From Agromyces mangrovi (lineage in GTDB: Bacteria; Actinomycetota; Actinomycetes; Actinomycetales; Microbacteriaceae), in NCBI RefSeq assembly GCF_030296695.1, contig NZ_AP027737.1, positions 3,038,001-3,102,000 on the forward strand: DNA of 64,000 bases, read 5' to 3'. The translations under genes were made by a program, and so were the position numbers. Below, piece by piece: positions 1 through 64,000 of this stretch. The notes beneath the pieces are model-generated. The model did no database searches and was not told the origin of the DNA. It saw only the letters and a program-made list of their open reading frames with translations. The first letter of the stretch is position 1. Each line of letters begins with the position of its first letter.

Positions 1-296
1 ACGTCCATCGGGTGGGCCGTCGACGGCGCCCGGGTGATCGCGTCGCGCACCTGCGGTGCGAGGGCGCGGCCGGCGCGCTCCTCGGCCTCGAACGCGGCGA
101 GCTCGTCGGGGGTCGGCAGCTCGCCGGTCCAGAGCAGCAGCGCGACCTCCTCGACCGAGCAGTGCTCGGCGAGCTCCTGCACCGGGTAGCCCCGGTAGAG
201 CAGCGAGTTGGTGGCGGGGTTCACCTTCGAGATGGCCGTCGTGTCGACGACGACTCCGGCGAGGCCCTTGCGGATCTCGGGGGTGGTGTCGGTCAT
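1..296 (-). CDS. prpC: 2-methylcitrate synthase, N-terminal part (runs off the window)
   Basis: Only the first 98 codons lie in the window. The protein begins MTDTTPEIRKGLAGV and continues with the citrate-synthase N-terminal pattern (VVDTTAISKVNP, then LLYRGYPVQELAEHCSVEEV). By family knowledge and position behind prpD and prpB, it should condense propionyl-CoA with oxaloacetate to 2-methylcitrate in the cytoplasm. The ATG overlaps the prpB stop by 4 nt, so it is the last visible gene of the prp operon. The catalytic His and Asp residues lie outside the window, so methylcitrate rather than citrate specificity is inferred from the operon. Confidence 0.9.
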   Translation of the reverse strand, partial: MTDTTPEIRKGLAGVVVDTTAISKVNPATNSLLYRGYPVQELAEHCSVEEVALLLWTGELPTPDELAAFEAEERAGRALAPQVRDAITRAPSTAHPMD

Positions 297-1252
297 GCGT
301 GTTCCCTTCGTCGGGGCTCCGCGTCGTCGCGGGGCGTTCGGTCATCCGCTGCGCCCGGCACGTCGAAGGCGAAGACCTCCTCGTCGAACCGGGTGTAGTC
401 GGCGTACTCGTTGAGTTCGTAGAGGCGTGCGCGGGTCTGCATGCGCGGCACCGCGTTCGCGAGGCTCCCCTCGGCGGCGAGCTGCCGGAGACTCCGCTCG
501 GCCTCGCCCATCGCGAGGCGCAGCAGCGAGACGGGGTGGATCACGAGGTCGACGCCTACGGCCTCGAGCTCGGCGGCGGTGAAGAGCGGGCTCTTGCCGA
601 ACTCGGTCATGTTGGCGAGGATCGGCACGTCGACCGCGGCGCGCATGGCGGCGAACTCGTCGAGGTCGGCCATCGCCTCGGGGAAGATCGCGTCGGCGCC
701 CGCGTCGACGAGCGCCTTGGCGCGCTCGGTCGCCGCTCGCAGGCCGGCGACGCCGCGCACGTCGGTGCGGGCCATGATCACGAAGTCGGGGTCGCGGCGG
801 GCGTCGACGGCGGCACGGATGCGACGGAGCGCCGTCGGCTCGTCGACGACGTCCTTGCCGTCGAGGTGTCCGCACCGCTTCGGGTTGACCTGGTCCTCGA
901 CGTGCATGGCCGAGATGCCCGCATCCTCCATCACCTGCACGGTGCGGGCCACGTTCATGGGCTCGCCCCAGCCCGTGTCGGCGTCGATGAGCGTCGGCAG
1001 GTCGGTGACCCGCGCGATCTGCGCACCGCGCCCGGCGACCTCGGTCAGGGTGGTGAGCCCGATGTCGGGCAGGCCCAGGTCGGCGGAGAGCACGGCGCCC
1101 GAGATGTAGACGCCCTCGAACCCGACGTCCTCGATGAGCCGGGCGCTCAGCGGGTTGAACGCGCCGGGCATGCGCACGATCGCCGGGGCCGCGAGCGCCT
1201 CGCGGAACCGCCGCCGCTTCTCGGTCGGCGTGACCGTCGAGTGCAGCACCAT
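293..1252 (-). CDS. prpB: methylisocitrate lyase
   Basis: This 319-residue protein of the isocitrate lyase/PEP mutase family should cleave 2-methylisocitrate to pyruvate and succinate, the last step of the methylcitrate cycle. Visible family marks are the Mg-binding stretch DADTGWGE, the PKRCGH catalytic-loop motif and the following FPEAM segment. The frame is open further upstream, but I start at the ATG at 1252 ([20 protein letters not shown]) because it overlaps the prpD stop as ATGA and gives the usual family length. Both flanking junctions are 4-nt overlaps, which suggests translational coupling. Confidence 0.93.
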   Translation of the reverse strand: MVLHSTVTPTEKRRRFREALAAPAIVRMPGAFNPLSARLIEDVGFEGVYISGAVLSADLGLPDIGLTTLTEVAGRGAQIARVTDLPTLIDADTGWGEPMNVARTVQVMEDAGISAMHVEDQVNPKRCGHLDGKDVVDEPTALRRIRAAVDARRDPDFVIMARTDVRGVAGLRAATERAKALVDAGADAIFPEAMADLDEFAAMRAAVDVPILANMTEFGKSPLFTAAELEAVGVDLVIHPVSLLRLAMGEAERSLRQLAAEGSLANAVPRMQTRARLYELNEYADYTRFDEEVFAFDVPGAADDRTPRDDAEPRRREHA

Positions 1253-2748
1253 CAGAAGAGCCCCTTCGGCGCCGCGGGGAGCGAGTCGGCGATGGGGTTC
1301 AGGTCGCCGAGCTCGCCCGGGGTGAGCTCCGGCAGGCGCACCGCGAGGTCGAGGAAGCGGTCGACCTCGGCGGCCGAGAGCACGCCGTCGGCGAGGGTGC
1401 GGAATTTCTGCACGTACTGCTCGCGGCCGAACGGGCGGGCGCCGAGCGGGTGCGCGTCGGCCACGGCGATCTCCTCGACGATGCGGCGGCCGTCGGCGAG
1501 GGTGATCTCCACCCGGCCGCCGAACGCCTTCTCCGAGATGTCGAGCGAGTGGTAGCGGCGGGTCCACTCCGGGTCCTCGACGGTCGTGACCTTGCGCCAG
1601 AGCTCCACGGTGTCGGGACGCTGCGCCCGCTCGGGGGCGTACGAGTCGACGTGATGCCAGGAGCCGTCCTGCAGCGCGACCGTGAAGATGTACGGGATCG
1701 AGTGGTCGAGCGTCTCGCGCGACGCCGTGGGGTCGTACTTCTGGGGGTCGTTCGCGCCCGAGCCGATCACGTAGTGCGTGTGGTGGCTGGTCGCGATGAG
1801 GATCGACTCGACCGCGGCCGGGTCGCGCAGTTCCGGATGCTCCGTGCCGATGCGCCGCCCGAGGTCGATGAGCGCCTGCGCCTGGTACTCAGCGGAGTGC
1901 TCCTTGGTGTACGAGTCGAGGATGGCCCGCTTGGACTCGCCGGGACCGGGCAGCGGCACCGTGTAGCGGCCGTCGGGTCCATCGAGCAGCCAGGCGATCA
2001 CGCCGTCCTCGCCCTCCCAGATCGGGGAGGGGCTGGTCTGGCCGCGGATCGCGCGGTCGACGGCCTCGATCGCCATCTTCCCGGCGAACGCGGGGGCGGA
2101 GGCCTTCCAGGTGGAGATCTCGCCCTTGCGGGACTGGCGGGTGGCGGTGGTCGTGTGCAGCGCCTGGCCGATGGCCTGGAAGATCACGGTCGGGTCGAGG
2201 CCGAGCAGCGTGCCGATGCCGGCGGCGGCCGACGGCCCGAGGTGGGCGACGTGGTCGATCTTGTGCTGGTGCAGCGAGATCGCCTTCACCAGGTCGACCT
2301 GCACCTCGTAGCCCGTGGCGATGCCGCGCACGAGGGCCGCGCCGTCGCGCCCGGCGTGCTGGGCGACCGCGAGGATCGGCGGGATGTTGTCGCCCGGGTG
2401 CGAGTACTCGGCCGCGAGGAACGTGTCGTGGTAGTCGAGCTCGCGCACGGCGACGCCGTTCGCGTACGCCGCCCACTCGGGGCTGTAGCGACCGGCGACG
2501 CCGAACACGGTGGAGCCGGGGGAGTACGGATGCACCTGGGCCTGCCCGCGTGCCGCGACGACCGGTGCGCGGCCGAGCGAGGCGACGGCGACCGACGCGT
2601 TGTCGATCACGCGGTTGATGATCATCTCGGTGACGTCGTCGTCGACGGCCACGGGGTCTGCGGCGATCTGGGCGATGCGCCAGGCGAGCTGCTCCTCGCG
2701 CGGCAGCAGCTCGTCGCTGCGGTAGGTGCGGACCTCGAGGTCGATCAT
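1252..2748 (-). CDS. prpD: 2-methylcitrate dehydratase
   Basis: This is a 498-residue MmgE/PrpD-family protein with no iron-sulfur motif. It should dehydrate 2-methylcitrate towards 2-methyl-cis-aconitate. Family blocks include [25 protein letters not shown] near the front, [15 protein letters not shown] in the middle and the [16 protein letters not shown] region. Its start overlaps the end of the GntR gene by 4 nt and its stop overlaps the prpB start in the same way. The unit regulator-prpD-prpB-prpC should therefore be one transcript for propionate or odd-chain fatty acid catabolism. Confidence 0.95.
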
Positions 2749-3440
2749 GCGATGTGCTCCGTTCGTTGCGGGTTCTCATGCGTGCCGGCGTCGCCGGCGA
2801 GGTGGTCGAGGATGCCCTGGAGGGCGTGGTGCAGGTGCAGGTGCGTCGCGTGGGCGGCGAGCTCGGGCTCGCGGTCGGCGATCGCGAGTGCGATGGCCTG
2901 GTGCTCGCGCGCGGCCTCGAGGAGGCGGGCGGCGTCGAAGCGGGCCATCCGGCGCACGCGGGCGAGGTGGGTGCGCACCGGGCGGAGCGCGGCCGCGAGG
3001 TATCCGTTGGCCATGGCCGCGTCGAGCGCCGCGTCGAACCGGCCGACGAGGTCGAAGTAGCGATGCCGCAGCGGGTCGTCGTGCTCGAGCAGGTCGCGGA
3101 CCTCCGCGAACTCGGCGGCGAGCGCCCGGAACGGCTCGGGGTCGGCGCGGCGCGCGGCCAGGCGCGCGGCCTGCTCCTCGAGTGCGCGGCGCACCTCGAA
3201 CAGCTCGCGCACGTCGTCGGCCGACAGGTCGGTCACGACGACGCCGCGCCCGCCGTGCGGGGCGACGAGTCCGTCGGCGGCGAGTCTCGAGAGCGCCTCG
3301 CGCAGCGGCGTGCGCGAGACGCCGAGCCTGGCGGCCTGCTCGACCTCGGCCAGCACGCTGCCGGGCGGGAGCTCCCACGCGATGATCTCGGCCCGGAGCG
3401 TCTCGTACGCCCGGTCGCTCGCGCGTCCTGTCGTGGTCAT
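2745..3440 (-). CDS. GntR-family (FCD/FadR-type) regulator of the prp operon
   Basis: The 231-residue protein has an N-terminal winged helix ([11 protein letters not shown], then [21 protein letters not shown], residues about 10-70). A helical FCD effector domain follows, with histidine-bearing helices near the end ([12 protein letters not shown]) that usually hold metal. I start at the ATG at 3440, which has an AGGAGG ribosome site; an in-frame ATG 21 nt upstream lies inside the operator. It heads the prpD-prpB-prpC operon, and the operators listed next imply autoregulation. The ligand is unknown; a methylcitrate-cycle intermediate is an inference from context. Confidence 0.9.
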
Positions 3441-3450
3441 CGTGGCCTCC

Positions 3451-3462
3451 TGTGTATACACA
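3451..3462. promoter_or_regulatory. palindromic GntR operator, site 1
   Basis: TGTGTATACACA is a perfect 12-bp palindrome directly upstream of the ribosome site of the GntR gene. Its core TGTATACA is the kind of short palindrome bound by FadR-type GntR proteins. At this position a bound repressor would block transcription or translation start of the prp operon. Confidence 0.75.
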
Positions 3463-3515
3463 AGCTAATCGATGCTCCGAGAAAGCGCCAGAGAATCGAC
3501 AGATCGGACACCAAA

Positions 3516-3525
3516 TGTATACACA
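3516..3525. promoter_or_regulatory. palindromic GntR operator, site 2
   Basis: A second copy of the TGTATACA core (extended TGTATACACA) lies upstream of site 1. The two palindrome centres are 63 bp apart, about six helical turns, which would place two bound dimers on the same DNA face. The site lies in the divergent spacer shared with proS. Confidence 0.7.
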
Positions 3526-3581
3526 ACAGCAGCGATGCGGCGCCTTCAGAGGCATCCGTCGCCCGCCTCTAGACTGTTCGG

Positions 3582-5348
3582 GTGCCCGTACGCCTGACGA
3601 ACTACTTCCTCCGCACGCTCCGCGAAGACCCCTCCGACGCCGAGGTCACGAGCCACAAGCTGCTCGTGCGCGCCGGCTACATCCGCCGCCAGGCACCGGG
3701 GGTGTTCGCGTGGCTCCCGCTGGGCCTGAAGGTCAAGGAGAAGGTCGAGCGCATCATCCGCGAGGAGATGGCCGCCGCCGGTGCGCACGAGGTGCACTTC
3801 CCGGCCCTGCTGCCGAAGGAGCCCTACGAGGCGACCGGCCGCTGGGAGGACTACGGCGACGGCATCTTCCGCCTGCAGGACCGCAAGGGCGCCGACTACC
3901 TGCTCGCGCCCACGCACGAGGAGGTCTTCACGCTCACGGTGAAGGACCTCTACTCGTCGTACAAGGACCTCCCGCTGGCGATCTACCAGATCCAGGACAA
4001 GTACCGCGACGAGGCCCGTCCGCGCGCCGGCCTCCTGCGCGGGCGCGAGTTCACCATGAAGGACGCGTACTCGTTCGACCACACCGATGCGGGACTCGAC
4101 GCCAGCTACCAGGCGCAGCGCGACGCGTACGAGCGCATCTTCGCGCGCCTGGGCCTCGAGTACGTGATCGTGCAGGCGGATGCCGGTGCGATGGGTGGCT
4201 CGCGCAGCGAGGAGTTCCTGCACCCGACGCCCGTCGGCGAGGACACGTTCGTGCGCTCCGGCGCCGGGTACGCCGCCAACGTCGAGGCGTTCACCACGGT
4301 CGTGCCCGACGCGCTGCCGATCGAGGGCCTGCCCGACGCGGTCGTGCTCGACTCGCCGAACACGCCGACCATCGCGACGCTCGTCGACCTCGCGAACGCC
4401 GAGTACCCGCGGCCCGACGGCCGTGACTGGACCGCGGCGGACACGCTCAAGAACGTCGTGCTCGCGCTCGTGCACCCCGACGGCTCGCGCGAGCTCGTGA
4501 TCATCGGCCTGCCCGGCGACCGCGACGTCGACGACAAGCGCGTCGAGGTGGCGTTCGCGCCGGCCGAGGTCGAGCCCGCGACCGAGGCCGACTTCGCCGC
4601 GCACCCCGGCCTGGTGAAGGGGTACATCGGCCCCTGGTCGCCCGACGGCGCCGTGCTTGGCGCGGAGTCGGCCACCGGCATCCGCTACCTGCTCGACCCC
4701 CGCGTGGTCGACGGCACCGAGTGGATCACGGGCGCGAACGTCGACGAGAAGCACGTGTTCGGCCTCGTCGCCGGTCGCGACTTCACCGCCGACGGCACCA
4801 TCGAGGCCGCCTCCGTGCGCGAGGGCGACCCCGCACCCGACGGCTCCGGGCCCGTGCACCTCGCGCGCGGCATGGAGATCGGCCACGTCTTCCAGCTCGG
4901 CCGCAAGTACGCCGAGGCGCTCGGCCTCAAGGTGCTCGACGAGAACGGCAAGCTCGTGACCGTCACGATGGGCTCGTACGGCATCGGCGTGACCCGCATC
5001 CTCGCGATCATCGCCGAGGAGCACAACGACGAGAAGGGCCTCGCCTGGCCCGCGTCGATCGCGCCGTTCGACGTGCACGTCGTCGCGACCGGCAAGGACC
5101 CGGCGGTCTTCGAGGCCGCCGAGGGCGTGGTCGCAGACCTCGAGGCGAGCGGATGCGACGTGCTGTTCGACGACCGCCCGAAGCTGTCGCCCGGGGTGAA
5201 GTTCGCCGACGCCGAGCTCATCGGCGTGCCGCGGATCGTGATCGTGGGCCGCGGCGTCGCCGACGGCGAGGTCGAGGTGTGGGACCGCGCCTCGGGGGAG
5301 CGCACGACGGTGCCGCTGGCGGAGGTCGTCGCGGCCGTCCGCGCCTGA
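3582..5348 (+). CDS. proS: prolyl-tRNA synthetase
   Basis: A 588-residue class II aminoacyl-tRNA synthetase that charges tRNA-Pro. Class II motifs are visible: motif 2 around [25 protein letters not shown] and motif 3 at [18 protein letters not shown]. An inserted editing-like region lies between them (about residues 240-410), and an anticodon-binding domain closes the protein (FDVHVVATG to the end). It is the bacterial long form. The GTG start has no ribosome site, and a TAGACT -10 hexamer ends 6 nt before it, so the mRNA is probably leaderless. It is divergent from the prp operon and convergent with the DUF1206 gene. Confidence 0.96.
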
Positions 5349-5349
5349 C

Positions 5350-5379
5350 GCGGGCCGCCGCGGCCCGGCTCAGAGCCGG
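5350..5379. terminator. hairpins between convergent proS and DUF1206 gene
   Basis: Two adjoining inverted repeats fill the short spacer: CGGGCCG/CGGCCCG (5350-5366) and CCGGCT/AGCCGG (5365-5379). There is no U-tract, as is common in GC-rich actinobacteria. The convergent position suggests a bidirectional terminator. The second repeat runs into the last codons of the minus-strand gene. Confidence 0.5.
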
Positions 5380-6179
5380 GCGTACTTCGCGCGCGCGACG
5401 GAGTACGCGCCGTACGCGATGATCCCGATGCCGATCGCCCACAGCAGCACGACGCCGAACGGCAGTTCCAGCAGGCTCTTCAGCGCAGCGTCGAGCCCGC
5501 CCGCCTGCTCGGGGTCGAGCGTGAACGCGGCGACCACGAACAGCACGCCGACGATCGCGACGCCGATGCCCTTGGCGACGTAGCCGGCGACGCCGAGCGC
5601 GACGAGCGCCGAACCGACGGCGCCCGAGGGGACGTTCAGGCTCTCGGTGAACGAGACTCGCACGCCCCGCCAGACGAACCCGGCGCCGATGCCGAGCACG
5701 ACCAGCCCGATCAACGCGAGCACGAAGACACCGCCGGGCGCCTGGATGAGCGTCGCCGCGAGCCCCTGGCTCGACTCCGACGAGTCGCTGCTGCCGCCGA
5801 GGGCGAACACGATCGCAGTGGCGCCCACCGCGAGGTAGGTGACGGCCTTGCCGCCCTCCTTCAGGCGCTCGCCCCACTTCTCCTTCTCGTCCTTCCCCCG
5901 CGCGAGGAGGGCCTCGGCGACCGACCAGATCGCGAGCGCGAACAGGCCGATCGCGATGCCCCAGAGCAGCACGCCGCCGAACGGGGTCTTCGCGATCTGC
6001 TCGAGGGCGCCCGACTCCTCGGCCTCCCCGCCGCCGTTGCCGGTCGCCACCGAGATGGCGATCGCGCCGATGATGACGTGGATGATGCCGAGCACGACGT
6101 AGCCCGTTCGGGCGAGGATCCGGAACGTCTGCGAGCGCTCCGCGGTGCGCGCGGCGTCCTTGGGGGAATCGATGTTCAT
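5370..6179 (-). CDS. DUF1206 family integral membrane protein
   Basis: The 269-residue protein looks like three repeats of a two-helix unit. Each has a G-rich first helix followed by a block such as KTPFGGVLLWGIAIGLFALAIW or LELPFGVVLLWAIGIGIIAYG, which is the DUF1206 pattern. It should sit in the cytoplasmic membrane; its function is not established. The frame is open far upstream, but I choose the ATG at 6179 (MNIDSPKDAARTAER) because a TACTGT -10 hexamer ends 6 nt before it, a leaderless arrangement. It is convergent with proS. Confidence 0.82.
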   Translation of the reverse strand: MNIDSPKDAARTAERSQTFRILARTGYVVLGIIHVIIGAIAISVATGNGGGEAEESGALEQIAKTPFGGVLLWGIAIGLFALAIWSVAEALLARGKDEKEKWGERLKEGGKAVTYLAVGATAIVFALGGSSDSSESSQGLAATLIQAPGGVFVLALIGLVVLGIGAGFVWRGVRVSFTESLNVPSGAVGSALVALGVAGYVAKGIGVAIVGVLFVVAAFTLDPEQAGGLDAALKSLLELPFGVVLLWAIGIGIIAYGAYSVARAKYARL

Positions 6180-6333
6180 CCCGTCACAGTAGCGACGACA
6201 CGTGTCGGCCACTCGGGCTTGACGCGGGCGTCCCGACGTGCCATCACCCAGGCGACCCGACGGCCCGGATACCGAGCGGATATCGGCGCGCGAGAGCCTC
6301 GAGACATCCAGATATCGAGGGTCGGAGGCACCC

Positions 6334-6873
6334 ATGTTCATCACACGCAGGCACAACGGGTCCGCGCGACGCGCAGGTCTCGCCGGCGTCGCAGTGGTCA
6401 TCGTCCTCGTCGGCGCCGGATGCACCGCCGGGGGCGCGACGGACGGCACCGCCGAGGTCGCAGACGATGCGACGGCCGAGGTCGCCGACTCCGGCACGGA
6501 GACGTCCGTCTGGGAGGAGGCCTTCATCGCCGTGTACGGTTTCGACGACGGCGAACTCGGCGAGGGCGTCGAGGAGATCGACGGCGTCGCTGCGGACTTC
6601 CCGGCCGAGTTCCCGCTCCCGGAGGGCGTGGTCGTCTCGTCGCTCGCGGGCGACGGCGTCTGGGACCTGATCATCGAGACCGACGAGCCCGAGCAGGCCG
6701 AGCAGCTCGCGGAGGCGTACGCCGAGATCGTCCCGCTCGACGAGGAGGGAACGCCCGGCGGCGGGGACGGCCACTACTGGCAGTTCCTCGACGACACGTA
6801 CGCCGTGCAGCTCCAGATGCAGCCGGGCCCGCACCCGCCGCCCATGGTCGCGGTCATGGTCTACGAGCGCTGA
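6334..6873 (+). CDS. putative lipoprotein of unknown function
   Basis: A 179-residue exported protein. The N-terminus has positive charges, a hydrophobic core and a lipobox (LVGAGC), then a low-complexity acidic linker rich in A, D and T. The globular part contains FPAEFPLPEGVVV and a terminal block ending AVMVYER. I start at the ATG at 6334, which has CGGAGG 5 nt upstream; the frame extends to 6238 without a better signal. I do not recognise the family. It stands alone between the DUF1206 gene and the convergent symporter gene. Confidence 0.7.
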   Translation: MFITRRHNGSARRAGLAGVAVVIVLVGAGCTAGGATDGTAEVADDATAEVADSGTETSVWEEAFIAVYGFDDGELGEGVEEIDGVAADFPAEFPLPEGVVVSSLAGDGVWDLIIETDEPEQAEQLAEAYAEIVPLDEEGTPGGGDGHYWQFLDDTYAVQLQMQPGPHPPPMVAVMVYER

Positions 6874-6894
6874 GCCCGCGTCGCATCCGCCCGC

Positions 6895-8403
6895 TCAGTC
6901 CTCCTGGCGATGCAGGTGGTCGCGGTGCTTCTCGGCCTCGTGCTGCTTCGTGTCGATGTCGATCGGGCCGGTGACCGAGAGCTCGTCCTCCCAGCACTCG
7001 ATGCCGTCGAGGTCGGGCACGAGTGCACGCGTGAAGACGGGGTTCCGCCCCTCGCGTCGTTGCCTCGTGTAGTCGCGGAGCAATCGGAAGGCGACGCCCG
7101 ACAGCAGGCCGATCGCGATCAGGTTCACGAGCGCCATGAGGCCCATCACCGAGTCGGCCGTGTTCCAGACGACATCGCTCGAGGCGATCGAGCCGACGAA
7201 GATCGCCGCCACCACCACGATCCGGAACCCGGTCAGCACGCCCCGGTGCGTCGTGATGAAGTCGATGTTCGCCTCGCCGTAGTAGTAGTTGCCGAGGATC
7301 GAGCTGAACGCGAGCAGGAAGATCACGACGCTGAGCAGCACACCCGCCCAGGTGCCGAGGCTCCCGGTGATCGCGCCCTGGGTGAGGCCGATGCCGCGCT
7401 CGGCGTTCGCGAGGTCGGGGCTCGAGACGAGGATGATGAACGCGGTGATCGAGCAGATGAGGAACGTGTCGAAGTAGACGCCGAGCGTCTGCACGAGTCC
7501 CTGCTTCACCGGGTGCGTGACCGCGGCGCTCGCGCCCGCGTTCGGCGCGGAGCCGAGGCCCGCCTCGTTGGAGAACATGCCGCGCCGCACGCCGGTCAGG
7601 ATGATCATGCCGAGCGTCGCGCCGACCACCTCGTTGAACCCGAACGCCTCGGTGAAGATCGACGCGAAGACGGCCGGCAGCTCACCGATGTTCAGCGCGA
7701 CGACGACGAGGCCGACCAGCAGGTAGACGAGCGCCATGAGCGGCACGACCGCCTGGGTGACGCTGGCGATGCGACGGATGCCCCCGAAGACGACGAGTGC
7801 CGTCAGCAGGGCGACGATCCCGCCGACGATCCATGCGATCCACCACGGCGCCTCCTCGCCGGCGACCGTGGTCGCCACGGTGGCGCTGATGGTGTTCGCC
7901 TGGAGTGCGGAGAACACGAACGGGAAGCAGATGATGAGCGTGATGGCGAAGATGATGCCCATCCACCGCGCCTTCAGCCCCTTCTCCATGTAGTACGCGG
8001 GGCCGCCGCGGAACCCGTCGGCGTCGCGCACCTTGTAGAGCTGGCCGAGGGTCGACTCGACGAACGCGCTCGCGCCGCCGACGAACGCCATGAGCCACAT
8101 CCAGAACACCGCGCCCGGTCCGCCGATCGCGATCGCGGTGCCGACGCCCGCGATGTTGCCCACTCCCACGCGCGAGGCGGCCGACACGGTGAACGCCTGG
8201 AAGGCCGACACGGACTGCGGTTCGCCGTTCGCGTCGCGCGGCGTCTTGTCGGTGAGCGTGCGGAACATCTCCGGGATGAGCCGGAACTGCACCACCCCGC
8301 TGCGCACCGTGAAGTAGAGGCCGAGCAGCACCACCAGCGGCAGCACGAGCCAGGTCCAGAGCAGATCCCCCGAGAAGAGGACGAATTCGTTGATCGCGTC
8401 CAT
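6895..8403 (-). CDS. sodium:alanine/glycine symporter (AGCS family)
   Basis: A 502-residue multi-pass membrane protein with about ten helices. The family signature GVGNIAGVGTAIAIGGPGAVFWMW lies near residue 100, and GMFSNEAGLGSAPNA is in the second half. It should co-transport Na+ with alanine or glycine into the cell. The same frame runs open about 1.3 kb further upstream through nusA, which is a GC artefact. I start at the ATG at 8403 (MDAINEFVLFSGD), with a TACTGT hexamer just upstream. The C-terminal tail is hydrophilic and His/Glu rich. It is divergent from nusA. Confidence 0.92.
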   Translation of the reverse strand: MDAINEFVLFSGDLLWTWLVLPLVVLLGLYFTVRSGVVQFRLIPEMFRTLTDKTPRDANGEPQSVSAFQAFTVSAASRVGVGNIAGVGTAIAIGGPGAVFWMWLMAFVGGASAFVESTLGQLYKVRDADGFRGGPAYYMEKGLKARWMGIIFAITLIICFPFVFSALQANTISATVATTVAGEEAPWWIAWIVGGIVALLTALVVFGGIRRIASVTQAVVPLMALVYLLVGLVVVALNIGELPAVFASIFTEAFGFNEVVGATLGMIILTGVRRGMFSNEAGLGSAPNAGASAAVTHPVKQGLVQTLGVYFDTFLICSITAFIILVSSPDLANAERGIGLTQGAITGSLGTWAGVLLSVVIFLLAFSSILGNYYYGEANIDFITTHRGVLTGFRIVVVAAIFVGSIASSDVVWNTADSVMGLMALVNLIAIGLLSGVAFRLLRDYTRQRREGRNPVFTRALVPDLDGIECWEDELSVTGPIDIDTKQHEAEKHRDHLHRQED

Positions 8404-8523
8404 CGCCACAGTATGGCGGTGCATGCGCCGCGGCCACCAGACCCCGTGGCATCCGGTACCGTAGTCTTCTGGCCCGTCGAGCGGTGGGGCGACGGCGTGA
8501 GAGTTGAATAGAGGAGGCCGGCT

Positions 8524-9525
8524 GTGGACATCGACCTCAGCGTCCTGAGAATGATGGAGCGCGAGAAGGAGATCCCCTTCGACGAGCTCGTCCGGATCAT
8601 CGAGCAGGCCATCCTCATGGCGTACCTCAAGCACACCAATCCCGGCCAGCACGGGCACGCCAACCCGACGGGTGCCCGCGTCGAGCTCGACCGGAAGACC
8701 GGACACGTGACCGTCTACGTGCCCGAGCACGACGAGGACGGCAACGTCATCGGCGAGGTCGTCGACAGCCCGAGCGACTTCGGCCGCATCGCCGCGTTCG
8801 CCGCGAAGCAGACCATCAACCAGCGCCTGCGCGACATCGCCGACGACGCGGTGCTCGGCGAGTTCCGCGGCCGGGAGGGCGACATCGTCGCCGGCATCAT
8901 CCAGCAGGGTCCGAACCCGCGCATGATCCACATCGACCTCGGCACGGTCGAGGCGATCCTGCCGCCCGAGGAGCAGGTGCCGGGCGAGGAGTACCGGCAC
9001 GGCTCGCGCATCCGCGTCTACGTCACGAGCGTGACGAAGGGCCTCAAGGGGCCGTCGATCACCGTGTCGCGCACGCACCCGGCCCTCGTGCGCAAGCTGT
9101 TCGCGCTCGAGGTGCCCGAGATCGCGTCGGGCGTGGTCGAGATCGTCTCGCTCGCGCGGGAGGCCGGCCACCGCACCAAGATCGCGGTGCGCGCGACGCA
9201 GCCGGGCGTGAACGCGAAGGGCGCGTGCATCGGCGAGCTCGGCCAGCGGGTGCGCTCGGTGACCGCAGAGCTCAACAACGAGAAGATCGACATCGTCGAC
9301 TACTCCGACGACCTCGCGTCGTTCGTCGCGAGCGCGCTGTCGCCGGCGAAGGTGTCGAAGACGGTCGTGATCGACCCCGAGCTCCGCGCCGTGCGCGCGC
9401 TGGTGCCCGACTACCAGCTCTCGCTCGCCATCGGCAAGGAGGGGCAGAACGCCCGCCTGGCCGCGAAGCTCACCGGCGCGAAGATCGACATCCAGCCGGA
9501 CTCGCAGGCCGGAGCCGGGGCGTGA
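8524..9525 (+). CDS. nusA: transcription termination/antitermination factor NusA
   Basis: A 333-residue protein with the NusA order: N-terminal RNAP-binding domain ([21 protein letters not shown]), S1 domain ([14 protein letters not shown], about residues 115-190), then two KH domains ([15 protein letters not shown] and [18 protein letters not shown]). It lacks the C-terminal acidic repeats of proteobacterial NusA. The GTG start has GAGGAGG upstream. It opens the nusA-ylxR-infB-rbfA run. rimP, the usual upstream neighbour, is not present here; the minus-strand symporter occupies that place. Confidence 0.96.
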
Positions 9526-9552
9526 GTCGGAGCCCGCTCGCCGAGGTGTAGG

Positions 9553-9798
9553 ATGGATCCGGTCAGAACGTGCATCGGATGCCGTTCGCGCGCCGGACGT
9601 TCCTCGCTTCTGAGGGTCGTCGTCCGAGAATCCCAGGTCGTGGTGGATACCGCTGCGAGCCTGCCCGGGCGTGGTGCGTGGCTGCATCCGGACCGTGAGT
9701 GCCTCCGGCTCGCACTGCGCCGCCGTGCCTTCGGGCGGGCGTTGCGCGTGACCGGCGAACTGGACACGAACGACTTAGAGAACAGGCTGAACGGCTGA
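9553..9798 (+). CDS. ylxR: YlxR (DUF448) RNA-binding protein
   Basis: An 81-residue basic protein with the YlxR marks RTCIGCR at the N-terminus, [13 protein letters not shown] in the middle and [10 protein letters not shown] later. The family binds RNA and is encoded between nusA and infB in most Gram-positives, as here. A TAGGAT hexamer overlaps the start and GAGGTG lies just upstream, so initiation may use either route. Spacing is 27 nt to nusA and 87 nt to infB. Confidence 0.92.
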
Positions 9799-9885
9799 TG
9801 GACAACCGATGAACGGCTCGAAATGAGACCCGTCCGCTAGGTATGGTCTGCCCCTGTCCGGGCGCAGACCCGGAACAGGAGAAAT

Positions 9886-12659
9886 GTGGCTGCCAAGCCC
9901 CGTGTACACGAGATCGCGAGCGAGCTCGGCGTCGACAGCAAGGTCGCGCTCGAGAAGCTCAAGGAGATGGGCGAGTACGTCAAGGGACCCTCGTCCAGCG
10001 TCGAGCCCCCGTCGCGCGTCGCCTGAAGGCTGCGCTGGCGGATGCCGCGTCGTCGGCCGGCTCCGCAGGAAACGGCGCCGCGGCGTCGAAGACGGCACCC
10101 AAGCCCGGTGCCGCGAAGCCCGGTGCCGCCAAGCCCGGCCCGAAGCCCGCCCCCAAGGCCGAGCCGAAGGCGGAGCCCACGGCCGACGCGCCCGCGCCCG
10201 CCGACCAGCCGATGTCGGTCGCCGAGCGCCAGGCCCGCGCCGAGGCCGCCGCGAAGCCCGCGGCTGACGAGGCCGCCGCGAAGCCGCCAGCGGATGCCGC
10301 CAAGCCCGGCGGCGCCCCGAAGCCCGGCGGCGCCCCCAAGCCCGGTGCGCCCAAGCCCGGCGGCTCCGCGGCGCGTCCGGGCGGCACCCCTCGCCCCGGC
10401 AACAACCCGTTCGCCTCGTCGCAGGGCATGGGCAAGCGCCCGGCCCAGCCGCGCCCCGGCAACAACCCCTACTCGAGCTCGCAGGGCATGGGCCAGCGCC
10501 CGACCCCGGGCAACATCCCGCGGCCCTCGATCCCGCGCCCCGGCGCGCCCCGTCCGGCGGGCCAGCGTCCCGGCGGCGGCGGTCGTCCCGGTGGCGCCGG
10601 CGGTCGTCAGGGCGGTCCCGGCGGCGGTCAGCGTCCCGGCGGCTTCACCGGCGCGCCCGGGCGTCCCGGTGGGTTCGGCCCGCGTCCCGGCGGAGGCGGC
10701 GGCCGTGGTCGCGGCCCCGGCGGCGGCACGGCGGGTGCGTTCGGTCGCGGCGGCGGCAAGAGCCGTTCGCGCAAGTCGAAGCGGACGAAGCGGCAGGAAT
10801 TCGAGATGCGGGAGGCGCCGTCGATCGGCGGCGTGCAGGTCCCGCGCGGCGACGGCAACACCGTCATCCGGCTGCGCCGCGGCGCATCCATCTCCGACTT
10901 CGCGGACAAGATCGACGCGAGCCCCGGCAACCTGGTGACCGTGCTCTTCCACCTCGGCGAGATGGCGACGGCGACCGAGTCGCTCGACGAGGCCACCTTC
11001 GAGGTGCTCGGCGAGGAGCTCGGCTACAAGATCCAGATCGTCTCGCCCGAGGACGAGGACAAGGAGCTCCTCGAGGGCTTCGACATCGACCTCGAGCAGG
11101 AGCTCGAGGACGAGTCCGACGAGGACCTCGAGTGGCGTCCGCCGGTCGTGACCGTCATGGGTCACGTCGACCACGGTAAGACGCGACTGCTCGACGCGAT
11201 CCGAAACGCCAACGTGGTGGCGGGCGAGGCCGGCGGCATCACCCAGCACATCGGTGCGTACCAGGTGCACACCGAGCACGAGGGCAAGGACCGAGCGATC
11301 ACCTTCATCGACACCCCGGGTCACGAGGCGTTCACCGCCATGCGTGCCCGTGGTGCGCAGGTGACCGACATCGCGATCCTCGTGGTCGCCGCCGACGACG
11401 GCATCATGCCGCAGACGGTGGAGGCGCTGAACCACGCCCAGGCGGCCGACGTGCCGATCGTGGTCGCGGTGAACAAGATCGACAAGCCCGACGCGAACCC
11501 GCAGAAGGTGCGCCAGCAGCTGACCGAGTTCGGCCTCGTGGCCGAGGAGTACGGCGGCGACGTCATGTTCGTCGACGTGTCGGCCCGCGAGGACATCGGC
11601 ATCAACGACCTGCTCGACGCGGTGCTGCTCACCGCCGACGCGGGGCTCGACCTGCGCGCGAACCCCGACAAGGACGCGCGCGGTGTCGCGATCGAGGCCA
11701 AGCTCGACAAGGGCCGCGGTGCGGTCGCGACCGTGCTCATCCAGTCGGGCACCCTGCACGTCGGTGACGCGATCGTCGCCGGCACGGCCTATGGCCGTGT
11801 GCGTGCGATGGTCGACGAGAACGGCGACGCCGTCGCCGAGGCCACGCCGTCGCGCCCCGTGCAGGTGCAGGGCCTGTCGACCGTGCCGCGCGCGGGCGAC
11901 ACCTTCCTCGTGACCGGCGACGACCGCACCGCGCGTCAGATCGCCGAGAAGCGCGAGGCCGCCGAGCGCAACGCGCAGCTGGCGAAGGCCCGCAAGCGCA
12001 TCTCGCTCGAGGACTTCACGCGTGCGCTCGAGGAGGGCAAGGTCGAGGCGCTCAACCTCATCATCAAGGGCGACGTGTCGGGTGCCGTCGAGGCGCTCGA
12101 GGAGTCCCTCATGAAGATCGAGGTCGACGACTCGGTGCAGCTGCGCATCCTCCACCGCGGTGTGGGTGCCGTCACCGAGTCGGACATCGACCTGGCCACG
12201 ATCGACAACGCGATCGTGATCGGGTTCAACGTCCGGCCCGACGTGAAGGCGCGCGAGCGCGCCGCCCGCGAGGGCGTCGACGTGCGCTTCTACAACGTCA
12301 TCTACAACGCGATCGACGACATCGAGAACTCGCTCAAGGGCATGCTCAAGCCCGAGTTCGAGGAGGTCCAGTCGGGTGTCGCCGAGATCCGCGAGGTGTT
12401 CCGCTCCTCGAAGTTCGGCAACATCGCCGGTTCGATCGTGCGCTCGGGCACCATCACGCGCAACGCCAAGGCGCGGGTCATCCGCGACGGCGTGGTCATC
12501 GCCGACGGCCTCGCGATCGAGTCGCTGCGCCGGTTCAAGGACGACGTCACCGAGGTCCGCACGGACTTCGAGTGCGGTATCGGCCTCGGCAAGTTCAACG
12601 ACATCCAGGTCGGCGACGAGATCGAGACGACCGAGCTTCGCGAGAAGCCGCGGGTCTAG
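9886..12659 (+). CDS. infB: translation initiation factor IF-2 (frameshifted in this sequence)
   Basis: IF-2 positions initiator tRNA on the 30S subunit. The GTG at 9886, with AGGAG upstream, opens the typical N-terminus ([20 protein letters not shown]...). That frame stops after about 46 codons because the C-run at 10006-10010 has five bases where six would keep the expected [11 protein letters not shown]. From there the next frame is intact: a long Pro/Gly/Lys linker with RPGNNPF repeats, then the G domain ([20 protein letters not shown]), and domains II-IV ending EKPRV. Restored length is 924 residues. Since infB is essential, a sequencing error is the likeliest cause. Confidence 0.93.
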
Positions 12660-12666
12660 GTATCCC

Positions 12667-12694
12667 GTCCGGGGCGGCGCTCGCCGCCCCGGAC
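12667..12694 (+). terminator. strong hairpin in the infB-rbfA spacer
   Basis: A perfect 13-bp stem (12667-12679 with 12682-12694) of GC-rich sequence lies between infB and rbfA, followed 19 nt later by the rbfA start. No U-tract follows. It may reduce read-through into rbfA or protect the infB 3' end. Confidence 0.55.
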
Positions 12695-12713
12695 GTTCTC
12701 GGAAGGGGACAGC

Positions 12714-13148
12714 ATGGCTGATCCGGCACGGGCCAGGAAGATGGCCGACCGCATCAAGGAGATCGTCGCGCGACGGCTCGACAAGGGCATCCGCGACCCC
12801 CGCCTCGGGTTCGTCACGATCACCGACGTCAAGGTGACGGGCGACCTGCAGCACGCGAGCGTGTTCTACACGGTGTACGGCACCGACGAGGAGCGCGCGG
12901 ACTCGGCGGCGGCCCTGAAGGCGGCGACCGGGATGCTCCGCACCGAGGTCGGACGCAACATCACGGCGCGGCTCACGCCGAGCCTCGAGTTCATCCTCGA
13001 CGCGATCCCCGAGAACGCCCAGCACATCGAGGAGCTGCTCCGCGAGGCGCGCGAGCGCGACGCGGAGACCTCGAAGACCGCGAGCACCGCGCAGTACGCC
13101 GGCGAGTCCGACCCGTACGTGAAGCCGCGCGAGGCCGACGAGGAGTAG
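12714..13148 (+). CDS. rbfA: ribosome-binding factor A
   Basis: A 144-residue KH-like protein that helps mature the 30S subunit and 16S rRNA 5' end. Family blocks visible are RARKMADRIKEIVARRL at the N-terminus, DPRLGFVTITDVKV and LRTEVGRNITARLTPSLEFILD. The C-terminal 35 residues are a charged tail typical of actinobacteria. The start has GGAAGGGG upstream. It is the last gene of the nusA cluster and is convergent with mutY, with 7 nt between stops. Confidence 0.95.
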   Translation: MADPARARKMADRIKEIVARRLDKGIRDPRLGFVTITDVKVTGDLQHASVFYTVYGTDEERADSAAALKAATGMLRTEVGRNITARLTPSLEFILDAIPENAQHIEELLREARERDAETSKTASTAQYAGESDPYVKPREADEE

Positions 13149-13155
13149 TCGCGGC

Positions 13156-14034
13156 TCACTCCGGGAGCGAGAGCCCCTCGGGGCCCTCTCCGGCGAGCCC
13201 GTCGGCGACGAGCGAGTCGATTGCGCGGGCGAGCTGCGCGGCATCCGTCCATGACGGCGCGAGCTCGTCGCGCGTCACCGGGCGGTGCGCCGCGCGCAGC
13301 TCGCGCATGACGATGCCGCGCACCTGCCGGTCGGAACCCTCGAACCGCGCCTGCGTGCGCCGGCGCGGCCCGTCGTACGCGGGGGAGCCGGCGGCGCGCC
13401 ACGCGCAGCGCGCCGCGATCGGGCAGTCGTCGCAGGCGGGCGCCCGCGCGGTGCATACGACCGCGCCGAGCTCCATCATCCCGGCGTTGAACGACCGGGC
13501 ATCGGATGCCTCGTGCGGGAGCAGTTCCGCCATGGCCGCCAGGTCCGCTCGGGCGTCGGGCGGGCCCGCCTCGCCATTGCCGCGCACCGCCCGCGCGATC
13601 ACGCGCCGCGTGTTCGTGTCGACCACGGGCTCGCGCAGCCCGAACGCGAACGCCGCGACGGCTCGCGCGGTGTACGGCCCGATTCCCTGCAGCGCGAGCA
13701 GTGCGTCGACGTCTGCGGGCACGTCGCCGTCGTGGCGCTCGACGATCTCGACGGCGGCGCGGTGCAGCCACATCGCGCGCCGCGGGTAGCCCAGCCCGCC
13801 CCAGGCGCGCACCGCTTCCGACGCGGGCTCCGCGGCGAGGGCCGCGGGCGTCGGCCAGCGCCGCATCCACGCCTCGAACGCGGGCACGACGCGCGAGACC
13901 TGCGTCTGCTGCAGCATGAACTCGCTCACGAGCACGCCCCAGGGCGTGCAGTCGGGCCGTCGCCACGGCAGGTCGCGCGCGTTCCGCGCGAACCAGGCCA
14001 CGACGGCGGGCGCCAGCGCGACCGCCTCAGGCAT
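13156..14034 (-). CDS. mutY: A/G-specific adenine glycosylase
   Basis: A 292-residue base-excision repair enzyme that removes adenine mispaired with 8-oxoguanine. The catalytic Glu lies in SEFMLQQTQVSRV, the helix-hairpin-helix is LQGIGPYTARAVAAF with the catalytic Asp in VDTNTRRV, and the 4Fe-4S cysteines follow C-x6-C-x2-C-x5-C (CTARAPACDDCPIAARC). The long C-terminal Nudix-like 8-oxoG domain of E. coli MutY is absent, as in other short actinobacterial MutY proteins. Its start overlaps the end of the next minus-strand gene by 8 nt. Confidence 0.94.
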   Translation of the reverse strand: MPEAVALAPAVVAWFARNARDLPWRRPDCTPWGVLVSEFMLQQTQVSRVVPAFEAWMRRWPTPAALAAEPASEAVRAWGGLGYPRRAMWLHRAAVEIVERHDGDVPADVDALLALQGIGPYTARAVAAFAFGLREPVVDTNTRRVIARAVRGNGEAGPPDARADLAAMAELLPHEASDARSFNAGMMELGAVVCTARAPACDDCPIAARCAWRAAGSPAYDGPRRRTQARFEGSDRQVRGIVMRELRAAHRPVTRDELAPSWTDAAQLARAIDSLVADGLAGEGPEGLSLPE

Positions 14035-15022
14035 CGAACGCCTCGAGCACCTCGTCGACCGGCACGTGCGCGCCCGTCTCCTCGACGCGGTGCACCAGCG
14101 CGGTGAGCGTGCGGTTCACGGGCGCGGGCACCCCAGCGGCATCCGCTCGCCGCACCACCGTGCCGTTCAGGTAGTCGACCTCGGTGCGCTGCCCGCGACG
14201 GATGCTCTGCAGCGTCGAACCGAGGTTCGGCACCGGCCCCATGCGCGCGCCCATGCCCCGCGGGAGCACCTGCCCGAGCGCGAGCGGCAGGCGTGCGAAG
14301 AGGCGCAGCCGCCGGTCGCCGAGCCCCTGGAGCGCGCCGAACCGCACGCCGTTCGCGATGCCGACGCGCACGGTCTCGCGCATCGACGCGGTGAGCACCC
14401 GTCGCAGCCGGCGGTCGGCGATGACCTCCTGCACGCTGAGCCCGGTGATCGCGGGCAGCGCGTTCAGCATGTTGACCACGAGCTTGGTCCACTGGGCGCC
14501 CTCGAAGCCGTCGATCGCGACGACGGGCGCCGCGTCCGAGAGCAGCGCGGCGACGCGACGCGAGTCGTCGTCGGCGGGCCCGGAACCGCGGCCGAGGTAG
14601 CTCGCCGCGGTGGTGGTGATGCGCACGTGCCCGGGTTCGGTGTAGTTCGCGGCGATGATCGAGAGCATGCCGTGGCAGTCGGCCGCGGGCAGCAGCTCGC
14701 GCGCGGTCGCGACGCCCTCGAGCCCGTTCTGCACGATCACGACGACCGTGCCGTCGAGCGCGTCGCGGTTGTCGGCGATCGCCTGCCGGGCATCCTGCGC
14801 CTTGGTGCAGACGAGCGCGAGGTCGGGTCGCTGCGAGAGGCGGTCGGATGCCGCGACGCGCACGTGCGCCTCGCCGTAGCCGCCGCTCAGCCGGATGCCG
14901 TCGCGTGCGATCGCCTCGAGCCCCGCGCCCCGCGCCGTCACCTCGACGTCGTGGCCCGCACGGGCGAGCAGCGCCGCGAACGCGCCGCCGAGCGCGCCCG
15001 CCCCGACGATCCCGATCCTCAC
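14027..15022 (-). CDS. ketopantoate reductase family protein (PanE/ApbA-like)
   Basis: A 331-residue NADP-dependent reductase with an N-terminal Rossmann motif (IGIVGAGALGGAFAALLARAG). The ApbA C-terminal helical domain contains KLVVNMLNALPAITG and the substrate-site block RGQRTEVDYLNGTVVRRADAAGV. It may reduce 2-ketopantoate for pantothenate and CoA synthesis, but paralogues are common, so I give no symbol. The GTG at 15022 is preceded by a TAGGCT hexamer ending 7 nt upstream (leaderless). It shares a short divergent spacer with truB and overlaps mutY downstream. Confidence 0.85.
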   Translation of the reverse strand: MRIGIVGAGALGGAFAALLARAGHDVEVTARGAGLEAIARDGIRLSGGYGEAHVRVAASDRLSQRPDLALVCTKAQDARQAIADNRDALDGTVVVIVQNGLEGVATARELLPAADCHGMLSIIAANYTEPGHVRITTTAASYLGRGSGPADDDSRRVAALLSDAAPVVAIDGFEGAQWTKLVVNMLNALPAITGLSVQEVIADRRLRRVLTASMRETVRVGIANGVRFGALQGLGDRRLRLFARLPLALGQVLPRGMGARMGPVPNLGSTLQSIRRGQRTEVDYLNGTVVRRADAAGVPAPVNRTLTALVHRVEETGAHVPVDEVLEAFDA

Positions 15023-15091
15023 CCGCGACAGCCTACGTGCCGTGCGACCCGGCGCGGCCCGCGGCTCCGACCGCTGGTAGCCTTGACCCCC

Positions 15092-15985
15092 GTGACCAGC
15101 GGCATCCTCCTCGTCGACAAGCCGCAGCAGATCACCAGCCACGGGGTGGTCGGGCGGGTGCGGCGCCTCGCCGGCACCCGGAAGGTCGGCCACGCCGGCA
15201 CCCTCGACCCGATGGCCACCGGCCTGCTCGTGATCGGCATCGGCGCGTCCACGCGCCTGCTGCACCACATGGTCGGCCTCGACAAGCGCTACGAGGCGAC
15301 GATCCGGCTCGGCGCCACGACCGTGACCGACGACGCCGAGGGCGAGGTCGTCGAGGTCGCGGACGCCGCAGCGGTGGACGCGGTCACCCGGGACGCGGTC
15401 GACGCCGGTATCCGCGCCCTCACCGGCGCCATCGAGCAGGTGCCGAGCGCCGTCAGCGCCATCAAGGTCGACGGCCGCCGCGCCTACGACCGGGTGCGTG
15501 CGGGGGAGGACGTGGAGCTCGCCGCGCGTGCCGTCACCGTGCACGGCTTCGCGGTCGACGCCGAGCGGCGCGGCGACCGCTGGATCGACCTCGACGTGAC
15601 GGTCGACTGCTCGTCGGGCACGTACATTCGTGCCCTCGCGCGCGACCTCGGGGCGGCGCTGGGGGTCGGCGGTCACCTCACGATGCTCCGCCGCACGCGC
15701 GTCGGCCCGTTCGACGTGGTCGACGCGGTCGAGCTCGCCGACGACACCGACGTGGCATCCGCCCTGCTGGCGCCCGCCGAGGCGGCGTCGCGCGTGCTGC
15801 CCCGCGTCGACGTCGACGCAGGCCAGGCGACCGACCTCGGTCACGGCAAGCGCGTCGCGCTGGACCCCGGCTCCCGCGGCCCGTTCGCGGCCGTCGACCC
15901 CGACGGGCGCCTCGTCGCGATCGTCGACCGCCGCGGCGACACCCTCGCCGTGGTCACCGGATTCCCCGCCGAGGAGGCATCGTGA
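15092..15985 (+). CDS. truB: tRNA pseudouridine(55) synthase
   Basis: A 297-residue enzyme making pseudouridine 55 in the tRNA T-loop. The catalytic Asp is in the signature GHAGTLDPMATGLLVIG near residue 40, and the C-terminal half carries SSGTYIRALARDLG. The same frame is open upstream into the antisense reductase gene, but the GTG at 15092 starts the family sequence (TSGILLVDKPQQITSHGVV). A TAGCCT hexamer ends 8 nt before it, so the mRNA is probably leaderless. Its stop overlaps the next gene's start as GTGA. Confidence 0.95.
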   Translation: MTSGILLVDKPQQITSHGVVGRVRRLAGTRKVGHAGTLDPMATGLLVIGIGASTRLLHHMVGLDKRYEATIRLGATTVTDDAEGEVVEVADAAAVDAVTRDAVDAGIRALTGAIEQVPSAVSAIKVDGRRAYDRVRAGEDVELAARAVTVHGFAVDAERRGDRWIDLDVTVDCSSGTYIRALARDLGAALGVGGHLTMLRRTRVGPFDVVDAVELADDTDVASALLAPAEAASRVLPRVDVDAGQATDLGHGKRVALDPGSRGPFAAVDPDGRLVAIVDRRGDTLAVVTGFPAEEAS

Positions 15986-16350
15986 TCGACTGGTTCGCGT
16001 ACGTGCAGGTCGGCGTCGCCACCGTCGCGGGGCTCCTCTGCGTGGTGCTGGGCCTCGTCGGCCGCCGGCCGAGCGACCTCACCATGGGCGCGCTCGCCCT
16101 GGTCGAGGTGCTGCTCGTGGCCCAAGTGGTGGTCGCGATCGCCGCACCCGCGTTCGGCAACGCGCCGACCGGCGACCCGCTGGAGTTCTGGACCTACCTC
16201 GTCTCGGCGGTGCTGCTGCCGGTCGGGGCGGGGTTCTGGGCACTGCTCGAGCGCAGCCGGTGGAGCACCGTGGTGCTCGGGGTCGCCGCGCTCGCGGTGG
16301 CCGTGATGGTGTACCGGATGCTCCAGATCTGGACCGTGCAGCAGGCCTGA
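15982..16350 (+). CDS. small conserved membrane protein
   Basis: A 122-residue protein with four predicted transmembrane helices and very short loops (DWFAYVQVGVATVAGLL at the start, WSTVVLGVAALAVAVMVYRM near the end). It starts with a GTG overlapping the truB stop by 4 nt and precedes a second membrane gene and ribF, so it is probably co-transcribed with truB. The family is seen next to truB/ribF in related actinobacteria; its role is unknown. Confidence 0.8.
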   Translation: MIDWFAYVQVGVATVAGLLCVVLGLVGRRPSDLTMGALALVEVLLVAQVVVAIAAPAFGNAPTGDPLEFWTYLVSAVLLPVGAGFWALLERSRWSTVVLGVAALAVAVMVYRMLQIWTVQQA

Positions 16351-16377
16351 GCGCCCGCCAGCGATAATCGAGGAACG

Positions 16378-16821
16378 ATGACCGAAGTCGACCCCACCGT
16401 GGATGCCCCCGCGACCCGACCGCGCATGAGCGGCATCGGGCGCGTGCTCGTCGCCGTGTACGCCGTGCTCGCCCTCGCGGCCACCGGCCGCTCCTTCGTG
16501 CAGATCGCCACGAAGTTCGACGAGGCGCCGCTCGCGTACCTGCTCTCGGCGCTCGCCGCCGTCGTCTACGTGCTCGCCAGCGTCGCGCTCATCGCGCGCG
16601 GCCGGACCTGGTACGTGGTCGCCTGGGCGACGATCGTCTTCGAGTTCACGGGCGTGCTCGTCGTCGGCACGCTCTCGCTGGTCGACCCCGCGCTGTTCCC
16701 GCACGACACGGTGTGGTCGGCGTTCGGCCGCGGCTACCTGTTCATCCCGCTCGTGCTGCCGCTGCTCGGCATGTGGTGGCTCGCCCGGCATCCGGTACGT
16801 CGCGGGGAGGCGACCGCGTGA
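16378..16821 (+). CDS. small conserved membrane protein
   Basis: A 147-residue membrane protein with a short polar N-terminus and four helices; near the end is a YLFIPLVLPLLGMWWL segment followed by a basic tail. A GATAAT hexamer (5 of 6 to the -10 consensus) ends 9 nt before the ATG, so it may have its own leaderless promoter. It ends in a 4-nt overlap with ribF, which suggests translational coupling. I cannot assign a function. Confidence 0.8.
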   Translation: MTEVDPTVDAPATRPRMSGIGRVLVAVYAVLALAATGRSFVQIATKFDEAPLAYLLSALAAVVYVLASVALIARGRTWYVVAWATIVFEFTGVLVVGTLSLVDPALFPHDTVWSAFGRGYLFIPLVLPLLGMWWLARHPVRRGEATA

Positions 16822-17747
16822 GGGTGTTCGACGGTCTGGCCGACGTACCGGCCGACGCCGGGCCCTCGGTCGTCACGATCGGCAAGTTCGACGGCGTCCA
16901 CACGGGCCATCGCGCGGTCATCGCCGAGCTGCGGGCGCGCGCGGAGGCCCTCGGCGTCGCGTCGGCCGTGGTCACCTTCGACCGGCATCCGCTCGCCCAC
17001 CTCGCGCCCGAGAAGTGCCCGGAGCCGCTCGTGAGCGTGCGCCAGAAGCTCGACCTGCTCGCCGGCACGGGCGTCGACGAGACCCTCCTGCTGCACTTCG
17101 ATGCGCGGCTCGCATCGCTCGAGCCCGACGAGTTCGTGCGCCGGGTGCTGGTCGACGCGCTCGGCGCCCGCGAGGTGCTCGTCGGCGGAGACTTCCGCTA
17201 CGGGCACCGCGGCGCGGGCGACGTCGCGAGCCTCGCCGCGGCCGGCGAGCGGTACGGGTTCGCCGTGCGCGTCGTCGGCGACGTCGTGCCCGAGGCGGAT
17301 CGCCGGGTCTCGTCGACCTGGATCCGCGAACTGCTCGACGCGGGCGACGTGGCCGCGGCCGGCCGCCTGCTGGGTCACGAGCCGAGCGTGCGCGGCATCG
17401 TCGTGCACGGTGCGGCGCGCGGGCGGGAGCTCGGCTTCCCGACCGCGAACCTCGCCGCGGAGTCGGAGGGCCTCATCCCGGCCGACGGCGTCTACGCCGG
17501 CTGGCTGGTCGACGGCGGCGAGCGGCTGCCCGCCGCGATCTCGGTCGGGAACAACCCGACGTTCGAGGGCGTGCCGCAGCGCCAGGTCGAGGCGTACGTG
17601 CTCGATCGGGAGCTCGACCTCTACGATCACGTGGTCGACATCGCGTTCGCCGAGCGCCTGCGCGGCATGGTCGCCTTCGACGGGCTGGAGCCGCTCATGG
17701 CGCAGATGCGCCAGGACGTCGAGGACGTCCGGTCGGCACTGGGCTGA
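16818..17747 (+). CDS. ribF: bifunctional riboflavin kinase/FAD synthetase
   Basis: A 309-residue enzyme converting riboflavin to FMN and then FAD. The N-terminal nucleotidyltransferase domain shows GKFDGVHTGHRAVI, VTFDRHPL and VSSTWIRELL. The C-terminal flavokinase domain begins with RGIVVHGAARGRELGFPTANL and includes PAAISVGNNPTF. The GTG start overlaps the preceding stop as GTGA. It is the last gene of the truB run and converges on the ROK kinase gene with a 9-nt gap. Several predicted flavoenzymes in this window would depend on its products. Confidence 0.95.
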   Translation: MRVFDGLADVPADAGPSVVTIGKFDGVHTGHRAVIAELRARAEALGVASAVVTFDRHPLAHLAPEKCPEPLVSVRQKLDLLAGTGVDETLLLHFDARLASLEPDEFVRRVLVDALGAREVLVGGDFRYGHRGAGDVASLAAAGERYGFAVRVVGDVVPEADRRVSSTWIRELLDAGDVAAAGRLLGHEPSVRGIVVHGAARGRELGFPTANLAAESEGLIPADGVYAGWLVDGGERLPAAISVGNNPTFEGVPQRQVEAYVLDRELDLYDHVVDIAFAERLRGMVAFDGLEPLMAQMRQDVEDVRSALG

Positions 17748-17756
17748 CGCGGGCCG

Positions 17757-18686
17757 TCAGGCGAGATCGCCCGGGCGGTGCACGAGCGACGCGGCCCCGA
17801 TGAGCGGGCCGTCCCCCGAGAGCGCCGACGGCACGATCTGCAGGCGCGTCACGAACCCGAAGCCGGTGCGCTCGGCCAGTGCGGCGCGTGCGTGGTCGAA
17901 GAACGCCGGGGCGACGTGCGAGAAGCCGCCGCCGATCGCGACGAGGTCGAGGTCGAGCAGGTTGGTGGCGGATGCCGCGGCGCGACCGACCGCGGTGCCG
18001 GCGCGACGCACGGCGGCGATGGCGACCTCGTCGCCCGCGGCGTGCGCGGCCGCCAGGTCTTCGCCCGTGCTGCCGGTGAACCCCTGCGACCTGGCCCAGG
18101 CGACGGTGCGGGGGCCGGATGCCACGGCCTCGACGCAGCCCGTGCCGCCGCACGGGCACGGGTCGTCGAAGCCGCCGACCTCGATGTGGCCGATGTGTCC
18201 GCCGTTGCCGGTGGGACTCGCGACCGCGCGTCCGTCGAGGATGAACCCGCCGCCGACGCCGGTCGAGACGACCATGCCCATCATCGCCCCGACGCCGCGG
18301 CCGGCGCCCACCCAGTGCTCGGCGAGCGTGATGCAGAGCCCGTCGATGCGGAGGGTGACCGGCATGCCGGGGAGCGTCCGCTCGACGAGGTCCACGAGCG
18401 GGAACCCGCGCCAGACGGGCAGGTTCAGGGGTGAGACGAGCCCGTCGACCAGGTCGACCGGGCCGGCCGAGCCGATGCCGACGCCGATGAGGTCGGCGTC
18501 GTCGGGCAGCGCCCCGGCGGTCGCGGTGACGACCGCCGCCACGTTCGCGGCGAGTTCGTCGGAGGTGGCGGCGGGGCCGGTCGGGCGCCGGTGCCGAGTG
18601 CCCGGCACGACCGTGCCGGCGTCGTCGACGAGGGCGCCCTCGACCTTGGTGCCGCCGATGTCGAGGGCGAGTGCGAGGGGGCGCAT
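17757..18686 (-). CDS. ROK family sugar kinase (glucokinase-like)
   Basis: A 309-residue ROK protein. Visible are the phosphate-binding LALDIGGTKVEGALVD at the N-terminus, the GNGGHIGHIEV motif whose His helps bind zinc, and the zinc motif CPCGGTGCVEA. It lacks a DNA-binding domain, so it is a kinase rather than a NagC-type repressor. Substrate is not certain; glucose or N-acetylhexosamine are the usual ones. The ATG at 18686 has a TAGGCT hexamer ending 6 nt upstream (leaderless). It is divergent from the SorC-family regulator gene. Confidence 0.88.
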   Translation of the reverse strand: MRPLALALDIGGTKVEGALVDDAGTVVPGTRHRRPTGPAATSDELAANVAAVVTATAGALPDDADLIGVGIGSAGPVDLVDGLVSPLNLPVWRGFPLVDLVERTLPGMPVTLRIDGLCITLAEHWVGAGRGVGAMMGMVVSTGVGGGFILDGRAVASPTGNGGHIGHIEVGGFDDPCPCGGTGCVEAVASGPRTVAWARSQGFTGSTGEDLAAAHAAGDEVAIAAVRRAGTAVGRAAASATNLLDLDLVAIGGGFSHVAPAFFDHARAALAERTGFGFVTRLQIVPSALSGDGPLIGAASLVHRPGDLA

Positions 18687-18744
18687 GCGGCAAGCCTACT
18701 GAGCCGGGGGCGGGGTGCGTCCGCGCTCGCGGAGGCATCCGATC

Positions 18745-18758
18745 TGCTCATCTGAGCA
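18745..18758. promoter_or_regulatory. inverted repeat, candidate operator of the deoC-operon regulator
   Basis: TGCTCA-TC-TGAGCA is a perfect 6-bp inverted repeat upstream of the regulator gene. A second repeat, CAACA-GG-TGTTG, follows at 18766-18777 and overlaps a weak -35 (TTGCTG, 18775-18780), which is spaced 17 nt from a TACCGT -10 at 18798-18803. SorC-family regulators commonly bind such sites in their own promoters; the assignment is inferred. Confidence 0.55.
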
Positions 18759-18826
18759 GGAGTGCCAACAGGTGTTGCTGGCGGCTCCGGGCAGGCGTAC
18801 CGTGGAACGCGTCGGAAGGGAGCGTG

Positions 18827-19771
18827 ATGGTCGAGACCGACGAACTCCTCTCGATCCGGGCTGCGGAGCTCTACTACGAGGAGAACAAGACCCAGGACGA
18901 GATCGGCCAGGCGCTGCACCTGACCCGCTGGAAGGTCGGCCGGCTGCTCTCCCAGGCGAAGGCCAAGGGGTACATCCGCATCGAGATCGTGCACCCGCGT
19001 GCTCGCCGGCTGCCGATCGAGCGCCGCCTGCGCGAGGAGCGCGGGCTCGACGACGCCATCGTCGTCTCGTCGGCCGGCGTCGACTCGGCCGACGAGGTGC
19101 AGGTGCGCACCGCGCAGGCCGCGGCCGACTACCTCACCGCGCTCCGGCCCGTGCCGCGCACCCTCGGCGTCAGCTGGGGTCGCACGCTGCACCTGGTCGC
19201 GGGGCACCTCCGCCAGGGCTGGGCCTCGGGCGTGGGCGTCGTGCAGATCAACGGCGGCGTGAGCCTCAACCGACGCGCGGGCACCGCCGCGGCGACCGCG
19301 GTCGCCATCGCGCAGAAGGGCGCCGGCCACGCCACGCTCCTGCCGAGTCCCGCCATCCTCGAGCGCATCGAGACCAAGCGCGCCATCGAGTCCGACCGCG
19401 TCGTCGCCGGCGTGATCGAGCAGGCCCGCTCGGCGAGCGCGTACCTGTTCAGCGCGGGGGCCGCCGACCACGGGTCGGTGCACGTCGAGAGCGGGTACCT
19501 CGCGGCATCCGACGTCGACGAGCTCGTGCGCAAGGGTGCCGTCGGCGATGTCGTCGGCCGCTACATCGACCCCGACGGCAACATCGTCGACCCGGCCCTC
19601 GACGCGCGCACCGTCGGCCTCACGCTCGACGAGCTGCGCGCCGCCGACCACGCCATCGCGGTCATCGCCGGCCGCAGCAAGCACGCGGTCGCCGACGCGG
19701 TCGTGCGCAGCGGCCTCTGCACCGTCCTCGTCACCGACGAGGAGACGGCACTCCACATCCTCGACGGCTGA
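18827..19771 (+). CDS. SorC/DeoR-type sugar-binding transcriptional regulator
   Basis: A 314-residue regulator with an N-terminal helix-turn-helix (LYYEENKTQDEIGQALHLTRWKVGRLLSQAKAKGYI). A large SorC sugar-binding domain follows, containing LGVSWGRTLHLVAGHL and ending HAIAVIAGRSKHAVADAVV. The B. subtilis DeoR protein belongs to this family and senses deoxyribose 5-phosphate. Adjacency to deoC supports the same role here. The start is the ATG at 18827 with GGAAGGGA upstream; a GTG one codon earlier is possible. Confidence 0.88.
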   Translation: MVETDELLSIRAAELYYEENKTQDEIGQALHLTRWKVGRLLSQAKAKGYIRIEIVHPRARRLPIERRLREERGLDDAIVVSSAGVDSADEVQVRTAQAAADYLTALRPVPRTLGVSWGRTLHLVAGHLRQGWASGVGVVQINGGVSLNRRAGTAAATAVAIAQKGAGHATLLPSPAILERIETKRAIESDRVVAGVIEQARSASAYLFSAGAADHGSVHVESGYLAASDVDELVRKGAVGDVVGRYIDPDGNIVDPALDARTVGLTLDELRAADHAIAVIAGRSKHAVADAVVRSGLCTVLVTDEETALHILDG

Positions 19772-19797
19772 GCCGTCCCCACGAAGGAAGCAACGCA

Positions 19798-20808
19798 ATG
19801 TCCGGTTCCCAGCTCGTGCACCCCGCACGTGAGCGCGCGGTCGCCATCCTCGGCGGCGACCCCGACGACGCCACGCTCCGCAGGTACCTCCACGGCATCC
19901 CCGGGGTCGACGCGGTCGGCCTCGAGCAGCGCGCCGCGGGCCTCGGCACGCGGTCGATCAAGACCTCGTCGAAGCAGTGGGCGCTCGACAAGATCATCGA
20001 GCTCATCGACCTCACCACGCTCGAGGGCGCCGACACGCCCGGCAAGGTGCGCTCGCTCGTCGCCAAGGCGCTCCGCCCCGACCCGGCCGACGCCACGACC
20101 CCGCGGGTCGCCGCCGTCTGCGTCTACGGCGACATGGTGCCGCACGCCGTCGAGGCGCTCGGCGCCGCGCACGGCGACCCCGACGAGGGCCTCGTCTCCG
20201 TCGCGGCCGTCGCCACCGCGTTCCCGAGCGGCCGGTCGTCGCTCGCGATCAAGCTGCAGGACACGGCCGACGCCGTCGCGGCCGGCGCCGACGAGATCGA
20301 CATGGTGATCGACCGCGGGGCGTTCCTCGCCGGCCGGTACGGCCAGGTGTTCGACGAGATCGCGCAGGTCAAGGAGGCGTGCGCCAGGCCCGACGGCACC
20401 TCCGCGTCGCTCAAGGTGATCCTCGAGACCGGCGAGCTCAACACCTACGACAACGTGCGCCGCGCCTCGTGGCTCGCGATCCTCGCGGGCGGCGACTTCA
20501 TCAAGACGTCCACCGGCAAGGTGCAGCCGGCCGCGACCCTGCCTGTGACGCTGCTCATGCTCGAGGTCGTGCGCGACTGGCACCGCCTCACCGGCCAGCG
20601 CATCGGCGTGAAGCCCGCCGGCGGCATCCGCTCGTCGAAGGACGCGATCAAGTACCTCGTGACGGTCGCCGAGACCGTGGGGGAGGAGTGGCTGCAGCCG
20701 CACCTGTTCCGCTACGGCGCCTCCAGCCTGCTGAACGACGTGCTCATGCAGCGACGCAAGATGACCAGCGGGCACTACTCCGGACCCGACTACCTGACGA
20801 TCGACTGA
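19798..20808 (+). CDS. deoC: deoxyribose-phosphate aldolase
   Basis: A 336-residue DERA of the long class. It cleaves 2-deoxyribose 5-phosphate to glyceraldehyde 3-phosphate and acetaldehyde. The Schiff-base lysine lies in GGDFIKTSTGKVQPAA, and the second catalytic lysine in IGVKPAGGIRSSKDAI. The N-terminus is about 80 residues longer than in the short E. coli type. It follows the regulator by 26 nt and precedes two aldehyde dehydrogenase genes, which suggests that the acetaldehyde product is oxidised in the same pathway. Confidence 0.94.
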   Translation: MSGSQLVHPARERAVAILGGDPDDATLRRYLHGIPGVDAVGLEQRAAGLGTRSIKTSSKQWALDKIIELIDLTTLEGADTPGKVRSLVAKALRPDPADATTPRVAAVCVYGDMVPHAVEALGAAHGDPDEGLVSVAAVATAFPSGRSSLAIKLQDTADAVAAGADEIDMVIDRGAFLAGRYGQVFDEIAQVKEACARPDGTSASLKVILETGELNTYDNVRRASWLAILAGGDFIKTSTGKVQPAATLPVTLLMLEVVRDWHRLTGQRIGVKPAGGIRSSKDAIKYLVTVAETVGEEWLQPHLFRYGASSLLNDVLMQRRKMTSGHYSGPDYLTID

Positions 20809-20819
20809 GGACACCGAAC

Positions 20820-22361
20820 ATGAGCTTCCTCGAGTACGCGCCGGCCCCCGAGTCGCGCGCCATCCTCAACCTCCGCGACGAGTACGGCCTGTTCATCGAC
20901 GGCGAGTTCGTCGAGGGGCACGGCACCCCCTTCCAGACCATCTCGCCGGCGTCCGAGCAGCGCATCGCGATGATCTCGAGCGCCGACGCGACCGACGTCG
21001 ACGCGGCCGTCGCGGCCGCCCGGCGCGCCTACCAGCGCACCTGGTCGCGCATGTCGGGCCGCGACCGGGGCAAGTACCTGTTCCGCATCGCGCGGCTGCT
21101 GCAGGAGCGGGCCCGCGAGCTCGCCGTCGCCGAGAGCCTCGACAACGGCAAGCCGATCAAGGAGAGCCGCGACGTCGACGTGCCGCTCGTCGCCGCGTGG
21201 TTCTTCTACTACGCCGGCTGGGCCGACAAGCTCGACCACGCCGGCCTCGGCGCCGACCCCCGCTCGCTCGGGGTCGCCGCGCAGGTGATCCCGTGGAACT
21301 TCCCGCTGCTCATGCTCGCGTGGAAGATCGCGCCGGCGCTCGCCGCGGGCAACACGGTCGTGCTGAAGCCCGCCGAGACGACGCCGCTCACCGCGCTGCT
21401 GTTCGCCGAGATCGTGCAGCAGGCCGACCTTCCGCCGGGCGTCGTGAACATCATCACGGGCGCGGGCGACACCGGCGCGGCCCTCGTCGGGCACGGCGAC
21501 GTCGACAAGGTCGCGTTCACCGGCTCGACCGCCGTGGGCCGCGCGATCGCGAAGACCGTGGCGGGCACCGACACGAAGCTCACGCTCGAGCTCGGCGGCA
21601 AGGCCGCGAACATCGTCTTCGACGACGCGCCCATCGACCAGGCGATCGAGGGCATCGTCAACGGCATCTTCTTCAACCAGGGCCACGTGTGCTGCGCGGG
21701 CAGCCGGCTGCTCGTGCAGGAGAACGTGCACGACGAGGTCGTCGACCGCCTCAAGGCGCGGCTGTCGACGCTGCGCCTCGGCGACCCGCTCGACAAGAAC
21801 ACCGACATCGGCGCGATCAACTCGCGCGAGCAGCTCGAGCGCATCCGCGAGCTGAGCGACGCGGGCGTCGACGAGGGCGCCGAGCGCTGGACGGCCGAGT
21901 GCGAGATCCCCGACGACGGGTTCTGGTACGCGCCGACCATCTTCACGAACGTGTCGACGAGCCACCGCATCGCGCGCGAGGAGATCTTCGGGCCGGTGCT
22001 GTCGGTGCTCTCGTTCCGCACCCCGGCCGAGGCCGTCGCGAAGGCGAACAACACGCCGTACGGGCTCTCCGCGGGCATCTGGACCGACAAGGGCAGCCGC
22101 ATCCTCGCGGTCGCCGACCGGCTGCGCGCCGGCGTGATCTGGGCGAACACGTTCAACCGGTTCGACCCGTCGAGCCCGTTCGGCGGCTACAAGGAGTCGG
22201 GCTACGGTCGCGAGGGCGGCCGGCACGGCCTGGCCGCGTACCTCGCACCCGCCACCGCCGCCGCACGGAAGCAGGTCGCCGCCTCCGAGACCGCCGCCGT
22301 CGAGGCGCCGAAGAAGTCCGCGCGAACGCCCAAGCGCCAGGCGAAGGGAACGAAGCGATGA
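20820..22361 (+). CDS. aldehyde dehydrogenase, catalytic subunit (ALDH16-like N-terminal half)
   Basis: A 513-residue NAD(P)-dependent aldehyde dehydrogenase with all catalytic marks: [23 protein letters not shown] for cofactor and oxyanion, LELGGKAANIVF for the general-base Glu, and the nucleophile Cys in GHVCCAGSR. The last 35 residues are a Lys/Ala-rich tail. The ATG is 11 nt after deoC. It overlaps the next gene as ATGA. That gene is a catalytically dead half ALDH, so the pair may form one complex like the two-domain ALDH16. Acetaldehyde from DeoC is the expected substrate. Confidence 0.9.
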   Translation: MSFLEYAPAPESRAILNLRDEYGLFIDGEFVEGHGTPFQTISPASEQRIAMISSADATDVDAAVAAARRAYQRTWSRMSGRDRGKYLFRIARLLQERARELAVAESLDNGKPIKESRDVDVPLVAAWFFYYAGWADKLDHAGLGADPRSLGVAAQVIPWNFPLLMLAWKIAPALAAGNTVVLKPAETTPLTALLFAEIVQQADLPPGVVNIITGAGDTGAALVGHGDVDKVAFTGSTAVGRAIAKTVAGTDTKLTLELGGKAANIVFDDAPIDQAIEGIVNGIFFNQGHVCCAGSRLLVQENVHDEVVDRLKARLSTLRLGDPLDKNTDIGAINSREQLERIRELSDAGVDEGAERWTAECEIPDDGFWYAPTIFTNVSTSHRIAREEIFGPVLSVLSFRTPAEAVAKANNTPYGLSAGIWTDKGSRILAVADRLRAGVIWANTFNRFDPSSPFGGYKESGYGREGGRHGLAAYLAPATAAARKQVAASETAAVEAPKKSARTPKRQAKGTKR

Positions 22362-23218
22362 GCCGGCTGGCCGTGCCGAAGACGTACAAGCTCGCGATCG
22401 GCGGCAAGTTCCCGCGCAGCGAGTCGGGGCGCACCTACGAGGTGCGCACCGCCGACGGGTCGTTCCTCGCCAACGCCGCGAAGGCCTCGCGCAAGGACGC
22501 CCGCGACGCCGTCGTCGCCGCGCGCGCCGCGGTGAAGGACTGGTCGGGCGCCACCGCGTACAACCGCGGCCAGGTGCTCTACCGCATCGCCGAGCTGCTC
22601 GAGGGACGCCGCGCGCAGTTCGCCGACGAGATCGTCGCGCTCGAGGGCGTCACGCGCGCCGCGGCGACCGCGCAGGTCGACGAGGCCATCGACCGCTGGG
22701 TCTGGTACGCCGGCTGGGCCGACAAGTTCGCCCAGGTCGCCGGCAACGCGAACCCGGTCGCGGGCCCGTTCTTCAACATCTCGGTGCCCGAGCCCACGGG
22801 CGTCGTGGCGATCATCGCCCCGCAGGACTCGTCGCTCGTCGGCCTCGTCTCGTCGGTCGCGCCCGCGCTGGTCGCGGGCAACGCGGTCGTCGTGGTCGCG
22901 AGCGAGCGGTACCCGCTGCCGGCGATCAGCCTCGCCGAGGTGCTCGCCACGAGCGACGTGCCGGGCGGCGTGGTGAACACGCTCACGGGGTCGCCCGCCG
23001 AGATCGCCCCGTGGCTCGCGAGCCACGAGGACGTCAACGCGCTCGACCTCGTCGGTGCGGGTGCGCTCGACTGGGTCGACCTCGAGATCGCGGCGGCCGA
23101 CACGCTGAAGCGCGTGCTGCGTCCCGAGCAGGGGGCGGATGCCGCGGCGCCGTCGCTCGATCGCATCACGGCGTTCACCGAGACGAAGACGGTCTGGCAC
23201 ACCAAGAGCATGATCTGA
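22358..23218 (+). CDS. truncated aldehyde dehydrogenase-like subunit lacking catalytic residues
   Basis: A 286-residue protein homologous to the N-terminal, NAD-binding portion of aldehyde dehydrogenases (AIGGKFPRSESGRTYEV, ALEGVTRAAATAQVDEAIDRWVWYAGWADKF, GVVAIIAPQDSSLVGLVSSVAPALVAGN). The lysine normally seen in VLKPAE is replaced (VVVVASERYP). The catalytic Glu/Cys domain is missing, and the protein jumps to a terminal WHTKSMI segment. The reading frame is clean and translationally coupled to the complete ALDH, so this is a designed partner, not decay. The two lengths sum to about 800 residues, matching ALDH16, whose second domain is also a non-catalytic ALDH. Confidence 0.85.
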   Translation: MSRLAVPKTYKLAIGGKFPRSESGRTYEVRTADGSFLANAAKASRKDARDAVVAARAAVKDWSGATAYNRGQVLYRIAELLEGRRAQFADEIVALEGVTRAAATAQVDEAIDRWVWYAGWADKFAQVAGNANPVAGPFFNISVPEPTGVVAIIAPQDSSLVGLVSSVAPALVAGNAVVVVASERYPLPAISLAEVLATSDVPGGVVNTLTGSPAEIAPWLASHEDVNALDLVGAGALDWVDLEIAAADTLKRVLRPEQGADAAAPSLDRITAFTETKTVWHTKSMI

Positions 23219-23281
23219 GTTCGCCGAGGATCCGACCCGATCGCCCGGGGCTCCCGTAGCGTGGCACGCGGGGAGGGTTCG

Positions 23282-24781
23282 ATGACGCGACGTGTGCTCG
23301 TGACCGGCGCGACCGGCTACATCGGGGGGCGGCTCGCACCGCGCCTCGCGGCCGCGGGGCACGACGTGCGCGTGCTGGTGCGCTCGCCGCAGCGCCTGCG
23401 CGACGTGCCCTGGGCCGACGACGTCGACATCGTCCGGGGCGACCTCCGCGACGAGGCATCCGTCGCCCGCGCCTGCGAGGGCATCGAGGTGCTCTACTAC
23501 CTCGTACACTCGATGGGCTCGCGCGGCGACTTCGCGGCCGACGAGCGCGCCATCGCGCGCAACGTCGCCCGAGCCGCGCGTGCTGCGGGCGTCGCGCGCA
23601 TCGTCTACCTCGGCGGGCTGCACCCCGACGACGAGCACCTCTCGCGCCACCTCGCCTCGCGGGTCGAGGTCGGCGAGATCCTCCTGCACTCGGGCGTGCC
23701 GACCATGGTGCTCCAGGCGGGCGTCATCATCGGCTCCGGCTCGACCTCGTTCGAGATGATCCGCCACCTCACCGAGGTGCTGCCGTACATGCCCGCACCG
23801 CGCTGGGTGCGCAACCGCATCCAGCCGATCGCGGTGCGCGACGTGCTGCACTACCTGGTCGAGGCCGCGTCACTCGACGGCGACGTGAACCGCACCTTCG
23901 ACATCGGCGGGCCCGACGTGCACCGGTACGGCCAGCTCATGAACGGCTACGCGGTCGAGGCGGGCCTGCGCCAGCGCCCCATCGCCGCGCTGCCCGTGCT
24001 GACGCCGTACCTGGCGAGCCAGTGGGTGAACCTCGTCACCCCCATTCCGCGGCGGCTGGCCGTGCCCATCATCGAGTCGCTGCAGTTCGAGTGCGTGGCC
24101 CGGGAGCACGACATCGACGACGTCATCCCGCCACCCGAGGGCGGCCTGACCCCGTACCGGCGCGCGGTGCGGCTCGCGCTCGACCGCGAGCGCCACGGCG
24201 AGGTCGAGACGAGCTGGCGCAACACGGCCGTACTCGGCGCCCCGAGCGATCCGCTGCCGAGCGACCCCGACTGGGCCGGCTCGACCGTGTACGTCGACGA
24301 GCGCGAGCGCCGTTCGCCCGCGCCGGTGGCGGGGCTCTGGTCGGTGATCGAGGGCGTCGGCGGCGAGAACGGCTGGTACTCGTTCCCGCTCGCCTGGGCG
24401 CTCCGGGGGTGGATCGACAAGCTCGTCGGCGGCGTCGGCCTCCGGCGCGGCCGGCGCGACCCCGACGAGCTGCACCCCGGCGACGCGGTCGATTTCTGGC
24501 GCGTCGAGCGCATCGATCGCGGTCGGCTGCTCCGCCTGCGCGCCGAGATGCGACTGCCCGGGCGGGCGTGGCTCGAGATGGGCGCGGAGACCGACGGGGA
24601 GGCATCCGTCTACCGCCAGCGGGCCGTGTTCTTCCCCAAGGGGCTGCTCGGCAGGCTCTACTGGTTCGCGATCCTGCCGTTCCACGGCGTGATCTTCTCG
24701 GGCATGGCGAACCGCATCACGGCGCGTGCGCAGGTCGTGGCTCAGGAGTCGGCGTCGACGCTCGCATCCGACGCCGCCTGA
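23282..24781 (+). CDS. NmrA-like NAD(P)-binding protein with C-terminal DUF2867
   Basis: A 499-residue protein. The first 270 residues are an atypical SDR/NmrA fold with [23 protein letters not shown] and a YLVHSMG block. The rest is a DUF2867-type domain ([42 protein letters not shown]) ending at a hydrophobic [15 protein letters not shown] segment. The activity of this fusion family is not established. The ATG has GGGAGGG upstream. Its 3' end overlaps the convergent macrodomain gene by 40 nt. Confidence 0.85.
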
Positions 24782-25287
24782 GCGAAGGCCGCGTGGGTCG
24801 ACGCGCTGAACAGCACGAATCGCACGAGGTCGGGGCGGTCGGATGCCCCTGAGACGGCCTCGACCGCGACCCGTGCCGCGTCGGCGAGCGGCCAGCCGTA
24901 GGCGCCCGCCGAGATCGCGGGGAACGCGATCGACTCGGCGCCGAGCTCGGCGGCGAGGAACAGGGAGGAGCGGTAGGCGCTGGTGAGCTGCGCGCGTCGC
25001 GCGTCGGCCTCGGCGCCCGGGCCAGGCCAGACCGGTCCGACGGTGTGGATGACCCACTGCGCGTCGAGCAGCCCCGCGGTCGTGGCCACGGCCTCGCCGG
25101 TGCCGAGGCCGTCGACGAGCACCGACTCGCGCAGCGCCCGGCACTCCTCGAGGATGCTCGGCCCGCCCGCGCGGTGGATCGCGCCGTCGACGCCGCCGCC
25201 GCCCAGCAGCGACGAGTTGGCCGCATTCACGATCGCGTCGACCCGCTCGCGCGTGAGGTCCCCGGTCACGAGCTGCAGCCGGGGCAT
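24742..25287 (-). CDS. macrodomain protein, O-acetyl-ADP-ribose deacetylase-like
   Basis: A 181-residue macrodomain. The N-terminus shows the ADP-ribose-binding block [27 protein letters not shown], with [12 protein letters not shown] and [14 protein letters not shown] further on, as in the YmdB/MacroD type. It should hydrolyse O-acetyl-ADP-ribose or remove ADP-ribose from acidic residues. It starts 2 nt after the stop of a CsoR-type repressor gene, so the two are almost certainly co-transcribed, an unusual pairing. Its 3' end overlaps the convergent gene. Confidence 0.9.
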
Positions 25288-25289
25288 CG

Positions 25290-25568
25290 TCAGCTCCGGT
25301 TGTTGGAGAGCTCGAAGAGGCGCACGAGCTCGGCGACCGCGGCGTCGCGCTCCTCGCCGCCCGCCTCGTACATGTGGCTGACGTGCGTGCGCAGGTGGTT
25401 CTCGACGAGGAGCTTGTTGAGCGACGCGAGCGACTTCTGCACGGCGAGCGACAGCGTGACGATGTCGACGCAGTACTCCTCGTTCTCGATCATCTTCTCG
25501 ATGCCGCGCAGCTGGCCCTCGATGATGCGCGTGCGGTGCAGGGCGCGCTTCTTGATGTCCTCGATCAC
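25290..25568 (-). CDS. CsoR/RcnR-family metal- or thiol-responsive repressor
   Basis: A 92-residue all-helical repressor. The family start ([22 protein letters not shown]) and the sensor Cys in [13 protein letters not shown] are clear. Numbering from the GTG start, the sensor set is Cys33-His58-His62; copper-sensing CsoR has Cys-His-Cys. The C-H-H set resembles the Ni/Co sensor RcnR, but the N-terminal His of RcnR is absent (Glu3). The inducer is therefore open. A TACCCT hexamer ends 6 nt before the GTG (leaderless). No metal exporter lies nearby; the downstream gene is a macrodomain protein. Confidence 0.88.
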
Positions 25569-25598
25569 GCTCTCAGGGTAGTCCCACCGCGGGTCGTG

Positions 25599-25617
25599 GC
25601 ACGGCGCGGCGCCGTGC
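25599..25617. promoter_or_regulatory. inverted repeat between divergent repressor and SNF2 promoters
   Basis: GCACGGCG-CGG-CGCCGTGC is a perfect 8-bp inverted repeat. It lies between the leaderless -10 of the CsoR-type gene (25575-25580) and a strong TACAAT -10 (25621-25626) facing the SNF2 gene. It could be an operator affecting both directions; assignment to the CsoR-type protein is a guess from position. Confidence 0.45.
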
Positions 25618-25620
25618 GGC

Positions 25621-25829
25621 TACAATGGTGCCGCGCCGGTCGAGCCTGCTCGTTCGTTCCGACGGTGCGAGTTCACGTCCGCCACGGACGCTCGCATCTC
25701 GCTTCGGGCATCGGTCTCGGCGCATCCGTCGCGAACGGGTCGCATCGACACGATGCCTCCGCGAACGGGACGGAACGGGGCATCCGCCCGGTCGCGCACC
25801 GCACCGGGGGCACGAGGTTTTGGAGGACC
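25621..25829 (+). promoter_or_regulatory. TACAAT promoter element and ~200-nt leader of the SNF2 gene
   Basis: A TACAAT -10 (5 of 6 matches) at 25621 should start a transcript about 200 nt before the SNF2 start codon. This is unusually long for a region where many genes are leaderless. No convincing ORF fills it. It contains short repeats (CGCGAACGGG twice) and ends in a TGGAGG ribosome site. The leader may hold a regulatory RNA structure; I see no known riboswitch. Confidence 0.5.
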
Positions 25830-27950
25830 ATGGCCAGCACGAGGCAGCGCACGCGCTCCCGCGACGATGACGCGCCCATCATCCCGATCCTCGCGCGCAA
25901 GGTGCGCGAGGTCGAGGCGAAGGCCCAGAAGGGCAAGGTCGGGCCGACCAACCGCACGAAGTTCCAGGTCATCGCGCTGCTCATGCGCGAGGAGCGTGCG
26001 CGGGTCAAGACCGACGGCGCAATCGAGGACGGCCCGCGCGCCGAGCTGCTGAAGCGCCTCGACGGCATCGCGCAGATCCTCGCGAAGACGGCCGCGCGCG
26101 ACACGAGCCTCATCTCACTGCTCGAGCCGGATGCCTCGATCTCCACGGTCGCGCAGCGCTTCCGTCGCGACTGGCTGCTCGAGTCCGGCGCCGAGCTCAG
26201 CCCCGACGAGCTGATCATCTCGCGCGAGCCGGAGCCGGTCGTGGACGTGCTGAGCGAGAACCAGGTCGTTCCGGCGTCGGTGCGGGCGCGCCAGCTGGCC
26301 AACCCCTTCCTCGCGCCCGACCTGTCCGCTCCGCGCAAGGCGCCCGTCCCCGTGCGCCGCCTCGCGAACTGGGAGCTGCTTCAGCCGCTGTTCAAGGCGT
26401 TCGAGCAGGGCTCCGGCGGCCGGGCCGCGACGATGGAGCTGCCCGAGGTGCCCGCGATCGACCGCCTGTCGCCGCGCCACCTCGAGCTCATGCACCACCA
26501 AGCGCGGTTCATCGAGGCCGCGCGCGAGGGCCACCGCACCTTCCTGCTCGCCGACGAGCCCGGCCTCGGCAAGACCGCGCAGAGCGTGCTCGCCGCATCC
26601 GTCGCCGACGCCTACCCGCTGCTCGCGGTCGTGCCGAACGTCGTGAAGATGAACTGGGCGCGCGAGGTCGAGCGCTGGACCCCGCACCGCCGCGCCACGG
26701 TGATCCACGGCGACGGCGACACGCTCGACGCGTTCGCCGACGTCGTCATCGTCAACTACGACGTGCTCGACCGCCACATGTCGTGGCTCTCGACGCTCGG
26801 CTTCCGCGGCATGGTCGTCGACGAGGCGCACTTCATCAAGAACCTGCAGTCGCAGCGCTCGCGCAACGTGCTCCAGCTCGCCGAGCGCATCCGCGAGCGC
26901 ACGCCGGGCGGCGACCCGCTGCTGCTCGCGCTCACGGGCACGCCGCTCATCAACGACGTCGACGACTTCCGCGCGATCTGGCGCTTCCTCGGCTGGATCG
27001 ACGGCGACAAGCCCGCCCCCGAGCTGCTCGCGCGGCTCGAGGAGACCGGGCTCACCCCCGCCGACCAGGGCTTCTACCCCGAGGCGCGCCAGGCCGTGAT
27101 CGACCTCGGCATCGTGCGCCGCCGCAAGGTCGACGTGGCGGCAGACCTGCCCGACAAGCGCGTCGCCGACCTGCCGGTCGAGCTCGACGACGAACTGGGC
27201 CGCTCGATCCGCCAGGCCGAGCGCGAGCTCGCGCAGCGCCTCGCCGACCGGTTCCGCACGCTCGTCGCGAGCCGCGACCTGCGCGTCGGCGACCTCGACG
27301 ACGACCAGCGCGACGCGTTCATCCGCGCCGTCGCGAGCGCCGAGCTCGAGGAGTCGCGCAGCGCCAAGTCGGGCGACAACGTGTTCACGATGGTGCGCCG
27401 CATCGGGCAGGCGAAGGCGGGCCTCGCGGCCGACTACGCCGCGCAGCTCGCGCGCTCGGCCGGCAAGGTCGTGTTCTTCGCCAAGCACATCGACGTCATG
27501 GACCAGGCCGAGGCGGCCTTCGCGTCGCGCGAGCTGCGGTCGGTGTCGATCCGCGGCGACCAGTCGGCCATCGCGCGCCAGGCCGCGATCGACGCGTTCA
27601 ACTCCGACCCCGAGGTGCATGTCGCGGTCTGCTCGCTGACCGCCGCGGGCGTCGGCGTGAACCTGCAGTCGGCGTCGAACGTCGTGCTCGCGGAGCTCAG
27701 CTGGACCGCGGCCGAGCAGACCCAGGCGATCGACCGCGTGCACCGCATCGGGCAGGACGAGCCGGTGACGGCGTGGCGCATCATCGCCGCGCACACGATC
27801 GACACCCGCATCGCGGAGCTGATCGACGCGAAGCAGGGCCTCGCGGCCCGCGCGCTCGACGGCAGCGACGTCGATCCCGGCTCGGCCGACTCGGTGCAGC
27901 TCGACGCGCTGCAGCACCTGCTGCGGCAGGCGCTCGACGGCACGCTCTGA
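25830..27950 (+). CDS. SNF2-family DEAH-box ATPase/helicase
   Basis: A 706-residue protein. The N-terminal 200 residues are family-specific and basic. The SNF2 motor has Walker A in DEPGLGKTAQS, a DEAH motif II (VVDEAHFIKN), motif III LALTGTPLIND, and motifs V-VI (TAAGVGVNLQSA, TQAIDRVHRIGQ). Such bacterial SNF2 proteins translocate on double-stranded DNA; the target here is unknown. No methyltransferase or nuclease sits beside it, so a DISARM- or restriction-type role is not supported. The frame is open upstream, but the ATG at 25830 has TGGAGG and matches the conserved start. Confidence 0.9.
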   Translation: MASTRQRTRSRDDDAPIIPILARKVREVEAKAQKGKVGPTNRTKFQVIALLMREERARVKTDGAIEDGPRAELLKRLDGIAQILAKTAARDTSLISLLEPDASISTVAQRFRRDWLLESGAELSPDELIISREPEPVVDVLSENQVVPASVRARQLANPFLAPDLSAPRKAPVPVRRLANWELLQPLFKAFEQGSGGRAATMELPEVPAIDRLSPRHLELMHHQARFIEAAREGHRTFLLADEPGLGKTAQSVLAASVADAYPLLAVVPNVVKMNWAREVERWTPHRRATVIHGDGDTLDAFADVVIVNYDVLDRHMSWLSTLGFRGMVVDEAHFIKNLQSQRSRNVLQLAERIRERTPGGDPLLLALTGTPLINDVDDFRAIWRFLGWIDGDKPAPELLARLEETGLTPADQGFYPEARQAVIDLGIVRRRKVDVAADLPDKRVADLPVELDDELGRSIRQAERELAQRLADRFRTLVASRDLRVGDLDDDQRDAFIRAVASAELEESRSAKSGDNVFTMVRRIGQAKAGLAADYAAQLARSAGKVVFFAKHIDVMDQAEAAFASRELRSVSIRGDQSAIARQAAIDAFNSDPEVHVAVCSLTAAGVGVNLQSASNVVLAELSWTAAEQTQAIDRVHRIGQDEPVTAWRIIAAHTIDTRIAELIDAKQGLAARALDGSDVDPGSADSVQLDALQHLLRQALDGTL

Positions 27951-27980
27951 TCACCGGCTGTCGATAGACTGCGGCAGACC

Positions 27981-28000
27981 CGCCCCGGGGCACCGGGGCG
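27981..28000 (+). terminator. hairpin in the SNF2-pfkA spacer
   Basis: CGCCCCGG and CCGGGGCG form an 8-bp stem around a GGCA loop. A TAGACT hexamer at 27965-27970 lies just upstream, so the hairpin would sit in the 5' leader of a pfkA transcript as well as at the end of the SNF2 transcript. It has no U-tract; terminator or leader stem are both possible. Confidence 0.45.
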
Positions 28001-28045
28001 GCACCACCACCCGCATCCTGTGATCGACAAGGAGTCGTGCATCCC

Positions 28046-29077
28046 ATGAAGATCGGTCTGCTCACCAGTGGCGGCGACTGCCCCGGCCTGAACGCCGTCA
28101 TCCGAGGGGCCGTGCTCAACGGCGTCATCTCCCACGACGACGAGTTCGTCGGGTTCCGCAACGGCTGGCGCGGCGTCGTCGAGGGCGACTTCGACGAGAT
28201 CGTCCGACACGACGTGCGGGGCCTCTCGAAGCAGGGCGGCACGATCCTCGGCTCGAGCCGCACCAATCCCTTCGAGGGCGAGGGCGGGGGCCCCGAGAAC
28301 ATCCAGCGCATGCTCGACGAGAACGGCATCGACGCGATCATCGCCATCGGCGGCGAGGGCACGCTCACCGCTGCGCGACGCCTCGTCGACGAGGGCGGCA
28401 TCAACGTCGTCGGCGTGCCGAAGACCATCGACAACGACCTCGCCGCGACCGACTACTCGTTCGGCTTCGACACCGCGGTGCAGATCGCGACCGAGGCGAT
28501 CGACCGACTCCGCACCACCGCCGACTCGCACGGCCGCTGCATGGTCGTCGAGGTGATGGGCCGCCACGTCGGCTGGATCGCGCTGCACTCGGGCATGGCG
28601 GGCGGCGCGCACGCCATCCTCATCCCCGAGCAGCCCAAGACCATCGAGCAGATCTGCGAGTGGGTCGAGTCGGTCCGCGACCGCGGTCGCGCGCCGCTCG
28701 TCGTCGTGGCCGAGGGCTTCACGCTCGAGGGCATGTCGGAGGCGCACTCCCACAAGGGTCTCGACGCGTTCGGCCGCCCGCGCCTCGGCGGCATCGGCGA
28801 ACTGCTCGCGCCCATGATCGAGGAGCGCACGGGCATCGAGTCGCGCGAGACGGTGCTCGGCCACATCCAGCGCGGCGGTGCGCCGTCGGCGTTCGACCGC
28901 GTGCTCGCGACCCGACTCGGCATGGCCGCCGTCTCGGCCGTGCACGATCAGGCGTGGGGGCAGATGGTGTCGCTGCGCGGCACCGACATCGAGGTCGTCA
29001 GCCTGCACGAGGCCACCGGCGCGCTCAACCACGTGCCCGCGTCGCGGTACGACGAGGCGAAGATCCTCTTCGGGTAG
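28046..29077 (+). CDS. pfkA: 6-phosphofructokinase
   Basis: A 343-residue phosphofructokinase phosphorylating fructose 6-phosphate in glycolysis. Visible are GGDCPGLNAVIRG at the N-terminus, GGEGTLTAARRL (Gly where PPi-dependent enzymes carry Asp, favouring ATP), the catalytic PKTIDNDLAATD, and MGRHVGWIALHSG. The Lys in PKTIDND is typical of the actinobacterial clade. I start at the ATG at 28046, 11 nt after AAGGAG; a GTG three codons earlier would be too close to that site. The Nudix gene begins 2 nt after its stop. Confidence 0.95.
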   Translation: MKIGLLTSGGDCPGLNAVIRGAVLNGVISHDDEFVGFRNGWRGVVEGDFDEIVRHDVRGLSKQGGTILGSSRTNPFEGEGGGPENIQRMLDENGIDAIIAIGGEGTLTAARRLVDEGGINVVGVPKTIDNDLAATDYSFGFDTAVQIATEAIDRLRTTADSHGRCMVVEVMGRHVGWIALHSGMAGGAHAILIPEQPKTIEQICEWVESVRDRGRAPLVVVAEGFTLEGMSEAHSHKGLDAFGRPRLGGIGELLAPMIEERTGIESRETVLGHIQRGGAPSAFDRVLATRLGMAAVSAVHDQAWGQMVSLRGTDIEVVSLHEATGALNHVPASRYDEAKILFG

Positions 29078-29079
29078 CC

Positions 29080-29562
29080 GTGCTGCCCCGGGTGTGCGTC
29101 TGCTACCTGCTGCGCGACGGCGACGGCGGGCGGCAGGTGCTGCTCGGGCGCAAGAAGGAGGGCCTGGGCGCCGGGCGCCTGGTCGGCCTCGGCGGCAAGC
29201 TCGAGCCGGGGGAGTCGGCGGTGGCGGCCGCCGTGCGCGAGGTGCACGAGGAGTCGGGCGTCGTCGTCGCGGCATCCGACCTCGACCATCGCGGCCGGCT
29301 CACCTACCGGTTCCCGACCCGCTCCTCGTGGAGCCAGGAGTCCGACGTGTTCGTGGCCGAGCGGTTCGACGGCGAGCCCGTCGAGTCGGACGAGCTCGTG
29401 CCCGCCTGGTACGAGGTCGACCGCCTGCCGCTCGACGAGATGTGGGACGACGCCCGGTTCTGGCTGCCGGGCGTGCTCGCGGGCGGTCGCGTGCGCCGGG
29501 CGTTCCGGTTCGCGGCCGACCTCGCGAGCGTCGACGCCGAGGAGCAGCCGCCGGCCGCGTGA
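29080..29562 (+). CDS. Nudix hydrolase, MTH1-like (oxidised purine nucleotide hydrolase)
   Basis: A 160-residue Nudix protein with a complete box (Gly39, Glu45, REVHEESG at 53-60). The context GRLVGLGGKLEPGES and the C-terminal block LPLDEMWDDARFWLPGVLAGG resemble human MTH1/NUDT1, where a similar MW-x-DD-x-x-W/FP segment lines the base pocket. That favours 8-oxo-dGTP and 2-OH-dATP as substrates, complementing mutY at 13156. The GTG start is 2 nt after pfkA, so the two are co-transcribed. Substrate is inferred from sequence likeness only. Confidence 0.85.
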   Translation: MLPRVCVCYLLRDGDGGRQVLLGRKKEGLGAGRLVGLGGKLEPGESAVAAAVREVHEESGVVVAASDLDHRGRLTYRFPTRSSWSQESDVFVAERFDGEPVESDELVPAWYEVDRLPLDEMWDDARFWLPGVLAGGRVRRAFRFAADLASVDAEEQPPAA

Positions 29563-29634
29563 CGGCGCGCCACCGCCGTGATACGGGGGACAGCCGGATG
29601 TCGCGCGCCCCGGGGCATCCGTAGCGTGGATGCC

Positions 29635-29949
29635 ATGACCACCACCGCACCGACCAGCACCGCACCGTCCGTCTCCTACGGCCCGAGCGCCGAGCGCGCC
29701 GAGCCGCGCGGTCTCGGCATCGCGAGCCTCGTGCTCGGCATCGTCTCCATCCTCACCGGCGGCGGCGCCGTCGTGGGGCCCATCGCCGGCCTCGCGCTCG
29801 GCATCGTCTCGCTCTCGCGCGAGCCCGGCAACCGCACCATGGCCGTCTGGGGCATCGTGCTGAACGCCGTCGTGCTCGGCTTCGCGGCACTGGCCGCGCT
29901 CGGCACGGTCGCGCTGGCGCTGTTCGCACTGCCGTTCGCGCTCTTCTGA
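29635..29949 (+). CDS. DUF4190 family membrane protein
   Basis: A 104-residue protein with a Thr/Ser/Pro-rich N-terminus, then two hydrophobic helices with the DUF4190 pattern (LGIASLVLGIVSILTGGGAVVGPIAGLALGIVSL) and a third at the end. The function is unknown. The ATG at 29635 is chosen over an earlier in-frame start because a TAGCGT hexamer ends 7 nt upstream (leaderless). It stands alone between the Nudix gene and aspA. Confidence 0.78.
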   Translation: MTTTAPTSTAPSVSYGPSAERAEPRGLGIASLVLGIVSILTGGGAVVGPIAGLALGIVSLSREPGNRTMAVWGIVLNAVVLGFAALAALGTVALALFALPFALF

Positions 29950-30020
29950 TCCGCCCGCCATCGCGCGGATCGCGGGCCGCTCCGGTGCCACCGGGCGGCC
30001 CGCGGCGGTAGGCTCGGAGC

Positions 30021-31574
30021 ATGCCGGCGACCCACCGGCGCACCACCACCGATGGCGATGGAGACCCCATGATCGTGCACCCCCTCGAGCAGCATTCCGA
30101 CACCGACGGGGAGGGACGATCACCCGACGACGGGCCGGTGCGCATCGAGTCGGATTCGCTCGGACGGGTCGAAGTGCCGGCCGACGCCTACTGGGGCGTG
30201 CACACCCGGCGCGCGCTCGACAACTTCCCCATCTCGAAGCGCCCGATCTCGGTCTACCCCGAGCTGATCGTGGCGCTCGCGTCGGTCAAGCAGGCCGCCG
30301 CGCGCGCCAACAAGCAGGTCGGCGCGCTCCGCCCCGAGACCGCCGACCGCATCGACGCGGCCTGCCAGCGGATCATCGACGGCGACTTCCACGAGCAGTT
30401 CGTCGTCGGCGTGATCCAGGGCGGCGCGGGCACCTCGACGAACATGAACGCCAACGAGGTGATCGCGAACGTCGCGCTCGAGCTCGCCGGCTTCGAGAAG
30501 GGCCGCTACGACGTCATCCACCCGATCGACGACGTCAACCGCAGCCAGTCGACGAACGACACCTACCCGACCGCGCTGAAGATCGCGCTGGCGCTCTCGC
30601 TGCGCACCCTGCTCGACGAGCTCGAGGAGCTGCGCCTGTCGTTCCACCGCAAGGCGATGGAGTTCCGCGAGATCCTCAAGGTCGGCCGCACGCAGCTGCA
30701 GGACGCCGTGCCGATGACGCTGGGGCAGGAGTTCCACGGCTACGCCACGACGCTCGGCGAGGACAAGGCGCGCCTCGAGGAGACCCGCTGGCTCCTCGCC
30801 GAGATCAACCTGGGCGCGACGGCGATCGGCACCGGCATCACCGCCGACCCGGGCTACGCGTCCGCGGCGGTGCGGCACCTCAACGAGATCACCGGGCTCG
30901 CGCTCGAGACCGCGCCCGACCTCATCGAGTCGACGAGCGACACGGGCGTGTTCATGTCGTTCTCGGGGTCGCTCAAGCGCAGCGCGATCAAGCTCTCGAA
31001 GATCTGCAACGACCTGCGGCTGCTCTCGTCGGGCCCGCAGACCGGCCTCGGCGAGATCAACCTCCCGCCGAAGCAGGCGGGCTCGTCGATCATGCCCGGC
31101 AAGGTGAACCCGGTGATCCCCGAGGCGGTCAGCCAGGTCGCGTTCCAGGTCGCGGGCACCGACGTGACCGTGACGATGGCGGCCGAGGCCGGCCAGTTGC
31201 AGCTCAACGCGTTCGAGCCGGTCATCGCGCACTCGCTGCTGCAGTCGATCGCGTGGATGCGCCAGGCGTGCTGGACGCTGCGCGTGAACTGCGTCGACGG
31301 CATCACGGCGAACACCGAGCGCCTGGGCGACATGGTCGCCTCGAGCGTCGGCGTGATCACCGCGCTCATCCCGTTCATCGGCTACCAGCAGGCGGCCGAG
31401 CTCGCGAAGGAGGCGTTGCGCACCGGGCGCCCGGTGGCCGACCTGGTCGTCGAGGCGGGGCTCATGACGCGCGAGGCGGTGACCCACCAGCTCTCGCCGA
31501 ACCGGCTGTCGGGCATGGAGCCGATCACGACCGCGATCCCGGTGATCCAGCTCCAGGCGGAGCCGTCGGACTGA
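30021..31574 (+). CDS. aspA: aspartate ammonia-lyase
   Basis: A 517-residue fumarase/aspartase superfamily enzyme. Residues about 40-70 match aspartase (RIESDSLGRVEVPADAYWGVHTRRALDNFPIS). The active-site loop is GSSIMPGKVNPVIPEAVSQV, where the VIPEA continuation fits aspartase better than fumarase. It should deaminate aspartate to fumarate plus ammonia. A TAGGCT hexamer ends 6 nt before the ATG at 30021 (leaderless), which supports this long N-terminus; the conserved fold begins about 40 residues later. It converges on the FAH-family gene. Confidence 0.9.
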   Translation: MPATHRRTTTDGDGDPMIVHPLEQHSDTDGEGRSPDDGPVRIESDSLGRVEVPADAYWGVHTRRALDNFPISKRPISVYPELIVALASVKQAAARANKQVGALRPETADRIDAACQRIIDGDFHEQFVVGVIQGGAGTSTNMNANEVIANVALELAGFEKGRYDVIHPIDDVNRSQSTNDTYPTALKIALALSLRTLLDELEELRLSFHRKAMEFREILKVGRTQLQDAVPMTLGQEFHGYATTLGEDKARLEETRWLLAEINLGATAIGTGITADPGYASAAVRHLNEITGLALETAPDLIESTSDTGVFMSFSGSLKRSAIKLSKICNDLRLLSSGPQTGLGEINLPPKQAGSSIMPGKVNPVIPEAVSQVAFQVAGTDVTVTMAAEAGQLQLNAFEPVIAHSLLQSIAWMRQACWTLRVNCVDGITANTERLGDMVASSVGVITALIPFIGYQQAAELAKEALRTGRPVADLVVEAGLMTREAVTHQLSPNRLSGMEPITTAIPVIQLQAEPSD

Positions 31575-31580
31575 CGTGCG

Positions 31581-31606
31581 CGGCGCCGGGCGCGCGCCCG
31601 GCGCCG
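31581..31606. terminator. bidirectional terminator hairpin between aspA and FAH gene
   Basis: A perfect 12-bp GC stem (31581-31592 with 31595-31606) lies between convergent stop codons, touching the end of the minus-strand gene. The position and symmetry suit termination in both directions. Confidence 0.65.
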
Positions 31607-31607
31607 G

Positions 31608-32481
31608 TCAGACCACCCGGCAGTGCGTGGTGAGCGCGCCGATGCCCTCGATCGTGACCGTCACCGTCGACCCGTCGGCGAGGAACACCGGGGGCTTGCG
31701 CGAGTAGCCCGCACCGCCGGGGCTGCCGGTCGAGATGAGCGTGCCGGGCGGGATGGTCGCCGAGCGCGAGAGGTAGGAGATGATCTCGGCGACCGAGCGC
31801 ACCATCTCGTTGCTCGACGCGTCCTGCAGGATGTGCCCGTCGACGTTGGTCGTGAGCCACACGTCCTGCGGGTCGGGGATCTCGTCGGCGGTCACGACCA
31901 CCGGTCCGGTCGGCGTGAACCCGTCGAACGACTTGCAGCGCGACCACTGCGCCTCGGAGAACTGGATGTTCCGCGCCGTGATGTCGTTGACGACCGTGTA
32001 GCCCCACACGTAGTCGAGCGCGTCCTGCACGCGCACGCCGCGCGCCGGGCGTCCGATGATGACGCCGAGCTCGGCCTCGTAGTCGACCTCGTGCGAGAGC
32101 TCGTCGGGCCAGGTGGTCGTCGCGCCGTGACCGGCGAGGGAGTTCGGCCAGAGCGAGAACACGGTCATCGCGGTCTCGGAGCGCAGCTTCAGCTCCGAGG
32201 CGTGGGCGGCGTAGTTCGCGCCGATCGCGAGGATGTGCGGCGGCCGCAGCACCGCGGACGCGTGACGCAGGTCGGCCACGGCGTGCGTCGGCGCGTCGGC
32301 GGCGATGGCCGCATCGGCCAGGCCGCGCACGTGCGCGAGGCCCTCGGGGCCGCGTTCGATGAGGTCCTGCAGATCGCGCGGCGGGTCGTCGACCACCTCG
32401 TCGAGGAAGAGCGCCCGTTCGCCGTGCACCACCGCGAGCCGGGGTCCGCTGGCCGTCGACCCTGAGGTGTGCGAATCTCAC
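31608..32481 (-). CDS. fumarylacetoacetate hydrolase family protein (frameshifted near its start)
   Basis: From about residue 15 on, this is an intact FAH-domain protein: ILAIGANYAAHASEL, the metal-binding EVDYEAELGVIIG and VNDITARNIQF, and a terminal ISTGSPGGAGYSRKPP. Family enzymes hydrolyse or decarboxylate acylpyruvates or beta-diketones; the substrate here is unknown. The best start is a GTG at 32481, giving RFAHLRVDG, a family-like N-terminus, with a TAGCCT hexamer ending 6 nt upstream. That frame is out of register with the body, net one extra or two missing bases near 32448. Without repair only a GTG at 32432 is available. Confidence 0.8.
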
Positions 32482-32490
32482 CCCCTCAGG

Positions 32491-34086
32491 CTATCGAGCG
32501 GCAGCGGCCCGGACTTGTCGGCCGGAGACAACAGATCGTGCAGGTCCTGCAATGGATTCCACGGTCGTTCCGCTGGGCGGGACCGGAGCGACGCGGTCGG
32601 CAGGGCGGGCGGATGCTGCGCGCCACAGGTGCATCGACGCGTAGCTGCGCCACGGCGCCCACGTCGCCCCGCGGCGCTCGAGCTCGCGCGCGCCCCCGGG
32701 CAGGCCGAGCCGGGCCGCGCCCGTGCGCAGCGCCGCGTCGCCCGTGAGCAGCACGTCGGGGTCGCCCGTCACGCGCATCGCGACGTAGCCGGCGGTCCAC
32801 GGGCCGATGCCCGGCCTCGCGAGCAGCGACGCGCGCAGTTCGTCGCGCGGCACGTCCACGTCGACCCGCAGGTCGCCGGTCGCGAGCGCCTCGGCGGTGC
32901 CGATCACGGCCGCGACCCGCGCGGCAGGCCCGCGGAGCACCTCGCCGCCGCGCTCGGCGATCGCCGCGGCGGTCGGGAACAGCCGCCAGGTCGTGCCGCC
33001 GAGCTCCGCGGGCTCGCCGAGGGCGGCGACGAGCCGGGTGAGCGCGGTCCGCGCCGAGGCGACGGAGACCTGCTGCCCGAGCATGGCGCGGATGAGCAGT
33101 TCGTGCGGATCGAGGCATCCGGGCACCCGCATGCCGGGCTCGGCGGCGACCGAGGGGGCGAGTGCCGGGTCGGCGCCGAGCGCTGCGGAGATCGCCTCGG
33201 CGTCGGCGTCGAGGTCGAACAGGCGGCGCACGCGCGAGACGAGGGGCGGCAGGTCGGCGAGCGAGGCGAGGTGCGCGGTCACGCGCACGCCGGGGTCGTC
33301 GCGGTCGGCTTCGAGGCGCACGAGCGCGGGGCCGCCGGGCAGCCGCAGCGCGCGCGTGAACACGCCGTCGGCCGAGGCCTCCATGCCGGCGACGGTGCGC
33401 GCGTCGAGCCAGTCGAGCACGCCGCCCGCGTCGAACGGGGCGCGTGCGGGCAGGCGCAGCACGAGCTGCCCGGCGTCGCCGTGCTCGGGCGCGCCCCGGC
33501 GTCGGCGGGCGAGCGCGCGCAGCTCGCTGGGCGTGCGCTCGTAGACTGCGCGGACGGTGTCGTTGCACTGGCGCACGCTGCCGAACCCGGCGGCGAACGC
33601 GATGTCGGCCACCGGGAGGTCGCTGCCCACGAGCAGCGCGCGGGCGGTCTGCGCGCGGTGCGCCCGGGCGAGGGCGAGCGGGCCCGCGCCGAGCTCGGCG
33701 GTGAGGATGCGCCCGAGGTGGCGCGGGGTGTAGCCGAGCCGCGCGGCGAGCCCGGGCACGCCCTCGCGCTCGACGACGCCGTCGCCGATGAGGCGCATCG
33801 CGCGCGACGCGAGCTCGTCGTCGAGGTCCCAGCGCGGCGAGCCGGGCACCGCGTCGGGCAGGCAGCGCTTGCAGGCGCGCAGGCCGGCCTCGTGTGCCGC
33901 AGCGGCCGTGAGGTAGAAGCGCACGTGCTCGGGCTTGGGCGTGGTGGCGGGGCAGCTCGGCCGGCAGTAGATGCCCGTCGAGTGCACGCCCGTGATGAAC
34001 TGCCCGTCGAAGCGCGCGTCGCGCGAGCTCATGGCGCGGTAGCGCTCGCGGAACTCGGGGTCGCGCAGTCGGTCGGTGACGGGCAT
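32491..34086 (-). CDS. Ada/AlkA fusion: adaptive-response regulator with 3-methyladenine glycosylase
   Basis: A 531-residue three-part protein. The N-terminal Ada zinc domain has all four cysteines ([17 protein letters not shown]), one of which accepts methyl groups from DNA phosphotriesters. An AraC-type helix-turn-helix follows ([24 protein letters not shown]). The C-terminal half is an AlkA glycosylase with helix-hairpin-helix [17 protein letters not shown] and the catalytic Asp after VLLTG. It should sense and repair alkylated DNA. The ATG at 34086 has a GGAGG site. The last 40 residues after MHLWRAA have no family likeness. Confidence 0.92.
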
Positions 34087-34178
34087 GCCTCCAGCCTCGC
34101 ATCCGGCGGGCGCGAACGGTAGCGGGAATCGGACACGGCTGCGCGGTGCGCGTCGCCGGCCCGCCCTAAGGTGATCGC

Positions 34179-35578
34179 ATGGCATCAGAGGTCATCGACG
34201 AACTGCGCCGCGCACTGGGGGACGCGGTCTCGACCGACGCGGGCGTGCGCGACGCGGCACGCATCGACGCCTCCGGGTGGCGCACCGACAGTGCTCCCGA
34301 CGCGGTCGTCTCGGCGGCATCCGTCGCCGACGTGCAGGCGGTGCTGCGGATCGCGTCGGCGACCGGCACGCCGGTGGTGACGCGCGGTGCGGGCACGGGG
34401 CTGGCCGGCGGGGCGAACGGATGCCGCGGGCAGATCGTGCTCGACACGACCCGCATGGACCGGGTGCTCGAGATCGACCAGGCGAACGAGCTCGCGGTCG
34501 TCGAGCCGGGCGTGATCAACGACGACCTGAACCGGGCGCTCGCGCCGCACGGGCTCTGGTACTCGCCCGACCCGGCGAGCAAGGCGATCTCGACCATCGG
34601 CGGCAACATCGCCACGGGCGCTGGCGGGCTGCTCTGCGCGAAGTACGGCGTGACGCGCGAGGCCGTGCTGGGGCTCGTCGTGGTGCTCGCCGACGGCTCC
34701 CTGCTGCGCACCGGGCACCGCACCGTGAAGGGCGTCACCGGGTACGACCTCACCGCGCTGCTCACGGGGTCGGAGGGCACCCTCGGCGTGATCGTCGAGG
34801 CGACGCTCCGGCTGCGGCCGGCGCCGCGTCACGAGCCCGTCACCATCGCCGCCGCCTACCCCGACGTCGAGTCCGCCGCGGCGGGCGCCGCCGCGGTCGT
34901 GCGCGCCCACCTGCGCCCCGCGATGCTCGAGCTGCTCGAGCCGGGCGGGCTCCGTCGCATCCGCTCGTTCCTGGGCGACGAGGCGCTCGCCGGCACGCCC
35001 CTGGCCGCGGATGCCGCGCCGGCGGACGCGGCCTTCCTGCTCGCGCAGACCGACGGCCCGGCCGCGCCCGCGGAGGCCGCCGAGGTCGCCGCGGCGCTCG
35101 CGAGCGCGGGCGGCAGCGTGGCGCTGGCGGCGGACGCCGCGGAGGGGAGCGGCTGCTCGCCATCCGGCGCTCGTTCCACGGCGCACTGGCGGCGTCCGGC
35201 GAGGTGCTCATCGAGGACGTGTCGGTGCCGCGCTCCCAGCTGCCGGCGATGTTCCGCGAGATCGCGCGCATCGGCGAGGCGCACGGCCTGGAGATCCCGA
35301 CCGTCGCGCACGCGGGCGACGGCAACCTGCACCCGAACTTCGTGTACACGGGCGACGAGGTGCCCCCGCACGTCTGGGCGGCGGCCGACGAGCTGTTCCG
35401 CACGGCCGTCGCGCTCGGCGGCACGCTCACCGGCGAGCACGGCGTGGGCGTGCTGAAGCGCCGCTGGCTGCGCGACGAGCTCGGCGACGGGCAGCACGAG
35501 CTGCAGCGGCGCATCAAGGCGGCGTTCGACCCCGCGGGCATCCTGAACCCCGCCGTCATGTTCGAGCCGGTCGCATGA
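34179..35578 (+). CDS. FAD-linked oxidase, glycolate oxidase GlcD/D-lactate dehydrogenase-like (frameshifted)
   Basis: The first 320 codons give an FAD_binding_4 domain ([50 protein letters not shown]). The last 140 are in the next frame and complete the family C-terminus ([38 protein letters not shown]). The break is at the G-run 35144-35147: one more G restores [13 protein letters not shown] and a 466-residue protein. It should oxidise a 2-hydroxyacid using FAD. A TAAGGT hexamer ends 6 nt before the ATG (leaderless). The stop overlaps the next gene as ATGA. Confidence 0.88.
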
Positions 35579-36723
35579 GCGGGTCGTCGCCGGCCGGGCC
35601 TGCGGGGCCCCAGCCGCACCTGCAGGCGCCCGTGCCGCGCACCTCGAGATCGCGCGGCGCGGGGCTCGCCGCGGTCGGCATCGTGCTCGCCTCGCTCGTC
35701 GGGCTCGCGGTCGCCGCCTACCTCGTCTCCGCGCTCGGAACCGGTGCCGCCGCGGCCGGCGCGGTGCTCGCCCTGGTGCCGCTCGCGGCCGTGCTCTGGG
35801 CCGTGCGCTGGATCGACCGGTGGGAGCCCGAGCCGCGCGGGGCGCTCTGGTTCGCGTTCCTCTGGGGTGCGACCGTGTCGGTCGCGCTGGCGCTCATCGT
35901 CGACCTCGCACTCGGCGTGCTCGGCGGCATCGACGACGACGTGTTCGGCGCGGTCGTGCAGGCGCCGATCGTCGAGGAGCTCGCGAAGGCGATCGGGCTC
36001 CTCATCCTCGCCGCGGCCGCGCGCGCCCACCTCGACGGGCCCGTCGACGGCCTCGTCTACGCGGCGACCATCGCGGCCGGGTTCGCCTTCACCGAGAACG
36101 TGCTGTACTTCGGCGTCGCCCTGCTCGAGGACGGCCCCGACGGGCTCGGCGCGGTGTTCTTCGTGCGGGGCGTCATGTCGCCGTTCGCGCACGTCATGTT
36201 CACCGCGTGCACGGGCATCGTGATCGGGCTGTTCGTCGCGCGCGGCCGCAGCGCACTGCTCGGCGCGCTCGTCGGCCTCGTGCCCGCGATCGGCCTGCAC
36301 GCGCTCTGGAACGGCGCCCTGTTCGTCGTCGACGACTTCTTCGGCTACTACCTGCTCGTGCAGGTGCCGCTGTTCGCCTTCGCGATCGTCATCACGGTGT
36401 GGCTGCGCCGGCTCGAGCGCCGGGTGCTGCGCCGCCGCCTGGCCGAGTACGCCGCCGTGGGCTGGTTCAGCGCGGGCGAGATCGAGATGTTCACCACGCC
36501 CGCGGGCCGCCAGCGCGCACGGGCGAACGCGTCCGCGCGCGGGGCGGCGGCGCGTCGCACGATGGACGCGCTCATCCGCGACACCACGCACCTCGCGTTC
36601 ACGCGCGAGCGCATCGCGACCGGTCGCGCCGCGATCGGCGGGACGGATGCCGCGCGGGCGGTCGCCGACGAGCGCGAGCTGCTCGCGTCGATCGTCGCTG
36701 CGCGGGCGTCGCTGCTGGCCTGA
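35575..36723 (+). CDS. PrsW-family intramembrane metalloprotease
   Basis: A 382-residue membrane protein with about eight helices and the PrsW marks: APIVEELAKAIGLL (Glu-Glu pair), AFTENVLYFG, MSPFAHVMFTACTG and IGLHALWNG. PrsW proteins cleave membrane anti-sigma factors in Bacillus; here the substrate is unknown. An anti-sigma factor with a transmembrane helix is encoded 7 kb away, a possible but unproven target. The C-terminal 90 residues form a charged cytoplasmic tail. The ATG overlaps the flavoenzyme stop by 4 nt. Confidence 0.88.
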   Translation: MSGSSPAGPAGPQPHLQAPVPRTSRSRGAGLAAVGIVLASLVGLAVAAYLVSALGTGAAAAGAVLALVPLAAVLWAVRWIDRWEPEPRGALWFAFLWGATVSVALALIVDLALGVLGGIDDDVFGAVVQAPIVEELAKAIGLLILAAAARAHLDGPVDGLVYAATIAAGFAFTENVLYFGVALLEDGPDGLGAVFFVRGVMSPFAHVMFTACTGIVIGLFVARGRSALLGALVGLVPAIGLHALWNGALFVVDDFFGYYLLVQVPLFAFAIVITVWLRRLERRVLRRRLAEYAAVGWFSAGEIEMFTTPAGRQRARANASARGAAARRTMDALIRDTTHLAFTRERIATGRAAIGGTDAARAVADERELLASIVAARASLLA

Positions 36724-36781
36724 CCCGGCATCGCGCAGCGTATGCTGGGCGCACCCGGACGACGTCGATCGGAGCCCACGC

Positions 36782-38077
36782 ATGCCCGCACCCGACGACG
36801 CGATGCGCGACGAGGCGCCGATCGCGTGGCGCGATGCGCTGCTCGCCGCGCGCGAGCGGGTCGCGGCGGGCGACGATCCGGGGCCCGGGCTGAGCCTGCG
36901 CCCGCTCGTGCACGAGGCGTGGCGGCGGGCACTCTCGCACGCGGTCGACCCCGAGCGCTCGCTGCCGGGCATCACGACCGGCGACGCCGAGTTCCGCGAG
37001 TACCGCGCGCAGCATGAGCTGACCGGCGCGCTGCCGGTCATCCGTCGCCTGCTCGCCGACGACGCCGAGGAGAACGGCCTGCTGGTCGCGGTCGGCGACG
37101 CACGCGGCCGGCTGCTCTGGGTCGAGGGCGACCGCCTCCTCCGTCGGCGCGCCGAGGACATGCGATTCGTCGAGGGTGCCGACTGGTCGGAGGAGCGCAT
37201 CGGCACGAGCGCCCCCGGCACCTCGCTCGCGCTCGACCGCGCCGTGCAGATCCGGGGCGCCGAGCACTTCCACTCGATCGTGCACCCGTGGAGCTGCACG
37301 GCCGCCCCGGTGCACGACCCGGTCTCGGGCGCGATCCTCGGCGTCATCGACATCACGGGCGACGACCAGGCGGTCGCGCCCCACACCCTCGCGCTCGTCT
37401 CCGCGACGGTCGCCGCGGTCGAGTCCGAGCTGCGCATCCTGCGACTCCAGACCGACGTGCAGGCGACCATCCGCCGCTCGCGCATGCGCCGCGCGCTGCC
37501 CGACCGTGCGCTGCACGTGCTCGGCGGCGAGGCGCCCCGCCTCGGCGGGCTGCGGCTCAGCCTCCGTCACGCCGAGATCCTGCTGTTGCTGGCGTGGCAG
37601 CCCGACGGCCTCAGCGCCGAGCGCCTGGCGGGCTTGCTCTACGAGACGGATGCCTCCTCGGTGACGCTCCGCGCCGAGCTCGTGCGCCTGCGCCGCGTGC
37701 TCGAGGGCGCAGGGCTGCCCGTGCCGGCCTCCCGCCCGTACCGACTCGCCGAACCGCTCGAGACCGACGCCCGCGAGGTGCTCGACCTGCTCGACCGTGG
37801 CGCGCACCTGCGCGCACTCGAGCGCTGCACCGGCCCGGTGCTGCCCGAGTCCACGGCGCCCGGTGTCGTGCGCATCCGCGCCGAGGTCGCCTCGCGCCTC
37901 CGCGAGGCGATGCTCGCCGACGCCGCCGTGGAGCACCTGGCCCGCTACGCCGACACCGACGCCGCGCGCGACGACCTCGAGGTGCAGCGCGCGTGCCTGC
38001 GCCTGCTGCCGTCGCGCTCGCCGAAGCGCGCCCGGGTCGTCGCCCGCATCGAGGCGATCGAGCGCGAACTGGGCTAG
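36782..38077 (+). CDS. GAF-domain transcriptional regulator of the aldehyde dehydrogenase operon
   Basis: A 431-residue regulator. The N-terminal half resembles the sensory part of AcoR-type activators: [19 protein letters not shown], a GAF domain at about residues 80-220 ([38 protein letters not shown]). The sigma-54 AAA+ domain of AcoR is absent. The C-terminal part has a winged-helix-like segment ([31 protein letters not shown]). A TATGCT hexamer lies at 36740. It precedes an aldehyde dehydrogenase gene by 110 nt, so aldehyde- or alcohol-responsive control of that gene is likely. Confidence 0.82.
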
Positions 38078-38101
38078 CCACGGGCATCCGCTCGCCCCTG
38101 C

Positions 38102-38132
38102 AACCTTGCTGCAACCTCCCGCGACCTACCGT
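38102..38132 (+). promoter_or_regulatory. promoter and TTGC/GCAA repeats upstream of the aldehyde dehydrogenase
   Basis: The spacer has TGCAACC twice around a TTGC, producing overlapping inverted motifs GCAA-CC-TTGC and TTGC-T-GCAA. A TTGCTG (38106-38111) and TACCGT (38127-38132) are possible -35 and -10 elements, though the 15-nt gap is short. The repeats are candidate binding sites of the GAF regulator encoded just upstream. Confidence 0.4.
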
Positions 38133-38187
38133 GTCGACACGTGCCCAGCGAGGGCACCGACAACGGAGTCAGGAAACAGGAGGACCG

Positions 38188-39710
<1,523 letters not shown>

Positions 39711-39714
39711 GCCG

Positions 39715-40116
39715 ATGTCGCTCGAATCGCTCCGCACGATCGTCGGGTCGATCACGGTCGCCGGCGACGCGTCGCCGCGGGTGGAGCTCACGCCCGCGGC
39801 GGCGGAGCTCATCGACCGGCTCTGGTCGGCCCACGGCCCGCTCATGTTCCACCAGTCGGGCGGATGCTGCGACGGCAGTTCGCCCATGTGCTACCCGGCC
39901 GGGGAGTTCGTCACGGGGGAGGCCGACATGCTGCTCGGCGAACTCGTGCTCGACGAGGACCGCTCCGTGCCGTTCTGGATGTCGGCGGAGCAGTTCGCGC
40001 TCTGGCGGCACACCTACCTGTCGGTCGACGTCGTCCCGGGCCGGGGGAGCGGGTTCTCGCTCGAGGCTCCGGAGGGCGTGCGCTTCCTCATCCGCTCGCG
40101 GCTGATGGGCGCCTGA
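39715..40116 (+). CDS. DUF779 protein, aldehyde-dehydrogenase partner
   Basis: A 133-residue protein whose family (DUF779) is recurrently encoded next to acetaldehyde dehydrogenases. Its mark is the Cys-rich block MFHQSGGCCDGSSPMCYP near residue 45, which could bind metal or take part in thiol chemistry. No biochemical role is established. It starts 4 nt after the aldehyde dehydrogenase stop, so the two are co-transcribed. Confidence 0.88.
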   Translation: MSLESLRTIVGSITVAGDASPRVELTPAAAELIDRLWSAHGPLMFHQSGGCCDGSSPMCYPAGEFVTGEADMLLGELVLDEDRSVPFWMSAEQFALWRHTYLSVDVVPGRGSGFSLEAPEGVRFLIRSRLMGA

Positions 40117-40132
40117 CCGGCACCGAGACACC

Positions 40133-40205
40133 CCACCGGGCGACGAGTCGCCTGCCCGTGCGAAGCCGGGGGAACGGCCCGCGCACAAAACTCGTCGCCC
40201 GGTGG
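40133..40205. repeat. long inverted repeat with CGACGAGT core
   Basis: Two perfect 16-bp arms (40133-40148 and 40190-40205) enclose a 41-nt spacer. A third, direct copy of the inner GGGCGACGAGT lies at 40231-40241. The element sits in the gene-free stretch between DUF779 and the FKBP gene and could act as a terminator or be a dispersed REP-like repeat. No ORF is supported here. Confidence 0.65.
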
Positions 40206-40347
40206 TGTGGCACTGCCGACAACGCTGCTCGGGCGACGAGTTCGTGGATTTCAGGATGCATCCGGGGTGCCCGCCGCGCAAGCAGATGAGGGACACGTGT
40301 CCCGCTTCCGCGTTGCCCGAGCAGTGGTCATCCGATTGGATGGAGGC

Positions 40348-40719
40348 ATGACAGACACCAACAGCAAGCCCGAGGTCGACGCACCGGAGGGCCCCGCGCC
40401 CCTCGAGCTCGTCATCGAGGACATCGTCGTCGGTGACGGCGCCGAGGCCCAGCCCGGCTCGACCGTCGACGTGCACTACCTCGGCGTCGAGTACGACTCC
40501 GGTGCGGAGTTCGACTCGTCGTGGAGCCGCGGCCAGTCCATCAACTTCCCGCTCGCGGCGCTCATCGCCGGCTGGCAGGAGGGCATCCCCGGCATGAAGG
40601 TCGGCGGTCGTCGCAAGCTCGTCGTGCCGCCGCACCAGGCCTACGGCCCCGCCGGCGGCGGGCACCAGCTCTCGGGCAAGACGCTCATCTTCGTCATCGA
40701 CCTGCTCGGCGTCAGCTGA
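40348..40719 (+). CDS. FKBP-type peptidyl-prolyl cis-trans isomerase
   Basis: A 123-residue single-domain FKBP without a signal peptide, so cytoplasmic. The family pattern is clear: GSTVDVHYLGVEYDSGAEFDSSW, the active-site GWQEGIPGMKVGGRRKLVVPP, and GKTLIFVIDLLGV at the end. It should speed prolyl bond isomerisation during folding. The frame is open upstream; the ATG at 40348 has TGGAGG just before it. It stands alone and ends at a strong hairpin. Confidence 0.93.
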   Translation: MTDTNSKPEVDAPEGPAPLELVIEDIVVGDGAEAQPGSTVDVHYLGVEYDSGAEFDSSWSRGQSINFPLAALIAGWQEGIPGMKVGGRRKLVVPPHQAYGPAGGGHQLSGKTLIFVIDLLGVS

Positions 40720-40733
40720 GCGGCACCTCTCAC

Positions 40734-40766
40734 CGAACGACCCGGCGCAGCGCGCCGGGTCGTTCG
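40734..40766. terminator. terminator hairpin after the FKBP gene
   Basis: A perfect 15-bp stem (40734-40748 with 40752-40766) follows the FKBP stop by 14 nt and is followed by GTCGTTCAC. It lies between convergent genes and probably serves both. Three tandem copies of the decamer TCACGCCCGC (40771-40800) come next; on the minus strand they repeat the stop codon region of the emfourin-like gene. Confidence 0.75.
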
Positions 40767-40790
40767 TCGTTCACGCCCGCTCACGCCCGC

Positions 40791-41066
40791 TCACGCCCGC
40801 TCGCGCTCGCCGCGCTCCTGCACGCGGTCGACCAGCTCGCGCCACGGTCCGTCGAGCTGCCGGTCGGCGAGGCGCGCCTCGTGCGGCCGGCACTCGATGC
40901 GGTAGGTGAACCGGTCGGGCTGCGCCTCGGTCTCCGGCACGTCGTCCCACGGGATCGACGCGATCAGCAGGTACCAGGTCTCCGGGTCTGGCTGGTCGTC
41001 GACGTGCACCCGCCAGCGCACGGACAGGCCGGCGAACCCGCCGCTGCGCGACACGGTGACGTCCAT
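40791..41066 (-). CDS. emfourin-like inhibitor of M4 metalloproteases
   Basis: A 91-residue protein with the small-inhibitor pattern VTVSRSGGFAGLSVRWRV, a central DRFTYRIECRPHEARLADRQLDG and a terminal LVDRVQERG helix. Emfourins are cytoplasmic inhibitors encoded beside protealysin-like M4 proteases, and such a protease lies 3.1 kb away (44214-45323). The ATG at 41066 has a TACCAT hexamer ending 6 nt upstream (leaderless). No signal peptide is visible, which fits a cytoplasmic guard role. Assignment rests on sequence likeness plus the nearby target. Confidence 0.75.
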   Translation of the reverse strand: MDVTVSRSGGFAGLSVRWRVHVDDQPDPETWYLLIASIPWDDVPETEAQPDRFTYRIECRPHEARLADRQLDGPWRELVDRVQERGERERA

Positions 41067-41208
41067 GACGCGATGGTACCGGCCCGCCCCGCGGGGCCGC
41101 GGAAAAAGATTCGATGCGGATGCATCCGAATCACCGACCCCACCGGAAGACATGGGTGACAGCAGTTCTCCGCCCCGGACATCGGGGCCAGATGAGGAGG
41201 AAGATCCC

Positions 41209-42051
41209 ATGCGCACCAGAACAGCCGCCGGAGCAGCAGCCGGCATCGTCGCAGGCGCGGCTCTCGCGCTCGGCGCAGTCGCACCCGCGTCGGCAGAGGA
41301 GGGCGACGTCGCCATGCTGAGCGTGCTCCACGGCGTGCCCGGCCTGACCGTCGACGTCTACGTGAACGACGACCTCACCCTCGAGGACTTCGAGCCCGGC
41401 GACCTGGCCGGCCCGCTCGAGCTCCCGGCCGGCACCTACAGCGTGCAGATCAACGCGGCCGACTCCGAGGACGCCGCGATCGGCCCGGTCGACCTCCCGC
41501 TCGAGGCCGGCATGAACTACACCGCCGCCGCGCACCTCGACGCCGACGGCGCGCCGACCGCGTCCCTGTTCACGAACGACACCTCCTCGTCGGCCGCCGG
41601 CGAGGGCCGCCTGACCGTGCGTCACATCGCCGCGGCTCCCGCGGTCGACGTGCTCGCGGGCGGCGAGGCCGTCGTCACGGACCTCGCGAACCCGGACGAG
41701 GCGTCGCTCGACCTGCCGGCGGGCACGATCTCCGCATCGGTCGCCGCTGCGGGGACGACCGACCCGGTGCTCGGGCCGGCCGACGTGACCGTCAACGAGG
41801 GCGAGCTCACCATCGCGTACGCGTGGGGCAGCCTCGAGGACGAGAACCTCGCGCTCGCCGTGCAGACCGTCGGCGGACTCCACTCGGCCCCGGGCGACGT
41901 GCCCGCGGGTGAGGCGGGTCTCGCTGCGACCAACGCGCCCGTCGATGCGACGGTGTGGTGGCTCGGTGCCTCCGCCGCCGTGCTGTTGCTGGGTGCGGCC
42001 GTGGCGATCGGCGTGGCCGACCGTCGCAGCCCGGTCCGGAGCAAGCGCTGA
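41209..42051 (+). CDS. DUF4397 surface protein with C-terminal membrane anchor
   Basis: A 280-residue exported protein. The signal peptide is clear (positive start, Ala-rich core, cleavage near APASA-EEG). DUF4397 beta-sandwich repeats begin VAMLSVLHGVPGLTVDVYVNDD and RLTVRHIAAAPAVDVLAGG. The C-terminus is one helix (WWLGASAAVLLLGAAVAIGV) and a basic tail, like a sortase substrate, but no LPxTG is present. It is followed 5 nt later by a class F sortase and then a sigma/anti-sigma pair, so it is the likely cell-wall client of that system. AGGAGGAAG precedes the ATG. Confidence 0.85.
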   Translation: MRTRTAAGAAAGIVAGAALALGAVAPASAEEGDVAMLSVLHGVPGLTVDVYVNDDLTLEDFEPGDLAGPLELPAGTYSVQINAADSEDAAIGPVDLPLEAGMNYTAAAHLDADGAPTASLFTNDTSSSAAGEGRLTVRHIAAAPAVDVLAGGEAVVTDLANPDEASLDLPAGTISASVAAAGTTDPVLGPADVTVNEGELTIAYAWGSLEDENLALAVQTVGGLHSAPGDVPAGEAGLAATNAPVDATVWWLGASAAVLLLGAAVAIGVADRRSPVRSKR

Positions 42052-42056
42052 GCGCC

Positions 42057-42773
42057 ATGAACCGGACGAGGGCGGCCTCCGTCGCAGCGGCCTGCTGCGC
42101 GGGGGCCGCTCTCGCGGCGCTGCTGGCGGCGGGCACCCTGGCCGCGGGCTCGGTCGGCGCGGCAGGCTCGACGGATGTCGCGGGGCAGGCGCCGATCCCG
42201 GTGATCGACGCATCCGTGCCGGTGCCCTCCGCGGCATCCGTCGAACCTGCCGAGGCCGGCACCGCGAGCGTGCCCTCCGTGCCCGTGCGCAGCTCGGCAC
42301 TCGACGACCAGCCCGCCGATCCGACCGAGGCGCCCGTGCGGCTGCACGCCCCCGGCATCGGGGTCGACGTGGAGGTCGTGCGGGTCGGCATCGTCGACGG
42401 CGACGTGATGGAGCTCCCCGAGAACCCGAACGTGGCGGGCTGGTACCGCTACGGACCGGGCATCGGCGACGAGTCGGGCACCGTGGTCGTGGCCGCGCAC
42501 GTCGACTCCCTCGAGTTCGGCCTGGGCCCGTTCGCCGCCATCGCGGACGCGCCGGTCGGCACCGAGATCGTGCTGACCTCGGCCGAGGGGACGACGGAGC
42601 GCTTCGTGATCGCCTCCCGCGACGCCGCCCGCAAGGGATCGGTGGACTGGGACGCCGTGTTCGACCGCTCCGGCGAACGCCGGCTCGCGATCATCACGTG
42701 CGGCGGCGAGTTCGACTGGGAGCGACGCACCTACCTGGACTCGGTCGTGGTGTTGACGGAGCCCGTCGGGTGA
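42057..42773 (+). CDS. class F sortase
   Basis: A 238-residue sortase with an N-terminal signal anchor and a Ser/Pro/Ala-rich linker. The catalytic domain (VRLHAPGIGVDVEVVRVGIVDGD) contains the catalytic His in VVVAAHVDS, the Cys in LAIITCGGEF and the Arg in WERRTYLDSVVVLT. It should join surface proteins to peptidoglycan. Class F is the usual sortase class in actinobacterial DUF4397 loci. It lies between the DUF4397 gene and the ECF sigma gene, and all read in the same direction. Confidence 0.9.
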   Translation: MNRTRAASVAAACCAGAALAALLAAGTLAAGSVGAAGSTDVAGQAPIPVIDASVPVPSAASVEPAEAGTASVPSVPVRSSALDDQPADPTEAPVRLHAPGIGVDVEVVRVGIVDGDVMELPENPNVAGWYRYGPGIGDESGTVVVAAHVDSLEFGLGPFAAIADAPVGTEIVLTSAEGTTERFVIASRDAARKGSVDWDAVFDRSGERRLAIITCGGEFDWERRTYLDSVVVLTEPVG

Positions 42774-42785
42774 GGCGGCGATCAC

Positions 42786-42791
42786 TATGCT
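42786..42791 (+). promoter_or_regulatory. -10 element upstream of the ECF sigma gene
   Basis: TATGCT, 5 of 6 to the -10 consensus, lies after the sortase stop. An ATG inside it (42787) is in frame with the sigma gene but would be part of the promoter, which supports the downstream GTG at 42880 as the real start. Confidence 0.45.
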
Positions 42792-42879
42792 GGTGGACAC
42801 GATCGCGGCGACGGCGCCCGGTGCGCCGGGCACGCTCGTGGTCGAGTACCCGACGGCCGCGAGGAGGCAACGGAGGCAC

Positions 42880-43428
42880 GTGGAGGATCCCGCGAATGAC
42901 GACCGACGGCTCGCCGAGGCGTTCCGCAACGGCGAGGAGTGGGCCGTTGCGGCGGCGTACGGAAGGTGGTCGAGACTCGTGTTCACCATCGCCGTGCGTT
43001 CCCTCGGCAACAGCCAGGACGCCGAGGACGTGACCCAGCAGGTCTTCGTGAAGGCGTGGCGGTCGCGCGACCGGTTCGATCCCGAGCGGTCGCTGTCGGC
43101 CTGGCTGACCGGCATCACGCGGTTCACCGTGGCCGACATGCACGAGGCGAGGTCGCGCGAGCGGCGGCTCGCCGAGGCGGCAGCGGGCGAGCTCGCGGTC
43201 ACCGAGACGGTCGATCCCCGACTCGAGGAGCGCGTGCTGGTCGCCGACGAGCTCTCGCACCTGCCGCCGGAGCCGCGCCGGATCATGCACCTGGCCTATT
43301 ACGAGGGGCTCACCCACGGGCAGATCGCCGAACGGATCGGCATGCCGCTCGGCACCGTGAAGAGCCACGTCAGACGAAGTCTCACCCGCATGCGAGCCCG
43401 ATTGGAGGTGGATGATGCTGCACTGTGA
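42880..43428 (+). CDS. ECF-type RNA polymerase sigma factor
   Basis: A 182-residue sigma factor with region 2 (LVFTIAVRSLGNSQDAEDVTQQVFVKAW, then LSAWLTGITRFTVAD) and region 4 (LPPEPRRIMHLAYYEGLTHGQIAERIGMPLGTVKSHVRRSL). It should direct RNA polymerase to its own regulon, most simply the sortase locus. I choose the GTG at 42880 with GGAGG upstream over an ATG at 42787 lying in a -10 hexamer; the SD spacing of 3 nt is short. The anti-sigma gene begins 17 nt before its stop. Confidence 0.9.
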   Translation: MEDPANDDRRLAEAFRNGEEWAVAAAYGRWSRLVFTIAVRSLGNSQDAEDVTQQVFVKAWRSRDRFDPERSLSAWLTGITRFTVADMHEARSRERRLAEAAAGELAVTETVDPRLEERVLVADELSHLPPEPRRIMHLAYYEGLTHGQIAERIGMPLGTVKSHVRRSLTRMRARLEVDDAAL

Positions 43429-44200
43429 CGACGATGAACTCGCCGTGATCGCCCTGGGCGACCGCGAGCCGACGCGCGAGGAGCGCGACCACCTCGACGG
43501 GTGCCTCCGCTGCATGGGGGAGCTCGATGCGCTCCGCGCGGCATCCGACCTCGCTCGCGAGACCGTGGGCGCCCCGCTCCAGGCCCCGCCCGCGTCGGTC
43601 TGGGCCGGCATCCACGCCGAGCTCGGCCTGGGCGAAGCGCTCAGGGCGACACCGGCGGATGCCTCCGAAGCGGACGAGGCACCCGCGGCACCCGCTGCGC
43701 CGCCTCCTGCGACCGTGCCGCCCGCCCCCGTCGACCTGGCCGAGCGCCGCCGCGCCCGCGGCTCCCGCTTCTGGGCGCCGCTGCTGGCCGCGGCCGCCGT
43801 GCTCGGGCTGGTGGTGGGCGTCGGTGCCGGCATCTGGTGGAACTCCCGCGAGCCCGACCCGACCGTGCTGGCCGAGGCGGAGCTCGCGGGCTTCCCCGAC
43901 TGGCCGGGCGCGAGCGGCGTCGCGGTGGTCGAGGAGCTGCCCGACGGCACGCGCGAGGTCGTGGTCGACCTCTCCGGCGTCGACGACCCGGACGACCTGC
44001 TCGAGGTGTGGCTCATCCGCGGTGACGCGTCCGGCCTCGTGAGCATCGGGCTGCTCGACGGTGCGACCGGTCGCTTCACGGTGCCGGCCGGCCTCGACCT
44101 GGGGGAGTACCCGCTGGTCGACGTCTCGGCCGAGCCCGACGACGGCGACCCGGCGCACTCGGGCGACTCGATCGTGCGCGGCGACCTGCGCGGCGCCTGA
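43412..44200 (+). CDS. zinc-type anti-sigma factor with RskA-like C-terminal domain
   Basis: A 262-residue membrane anti-sigma factor. The N-terminal zinc motif is HLDGCLRC (H-x3-C-x2-C) near residue 30. A Pro/Ala linker leads to one transmembrane helix (FWAPLLAAAAVLGLVVGVGAGIWW), and the outer part (VVVDLSGVDDPDDLLEVWLIRG) is RskA-like. It should hold the co-encoded ECF sigma factor at the membrane until proteolysis or a redox signal frees it. The ATG has TTGGAGG upstream and overlaps the sigma gene. Confidence 0.9.
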   Translation: MMLHCDDDELAVIALGDREPTREERDHLDGCLRCMGELDALRAASDLARETVGAPLQAPPASVWAGIHAELGLGEALRATPADASEADEAPAAPAAPPPATVPPAPVDLAERRRARGSRFWAPLLAAAAVLGLVVGVGAGIWWNSREPDPTVLAEAELAGFPDWPGASGVAVVEELPDGTREVVVDLSGVDDPDDLLEVWLIRGDASGLVSIGLLDGATGRFTVPAGLDLGEYPLVDVSAEPDDGDPAHSGDSIVRGDLRGA

Positions 44201-44213
44201 GCCCGCCGGTTCG

Positions 44214-45323
44214 TCAGCCGGCGAGCACGCCCACCTCCGCCCACCCCTCGGCGACGGCGAGCGCCTCCGCCGAGGTGTCGCTGAAGCGAGCGCGGGCGGT
44301 GTCGAGCGTGGCCGCGGCGAACCCGGCGAAGTCGGTGTCGCGTCCGATGCGGTCGCTCGTGAGGGTGTCGTACCAGACCCGGCCCGCGCGTTCCCAGGCC
44401 GGGCCGCCGAGGCGCAGCGCGGCGACCACGAACGCCCGGTTCGGGATGCCCGAGTTGAGGTGCACGCCGCCGTTGTCCTCGCGCGTCTCGATGTAGTCGC
44501 GCAGATGGGCGGGCTGCGGGTCGCGGCCCAGCACGTCGTCGTCGTAGGCCGTGCCCGGGGCGATCATGGAGCGGATGGCGTCGCCCTCGACCTGGTCGGT
44601 GAACAGCCCCTCGCCGATGAGCCAGCTCGCGTCGCGCGCCTCCTGGCGGCGAACGTACTGCTCCAGCAGCGCGCCGAACACGTCGGAGACGTGCTCGTTC
44701 AGGGCGCCCGACTGCCCCTGGTAGCGCAGGTTCGCGGTGCGCTCGGTCACGCCGTGGGCGAGCTCGTGCCCGATCACGGAGAGCGAGTTGGTGAAGCCGA
44801 CGAACACCTCACCGTCGCCGTCGCCGAACACCATGCGCTCGCCGTCCCAGAACGCGTTGTCGTAGTCGCGCCCGTAGTGCACGGTGGCGTCGAGCGGCAT
44901 GCCCGCCCCGTCGATCGAGTCGCGCCCGTAGGCCTCGAACAGGAAGCCGAACATGTCGCCGAGGCCGTCGTACGCCTCGGTCACCGCCTCGTCGCCCGTG
45001 TCGGGCCCGCCTTCGCTGCGCACGAGGCGCCCGGGCAGCACCTCCCGGCCGCCCGCGTCGGAGATGCGGCGGAACGGCGTGCCCGGCGCACGGTCGGCCG
45101 GTGCGGGCGCGGCCCGCACCCCGGGCGGGCTCGGCGGATGCTCGTCGGTGCAGCGGAACTCGCGGAACGGCGCGTCGCGGTCGAGCGTGCGCCGCGCGGC
45201 GATGGCCGCGTGCCCGAGCTCGGGCTGCACGGCGATGCGGGCCAGCAGGTACGGCGGAACGATCCAGGAGCGGTGCGCTGCAGGTCGGGTGCGGGCGTCG
45301 GCTCGAGGCATCCGTGTCGTCAT
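44214..45323 (-). CDS. protealysin-like M4 metalloprotease
   Basis: A 369-residue thermolysin-family protease with HELAH at residues 186-190 and the third zinc ligand Glu210 in NEHVSDVFG. A terminal block has NRAFVVAALRLGG and HLNSGIPN. There is no signal peptide. The short propeptide carries IVPPYLLARIA at residues 21-31, the mark of protealysin-like precursors rather than long FTP-type propeptides. Such enzymes act intracellularly or leave by unknown routes and are restrained by emfourin-type inhibitors. A candidate inhibitor is at 40791. It is divergent from the CPBP gene. Confidence 0.92.
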   Translation of the reverse strand: MTTRMPRADARTRPAAHRSWIVPPYLLARIAVQPELGHAAIAARRTLDRDAPFREFRCTDEHPPSPPGVRAAPAPADRAPGTPFRRISDAGGREVLPGRLVRSEGGPDTGDEAVTEAYDGLGDMFGFLFEAYGRDSIDGAGMPLDATVHYGRDYDNAFWDGERMVFGDGDGEVFVGFTNSLSVIGHELAHGVTERTANLRYQGQSGALNEHVSDVFGALLEQYVRRQEARDASWLIGEGLFTDQVEGDAIRSMIAPGTAYDDDVLGRDPQPAHLRDYIETREDNGGVHLNSGIPNRAFVVAALRLGGPAWERAGRVWYDTLTSDRIGRDTDFAGFAAATLDTARARFSDTSAEALAVAEGWAEVGVLAG

Positions 45324-45413
45324 GGCTCGATGCTCGCACGCGCCGCCGACGACTCGTCCACGAACGCGCCGACCGCCTGCGCGAGTCCGCATCCGGTATG
45401 CGATCCTGAAACG

Positions 45414-46256
45414 GTGACCGTCGCCACGCCCGCCACGACCGACACGCGCACCGCCCGCACGTGGGCGCTCGTGCCCGCCCTCATCGTGTGCGGCGCGGCC
45501 GTGCTGCTGTTCGGCGTGCAGCTCAAGTGGCCCGGCTACGCGATGCTCGCGGTGGGGCTCGTCGTCGCCTGGATCGTCGAGCGCGCGACCGGCGAGCACG
45601 CGCTGCTGCGCGACCTCGGGCTGATCGCGCTCGGCCAGGTGATCATCTCCACCATCTCGCTCGAGGCCGACATCAGCTACGCGAACATGGCGCTCATGGG
45701 GGCGGTGCTCGCGCTCGCTGTGGCCGTGCCGTACGTGATCTCGCGGTTCGTGTTCGGCGATCGCATCATCCGCTTCCCGTGGCGCACGGGGCATCGCTGG
45801 ACGCCGGTGCAGTGGTCGTACCTGGGCCTCGTGGTGCTGCTCGGCTGGCTGATCCTGCCGTTCTACTTCATCACGTCTGGCGTGTACACGAACTGGCCGA
45901 CCGTCACCGAGCCCGACGAGATCGCGCGCCTGTTCGTCGGCGTCAACGCGGTGGGCATCTGGGACGAGCTGTTCTTCATCGTCACGTGCTTCGCGCTGCT
46001 GCGCCGGCACTTCCCCGACTGGCTCGCGAACTGCCTGCAGGCGATCGTGTTCGTGTCGTTCCTGTGGGAGCTCGGCTACCAGTCCTGGGGCCCGCTGCTG
46101 ACGATCCCGTTCGCGCTGCTCCAGGGCTGGACGTTCCGGCTCACGAAGTCGCTCACGTACGTGATCACGGTGCACCTGCTGTTCGACCTCGTGGTGTTCC
46201 TCGTGATCGTGTACGCGCACCTCGGCGTGCCGCCGATCTTCCTGCTCGCGCCGTAG
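45414..46256 (+). CDS. CPBP-family (CAAX protease-like) membrane protein
   Basis: A 280-residue membrane protein with about eight helices. The region GIWDELFFIVTCFALLRRHFPDW resembles the first CPBP motif, although the usual EE pair reads DE. FVSFLWELGYQSWGP and VHLLFDLVVFLVIV look like the later motifs. It may be a glutamic intramembrane protease or a non-catalytic relative. The GTG start lies 91 nt from the divergent protease start. The altered motif lowers confidence in activity. Confidence 0.7.
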   Translation: MTVATPATTDTRTARTWALVPALIVCGAAVLLFGVQLKWPGYAMLAVGLVVAWIVERATGEHALLRDLGLIALGQVIISTISLEADISYANMALMGAVLALAVAVPYVISRFVFGDRIIRFPWRTGHRWTPVQWSYLGLVVLLGWLILPFYFITSGVYTNWPTVTEPDEIARLFVGVNAVGIWDELFFIVTCFALLRRHFPDWLANCLQAIVFVSFLWELGYQSWGPLLTIPFALLQGWTFRLTKSLTYVITVHLLFDLVVFLVIVYAHLGVPPIFLLAP

Positions 46257-46280
46257 CCGTGGCCTTGACTCGGCCGCCGC

Positions 46281-46628
46281 TCAGGCGGCGGTGAGGTACT
46301 CGGCCAGCACGACCGCGTGGTTGTGCTCGCGATCCTTCGCGCCGTAGAGCAGCGTCACGTGCGGGTGCGTGCGCACGTAGTTGCGGAGGTACTCCGCGGC
46401 CGCATTGGTCGCGAGCTCCGCTCGGTACTGCTCGGCGAACTCGTCCCAGCGCTCGAGGTGCGCATGCCACTCGGCCCGCAGCGCGGGTGAGGGGGCGACG
46501 TCCTTCGTCCACGAATCGAGCACGGCCCGCTCCTGGGTCATGCCGCGCGGCCAGAGTCGGTCGACGAGGATGCGCACCCCGTCATCTGGTTCGGGATCGT
46601 CGTAGACCCGTTTCAGCCTGACGTCCAT
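46281..46628 (-). CDS. DUF488 family protein
   Basis: A 115-residue protein of the DUF488/YeaO type, with KRVYDDPEPDDGVRILVDRLWPRGM at the start, LDSWTKDVAPSPALRAEW in the middle and VTLLYGAKDREHNHAVVLAEYL at the end. The function is unknown; the family is often found near metal or stress genes. The ATG at 46628 has an AGGAGG site. It is divergent from the ArsR-ArsC fusion gene with 105 nt between starts. Confidence 0.85.
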   Translation of the reverse strand: MDVRLKRVYDDPEPDDGVRILVDRLWPRGMTQERAVLDSWTKDVAPSPALRAEWHAHLERWDEFAEQYRAELATNAAAEYLRNYVRTHPHVTLLYGAKDREHNHAVVLAEYLTAA

Positions 46629-46718
46629 ACCTCGATCATCCTCCTGTTGAACCGTTTCGGCTCGATTTCCGCGCGACTGCCGCCGATTCGTGTCCTCGTC
46701 CGGTCGGTCTCGCTTCTG

Positions 46719-46736
46719 TATAGACTCCCGCCTATG
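46719..46736 (+). promoter_or_regulatory. ArsR operator over the fusion-gene start
   Basis: TATAGA-N6-CCTATG overlaps the TAGACT -10 (46721-46726) and the ATG at 46734. It closely matches the perfect repeat CATAGA-N6-TCTATG upstream of the second arsC gene (47626-47643). The shared motif marks both as operators of the locus, consistent with repression and autoregulation by the ArsR domain. Confidence 0.7.
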
Positions 46737-47630
46737 AATGACGCGGCGGATGCCCCTGGGGCCGAGCGGTCCCTGACGGTGCTCGCCGACCCCACTCGCG
46801 TGCGCATCCTCGGGCTCATCCGCGACGCCGACGGCGGCCGCGAACTCGTCGGGCGCCTGGCCGACGAGCTCGGGGTGTCGCAGCCGACCGTGAGCCACCA
46901 CATGCGCGCGCTCCTCGCAGAGGGCGTCGTGCGCCGCGAGCCCGACGGGCGGCGTGCCTGGTACTCCATCGACCCGTCGAGCAGCGATCGTGTCGAGGCC
47001 GTGCTCGGTCGCCCCGCGGCGCCCTCAGCGCCGCCCGACCTCGCGCGTATCACCGCGGACCTCGCCGAGCGCTTCCGCGGCACGTTCAGTCGCGAGACGG
47101 TCGCGCACTACGTCGCCGACAGTCACCGCCGGCTCGCGGCGACCGGGCCCGCGGCGCGCCTCGCCTCCCGCACCGCGGCGTTCACGGCGTCGCGCCTGAG
47201 CGCGCTGGATCGCGCCGAGGGTCCCGAGGCCGCCGTACCCGAGGTGCTCTTCGTGTGCGTCGAGAACGCGGGCAGGTCGCAGATGGCCGCGGCGATCCTG
47301 CACCAGTTGGCGGGTGACCGCGTGGTCGTGCGCACCGCCGGTTCCGAGCCGGCGGGGGAGGTGCGCGGCACGGTGGTCGCGGCGCTCGACGAGATCGGCG
47401 TGCCGCTCGGCGGCGAGTTCCCGAAGCCGCTCACCGACGAGGCCGTGAAGGCGGCCGACGTGGTGATCACGATGGGGTGCGGCGACGCGTGCCCCGTCTT
47501 CCCCGGCCGCCGCTACCTCGACTGGGAGCTCGACGACCCGGCGGGGCGGCCCCTGGAGGCGGTGCGCCCGATCCGCGACGACATCGAGTCGCGGGTGCGG
47601 GGCCTGCTGGCCGAACTTCACATTTCATAG
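46734..47630 (+). CDS. ArsR-ArsC fusion: arsenic repressor joined to arsenate reductase
   Basis: A 298-residue fusion. Residues 1-90 are an ArsR winged helix (LTVLADPTRVRILGLI, GVSQPTVSHHMRALLAEGVV). Residues about 95-140 are the three-helix segment that precedes actinobacterial arsenate reductases (FSRETVAHYVADSHRRL). The rest is a low-molecular-weight-phosphatase-fold ArsC with P-loop CVENAGRSQMA and the Cys pair in MGCGDACPVFPG. It links sensing and reduction of arsenic in one chain. A TAGACT hexamer ends 7 nt before the ATG (leaderless). Confidence 0.9.
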   Translation: MNDAADAPGAERSLTVLADPTRVRILGLIRDADGGRELVGRLADELGVSQPTVSHHMRALLAEGVVRREPDGRRAWYSIDPSSSDRVEAVLGRPAAPSAPPDLARITADLAERFRGTFSRETVAHYVADSHRRLAATGPAARLASRTAAFTASRLSALDRAEGPEAAVPEVLFVCVENAGRSQMAAAILHQLAGDRVVVRTAGSEPAGEVRGTVVAALDEIGVPLGGEFPKPLTDEAVKAADVVITMGCGDACPVFPGRRYLDWELDDPAGRPLEAVRPIRDDIESRVRGLLAELHIS

Positions 47631-47643
47631 ATCACTGTCTATG
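47626..47643 (+). promoter_or_regulatory. ArsR operator at the second arsC promoter
   Basis: CATAGA-N6-TCTATG is a perfect 6-bp inverted repeat overlapping the stop of the fusion gene and a TATGCT -10 (47640-47645). A second inverted repeat, GCTTTCTCG-N5-CGAGAAAGC, follows at once in the leader of the arsC gene. Confidence 0.7.
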
Positions 47644-47674
47644 CTTTCTCGTGACACGAGAAAGCGAGACCACC

Positions 47675-48088
47675 ATGGCCGACACGCCCACCGTCCTGTT
47701 CGTCTGCGTCCACAACGCGGGCCGCTCCCAGATGGCCGCGGGGTACCTGCGCGCCCTGGGCGGCGACCGCGTCGAGGTCCTGTCGGCGGGCTCAGCGCCG
47801 AAGGACCAGATCAACCCCGTCGCCGTCGAGGCGATGGCCGAGGAGGGCATCGACATCGCGGGCAACACGCCCAAGGTGCTCACCACCGAGGCGGTGCTCG
47901 AGTCGGACGTCGTCATCACGATGGGCTGCGGCGACGCGTGCCCCGTCTTCCCGGGCAAGCGATACGAGGACTGGGAGCTCGACGACCCGGCGGGCCAGGG
48001 CATCGAGGCGGTCCGTCCGATCCGCGACGAGATCCGGCGCCGCATCGAGGGCCTGCTCTCCGAACTGCTGCCCGTCGGCCAGAACTGA
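47675..48088 (+). CDS. arsC: arsenate reductase (LMW phosphatase fold)
   Basis: A 137-residue enzyme reducing arsenate to arsenite. The P-loop is CVHNAGRSQMAAGYL and the resolving-cysteine region MGCGDACPVFPGKRYEDWELDDP. Its length fits a mycothiol/mycoredoxin- or thioredoxin-linked ArsC. It closely resembles the ArsC part of the fusion protein upstream, suggesting duplication. Its promoter overlaps an ArsR operator. No arsenite exporter gene (acr3 or arsB) is in the window. Confidence 0.93.
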   Translation: MADTPTVLFVCVHNAGRSQMAAGYLRALGGDRVEVLSAGSAPKDQINPVAVEAMAEEGIDIAGNTPKVLTTEAVLESDVVITMGCGDACPVFPGKRYEDWELDDPAGQGIEAVRPIRDEIRRRIEGLLSELLPVGQN

Positions 48089-48097
48089 GCGTTCGCC

Positions 48098-49048
48098 ATG
48101 CGCACCACTGGGGGGATCGCCGGCGCGGCGATGGCGCTCGCGGCGGCATTCGTGCTGAGCGGATGCGCCGGGCAGGAGTCCGGCGCCGATGCGGGCCTCA
48201 CGGGGACCGTCGTCACCGACGGTTCGTCGACCGTCGGCCCGCTCACCAAGGCCGCCGCGATCGAGTTCGAGGCGGTCGAGCCGGAGGTCGCCGTCACCGT
48301 GTCCATCACGGGCACCGGCGGCGGATTCCGCTCGTTCTGCCGGGGTGAGACCGATCTTTCGAATGCATCGCGCCCGATCTCCGACGACGAGATCGACGCG
48401 TGCGCCGAGGCCGGCGTCGAGTACACCGAGATCGTCATCGCGAACGACGGCCTGTCGGTCGTCGTGAACCCCGCGAACGACTGGATCCAGTGCATCACGG
48501 TCGAGCAGCTCCAGACGATCTGGGCGCCCGAGGCCGAGGGCGAGGTCACGAGCTGGAACCAGGTCGACTCGGAGTTCCCGGACGAGCCGCTCGTGCTGCA
48601 CGGACCCGGTGGCGACTCGGGCACGTTCGACTACTTCACCGAGGCGATCAACGGCGAGGAGGGCGCGACGCGCACCGACTACGAGGCCTCCGAGGACGAC
48701 GAGGTGATCCTCTCCGGCGTCACCGCCGAGGACGGCGGCATGGGCTACTTCGGCCTGAGCTACGTCGAGGAGAACCCCGATCGAGTGATGGCGCTCGAGG
48801 TCGACTCCGGTGACGGCTGCGTGGCGCCGACGGTGGAGACCGTGCAGGACGGCTTGTACGCGCCGCTCGGGCGGCCGCTGTTCATCTACGTGAACAACGC
48901 GTCCTACGCCGAGCAGCCGCAGGTCGAGGCGTTCGTCGACTTCTACGTGGACAACGCCGACGAGATCGCCGAGCGCGCGCTGATCGTGCCGCTCACCGAC
49001 GAGCAGACCGAGCTCGCCGAGGAGGAGCTCGCGAGCGTCACGGGCTGA
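48098..49048 (+). CDS. PstS-like phosphate-binding lipoprotein
   Basis: A 316-residue exported protein with a lipobox (LSGC at about residue 22). The phosphate-binding fold shows TVVTDGSSTVGPLTKAAA, ETDLSNASRPISDDEI and HGPGGDSGTFDYFTEAI. It starts 9 nt after arsC, so it is co-transcribed with arsenic genes. No pstC, pstA or pstB is present. A role in selective phosphate uptake during arsenate stress, or in binding arsenate outside the cell, is an inference from context. Confidence 0.88.
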   Translation: MRTTGGIAGAAMALAAAFVLSGCAGQESGADAGLTGTVVTDGSSTVGPLTKAAAIEFEAVEPEVAVTVSITGTGGGFRSFCRGETDLSNASRPISDDEIDACAEAGVEYTEIVIANDGLSVVVNPANDWIQCITVEQLQTIWAPEAEGEVTSWNQVDSEFPDEPLVLHGPGGDSGTFDYFTEAINGEEGATRTDYEASEDDEVILSGVTAEDGGMGYFGLSYVEENPDRVMALEVDSGDGCVAPTVETVQDGLYAPLGRPLFIYVNNASYAEQPQVEAFVDFYVDNADEIAERALIVPLTDEQTELAEEELASVTG

Positions 49049-49057
49049 GGCGCAGGC

Positions 49058-50173
49058 TCAGCTCCAGAGTCGCTCGAACCACTCGAACAGCCAGAACAGC
49101 CCCACGGCGCCCGCGGCGACGCCGACCGTCGAGGTGGTCACCGCCCGTCGCCGTCGCAGGCGCGCGCCGCCGGGCGCGACCCGGTCGTGGTCGAGCCGCG
49201 AGGTGATAGCCGGCTGCGGGGCATCCGTCACCGGTACCGGCTCGACCACCCGGTCGTCGGCGTACCGGCTCGACCTCCCCGCCAGGCGTTCGCCGACCAC
49301 CGACCTGATGCGGTGGAGCCGCCGCCATGTTTCCGGATCGGTCGGGTCGAACGGCTTCACCGAGTACACGTACAGCCAGTCGTCGACGACCTCCACGTCG
49401 TAGGCGGAGGTCTCATCGATGAGCAGCGCCATCACGTCGGGCGTGAAGAGGTAGAGCGCGTCGGTCTCGTACTCGCGCGGGCAGTAGAGCGCGAAGTGAC
49501 GGTCGAAGTCACCCTCGAGCGAGAGGCGCTGGTCCTTCGCGAAGCCGATCGGCAGTTTCGAGACGCCGAAGGCGCCGTCGTTGCGGGTCGCATCGAGCAG
49601 CAGGTGGGGGAGCCGGCGGTCGAGCCGCACGGCGAGGTAGCCCCAGCGGTGCACGATCGGGTCGCGTTTGCGCGACGTCCGCTCCTCGTACACCCGCGTG
49701 CCGACCTCGACTTCGCGCTGACCGGGCTCGTCGGGCACGAACCGGAACACGTCCTCGTCGCGGCGGGCGGATCCGACGTGGAAGACGATCCCCTCGTGGC
49801 GGCGCCCGTCGATGCGGGATTCGTAGTCGAATCCGTTGGCGCGTGCGAACGAGACGAGCCGGGCGTACCGCTCGCGCCGTCGGTGCTGCAGTTGCAGCCA
49901 GCCGAGCCAGGCCACGGTGATCAGCGCGGCGACGACGAGGAACACCACGACGCCGAATGCCCGCGACCCGAGCACGGATGCGACGAGCGAGGACGCGAAC
50001 CCGCCGAACGCGACCACGGCCACGAGACCGAAGACCGCGATCGGCACGAGTGCCTTCACCTGCGGTGAGCGCAGCACCTCGCCGAGCGTCGGCACCGGTG
50101 CGAACGCGTGCGCCTCCTGCATGGCCTCGGCGCTCACGGGCTCGAGCAGCGGGCGGACGTCGGGCTCCCTCAC
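49058..50173 (-). CDS. membrane protein of unknown function
   Basis: A 371-residue protein. Two hydrophobic helices lie near the N-terminus (VKALVPIAVFGLVAVVAFGG and VVVFLVVAALITVAWLG), then a large soluble domain with RYARLVSFARANGFDYESR and HRWGYLAVRLDRRLPHLLLD, and one helix at the C-terminus. It loosely recalls DUF3137-type proteins. A TAGCAT hexamer ends 7 nt before the GTG at 50173, so I use that start and not the GTG two codons earlier. It is convergent with the PstS gene. Confidence 0.72.
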   Translation of the reverse strand: MREPDVRPLLEPVSAEAMQEAHAFAPVPTLGEVLRSPQVKALVPIAVFGLVAVVAFGGFASSLVASVLGSRAFGVVVFLVVAALITVAWLGWLQLQHRRRERYARLVSFARANGFDYESRIDGRRHEGIVFHVGSARRDEDVFRFVPDEPGQREVEVGTRVYEERTSRKRDPIVHRWGYLAVRLDRRLPHLLLDATRNDGAFGVSKLPIGFAKDQRLSLEGDFDRHFALYCPREYETDALYLFTPDVMALLIDETSAYDVEVVDDWLYVYSVKPFDPTDPETWRRLHRIRSVVGERLAGRSSRYADDRVVEPVPVTDAPQPAITSRLDHDRVAPGGARLRRRRAVTTSTVGVAAGAVGLFWLFEWFERLWS

Positions 50174-50212
50174 TCGCACGATGCTAGTGAGCGAACTGTG
50201 CCTCGCGCACTG

Positions 50213-51597
50213 CTACGCCGCGGGGTCGATGGTGCGGTCGGCGGCCCAGGGTGGTTCGGGGTCGTCGTCGATCTCGGTGCCGGCAGGCGCGGGCGCGGCA
50301 GACTCGTGTGCGACAGGCGCGGGGGCGGGTGCCTCGGGTGGCGGTTTCTCGCGGAAGGGTGATTCGGCGCTGGTGAGGTATTCGCGGCCTGCGGGGAGAC
50401 CCAGAGGAGTTCGCCGTCGGATTCTTGGGTGACGCGCCATGCGGTCTTGTGCTTGAGGCGGTGGTGCTTGCGGCAGAGGTGGGCGATGTTGTCGTGGCGG
50501 GTGTCGCCGGCGCGGGCCCAGTCGACCGTGTGGTCGAGGTCGCAGCGTTGCGCGCGGCGGGAGCAGCCGGGGAAGCGGCAGCCGCCGTCGCGGACGCGCA
50601 GGTAGCCGGTGAGGTCGGCGGGCACCCGGTAGGTGGTGCGACCGTAGGAGAGGTAGGCGCCGGTCTCGGGGTGGGTGAGGATGCGGTGGAATGACGGGGC
50701 GTGCGCGGCGATGCGGCGTGCGGTGTCGGCGTCGATCGGGCCGTAGCCGTCGAGTTCGGCGGGTTCGTCGCTCGCGCCGAGGAGGGTCATGACGGGCACG
50801 GTGACGTAGACCTTCGGGGTGACCGCGCCGAGCGGTGAGGCGGGCGGTGCGAGCGGGGACCCAGTGGGTGCGTCGTGCAGCCAGCCGCCGAGGAGGAGGT
50901 CGGCTGCGGCGTCGGTGCGGCGCTGCATGGGCGTGCGCACATCGCCTGCCTCGTCGTCGGATCCGGTGACGTCGGCGAACGTGTCGAGCCGGGACATGAT
51001 CGCGACCCCACGCTCGGCTTCGAGGTGGATGCTGAGCCAGGCCATGCCGTCTGGGGCGGGGTCGAGCCCGACGCACCGTTCGGCGCGTGCGACCTCGTGC
51101 CGTTCGATCGGCTCGACGGGGTGCATGCGCTCGCGCAGCTTTCGGGCGCGCCGCCGGAACGCGGACGGGGTGTCGCCGGCACCTTGTTCGAGGGCTTCGC
51201 GTTCGAACTCGGGCTGCGTCTCGGCGGGCAGTTGGCTGGCGAACTCGAGCAGGGTGCGCACGCGGCCGAGGCACATCGACCCGTCGGAGAGGGTCTGCAG
51301 GGTCGAGGCGAACCGGCCGGTCAGCTGTTCGGCGTCGCCGACCATGCGCCCCGCGGTGCGCTCGTGCACGGACAGCGACGTGGCGAGCTCGGCGATGAAC
51401 GCCCGGGTGGCGAGCTCCCGATGCGTGAACGTGCTCAGCTCGTCGACGCCCTCGACGTCGGCGGCGAGCTCACGCGCGCGAGCCACGCGCCGCAGCTGCT
51501 CGGCCTGCGCCGCGCGGATCGACCGGTCGAGTTCGGTGATCGCCGCCAGCTCGGCATCGAGTGCCGTACGCGGGTCGGTGATCGCGGAGAGCTCCAC
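50213..51597 (-). CDS. DUF222/HNH endonuclease, 13E12 repeat family, SOS-controlled (frameshifted)
   Basis: The repaired protein is 461 residues. The N-terminal DUF222 region (AITELDRSIRAAQAEQLRRVARARELA) is followed by a C-terminal HNH nuclease: CRFPGCSRRAQRCDLDHTVDW and NIAHLCRKHHRLKH. The frame breaks at the run 50393-50396, where four bases stand for five; repair continues as AGREYLTSAESPF and a Pro/Ala tail. A perfect LexA box lies 31 nt upstream of the start codon, so expression should follow DNA damage, as known for some mycobacterial 13E12 genes. The biological role of the family is unclear. Confidence 0.85.
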
Positions 51598-51627
51598 GGG
51601 CCAGTGCTCCCAGGTCGAAGGCGAGAT

Positions 51628-51643
51628 TCGAACGGATGTTCGA
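51628..51643 (-). promoter_or_regulatory. LexA/SOS box
   Basis: TCGAAC-GGAT-GTTCGA is a perfect match to the actinobacterial SOS box TCGAAC-N4-GTTCGA. On the minus strand a TAGAAT hexamer directly abuts it, so LexA would cover the promoter of the HNH gene. Confidence 0.88.
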
Positions 51644-51755
51644 TTCTATCGGCAGAAACACAGGATGATCAAGGGTTTGTGCGAAGGAAGGCGGAAGAAT
51701 CCGGCTCACCACAGGATGGCCAGCCCGGAATGCGCACCGCGCTCCCGATGTTCCC

Positions 51756-52778
51756 GTGAGCATGCAGGCGATCGTCTACTCCCGTCCCGGTGACTCCTCC
51801 GTGCTCTCGCTCGTTGAGCGGCCGCTGCCCGTTCCCGCCGCGGGGGAGGTGCGCGTGCGCATCGCGGTCTCGGGCGTCAACCCCACGGACTGGAAGGCCC
51901 GCGCGAGCAACCCGACCGTGCCCGGCGAGATCGTGCCGAACCAGGACGGCGCGGGCGTGGTGGACGCCGTCGGCGCCGACGTCGCCGGCCTCGCGGTCGG
52001 GGACCGCGTGTGGATCTACATGGCCGCCCACGGGCGCCCGACCGGCACGGCCCAGGAGTACACCGTCGTTCCCGCGGAACGCGTCGTCCCCCTGCCCGCC
52101 GACGCGAGCTTCGCGCTCGGGGCCAGCCTCGGCGTTCCCGCGATGACGGCGCACCGGGCGCTGACGGTGCACGAGTTCGGCCCCGCACGACTCGCGCCGG
52201 GCGCGCTCACGGGCCGCGTCGTGCTCGTCGCGGGCGGCGCCGGCGCCGTGGGGCACGCCGCCATCCAGCTCGCGCACTGGGCGGGAGCGCTCGTCATCGC
52301 GACGGTGAGTTCGCCCGAGAAGGCGGCACTCGCGACCGCCGCCGGCGCCGACCACACGATCGAGTACACGACGGAGGACGTCGCGTCGCGGATCCGCGAG
52401 GTCGCTCCCGACGGGGTCGACCAGATCGTCGAGGTCTCCCTCGCGGCGAATGCCGAACTGGACGCCGAGATTGCCGCCAACCACGCCTCGGTCGCGTACT
52501 ACGCCGACGACGGCGGCTCCGGCTTCACGATGCCGATCCGCCCGAGCTTCGCGAAGAACGTCCGCGTCCAGGGGCTCCTGCTCTACACGGTCGGCCAGGC
52601 CGCGCTGGATGCCGCCGCCGAAGACGTCGCCGCCGCCGTCCGCGACGGCGCGCTGCCCGTCGGCGCGGACGCGGGCCTGCCGCTGCACGACTATCCGCTC
52701 GCACGGACCGCCGCAGCTCACGACGCCGTCGAGAAGGCCGCCGTCGGCAAGGTCCTCATCCACGTCGCCGAACTCTGA
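51756..52778 (+). CDS. NADPH:quinone reductase (MDR superfamily)
   Basis: A 340-residue zinc-free medium-chain dehydrogenase. The N-terminal GroES-like domain has SGVNPTDWKARA, and the Rossmann part has VVLVAGGAGAVGHAAIQLAHWAGA. It should reduce quinones or enones with NADPH. It starts at a GTG without a strong ribosome site, 158 nt from the divergent HNH gene. A second quinone reductase lies at 58516. Substrate is unknown. Confidence 0.88.
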   Translation: MSMQAIVYSRPGDSSVLSLVERPLPVPAAGEVRVRIAVSGVNPTDWKARASNPTVPGEIVPNQDGAGVVDAVGADVAGLAVGDRVWIYMAAHGRPTGTAQEYTVVPAERVVPLPADASFALGASLGVPAMTAHRALTVHEFGPARLAPGALTGRVVLVAGGAGAVGHAAIQLAHWAGALVIATVSSPEKAALATAAGADHTIEYTTEDVASRIREVAPDGVDQIVEVSLAANAELDAEIAANHASVAYYADDGGSGFTMPIRPSFAKNVRVQGLLLYTVGQAALDAAAEDVAAAVRDGALPVGADAGLPLHDYPLARTAAAHDAVEKAAVGKVLIHVAEL

Positions 52779-52806
52779 CACCGCCCCGAGCCGCCCGCCC
52801 CGCGCG

Positions 52807-52836
52807 TTCACCGTCACCAGCCGCCTCTGGTAAGAT
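52807..52836 (+). promoter_or_regulatory. rpsO: rpsO promoter
   Basis: TTCACC (52807-52812) and TAAGAT (52831-52836) are spaced 18 nt. The transcript would carry a leader of about 85 nt that includes GCCGTCATGACGGC, a perfect palindrome at 52845-52858. Leader structures of rpsO often allow S15 autoregulation; that role is inferred here. Confidence 0.65.
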
Positions 52837-52926
52837 CTTCAGGTTGCCGTCATGACGGCCGCGGACAAAGAGCGCTCGGGCATCCGGCCCGGAGCACCGC
52901 GCAACGAGTAGGAAGGGGATCCCTCT

Positions 52927-53196
52927 ATGGCACTGGATGCAGAGACCAAGAAGGCGATCATCGACGAGTACGCGACCCACCCCGGTGACACTGGATCCCC
53001 CGAGGTCCAGATCGCGATCCTCAGCACCCGCATCAAGGACCTCACCGAGCACCTCAAGGAGCACAAGCACGACCACCACTCGCGTCGTGGCCTGCTCCTC
53101 CTGGTCGGTCAGCGTCGTCGTCTGCTCGGCTACCTCGCCGACGTCGACATCGACCGCTACCGTGCGCTCATCGGGCGTCTCGGGCTGCGCCGCTAG
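52927..53196 (+). CDS. rpsO: 30S ribosomal protein S15
   Basis: An 89-residue primary rRNA-binding protein of the small subunit. The sequence is typical throughout: [43 protein letters not shown] and [12 protein letters not shown] at the end. AGGAAGGGG precedes the ATG. pnp, which follows rpsO directly in most bacteria, starts about 10.8 kb downstream at 63965 instead. Confidence 0.97.
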
Positions 53197-53222
53197 TCGT
53201 CGGCGACACCGCGAACTTCTTC

Positions 53223-53256
53223 ACGACGGCCTCCGCCCACCGGCGGGGGCCGTCGT
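53223..53256 (+). terminator. rpsO terminator hairpin
   Basis: ACGACGGCC and GGCCGTCGT form a 9-bp stem enclosing a smaller GC hairpin, 26 nt after the rpsO stop. It separates rpsO from the transporter gene and supports rpsO being transcribed alone. Confidence 0.65.
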
Positions 53257-53302
53257 CGTCTCCCAGAAAATCACGACCACCGCACCCACCAGTAGGAGCA
53301 CC

Positions 53303-54307
53303 GTGCGCGCATCACGCGGACTCGCCGGCATCGTCGTCGGCCTCGCCGCCGGCCTCGCGTTCGGCGCGGGCGGCGCCGTCGTCAAGCCGCTGCTCGAGGC
53401 CGGCTGGTCGCCCGGTGCCGCGGTCTTCGCGCGCATCGTGGTCGCGGCCGTCGCGCTCGCGATCCCCGGGCTCGCGGCGATGCGGTGGAGCATCCGCCCG
53501 CTTCTCTCGGCCTGGCGCACGGTGCTCGCGTTCGCGATCCTCGGCGTCGTGCTCACCCAGGTCGCGTTCTACGCGGCCATCGAGCGCATCCCGGTGAGCC
53601 TGGGCCTGCTCATCGAGTACCTCGCGCCCGTCGCCCTCGTGCTGCTCGCCTGGATCCGCCTGCGCCGCGCCCCGCAACGCGTCGTCATCGCCGGCTCGAT
53701 CGTCGCGATCGCGGGCCTCGTGCTCGTCATCGGACCCGGCGGCGGCGACCTCGACCCCGTCGGGCTCCTGCTCGCGGGCCTCGCGATGGTCGGCATGTGC
53801 GTGTACTACGTGCTCGGTGATCGAGCGGATGCCTCGCTGCCGCCGCTCGCCCTCGCGGCGTCCGGCTTCGTGGTCGGCGCGGTCGTGCTGGGGCTCGTCG
53901 GCCTCACCGGCATCCTGCCGTTCGAGTTCGCCTTCGTCGACGACGTCGTCTTCCTCGGCGGCACCGCGCCCTGGTACGTGCCCGTGCTCGTCGTCGGACT
54001 CGTCTCGACCGCGTTCGCGTATGCGGCCGGCATCACCGCGATCCGCATGCTCGGCACGCGCCTGGCGTCGTTCCTCGGGCTGTCCGAGGTGATCTTCGCC
54101 GCGATCGTCGCGTGGATGGTGCTCGGCGAGGTCATCACGCCGCTCCAGATGCTCGGCGGCGTGCTCATCCTCGCCGGCATCGTGCTCGTGCGGCAGGAGC
54201 GCGACGACCGCAGCGGACTCGACGAGGTGCCCGGTGCGGAGCCGGTGCCACTGCCGAGCGACGCGACGGCCGAGCCGCCTCGCGACGACGTCCGAGGCGA
54301 CACCTAG
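53303..54307 (+). CDS. EamA/DMT-family transporter
   Basis: A 334-residue permease with ten predicted helices in two EamA repeats (LAFGAGGAVVKPLLEAGWSPGAAVFARI; then FAYAAGITAIRMLGTRLASFLGLSEVIFAAIVAWMVLGE). It likely exports a metabolite or amino acid; the substrate is not predictable. The GTG at 53303 has TAGGAG upstream. The last 40 residues are a polar cytoplasmic tail. The frame is open back through rpsO, which is a shadow. Confidence 0.88.
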   Translation: MRASRGLAGIVVGLAAGLAFGAGGAVVKPLLEAGWSPGAAVFARIVVAAVALAIPGLAAMRWSIRPLLSAWRTVLAFAILGVVLTQVAFYAAIERIPVSLGLLIEYLAPVALVLLAWIRLRRAPQRVVIAGSIVAIAGLVLVIGPGGGDLDPVGLLLAGLAMVGMCVYYVLGDRADASLPPLALAASGFVVGAVVLGLVGLTGILPFEFAFVDDVVFLGGTAPWYVPVLVVGLVSTAFAYAAGITAIRMLGTRLASFLGLSEVIFAAIVAWMVLGEVITPLQMLGGVLILAGIVLVRQERDDRSGLDEVPGAEPVPLPSDATAEPPRDDVRGDT

Positions 54308-54317
54308 ACTCGGGCTC

Positions 54318-55234
54318 ATGCGCGTCGGCATCGTCATCCTCCGCAGTTCGACTGGCCGGAGGCGGCCCGCTTCTGGCGCGGCGCCGAGGAGCGCGGCTTC
54401 GACCACGCCTGGACCTACGACCACCTCTCCTGGCGCTCGCTCGCCGGCGAGCGCTGGCACGCCACGATCCCGACGCTCACCGCCGCGGCGATGGTCACCG
54501 AGCGCATCCGCCTCGGCACGTTCGTCGCGAGCCCGAACTACCGCCATCCGGTGCCGTTCGCGAAGGACGTCGCGACGCTCGACCAGATCTCCGGCGGCCG
54601 CGTGCTGCTCGGCCTCGGCTCGGGCGGCACGGGCTTCGACGCGCACGTGATGGGCCAGCACGAGCTGACCCCGCGTGAGCGCGTCGACCGGTTCGCCGAC
54701 TTCACGGCGACCCTCGACGAGCTGCTGCGGTTCGAGGGGCAGCGGGGCGAGGGGCGAGCGGATGCCTCGAGCGGCATCTCTCACGACGGCCCCTGGTACA
54801 CCGCGCGAGACGCTCGTATGGTCGGCGAGCCTTCACAAGCCCCTCGCATGCCGTTCGTCGTGGCCGCGAACGGACCGCGCGCCATGCGCATCGCCGTGAC
54901 GCACGGGCAGGGCTGGGTCACGACCGGGCCGTACGTCGGCGCGAACGATGCGGACTGGTGGCGTGCGGTCGGCGACCTCTCGGCGCGCCTCGACGACGCC
55001 TGCGAGGCGGCCGGACGCGACCCGCGCAGCATCGAGCGCCACCTCAGCCTCGACCGCGACGCGTCGTACGCCATGCGCAGCGTCGACGCGTTCGAGGAGG
55101 CCGTCGGCCTCGCCCGCGAACGCGGGTTCACCGACGTCATCACGCACTGGCCCCGCACCTCGGGCATCCACACGGGCGACGAGCGCGTGCTCGACGAGGT
55201 CGCGTCACGGCTGGATGCGATCCGCGCGGACTGA
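54318..55234 (+). CDS. LLM-class (F420/flavin-dependent) oxidoreductase (frameshifted)
   Basis: The ATG at 54318 has a TAGACT hexamer ending 7 nt upstream (leaderless) and begins RVGIVIL. Adding one C to the two at 54341-54342 restores PQFDWPEAARFWRGAEERGFDHAWTYDHL, the standard luciferase-like N-terminus. The downstream frame continues with LGTFVASPNYRHPVPFAKDVATLD and LLGLGSGGTGFDA. Repaired length is 305 residues. It is a TIM-barrel enzyme that uses F420 or FMN; the substrate is unknown. Confidence 0.85.
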
Positions 55235-55265
55235 GTCGCCGCGGATCGCAGCTAACGTTGACCCC

Positions 55266-57338
55266 ATGCCCTTCGACTCGCTCGACGACTACATCCGCAT
55301 CCCGAGAGTCGAGGCACTCGCCCTCTCGCCCGACGGCGCCCGTGCGGTGCTCACGATCGCCACGCTGTCGAAGGACGGCACCGCGTACGAGAAGGCGCTC
55401 TGGAGCGTGCCCGCGGACGGCTCGGGCGCCCCGACCCGCCTGACCCGCTCCGCGAAGGGCGAGGCCGGCGCTGCGTTCACCGGCACCGGCGACCTGCTGT
55501 TCGTCTCGGCCCGCCCCGATGCCGAGGCCGACGGCGACGACGAGGCCGCGCAGCTCTGGCTGCTGCCCGCCTCGGGCGGCGACGCACGGCCGATCACCCG
55601 CCTCGCGGGCGGCGTGGCGGGCATCGGCGCCGTCTCCGAGGCATCCGCTCGTGTCGTGATCAACGCCGAACTCCTGCCCACGCCCGCCGATCTCGAGGCC
55701 GAGGCCGCCCTCCGCGGCCGCCGCAAGAAGGCCAAGGTCGCCGCGATCCTGCACGACTCGTACCCCGTGCGCTTCTGGGACCACGACCTCGGCCCCGCCG
55801 AGCCGCACCTGCTCGCGCTCGACCTCGGCGACCTCGCCGACGAACTGCCGACGACGGATGCCCCGGGCGACGAGTCCGACGACGACGCGACGACCCCGTA
55901 TCCGGCCAGCCTGCCCCGCCCGTTCGACCTGACGCCCCGGCCCGGCCGCGAGGCCGACTCCGCCGGCACCGCGGTGACGCCCGACGGCGCGACCGTGATC
56001 GCGTCGCTCCGCGTGCCCGGCCCGCAGGAGGGCCGCCGCATCCTCGTGGCGATCGACGCCGCGACCGGCGAGCGCCGCACGCTCGTCGACCTGCCCGACG
56101 TCGACGCGGCCGGTCCGGTGATCAGCCACGACGGCACGACGCTCGTGCACGTGCGCCAGGCGAAGGCGTCGCCCGCGGGCCCGACCGATGTCGAGATCTG
56201 GGTCAGCGACCTCGACGGGCAGGGTGCCCGGCGCATCGCCGAGGGCTGGGACCGCTGGGCCACCTCGCTCGCGTTCGCCGACGACGACGCATCGCTCATC
56301 GCGACCGCCGACTCCGACGGCCGCGCGCCGGTCTTCCGCATCCCGCTCGACGGCTCCGCGCCCGAGCAGCTCACCCACGACGACTTCGCGTACACCGACG
56401 TGCGCGTCGTGCCCGGCTCCGCCGACCTCGTCGCGCTGCGCTCGACCTGGATCATCGCGCCCCACCCCGTGCGCATCGGCGCCGACGGCACGATCACGCC
56501 GCTCGCGAGCCCGGCGCCGGCCACCGCGGCATCCGCCCGCATCGAAGACGTCGCGACCACGGCCGCCGACGGCACCCGCGTGCGTGGCTGGCTCGTGCTG
56601 CCCGAGGGCGCCTCCGACGCGGAGCCCGCGCCGCTCCTGCTGTGGATCCACGGTGGGCCCGTCGCGAGCTTCAACGCGTGGAGCTGGCGGTGGAACCCGC
56701 TGCTCGCCGCCGCCCGCGGCTACGCCGTGCTGCTGCCCGACCCGGGCCTGTCGACCGGCTACGGCCTCGACTTCGTCGGCCGCGGGTGGAACGCGTGGGG
56801 CGACGAGCCGTACACCGACCTCATGTCGATCACCGACGCGGTCGAGGCGCGGGCCGACATCGACGAGACCCGCACCGCGGCGATGGGCGGCTCGTTCGGC
56901 GGGTACATGGCGAACTGGGTCGCCGGGCACACCGACCGGTTCCGTGCGATCGTCACGCACGCGAGCCTGTGGGCGCTCGACCAGTTCGCCGGCACGACCG
57001 ATATGACCGCGTACTGGACCCGCATCTTCACGCCCGAGGCGATGGCGGAGCACTCGCCGCACCGGCACCTCGCGAGCATCCGCACTCCGCTGCTCGTGAT
57101 CCACGGCGACAAGGACTATCGCGTGCCGATCGGGGAGGGGCTGCGACTCTGGTCCGACCTGGCCGCCGCGCACGCCGCCGACGACGGCACGACCGTGCAC
57201 CGCTACCTGACCTTCCCCGACGAGAACCACTGGATCCTGAAGCCGCAGAACGCCGTCATCTGGTACGAGACGATCTTCGCCTTCCTCGACCAGCACGTGC
57301 ACGGCGCAACCTTCCAGCGCCCGGAGCTGCTCGGATGA
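55266..57338 (+). CDS. S9-family prolyl oligopeptidase-like peptidase
   Basis: A 690-residue protein with an N-terminal beta-propeller of about 410 residues (ALALSPDGARAVLTIATL and WD40-like blades) and a C-terminal alpha/beta-hydrolase. The triad is visible: Ser543 in GGSFGGYMANW, Asp in HGDKDYRVP and His in PDENHWIL. It resembles acylaminoacyl peptidases and should cleave short peptides in the cytoplasm. A TAACGT hexamer ends 7 nt before the ATG (leaderless). The stop overlaps the next gene as ATGA. Confidence 0.93.
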   Translation: MPFDSLDDYIRIPRVEALALSPDGARAVLTIATLSKDGTAYEKALWSVPADGSGAPTRLTRSAKGEAGAAFTGTGDLLFVSARPDAEADGDDEAAQLWLLPASGGDARPITRLAGGVAGIGAVSEASARVVINAELLPTPADLEAEAALRGRRKKAKVAAILHDSYPVRFWDHDLGPAEPHLLALDLGDLADELPTTDAPGDESDDDATTPYPASLPRPFDLTPRPGREADSAGTAVTPDGATVIASLRVPGPQEGRRILVAIDAATGERRTLVDLPDVDAAGPVISHDGTTLVHVRQAKASPAGPTDVEIWVSDLDGQGARRIAEGWDRWATSLAFADDDASLIATADSDGRAPVFRIPLDGSAPEQLTHDDFAYTDVRVVPGSADLVALRSTWIIAPHPVRIGADGTITPLASPAPATAASARIEDVATTAADGTRVRGWLVLPEGASDAEPAPLLLWIHGGPVASFNAWSWRWNPLLAAARGYAVLLPDPGLSTGYGLDFVGRGWNAWGDEPYTDLMSITDAVEARADIDETRTAAMGGSFGGYMANWVAGHTDRFRAIVTHASLWALDQFAGTTDMTAYWTRIFTPEAMAEHSPHRHLASIRTPLLVIHGDKDYRVPIGEGLRLWSDLAAAHAADDGTTVHRYLTFPDENHWILKPQNAVIWYETIFAFLDQHVHGATFQRPELLG

Positions 57339-57949
57339 GCGCGCCGAAGCGCAAGCCGCTCGGGCAGTGGGAGCCGCTGCCGTACCTCGTGGTGCTCGCG
57401 CTCGCCGTGGCGATCAGCCTCGCCCGGCCCGAGGTCGCGCCGTTCGCGTTCTGGCCCCTGCTCGTCGCCGTCACCGCGGCGGCCGCCTGGCTCGTCGCGA
57501 CGCTCGTCCGCGACAGCCGGTCCACCCGCAACCCCGATCGCTGGGGCGACCTGCGCACGCTCGACGGCATCCGCGTGATCGACGCACCCGGCCTGCCCCG
57601 CGCGGTGAGCGGCGTCGTGCCCGTGCTCGACGCGCAGCGTCACCAGTCGACCATCGACCTCGCGCGTATCCACGGCGGCAGCGAGCAGCGCGCGGTGCTC
57701 GTGCCGAGGGCGAGCCGCTGGATGTCGTGGCGCTACCGGGTGGGCGTGCAGCTCGTGGGCGGCACGCGGCCGCACCTGGCCGGGTTCCTGCCAGAGGTGG
57801 CGGACGAACGGTGGCGCGAGGTGCTCGATCGGCTGCGCGGGCACGGCGCGTACGTGCGCGTGCCGGCGACGATCGTCGGGGCGGAGCGCCCCTTCCGGGT
57901 CGAGCTCGACCTCAGTGGGCTCGAGGCGGTGGCTGCCGAGGAGGGCTGA
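57335..57949 (+). CDS. hypothetical protein with two N-terminal membrane helices
   Basis: A 204-residue protein. Two helices (YLVVLALAVAISLARP and FAFWPLLVAVTAAAAWLVATLV) are followed by a soluble domain with DRWGDLRTLDGIRVIDAPGLPRAVSG and a terminal PFRVELDLSGL. I do not recognise the family. It is translationally coupled to the S9 peptidase gene (ATGA) and abuts the convergent thioredoxin gene. Confidence 0.75.
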   Translation: MSAPKRKPLGQWEPLPYLVVLALAVAISLARPEVAPFAFWPLLVAVTAAAAWLVATLVRDSRSTRNPDRWGDLRTLDGIRVIDAPGLPRAVSGVVPVLDAQRHQSTIDLARIHGGSEQRAVLVPRASRWMSWRYRVGVQLVGGTRPHLAGFLPEVADERWREVLDRLRGHGAYVRVPATIVGAERPFRVELDLSGLEAVAAEEG

Positions 57950-58333
57950 TCAGCTCTCGGCGGGCGTGAGCTCCGACTCCTGCTGGGCCAGCTGCTCGCG
58001 CACCTGGTCCATGTCGAGGTCGCGCACCTGCGAGATGAGGTCGTCGAGCACGGGGCGGGGAAGCGCACCGGCCTGCGAGAAGACGCCGATGCCGTCCTTG
58101 AAGGCCATGATCGTCGGGATCGACGTGATGCCCATCGCGGCGGCCAGCTGCTGCTGGTCCTCCGTGTCGACCTTCGCGAAGGTCAGGTCGGGGTTGTCGT
58201 TCGACGCGGCCTCGTAGTTCGGGCCGAACTGGAGGCAGGGGCCGCACCAGCTGGCCCAGAAGTCGACGAAGACGGTGCCGCCTTCGAGGATGGTCTTCTC
58301 GAAGGTGTCCAGGGTCAGCGCGACGGTAGCCAT
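57950..58333 (-). CDS. thioredoxin
   Basis: A 127-residue thioredoxin with the active site WCGPC (Cys30, Cys33) after FVDFWAS, the conserved cis-Pro in ITSIPTIMAFKDG and a C-terminal extension of about 20 residues rich in Gln and Glu. It reduces protein disulfides and could serve the ArsC proteins. The frame extends upstream, but a TATGGT hexamer ends 7 nt before the ATG at 58333 (leaderless), which fixes the start. Confidence 0.93.
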   Translation of the reverse strand: MATVALTLDTFEKTILEGGTVFVDFWASWCGPCLQFGPNYEAASNDNPDLTFAKVDTEDQQQLAAAMGITSIPTIMAFKDGIGVFSQAGALPRPVLDDLISQVRDLDMDQVREQLAQQESELTPAES

Positions 58334-58394
58334 GCGCTCCACCATAGGTGAGCCGGCTGGACGGTACCTGCGTGCCATCCCCAAGCAGCCTCCA

Positions 58395-58451
58395 CGAGTC
58401 GTCATGAAGTGCCGGAATCGCGGCGGGATGACGGCAGTTCATGACGACTCG
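58395..58451. repeat. inverted repeat with GAGTCGTC arms
   Basis: Perfect 14-bp arms CGAGTCGTCATGAA (58395-58408) and TTCATGACGACTCG (58438-58451) enclose 29 nt in the spacer between the divergent thioredoxin and quinone reductase genes. In layout and in the ACTCG-type ends it recalls the element at 40133. It may be a REP-like repeat or an operator. Confidence 0.6.
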
Positions 58452-58515
58452 CGAAGGAGCGAGGGCGATGGGCCTGGCGGATACGATGGGCCCGCCCGAC
58501 GATGAGGAGGACCGC

Positions 58516-59442
58516 ATGCCCCGTGCCGTGATGATCGAACGTCGTGGATCCGTCGAGGGCCTCGCCGTGCGCGAGGTGGAACGGCCGGACCCTGGGCCGG
58601 GACAGGTGCGGGTGCGGGTCGAGGCCGCGGGCCTCAACCCCGTGGACTGGAAGATCATCGAGCGGGATGCCGCGTGGCAGGCGTACGCCGCCGACCTCGC
58701 GCTGCCGGTCGGCAACGGCAACGACCTCGCCGGCATCGTCGACGCGGTCGGGCCGGGCGTCACCCGGTGGGCGATCGACGACGAGGTGCTGGGTGGCGCG
58801 CGCTTCCACGCGCAGGCCGACTTCGCGCTCGTGGCCGAGGACGCGCTCGTCGCCAGGCCCGCCGCGCTCACGTGGGAGCAGGCCGGCGCGCTCGACATCG
58901 TCGCCCGCACGGCGGCGGCGAGCGTGCGCCAGGTCGCCCCGCAGCCGGGCGAGACCGTGCTGGTGAGCGCGGCAGCGGGCGGCGTCGGCGTGCTCGCCGC
59001 GCAGCTCGTCGCCCGCCACGGCGCGACCGCGATCGGCACCGCGAGCGACGACAACCACGAGTTCCTGCGCTCGATCGGTGTCGTGCCGGTCGCGTACGGC
59101 GACGGGATGGTCGAGCGCATCCGCTCGATCGCGCCCGGCGGCGTCGACGCGGTGCTCGACAACCACGGGCGCGCGACCCTGCAGGCCGGTCTCGACCTCG
59201 GCGTCGCCCCGGCGCGCATGAACACCATCGCCGACCGCCCGTTCGCCGCCGAGATCGGCGCGACCGGCGTCGGTGGTGCGAACGCCCGGGACGGCGACCT
59301 CGCCGACATCGTGGCGCTCATCGCCGACGGCGAGCTCGCGTTCCCGGTCGACACGGTGTTCCCGATCGAGCGCGTGGTCGACGCCTACCGTCACCTGCAG
59401 GCGGGCCACCTGCGGGGCAAGGTCGTGCTGGTCACCGAGTAG
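58516..59442 (+). CDS. zinc-free quinone oxidoreductase (MDR superfamily)
   Basis: A 308-residue NADPH-dependent reductase with AGLNPVDWKIIERDAAW in the GroES domain, the Rossmann motif VLVSAAAGGVGVLAAQLVARHGA and a terminal HLRGKVVLVTE. I start at the ATG at 58516, with GAGGAGG 5 nt upstream; an ATG at 58441 in the same frame lies inside the inverted repeat. A TACGAT hexamer at 58482-58487 may be its -10. It is related in type to the gene at 51756. Substrate is unknown. Confidence 0.88.
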   Translation: MPRAVMIERRGSVEGLAVREVERPDPGPGQVRVRVEAAGLNPVDWKIIERDAAWQAYAADLALPVGNGNDLAGIVDAVGPGVTRWAIDDEVLGGARFHAQADFALVAEDALVARPAALTWEQAGALDIVARTAAASVRQVAPQPGETVLVSAAAGGVGVLAAQLVARHGATAIGTASDDNHEFLRSIGVVPVAYGDGMVERIRSIAPGGVDAVLDNHGRATLQAGLDLGVAPARMNTIADRPFAAEIGATGVGGANARDGDLADIVALIADGELAFPVDTVFPIERVVDAYRHLQAGHLRGKVVLVTE

Positions 59443-59481
59443 GGCGCCGGGGGCGCGGGAATAGCCGCGGCGAGGCATCCG

Positions 59482-59511
59482 TTCACTCATTTACATGCAC
59501 ATGCATAGAAT
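59482..59511 (+). promoter_or_regulatory. promoter with palindrome for the monooxygenase/FMN reductase operon
   Basis: TTCACT (59482-59487) and TAGAAT (59506-59511) are spaced 18 nt, the clearest two-box promoter in the window. The spacer holds ATGCA-CA-TGCAT (59495-59506), a perfect inverted repeat that could be a repressor operator. Confidence 0.7.
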
Positions 59512-59545
59512 GGATCCCACGAGGAACGAGGGCCAGGAGGCCGCC

Positions 59546-60760
59546 ATGCAATTCGGAATCTTCACCGTCTCCGACATCACCCAGGACCCGACGACCGGAC
59601 ACACCCCGTCCGAGGCCGAGCGGATCCGGGCGACGCTCACCATCGCCAAGCACGCCGAGGAGGTGGGCCTGGACGTCTTCGCGCTCGGCGAGCACCACAA
59701 CCCGCCGTTCTGGTCGAGCTCGCCCACCACGACGCTCGCGGCCATCGCGGGCGCCACCTCGACGCTGCAGCTGTCGACCGCCACCACGCTCATCACCACG
59801 AACGACCCGGTCAAGCTCGCCGAGGACTACGCGATGCTCCAGCACGTGTCCGACGGCCGCGCCGACCTCATGCTCGGCCGCGGCAACACCGGGCCGGTCT
59901 ACCCGTGGTTCGGCAAGGACATCCGCCAGGGCCTGCCCATCGCCATGGAGTCGTACGAGCTGCTGCGCCGCCTCTGGCGCGAGGACGTCGTCGACTGGGA
60001 GGGCAAGTTCCGCACCCCGCTGCAGGGCTTCACCTCGACGCCGCGCCCGCTCGACGGCGTGCCGCCGTTCGTGTGGCACGGCTCGATCCGCACCCCCGAG
60101 ATCGCCGAGCAGGCGGCCACGTACGGTGACGGATTCTTCGCGAACCACATCTTCTGGCCCGCGTACCACACGCAGCGCATGGTGCAGCTGTACCGCCAGC
60201 GGTTCGAGCACCACGGGCACGGCACCGCCGCGCAGGCGATCGTCGGCCTCGGCGGCCAGGTGTTCATGCGCAAGAACTCGCAGGACGCCGTCGACGAGTT
60301 CCGCCCGTACTTCGACAACGCGCCGGTCTACGGGCACGGCCCGAGCCTCGAGGAGTTCAGCTCGCAGACACCGCTCACCGTCGGCAGCCCGCAGCAGGTC
60401 ATCGACCGCACGCTCGGCTTCCGCGACTACGTCGGCGACTACCAGCGCCAGCTGTGGCTCATCGACCACGCCGGCCTGCCGCTCAAGACCGTGCTCGAGC
60501 AGCTCGACCTGCTCGGCGAGGAGGTCGTGCCGGTGCTGCGCCGCGAGTTCGCGAAGAACCGCCCCGCAGAGGTTCCGGATGCCCCGACGCACGCGTCGCT
60601 CGTGCGCGCGACGTACGGCGACGCCGCTCCGCGCCAGGCCGTGCCGAACGCCAACCGCGGTGACAACCTCACCGTGGGCTCGCCGTACCAGGACGCCGTG
60701 CCCGCGGCGCCGACCGGCTCCGCCTTCGGCCTCGCGGCCACCCGGGGAGGTGCACGATGA
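59546..60760 (+). CDS. FMN-dependent luciferase-like monooxygenase (CE1758 type)
   Basis: A 404-residue bacterial-luciferase-fold enzyme. Marks are GIFTVSDITQDPTTGHTPSEAERI at the start, ALGEHHNPPFWSSSP, DGRADLMLGRGNTGPVYPWFG and TPLTVGSPQQVIDRTLGFRDYVGDYQRQL. It is the oxygenase half of a two-component system whose flavin reductase follows with a 4-nt overlap. The natural substrate is not known. The ATG at 59546 has AGGAGG upstream; an earlier in-frame ATG lies in the promoter. Confidence 0.9.
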   Translation: MQFGIFTVSDITQDPTTGHTPSEAERIRATLTIAKHAEEVGLDVFALGEHHNPPFWSSSPTTTLAAIAGATSTLQLSTATTLITTNDPVKLAEDYAMLQHVSDGRADLMLGRGNTGPVYPWFGKDIRQGLPIAMESYELLRRLWREDVVDWEGKFRTPLQGFTSTPRPLDGVPPFVWHGSIRTPEIAEQAATYGDGFFANHIFWPAYHTQRMVQLYRQRFEHHGHGTAAQAIVGLGGQVFMRKNSQDAVDEFRPYFDNAPVYGHGPSLEEFSSQTPLTVGSPQQVIDRTLGFRDYVGDYQRQLWLIDHAGLPLKTVLEQLDLLGEEVVPVLRREFAKNRPAEVPDAPTHASLVRATYGDAAPRQAVPNANRGDNLTVGSPYQDAVPAAPTGSAFGLAATRGGAR

Positions 60761-61380
60761 CCACGCGCATCGTCGTCGTCTCGGCGGGCCTGTCGACGCC
60801 GAGCTCGACCCGGCAGCTCGCCGACCGGCTGACCGCCGACGCGGTCGCCATGCTCCGCGAGCGCGGCGCCGACGTCGAGGTGCAGGTGTTCGAGCTGCGC
60901 GACCTCGCGCACGACATCACCAACCACCTGCTCATGGGCTTCGCGCCGCCGAAGCTGCAGGCCGCGCTCGACGCGGTCGCAGCCGCCGACGGGCTGATCG
61001 CGGTGACGCCGATCTTCACGACCAGCTACTCGGGCCTCTTCAAGTCGTTCATCGACGTGATCGACCCGCAGGCGCTCACCGGGCTGCCGGTGCTGCTCGG
61101 CGCGACCGGTGGCACGCCGCGGCACTCGCTCGCGATCGACTACGCGATCCGTCCGCTCTTCACCTACCTGCACGCGGTGCCCGCGACCACGGGCGTGTTC
61201 GCCGCGACCAGCGATTGGGGCGACGGCGACGGCGTGCGCTCGCTGCCCGACCGCGTCGCACGTGCGGCCGGCGAGTTCGCCGACCTCGTCGCGCGCACCG
61301 ACCGGAGTGGTCTGGTGAACGACCCGTTCGCGCTCGACCGGCCGGTGGGTCACCTGCTCGGCGGGCTCGCGGGGGAGTAG
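60757..61380 (+). CDS. NADPH-dependent FMN reductase (CE1759 type)
   Basis: A 207-residue flavodoxin-like reductase with VVVSAGLSTPSSTRQLADRL at the phosphate site and IAVTPIFTTSYSGLFKSFIDVID, GATGGTPRHSLAIDYAIRPLF further on. It should supply reduced FMN to the monooxygenase encoded just upstream (ATGA overlap). The operon ends in a hairpin. Confidence 0.92.
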   Translation: MTTRIVVVSAGLSTPSSTRQLADRLTADAVAMLRERGADVEVQVFELRDLAHDITNHLLMGFAPPKLQAALDAVAAADGLIAVTPIFTTSYSGLFKSFIDVIDPQALTGLPVLLGATGGTPRHSLAIDYAIRPLFTYLHAVPATTGVFAATSDWGDGDGVRSLPDRVARAAGEFADLVARTDRSGLVNDPFALDRPVGHLLGGLAGE

Positions 61381-61390
61381 TACGAACGAA

Positions 61391-61423
61391 CGGGGCGGGC
61401 TCGGCTGATGCCGGCCCGCCCCG
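61391..61423. terminator. bidirectional terminator hairpin
   Basis: CGGGGCGGGC (61391-61400) and GCCCGCCCCG (61414-61423) form a 10-bp stem; the 13-nt loop contains a further CGGC/GCCG pair. It lies between the convergent FMN reductase and Lcp-like genes. Confidence 0.75.
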
Positions 61424-61438
61424 CCGTTGCGTACAGGA

Positions 61439-62646
61439 TCAGTACGACGGGCGGTTCATGTCGGGCACCTCGATCGGGGTGGTCTGCGTCGACGAGCCCT
61501 TGTTGAGGAACGCCATCGCGAGCCCCTTCACGAACTTGTCGAACATGCGGAACGTCGTCGGCATGATCGGGATGAGGCTCTCGCGGAACTTGATGTACAG
61601 CGGCCAGCCCTCCTCGATGATCTTCTTCGACGTCTCGTCGCGGAACAGGCCGAGCCAGTCGCCGATCTCGTCGCCGAGCATGTAGCGCACGAACTCGTTG
61701 AGGAACCCCGGGTGACCCCGAGGTCGATCTGGGCGGTGAGGCCGAGCAGCACCTCGGCGAGATCCTGCCCCTCCGGTGTCCAACCGAGGATCGGCGTGAG
61801 CGTCGCGTCGGCCTGCGCATGCGCCTCGTCCCACGTCGCCGGGATGTACTCGTCCTGCACGCCGAGGTAGTGCAGCGCGACCTGCCACGCGTGCAGGAAC
61901 GACGCCTCGTCGTAGGACGACATCGGCACGCCCCACTGCTTCAGCATCTTGTGCGCGAACGTGCCGGTGCTGTGGAACGTGACCAGGATGTCGCCGTTGC
62001 TGATCGGGATCTGCTCGTCGGCGACCGCCTGCCAGTGCGGCGACTGCGGCAGCAGGTGGCGCACCGCGGCGTGCACGATCCTGGTCTTGTTCGCGGTCAC
62101 CTTGAACTCACCCGACCACTCGAACGCATCCTTGTCGGTCAGGTCGTAGCCGAAGGCGAATGTCTTCGCCGCGCGGTCCTGCATGTCGGCGCCGCCCTTC
62201 GACCAGTACACCGACTTGGCCTCGCGCGGGATGACGGTGCTCATGATGCCGCCGCCGACCCCGTAGATGAAGAAGAGGTAGCTGTCCATCCGGCGGTGGA
62301 AGTCGGCCGCTCGGCGGAGCTTCCACCAGTCGGCCCAGTCGGGCAGCTTCGTCGACTCCGTGAAGTAGTTCCTCAGGTCGGTCGGCAGGGCGCTCGGCAC
62401 CGGCTGCCAGTTGTGCACCCAGTTGCGCATGGCGTCGTTGACCTGCGCGACCTGGCCGTTGTCGACGATGGACGCCATGATCTGGTCGATCTCCGGGTCC
62501 CAGACCTGCTGCGGGTCGAGGCCGGCACCGCTGCCGGCGACGGACCCGGCCGGGGACCACGCCCAGGCCGCGCCGGGGACTGCTGCGCCCGCGAAGCCGA
62601 GCGCGGCTCCGAGGGTCAGGACGGAACGTCTGTTCATTTCGGGCAC
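61439..62646 (-). CDS. Tat-exported DUF2236 oxygenase, latex-clearing-protein-like (frameshifted)
   Basis: The repaired protein is about 402 residues. The start has a twin-arginine signal (MNRRSVLTLGAALGFAG). The body shows NYFTESTKLPDWADWWKLRRAADFHRR and KTRIVHAAVRHLLP, the latter like the heme region of latex-clearing protein Lcp and MpaB oxygenases. The frame breaks near 61706-61712: one more base restores DLGVTPGFLNEFVRYMLGDEIGDWLG. Lcp cleaves poly(cis-1,4-isoprene) outside the cell; whether this member does is unknown. The GTG at 62646 has AGGTGG upstream; the ATG at 62637 is an alternative. Confidence 0.8.
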
Positions 62647-62809
62647 GAGGCCACCTGCTTCCCGAGAAGAGGATGGACCCCGTCTGCACGATCAGCATCG
62701 ATCGTGCGCCACCACCAGCGCCCATCCTTGGACATGTGTGATTGGTCGTTAACATATGGGCGGACGCGGTGCTCCACAAGCCCCGATCGAAGCGAATTCA
62801 TCGCCTGAG

Positions 62810-63442
62810 TCACTCCAGCTCGGATGAGGATTCCTCGTTCACCTTTCGGTGCGACCGACGCGCCGCCACGATCGCGACGGCGCGGTCCACGAGCAGTCCC
62901 AAGCCGATCGCGATCGGGATGGAGATCGCCACGGCGAGCAGCGGTTGCTCGCGCAGCGCACTTCCCACGAGGCCGCCGATCGCGACGTTGTAGATCGCCC
63001 ACGCCAGGCCCGCGGCCGCGGAGAGCGGCAGGTACCGGCGCAGGGGCACCCGACCGGCCCCCGCGGCGAGGTTCACCGCGATGCGCGCGAACGGCACGTA
63101 CCTGGCGGTGAAGACGAGCACCGCCGTGCGCCGGTGGACCGTCGCGCGCACCCGTTCGATCGCGCGGCCGACGCGCCCCTCGCGCTGCCAGCGCCAGCGG
63201 TCGGGGCCGATCCGCCGGCCGATCAGGTAGCAGAGCAGGTCACCGGTCGCGGCTCCGGCCGCCGCGACGGGCACGACCAGCAGTGCGGAGGGCGAGCCGG
63301 TCGAGGCCGAGAGGGCGCCCAGCGCCACCACGGCGGTCTCGCTCGGCAGCACCACCAGGAACGCGTCGCCGACGACCAGCGCGAACAGCGCCGGCAGCAG
63401 CCACGGCGACCCGGTGAGGCCCTCGATCCACGCGGCATCCAC
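62810..63442 (-). CDS. DedA/VTT-family membrane protein
   Basis: A 210-residue membrane protein with four to five helices and the DedA marks SETAVVALGAL, GDLLCYLIGRRIGP and FTARYVPFARIAVNLAAG. The family includes flippases of polyprenyl-phosphate and phospholipids. It starts at a GTG at 63442. The upstream spacer (62647-62809) of the next minus-strand gene contains an AT-richer stretch, GGTCGTTAACATATG, that may hold its promoter. Confidence 0.88.
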   Translation of the reverse strand: MDAAWIEGLTGSPWLLPALFALVVGDAFLVVLPSETAVVALGALSASTGSPSALLVVPVAAAGAATGDLLCYLIGRRIGPDRWRWQREGRVGRAIERVRATVHRRTAVLVFTARYVPFARIAVNLAAGAGRVPLRRYLPLSAAAGLAWAIYNVAIGGLVGSALREQPLLAVAISIPIAIGLGLLVDRAVAIVAARRSHRKVNEESSSELE

Positions 63443-63501
63443 CGCGCCGTTCTCTCACGGCGAGGTGAACGGCAGGCGACCTGGCGTCCGGTGGGCCCGG
63501 A

Positions 63502-63690
63502 TCAGCCGCTCTTGCGGCGGAACTCGCGCTGGTGCGTCGCGGGGCCGTGAGCGTCGTGCACGGCCGACTCGCCGTCTAGGTGCGCCTCGCCGCGGCCCTC
63601 GGCCTGCTGCTTCTTGCGCTCGAGCGCTTCGCGGAACTTGCGCTTGGTCTCGTCGCTCGCGCCCTGTGGAGTCTCGTCGTCGGAACCCAT
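63502..63690 (-). CDS. DUF5302 family small protein
   Basis: A 62-residue, highly charged protein with GASDETKRKFREALERKKQQA and a terminal REFRRKSG, which is the DUF5302 pattern. It is probably soluble and partly disordered; the function is unknown. A TACACT hexamer ends 6 nt before the ATG at 63690 (leaderless), which fixes the start although the frame is open upstream. Confidence 0.8.
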   Translation of the reverse strand: MGSDDETPQGASDETKRKFREALERKKQQAEGRGEAHLDGESAVHDAHGPATHQREFRRKSG

Positions 63691-63732
63691 GCCGCCAGTG
63701 TATCCTCGGCCGCCCGCAGGCGGCTCTGATAG

Positions 63733-63964
63733 GCTCGTCGCGGTCGTTCGGGGCGTCACTCGATTCCCCGCGCGGCCCTGGGGCAGGCCCGGCAGGAAGC
63801 TGGTCCCCTGTGGTGGACTTCGGAACGGATGCGTCCGAGGTGTTCTACTGGTGGCCAGCGCAAACGATTCACATCCTGACTCGCTGAGATTCTGCCTGTT
63901 CCCTGCTCCTGCGTAGGAGTCGTGCCCATACGGGGTGCGACGGGAAACAAAGGAGAGAGACCTC
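63733..63964 (+). promoter_or_regulatory. pnp: promoter element and leader of pnp
   Basis: This 274-nt spacer has no supported ORF. A TAGGCT hexamer near 63733 would start a leader of about 220 nt. The leader contains CTCCT-GCGT-AGGAG, a small hairpin near 63905-63918, and ends in AAAGGAGAG before the pnp start. pnp leaders are often processed and autoregulated; that is inferred. Confidence 0.45.
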
Positions 63965-64000
63965 TTGGAAGGTCCTGAGATCACCGCCGCCGAGACCGTC
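63965..64000 (+). CDS. pnp: polynucleotide phosphorylase, first 12 codons (runs off the window)
   Basis: A TTG start at 63965, 8 nt after AAGGAGAG, opens LEGPEITAAETV, the usual N-terminus of actinobacterial PNPase. The enzyme degrades RNA from the 3' end by phosphorolysis. Only 36 nt are visible, so the call rests on that short match and on the expected linkage to rpsO. Confidence 0.8.
   Translation, partial: MEGPEITAAETV

Follow-up and report, generated by a model that had tools for sequence, protein, structure and literature searches.

We found that the operon at positions 18827-23218 of the window (the whole stretch of 64,000 nucleotides that was analysed) carries, behind deoC, two genes that probably encode a two-subunit ALDH16. 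Acting in trans, it would oxidise the acetaldehyde released by DeoC during DNA scavenging. Sequence comparison confirmed that the two proteins are homologous to the two domains of bacterial ALDH16. Canonical ALDH16 has both domains in one polypeptide; since here they lie on two open reading frames, we class the pair as a new, split variant and not as canonical ALDH16.

The host is a soil actinobacterium with a genome of 3.6 Mb. All four genes of the operon lie on the plus strand, in the order deoR, deoC, ALDH and ALDH-like gene. The regulator (18827-19771, 314 aa) is a SorC-family repressor of DeoR type. Its SorC sugar-binding domain was detected with PF04198 (180 bits), and the NCBIfam DeoR equivalog NF053881 scored 227 bits, under its cut-off of 420. 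The gene deoC, encoding deoxyribose-5-phosphate aldolase (19798-20808, 336 aa), was identified by TIGR00126 (160 bits, cut-off 117). It is followed by the gene of a complete ALDH (20820-22361, 513 aa), the homolog of ALDH16 domain 1 and putative catalytic subunit, and by the gene of an ALDH-like protein (22358-23218, 286 aa), the homolog of domain 2 and putative non-catalytic subunit. The last two genes overlap by 4 nt (ATGA) and are read in different frames, giving two ORFs. An earlier sequence-only reading of this DNA had described deoC followed by a complete ALDH and a coupled ALDH-like protein, and we confirmed these reading frames; the interval it gave included the regulator, which its text left out. 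Scans for promoters and terminators found none (shuffle means 0.2 and 0.8), and a scan for tandem repeats found none.

The large protein retains the catalytic Glu (E257, in ELGGK) and Cys (C291). PF00171 matched it at residues 30-476, and it carries an Ala/Lys-rich tail of about 35 residues. Its best PDB match was 6mvr, residues 11-491 (E = 2e-162; next match 2e-128), and over a partial stretch of 251 aligned residues it shared 58% identity with the initial part of the ALDH16 from Loktanella. The best 25 of 42 NCBIfam models matching this protein were all under their cut-offs, so its substrate cannot be named from sequence.

The small protein consists of a cofactor-type domain and a C-terminal strand, and lacks the catalytic domain. 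PF00171 covered it only at profile positions 8-216 of 461. Neither catalytic motif (Glu or Cys) is present, as the sequence-only reading had stated. Its best PDB match was ALDH16 domain 2 (6mvu/6mvr, residues 500-762, E = 4e-54), the next family giving 1e-29, and its identity to domain 2 of the Loktanella protein was 42% over 260 positions. The nearest named relatives come from Agromyces. The model of this protein had a pLDDT of 90.1, and Foldseek ranked ALDH16 domain 2 first (TM 0.90 for 6mvr versus 0.76-0.80 for the other ALDHs listed). VIA-align did not single out ALDH16, which tied with many ALDHs (Z of 35.5 to ALDH16 domain 2 and up to 36.4 to ordinary ALDHs). The PDB matches, Foldseek and the tree described below all place the small subunit closest to ALDH16 domain 2. 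In the alignment, the C-terminal strand of the model falls on the very C-terminal end of ordinary ALDHs, the part that these enzymes use for oligomerisation.

The small protein had further been said to keep the cofactor-domain half. As to the fold this is correct, but of the NAD residues the lysine is lost, as is one of the two glycines. Among 55 small or domain-2 sequences, the lysine was lost in all 55, while the first NAD glycine was retained in 53 and the equivalent of Glu195 in 32. Cofactor binding was therefore likely lost, though not certainly, because these two residues persist.

We placed both proteins in a tree of 89 rows built from the cofactor-domain region. Six ALDH paralogs of the host genome served as outgroup. 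The tree came from a quick search, has no bootstrap and contains long branches, and only its two deep groups were relied on. The 55 small or domain-2 rows fell together in a single clade with SH-aLRT 100, and a second clade, with SH-aLRT 96, held the 28 large or domain-1 rows. Each protein thus groups with the corresponding ALDH16 domain, which bears out the proposal that the pair is the ALDH16 arrangement laid out over two genes. Fused and split rows were intermixed, and the starred branches force at least five changes, with the reservation that artefacts may be among the fused rows. Both genes are under equal selection, the median dN/dS over 13 Agromyces comparisons being 0.24 for each of them. 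The small gene was found in 25 of 25 Agromyces genomes examined, including the host genome. This distribution, together with the dN/dS of 0.24, rules out a chance ORF or a decaying pseudogene.

There were two separate genes in all 80 named actinobacterial loci, overlapping by 4 nt in 60 of them (31 ATGA, 29 GTGA) and lying 0-18 nt apart in the remaining 20. The pair was also split in 68 of 70 loci sampled across the phylum (two not judged; the gap calls of L151, L153 and L173 are shaky) and in 44 of 45 further loci (one not judged), which come partly from the same genomes as the other sets. A Nonomuraea record (L122) had the split form too. A few genomes had a wider spacing, with 236 nt for L189 and an apparent 1404 nt for L151. 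The fused form was found in none of these actinobacterial DNA loci (0/80; 0/70 with two not judged; 0/45 with one not judged). For this reason it is DNA from Proteobacteria, together with database proteins, that supports the equivalence of the cis and trans forms.

The proteobacterial set comprised twelve plasmid records (L118-L121, L123, L194-L200), picked non-randomly from 155 and 587 matching ones. An uninterrupted ORF spanned both domains in 10 of the 12, with an ALDH16 of about 797 aa; 796 residues of the Caballeronia protein were covered in a single stretch. One record (L120) is cut by its start, and in another (L123) both deoC and ALDH16 are frame-interrupted. Among the best 120 of 296 database matches, 51 apparently fused proteins of actinobacterial appearance passed the full-length rule, some with long linkers. 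The model of one of them (P0024) aligned with 6mvs over 780 columns (TM 0.83/0.87, rmsd 6.7), an advantage over single ALDHs that is partly trivial, as a single ALDH covers just part of the query. The mean pLDDT of this model was 80.3, and the linker and parts of domain 1 were poor. When 396 and 394 genomes were searched with domain 2 of another such protein (P0025), the best identities were 67% and 69%. Two fused proteins were rejected as evidence. P0001, 84% identical to the small protein and kept as a row of the tree, aligns in domain 1 only to residue 458 and its link looks like a frameshift; P0003 is named as an insect protein and is probably contamination.

Both forms were found linked to deoC. 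Of the 80 named loci, 78 have this gene upstream of the split pair, and the other two begin at a contig end. Across the phylum it was upstream in 64 of 70 actinobacterial genomes, the remaining six being cut by contig ends; in a few of these 64 it is not adjacent but up to about 2.5 kb away. In Proteobacteria it stands directly upstream of ALDH16 in all 11 loci with upstream sequence, one of them frame-broken. We also assessed co-occurrence in 296 genomes, taking matches with E up to 1e-79 as close deoC. A close deoC was found in 71 genomes, 68 of which had the small gene; it was absent from all 20 genomes whose deoC is distant. In the three exceptions (G073, G127, G135), deoC lies about 1.2 kb or less from a contig end, on the side on which the pair would be expected. 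Three genomes had the small gene and no deoC match (G211, G267, G287), and in each the contig is cut upstream of the pair. The role in acetaldehyde oxidation that the sequence-only reading had suggested is supported by this neighbourhood, common to two phyla and to the split and one-chain forms. Against it, another 12 ALDH-like places exist in the host genome, and acetaldehyde could be oxidised by some of these.

An operator-like palindrome, CTGCTCATCTGAGCAG, is situated at 18744-18759, between a divergent ROK kinase gene and deoR. Its core, TGCTCANNTGAGCA (18745-18758), was located 68 nt before the regulator. We looked for it in the 62 related loci that have the regulator and enough upstream sequence. 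At a threshold of at least 10 of 12 positions it was detected before the regulator in 60 of them, 56 being perfect, compared with 1 of 305 control segments. The host genome contains three exact sites and none of the reversed control pattern. The first precedes deoR of the operon described here. The second stands before a gene for a BMP/PnrA-type lipoprotein (PF02608) accompanied by an ABC ATPase and permeases, and the cluster continues with cytidine deaminase (its frame broken in the assembly), thymidine phosphorylase (NF004490, 608 bits, cut-off 269) and adenosine deaminase. The NCBIfam models of this transporter were under cut-off; it would carry nucleosides. The third site precedes an extracellular endonuclease of the ExeM/NucH family, a secreted DNase (NF033681, 583 bits, cut-off 300).

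In 14 other Agromyces genomes there were 52 sites. Fourteen precede the regulator and 14 the BMP gene, each in 14 of 14 genomes, and eight have NucH-like neighbours, four with the start 140-144 nt away and four as partial matches. The remaining 16 lie elsewhere, so the palindrome is not limited to the DNA-use pathway in every genome. The text available from PMC11229326 describes that the SorC/DeoR protein of Bacillus subtilis represses dra-nupC-pdp and binds deoxyribose-5-phosphate. By analogy, we infer that DeoR binds the palindrome with deoxyribose-5-phosphate as the inducer. Together these sites sketch a compact regulon for feeding on DNA in one group of actinobacteria from soil.

The proposed pathway would start with the secreted DNase and proceed through nucleoside uptake, thymidine phosphorylase and related steps to deoxyribose-5-phosphate, all under the control of DeoR. 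DeoC would split this compound into glyceraldehyde-3-phosphate and acetaldehyde, and the ALDH16 pair would oxidise acetaldehyde, its presumed substrate, to acetate. The available text of PMC6365646 describes a kinase/aldolase route that yields both products via DeoC; figures aside, we saw no enzyme named there for the step after acetaldehyde, and no word in it begins with 'aldehyde'. The 513-aa protein would be the NAD-dependent enzyme. We infer a physical complex, in which the dead 286-aa partner would pack on it as domain 2 does on domain 1 in one-chain ALDH16. In the latter, two subunits mimic the ALDH tetramer, as presented in the text available from PMC8160307. By this analogy, the dead subunit most likely takes the place that partner subunits have in the tetramer of ordinary ALDHs.

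The small protein could also act on its own as a pseudoenzyme, perhaps regulating or chaperoning DeoC or serving metabolism in such a role, without associating stably with the large ALDH. In favour of this, the two proteins are separate polypeptides, and in a few genomes the genes are spaced apart (the 236 nt of L189 and the apparent 1404 nt of L151). Against this stand the fusion of its homolog to an ALDH of the same kind in the one-chain proteobacterial proteins, the overlap or the gaps of at most 18 nt throughout the 80 named loci, and the C-terminal strand retained in alignment with the ordinary ALDH C-terminus, and we consider such an independent role quite improbable. That the split stems from faulty assembly or annotation, or from gene decay, has next to no chance. 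The interrupted copy on one plasmid (L123) would agree with decay, but the split in 80/80, 68/70 and 44/45 loci, together with the dN/dS of 0.24, refutes it.

A further alternative is that the pair belongs to the pathway but acts on another aldehyde: deoxyribose, glyceraldehyde or a broad set. ALDHs are often broad in substrate, and the NCBIfam models below cut-off leave the substrate unnamed by sequence. Other bacteria are known to oxidise deoxyribose (PMC6365646, in the text available). However, the linkage in two phyla is to deoC, whose product is acetaldehyde, and in five annotated loci no gene annotated for deoxyribonate use adjoins the pair; we regard another substrate as rather unlikely. 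We therefore retain the two-subunit enzyme oxidising DeoC-derived acetaldehyde as the probable reading.

The deoC linkage in two phyla, in one-chain and two-gene forms, points to a specific and testable function for ALDH16. We found no clear bacterial role for it in open-licence full texts, despite the crystal structures, and among the papers of this kind listed by a search no paper joining ALDH16 with deoC or DERA; in the one listed paper that contains both, PMC10879545, human ALDH16A1 and DERA stand only as rows of a protein table, by the part available. The split form makes the role of the dead domain testable by omitting one gene. A wider and rather unlikely proposal is that bacterial ALDH16 overall is the dedicated acetaldehyde dehydrogenase of the DeoC pathway. 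Its dead domain would be an obligate structural subunit, whether supplied in cis or in trans, and DeoC would dock to the complex, which would pass acetaldehyde on directly. If this proposal holds, the eukaryotic ALDH16A1 pseudoenzyme would derive from a nucleoside-catabolic enzyme.

Human ALDH16A1 has the two-domain ALDH16 layout, as in our pair. Compared by its description in the available text of PMC8160307, it lacks the catalytic Cys and is listed with gout. The bacterial ALDH16 structures (6mvr, 6mvs, 6mvt, 6mvu) come from Loktanella according to the same text. The Loktanella protein, the best match of both subunits, likewise combines a complete ALDH with a truncated, dead cofactor-type domain; it is one chain of 767 residues, whereas here there are two polypeptides. 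Similarly, the plasmid operons of Rhizobiaceae, Phyllobacterium, Paracoccus and Caballeronia have ALDH16 directly after deoC, but as one chain of about 797 aa, and four annotated loci among them contain ribokinase and sugar ABC transporter genes. The order regulator-deoC-ALDH16 is shared with Phyllobacterium zundukense (L195), whose regulator is 43% identical to that of the window. Like deoR/dra-nupC-pdp of B. subtilis, the operon would place a SorC-type DeoR over deoxynucleoside catabolism; the text available from PMC11229326 names no ALDH in the B. subtilis operon and gives its half-operator as TTGAACA...TTCAA, compared with TGCTCANNTGAGCA here.

The operator-like palindrome before deoR lies at 18745-18758 in the window, and two further copies were detected in the genome, at C1:1521183 and C1:2797657 (fetched loci L204 and L205). 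It is likely that this palindrome defines a three-operon DNA-scavenging regulon. Its members would be a secreted ExeM/NucH DNase, an operon for nucleoside uptake and phosphorolysis, and deoR-deoC-ALDH16.

The window copy sits in an intergenic region shared with the divergent gene of a ROK-family sugar kinase (17757-18686, minus strand). Among the loci with enough upstream sequence, 33 of 60 carried a homolog of this kinase at the same place. When the kinase was compared with NCBIfam, every match was under the cut-off.

Further exact palindromes were observed in the genus near ORFs that resemble, at their starts, PurF (loci L251, L266, L270) or a DMT-type permease (L226, L230, L232, L236, L244, L247, L250); these resemblances were judged by eye, from the N-termini alone.

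The cytidine deaminase ORF (L206:179-640) aligned with no more than the first half of its best models (residues 8-76) and its sequence changes thereafter, possibly through a frame break or assembly error at a G run.

At its C-terminus the large ALDH has a tail of approximately 35 residues rich in Ala and Lys (22254-22358); in one-chain relatives a variable linker occupies this position.
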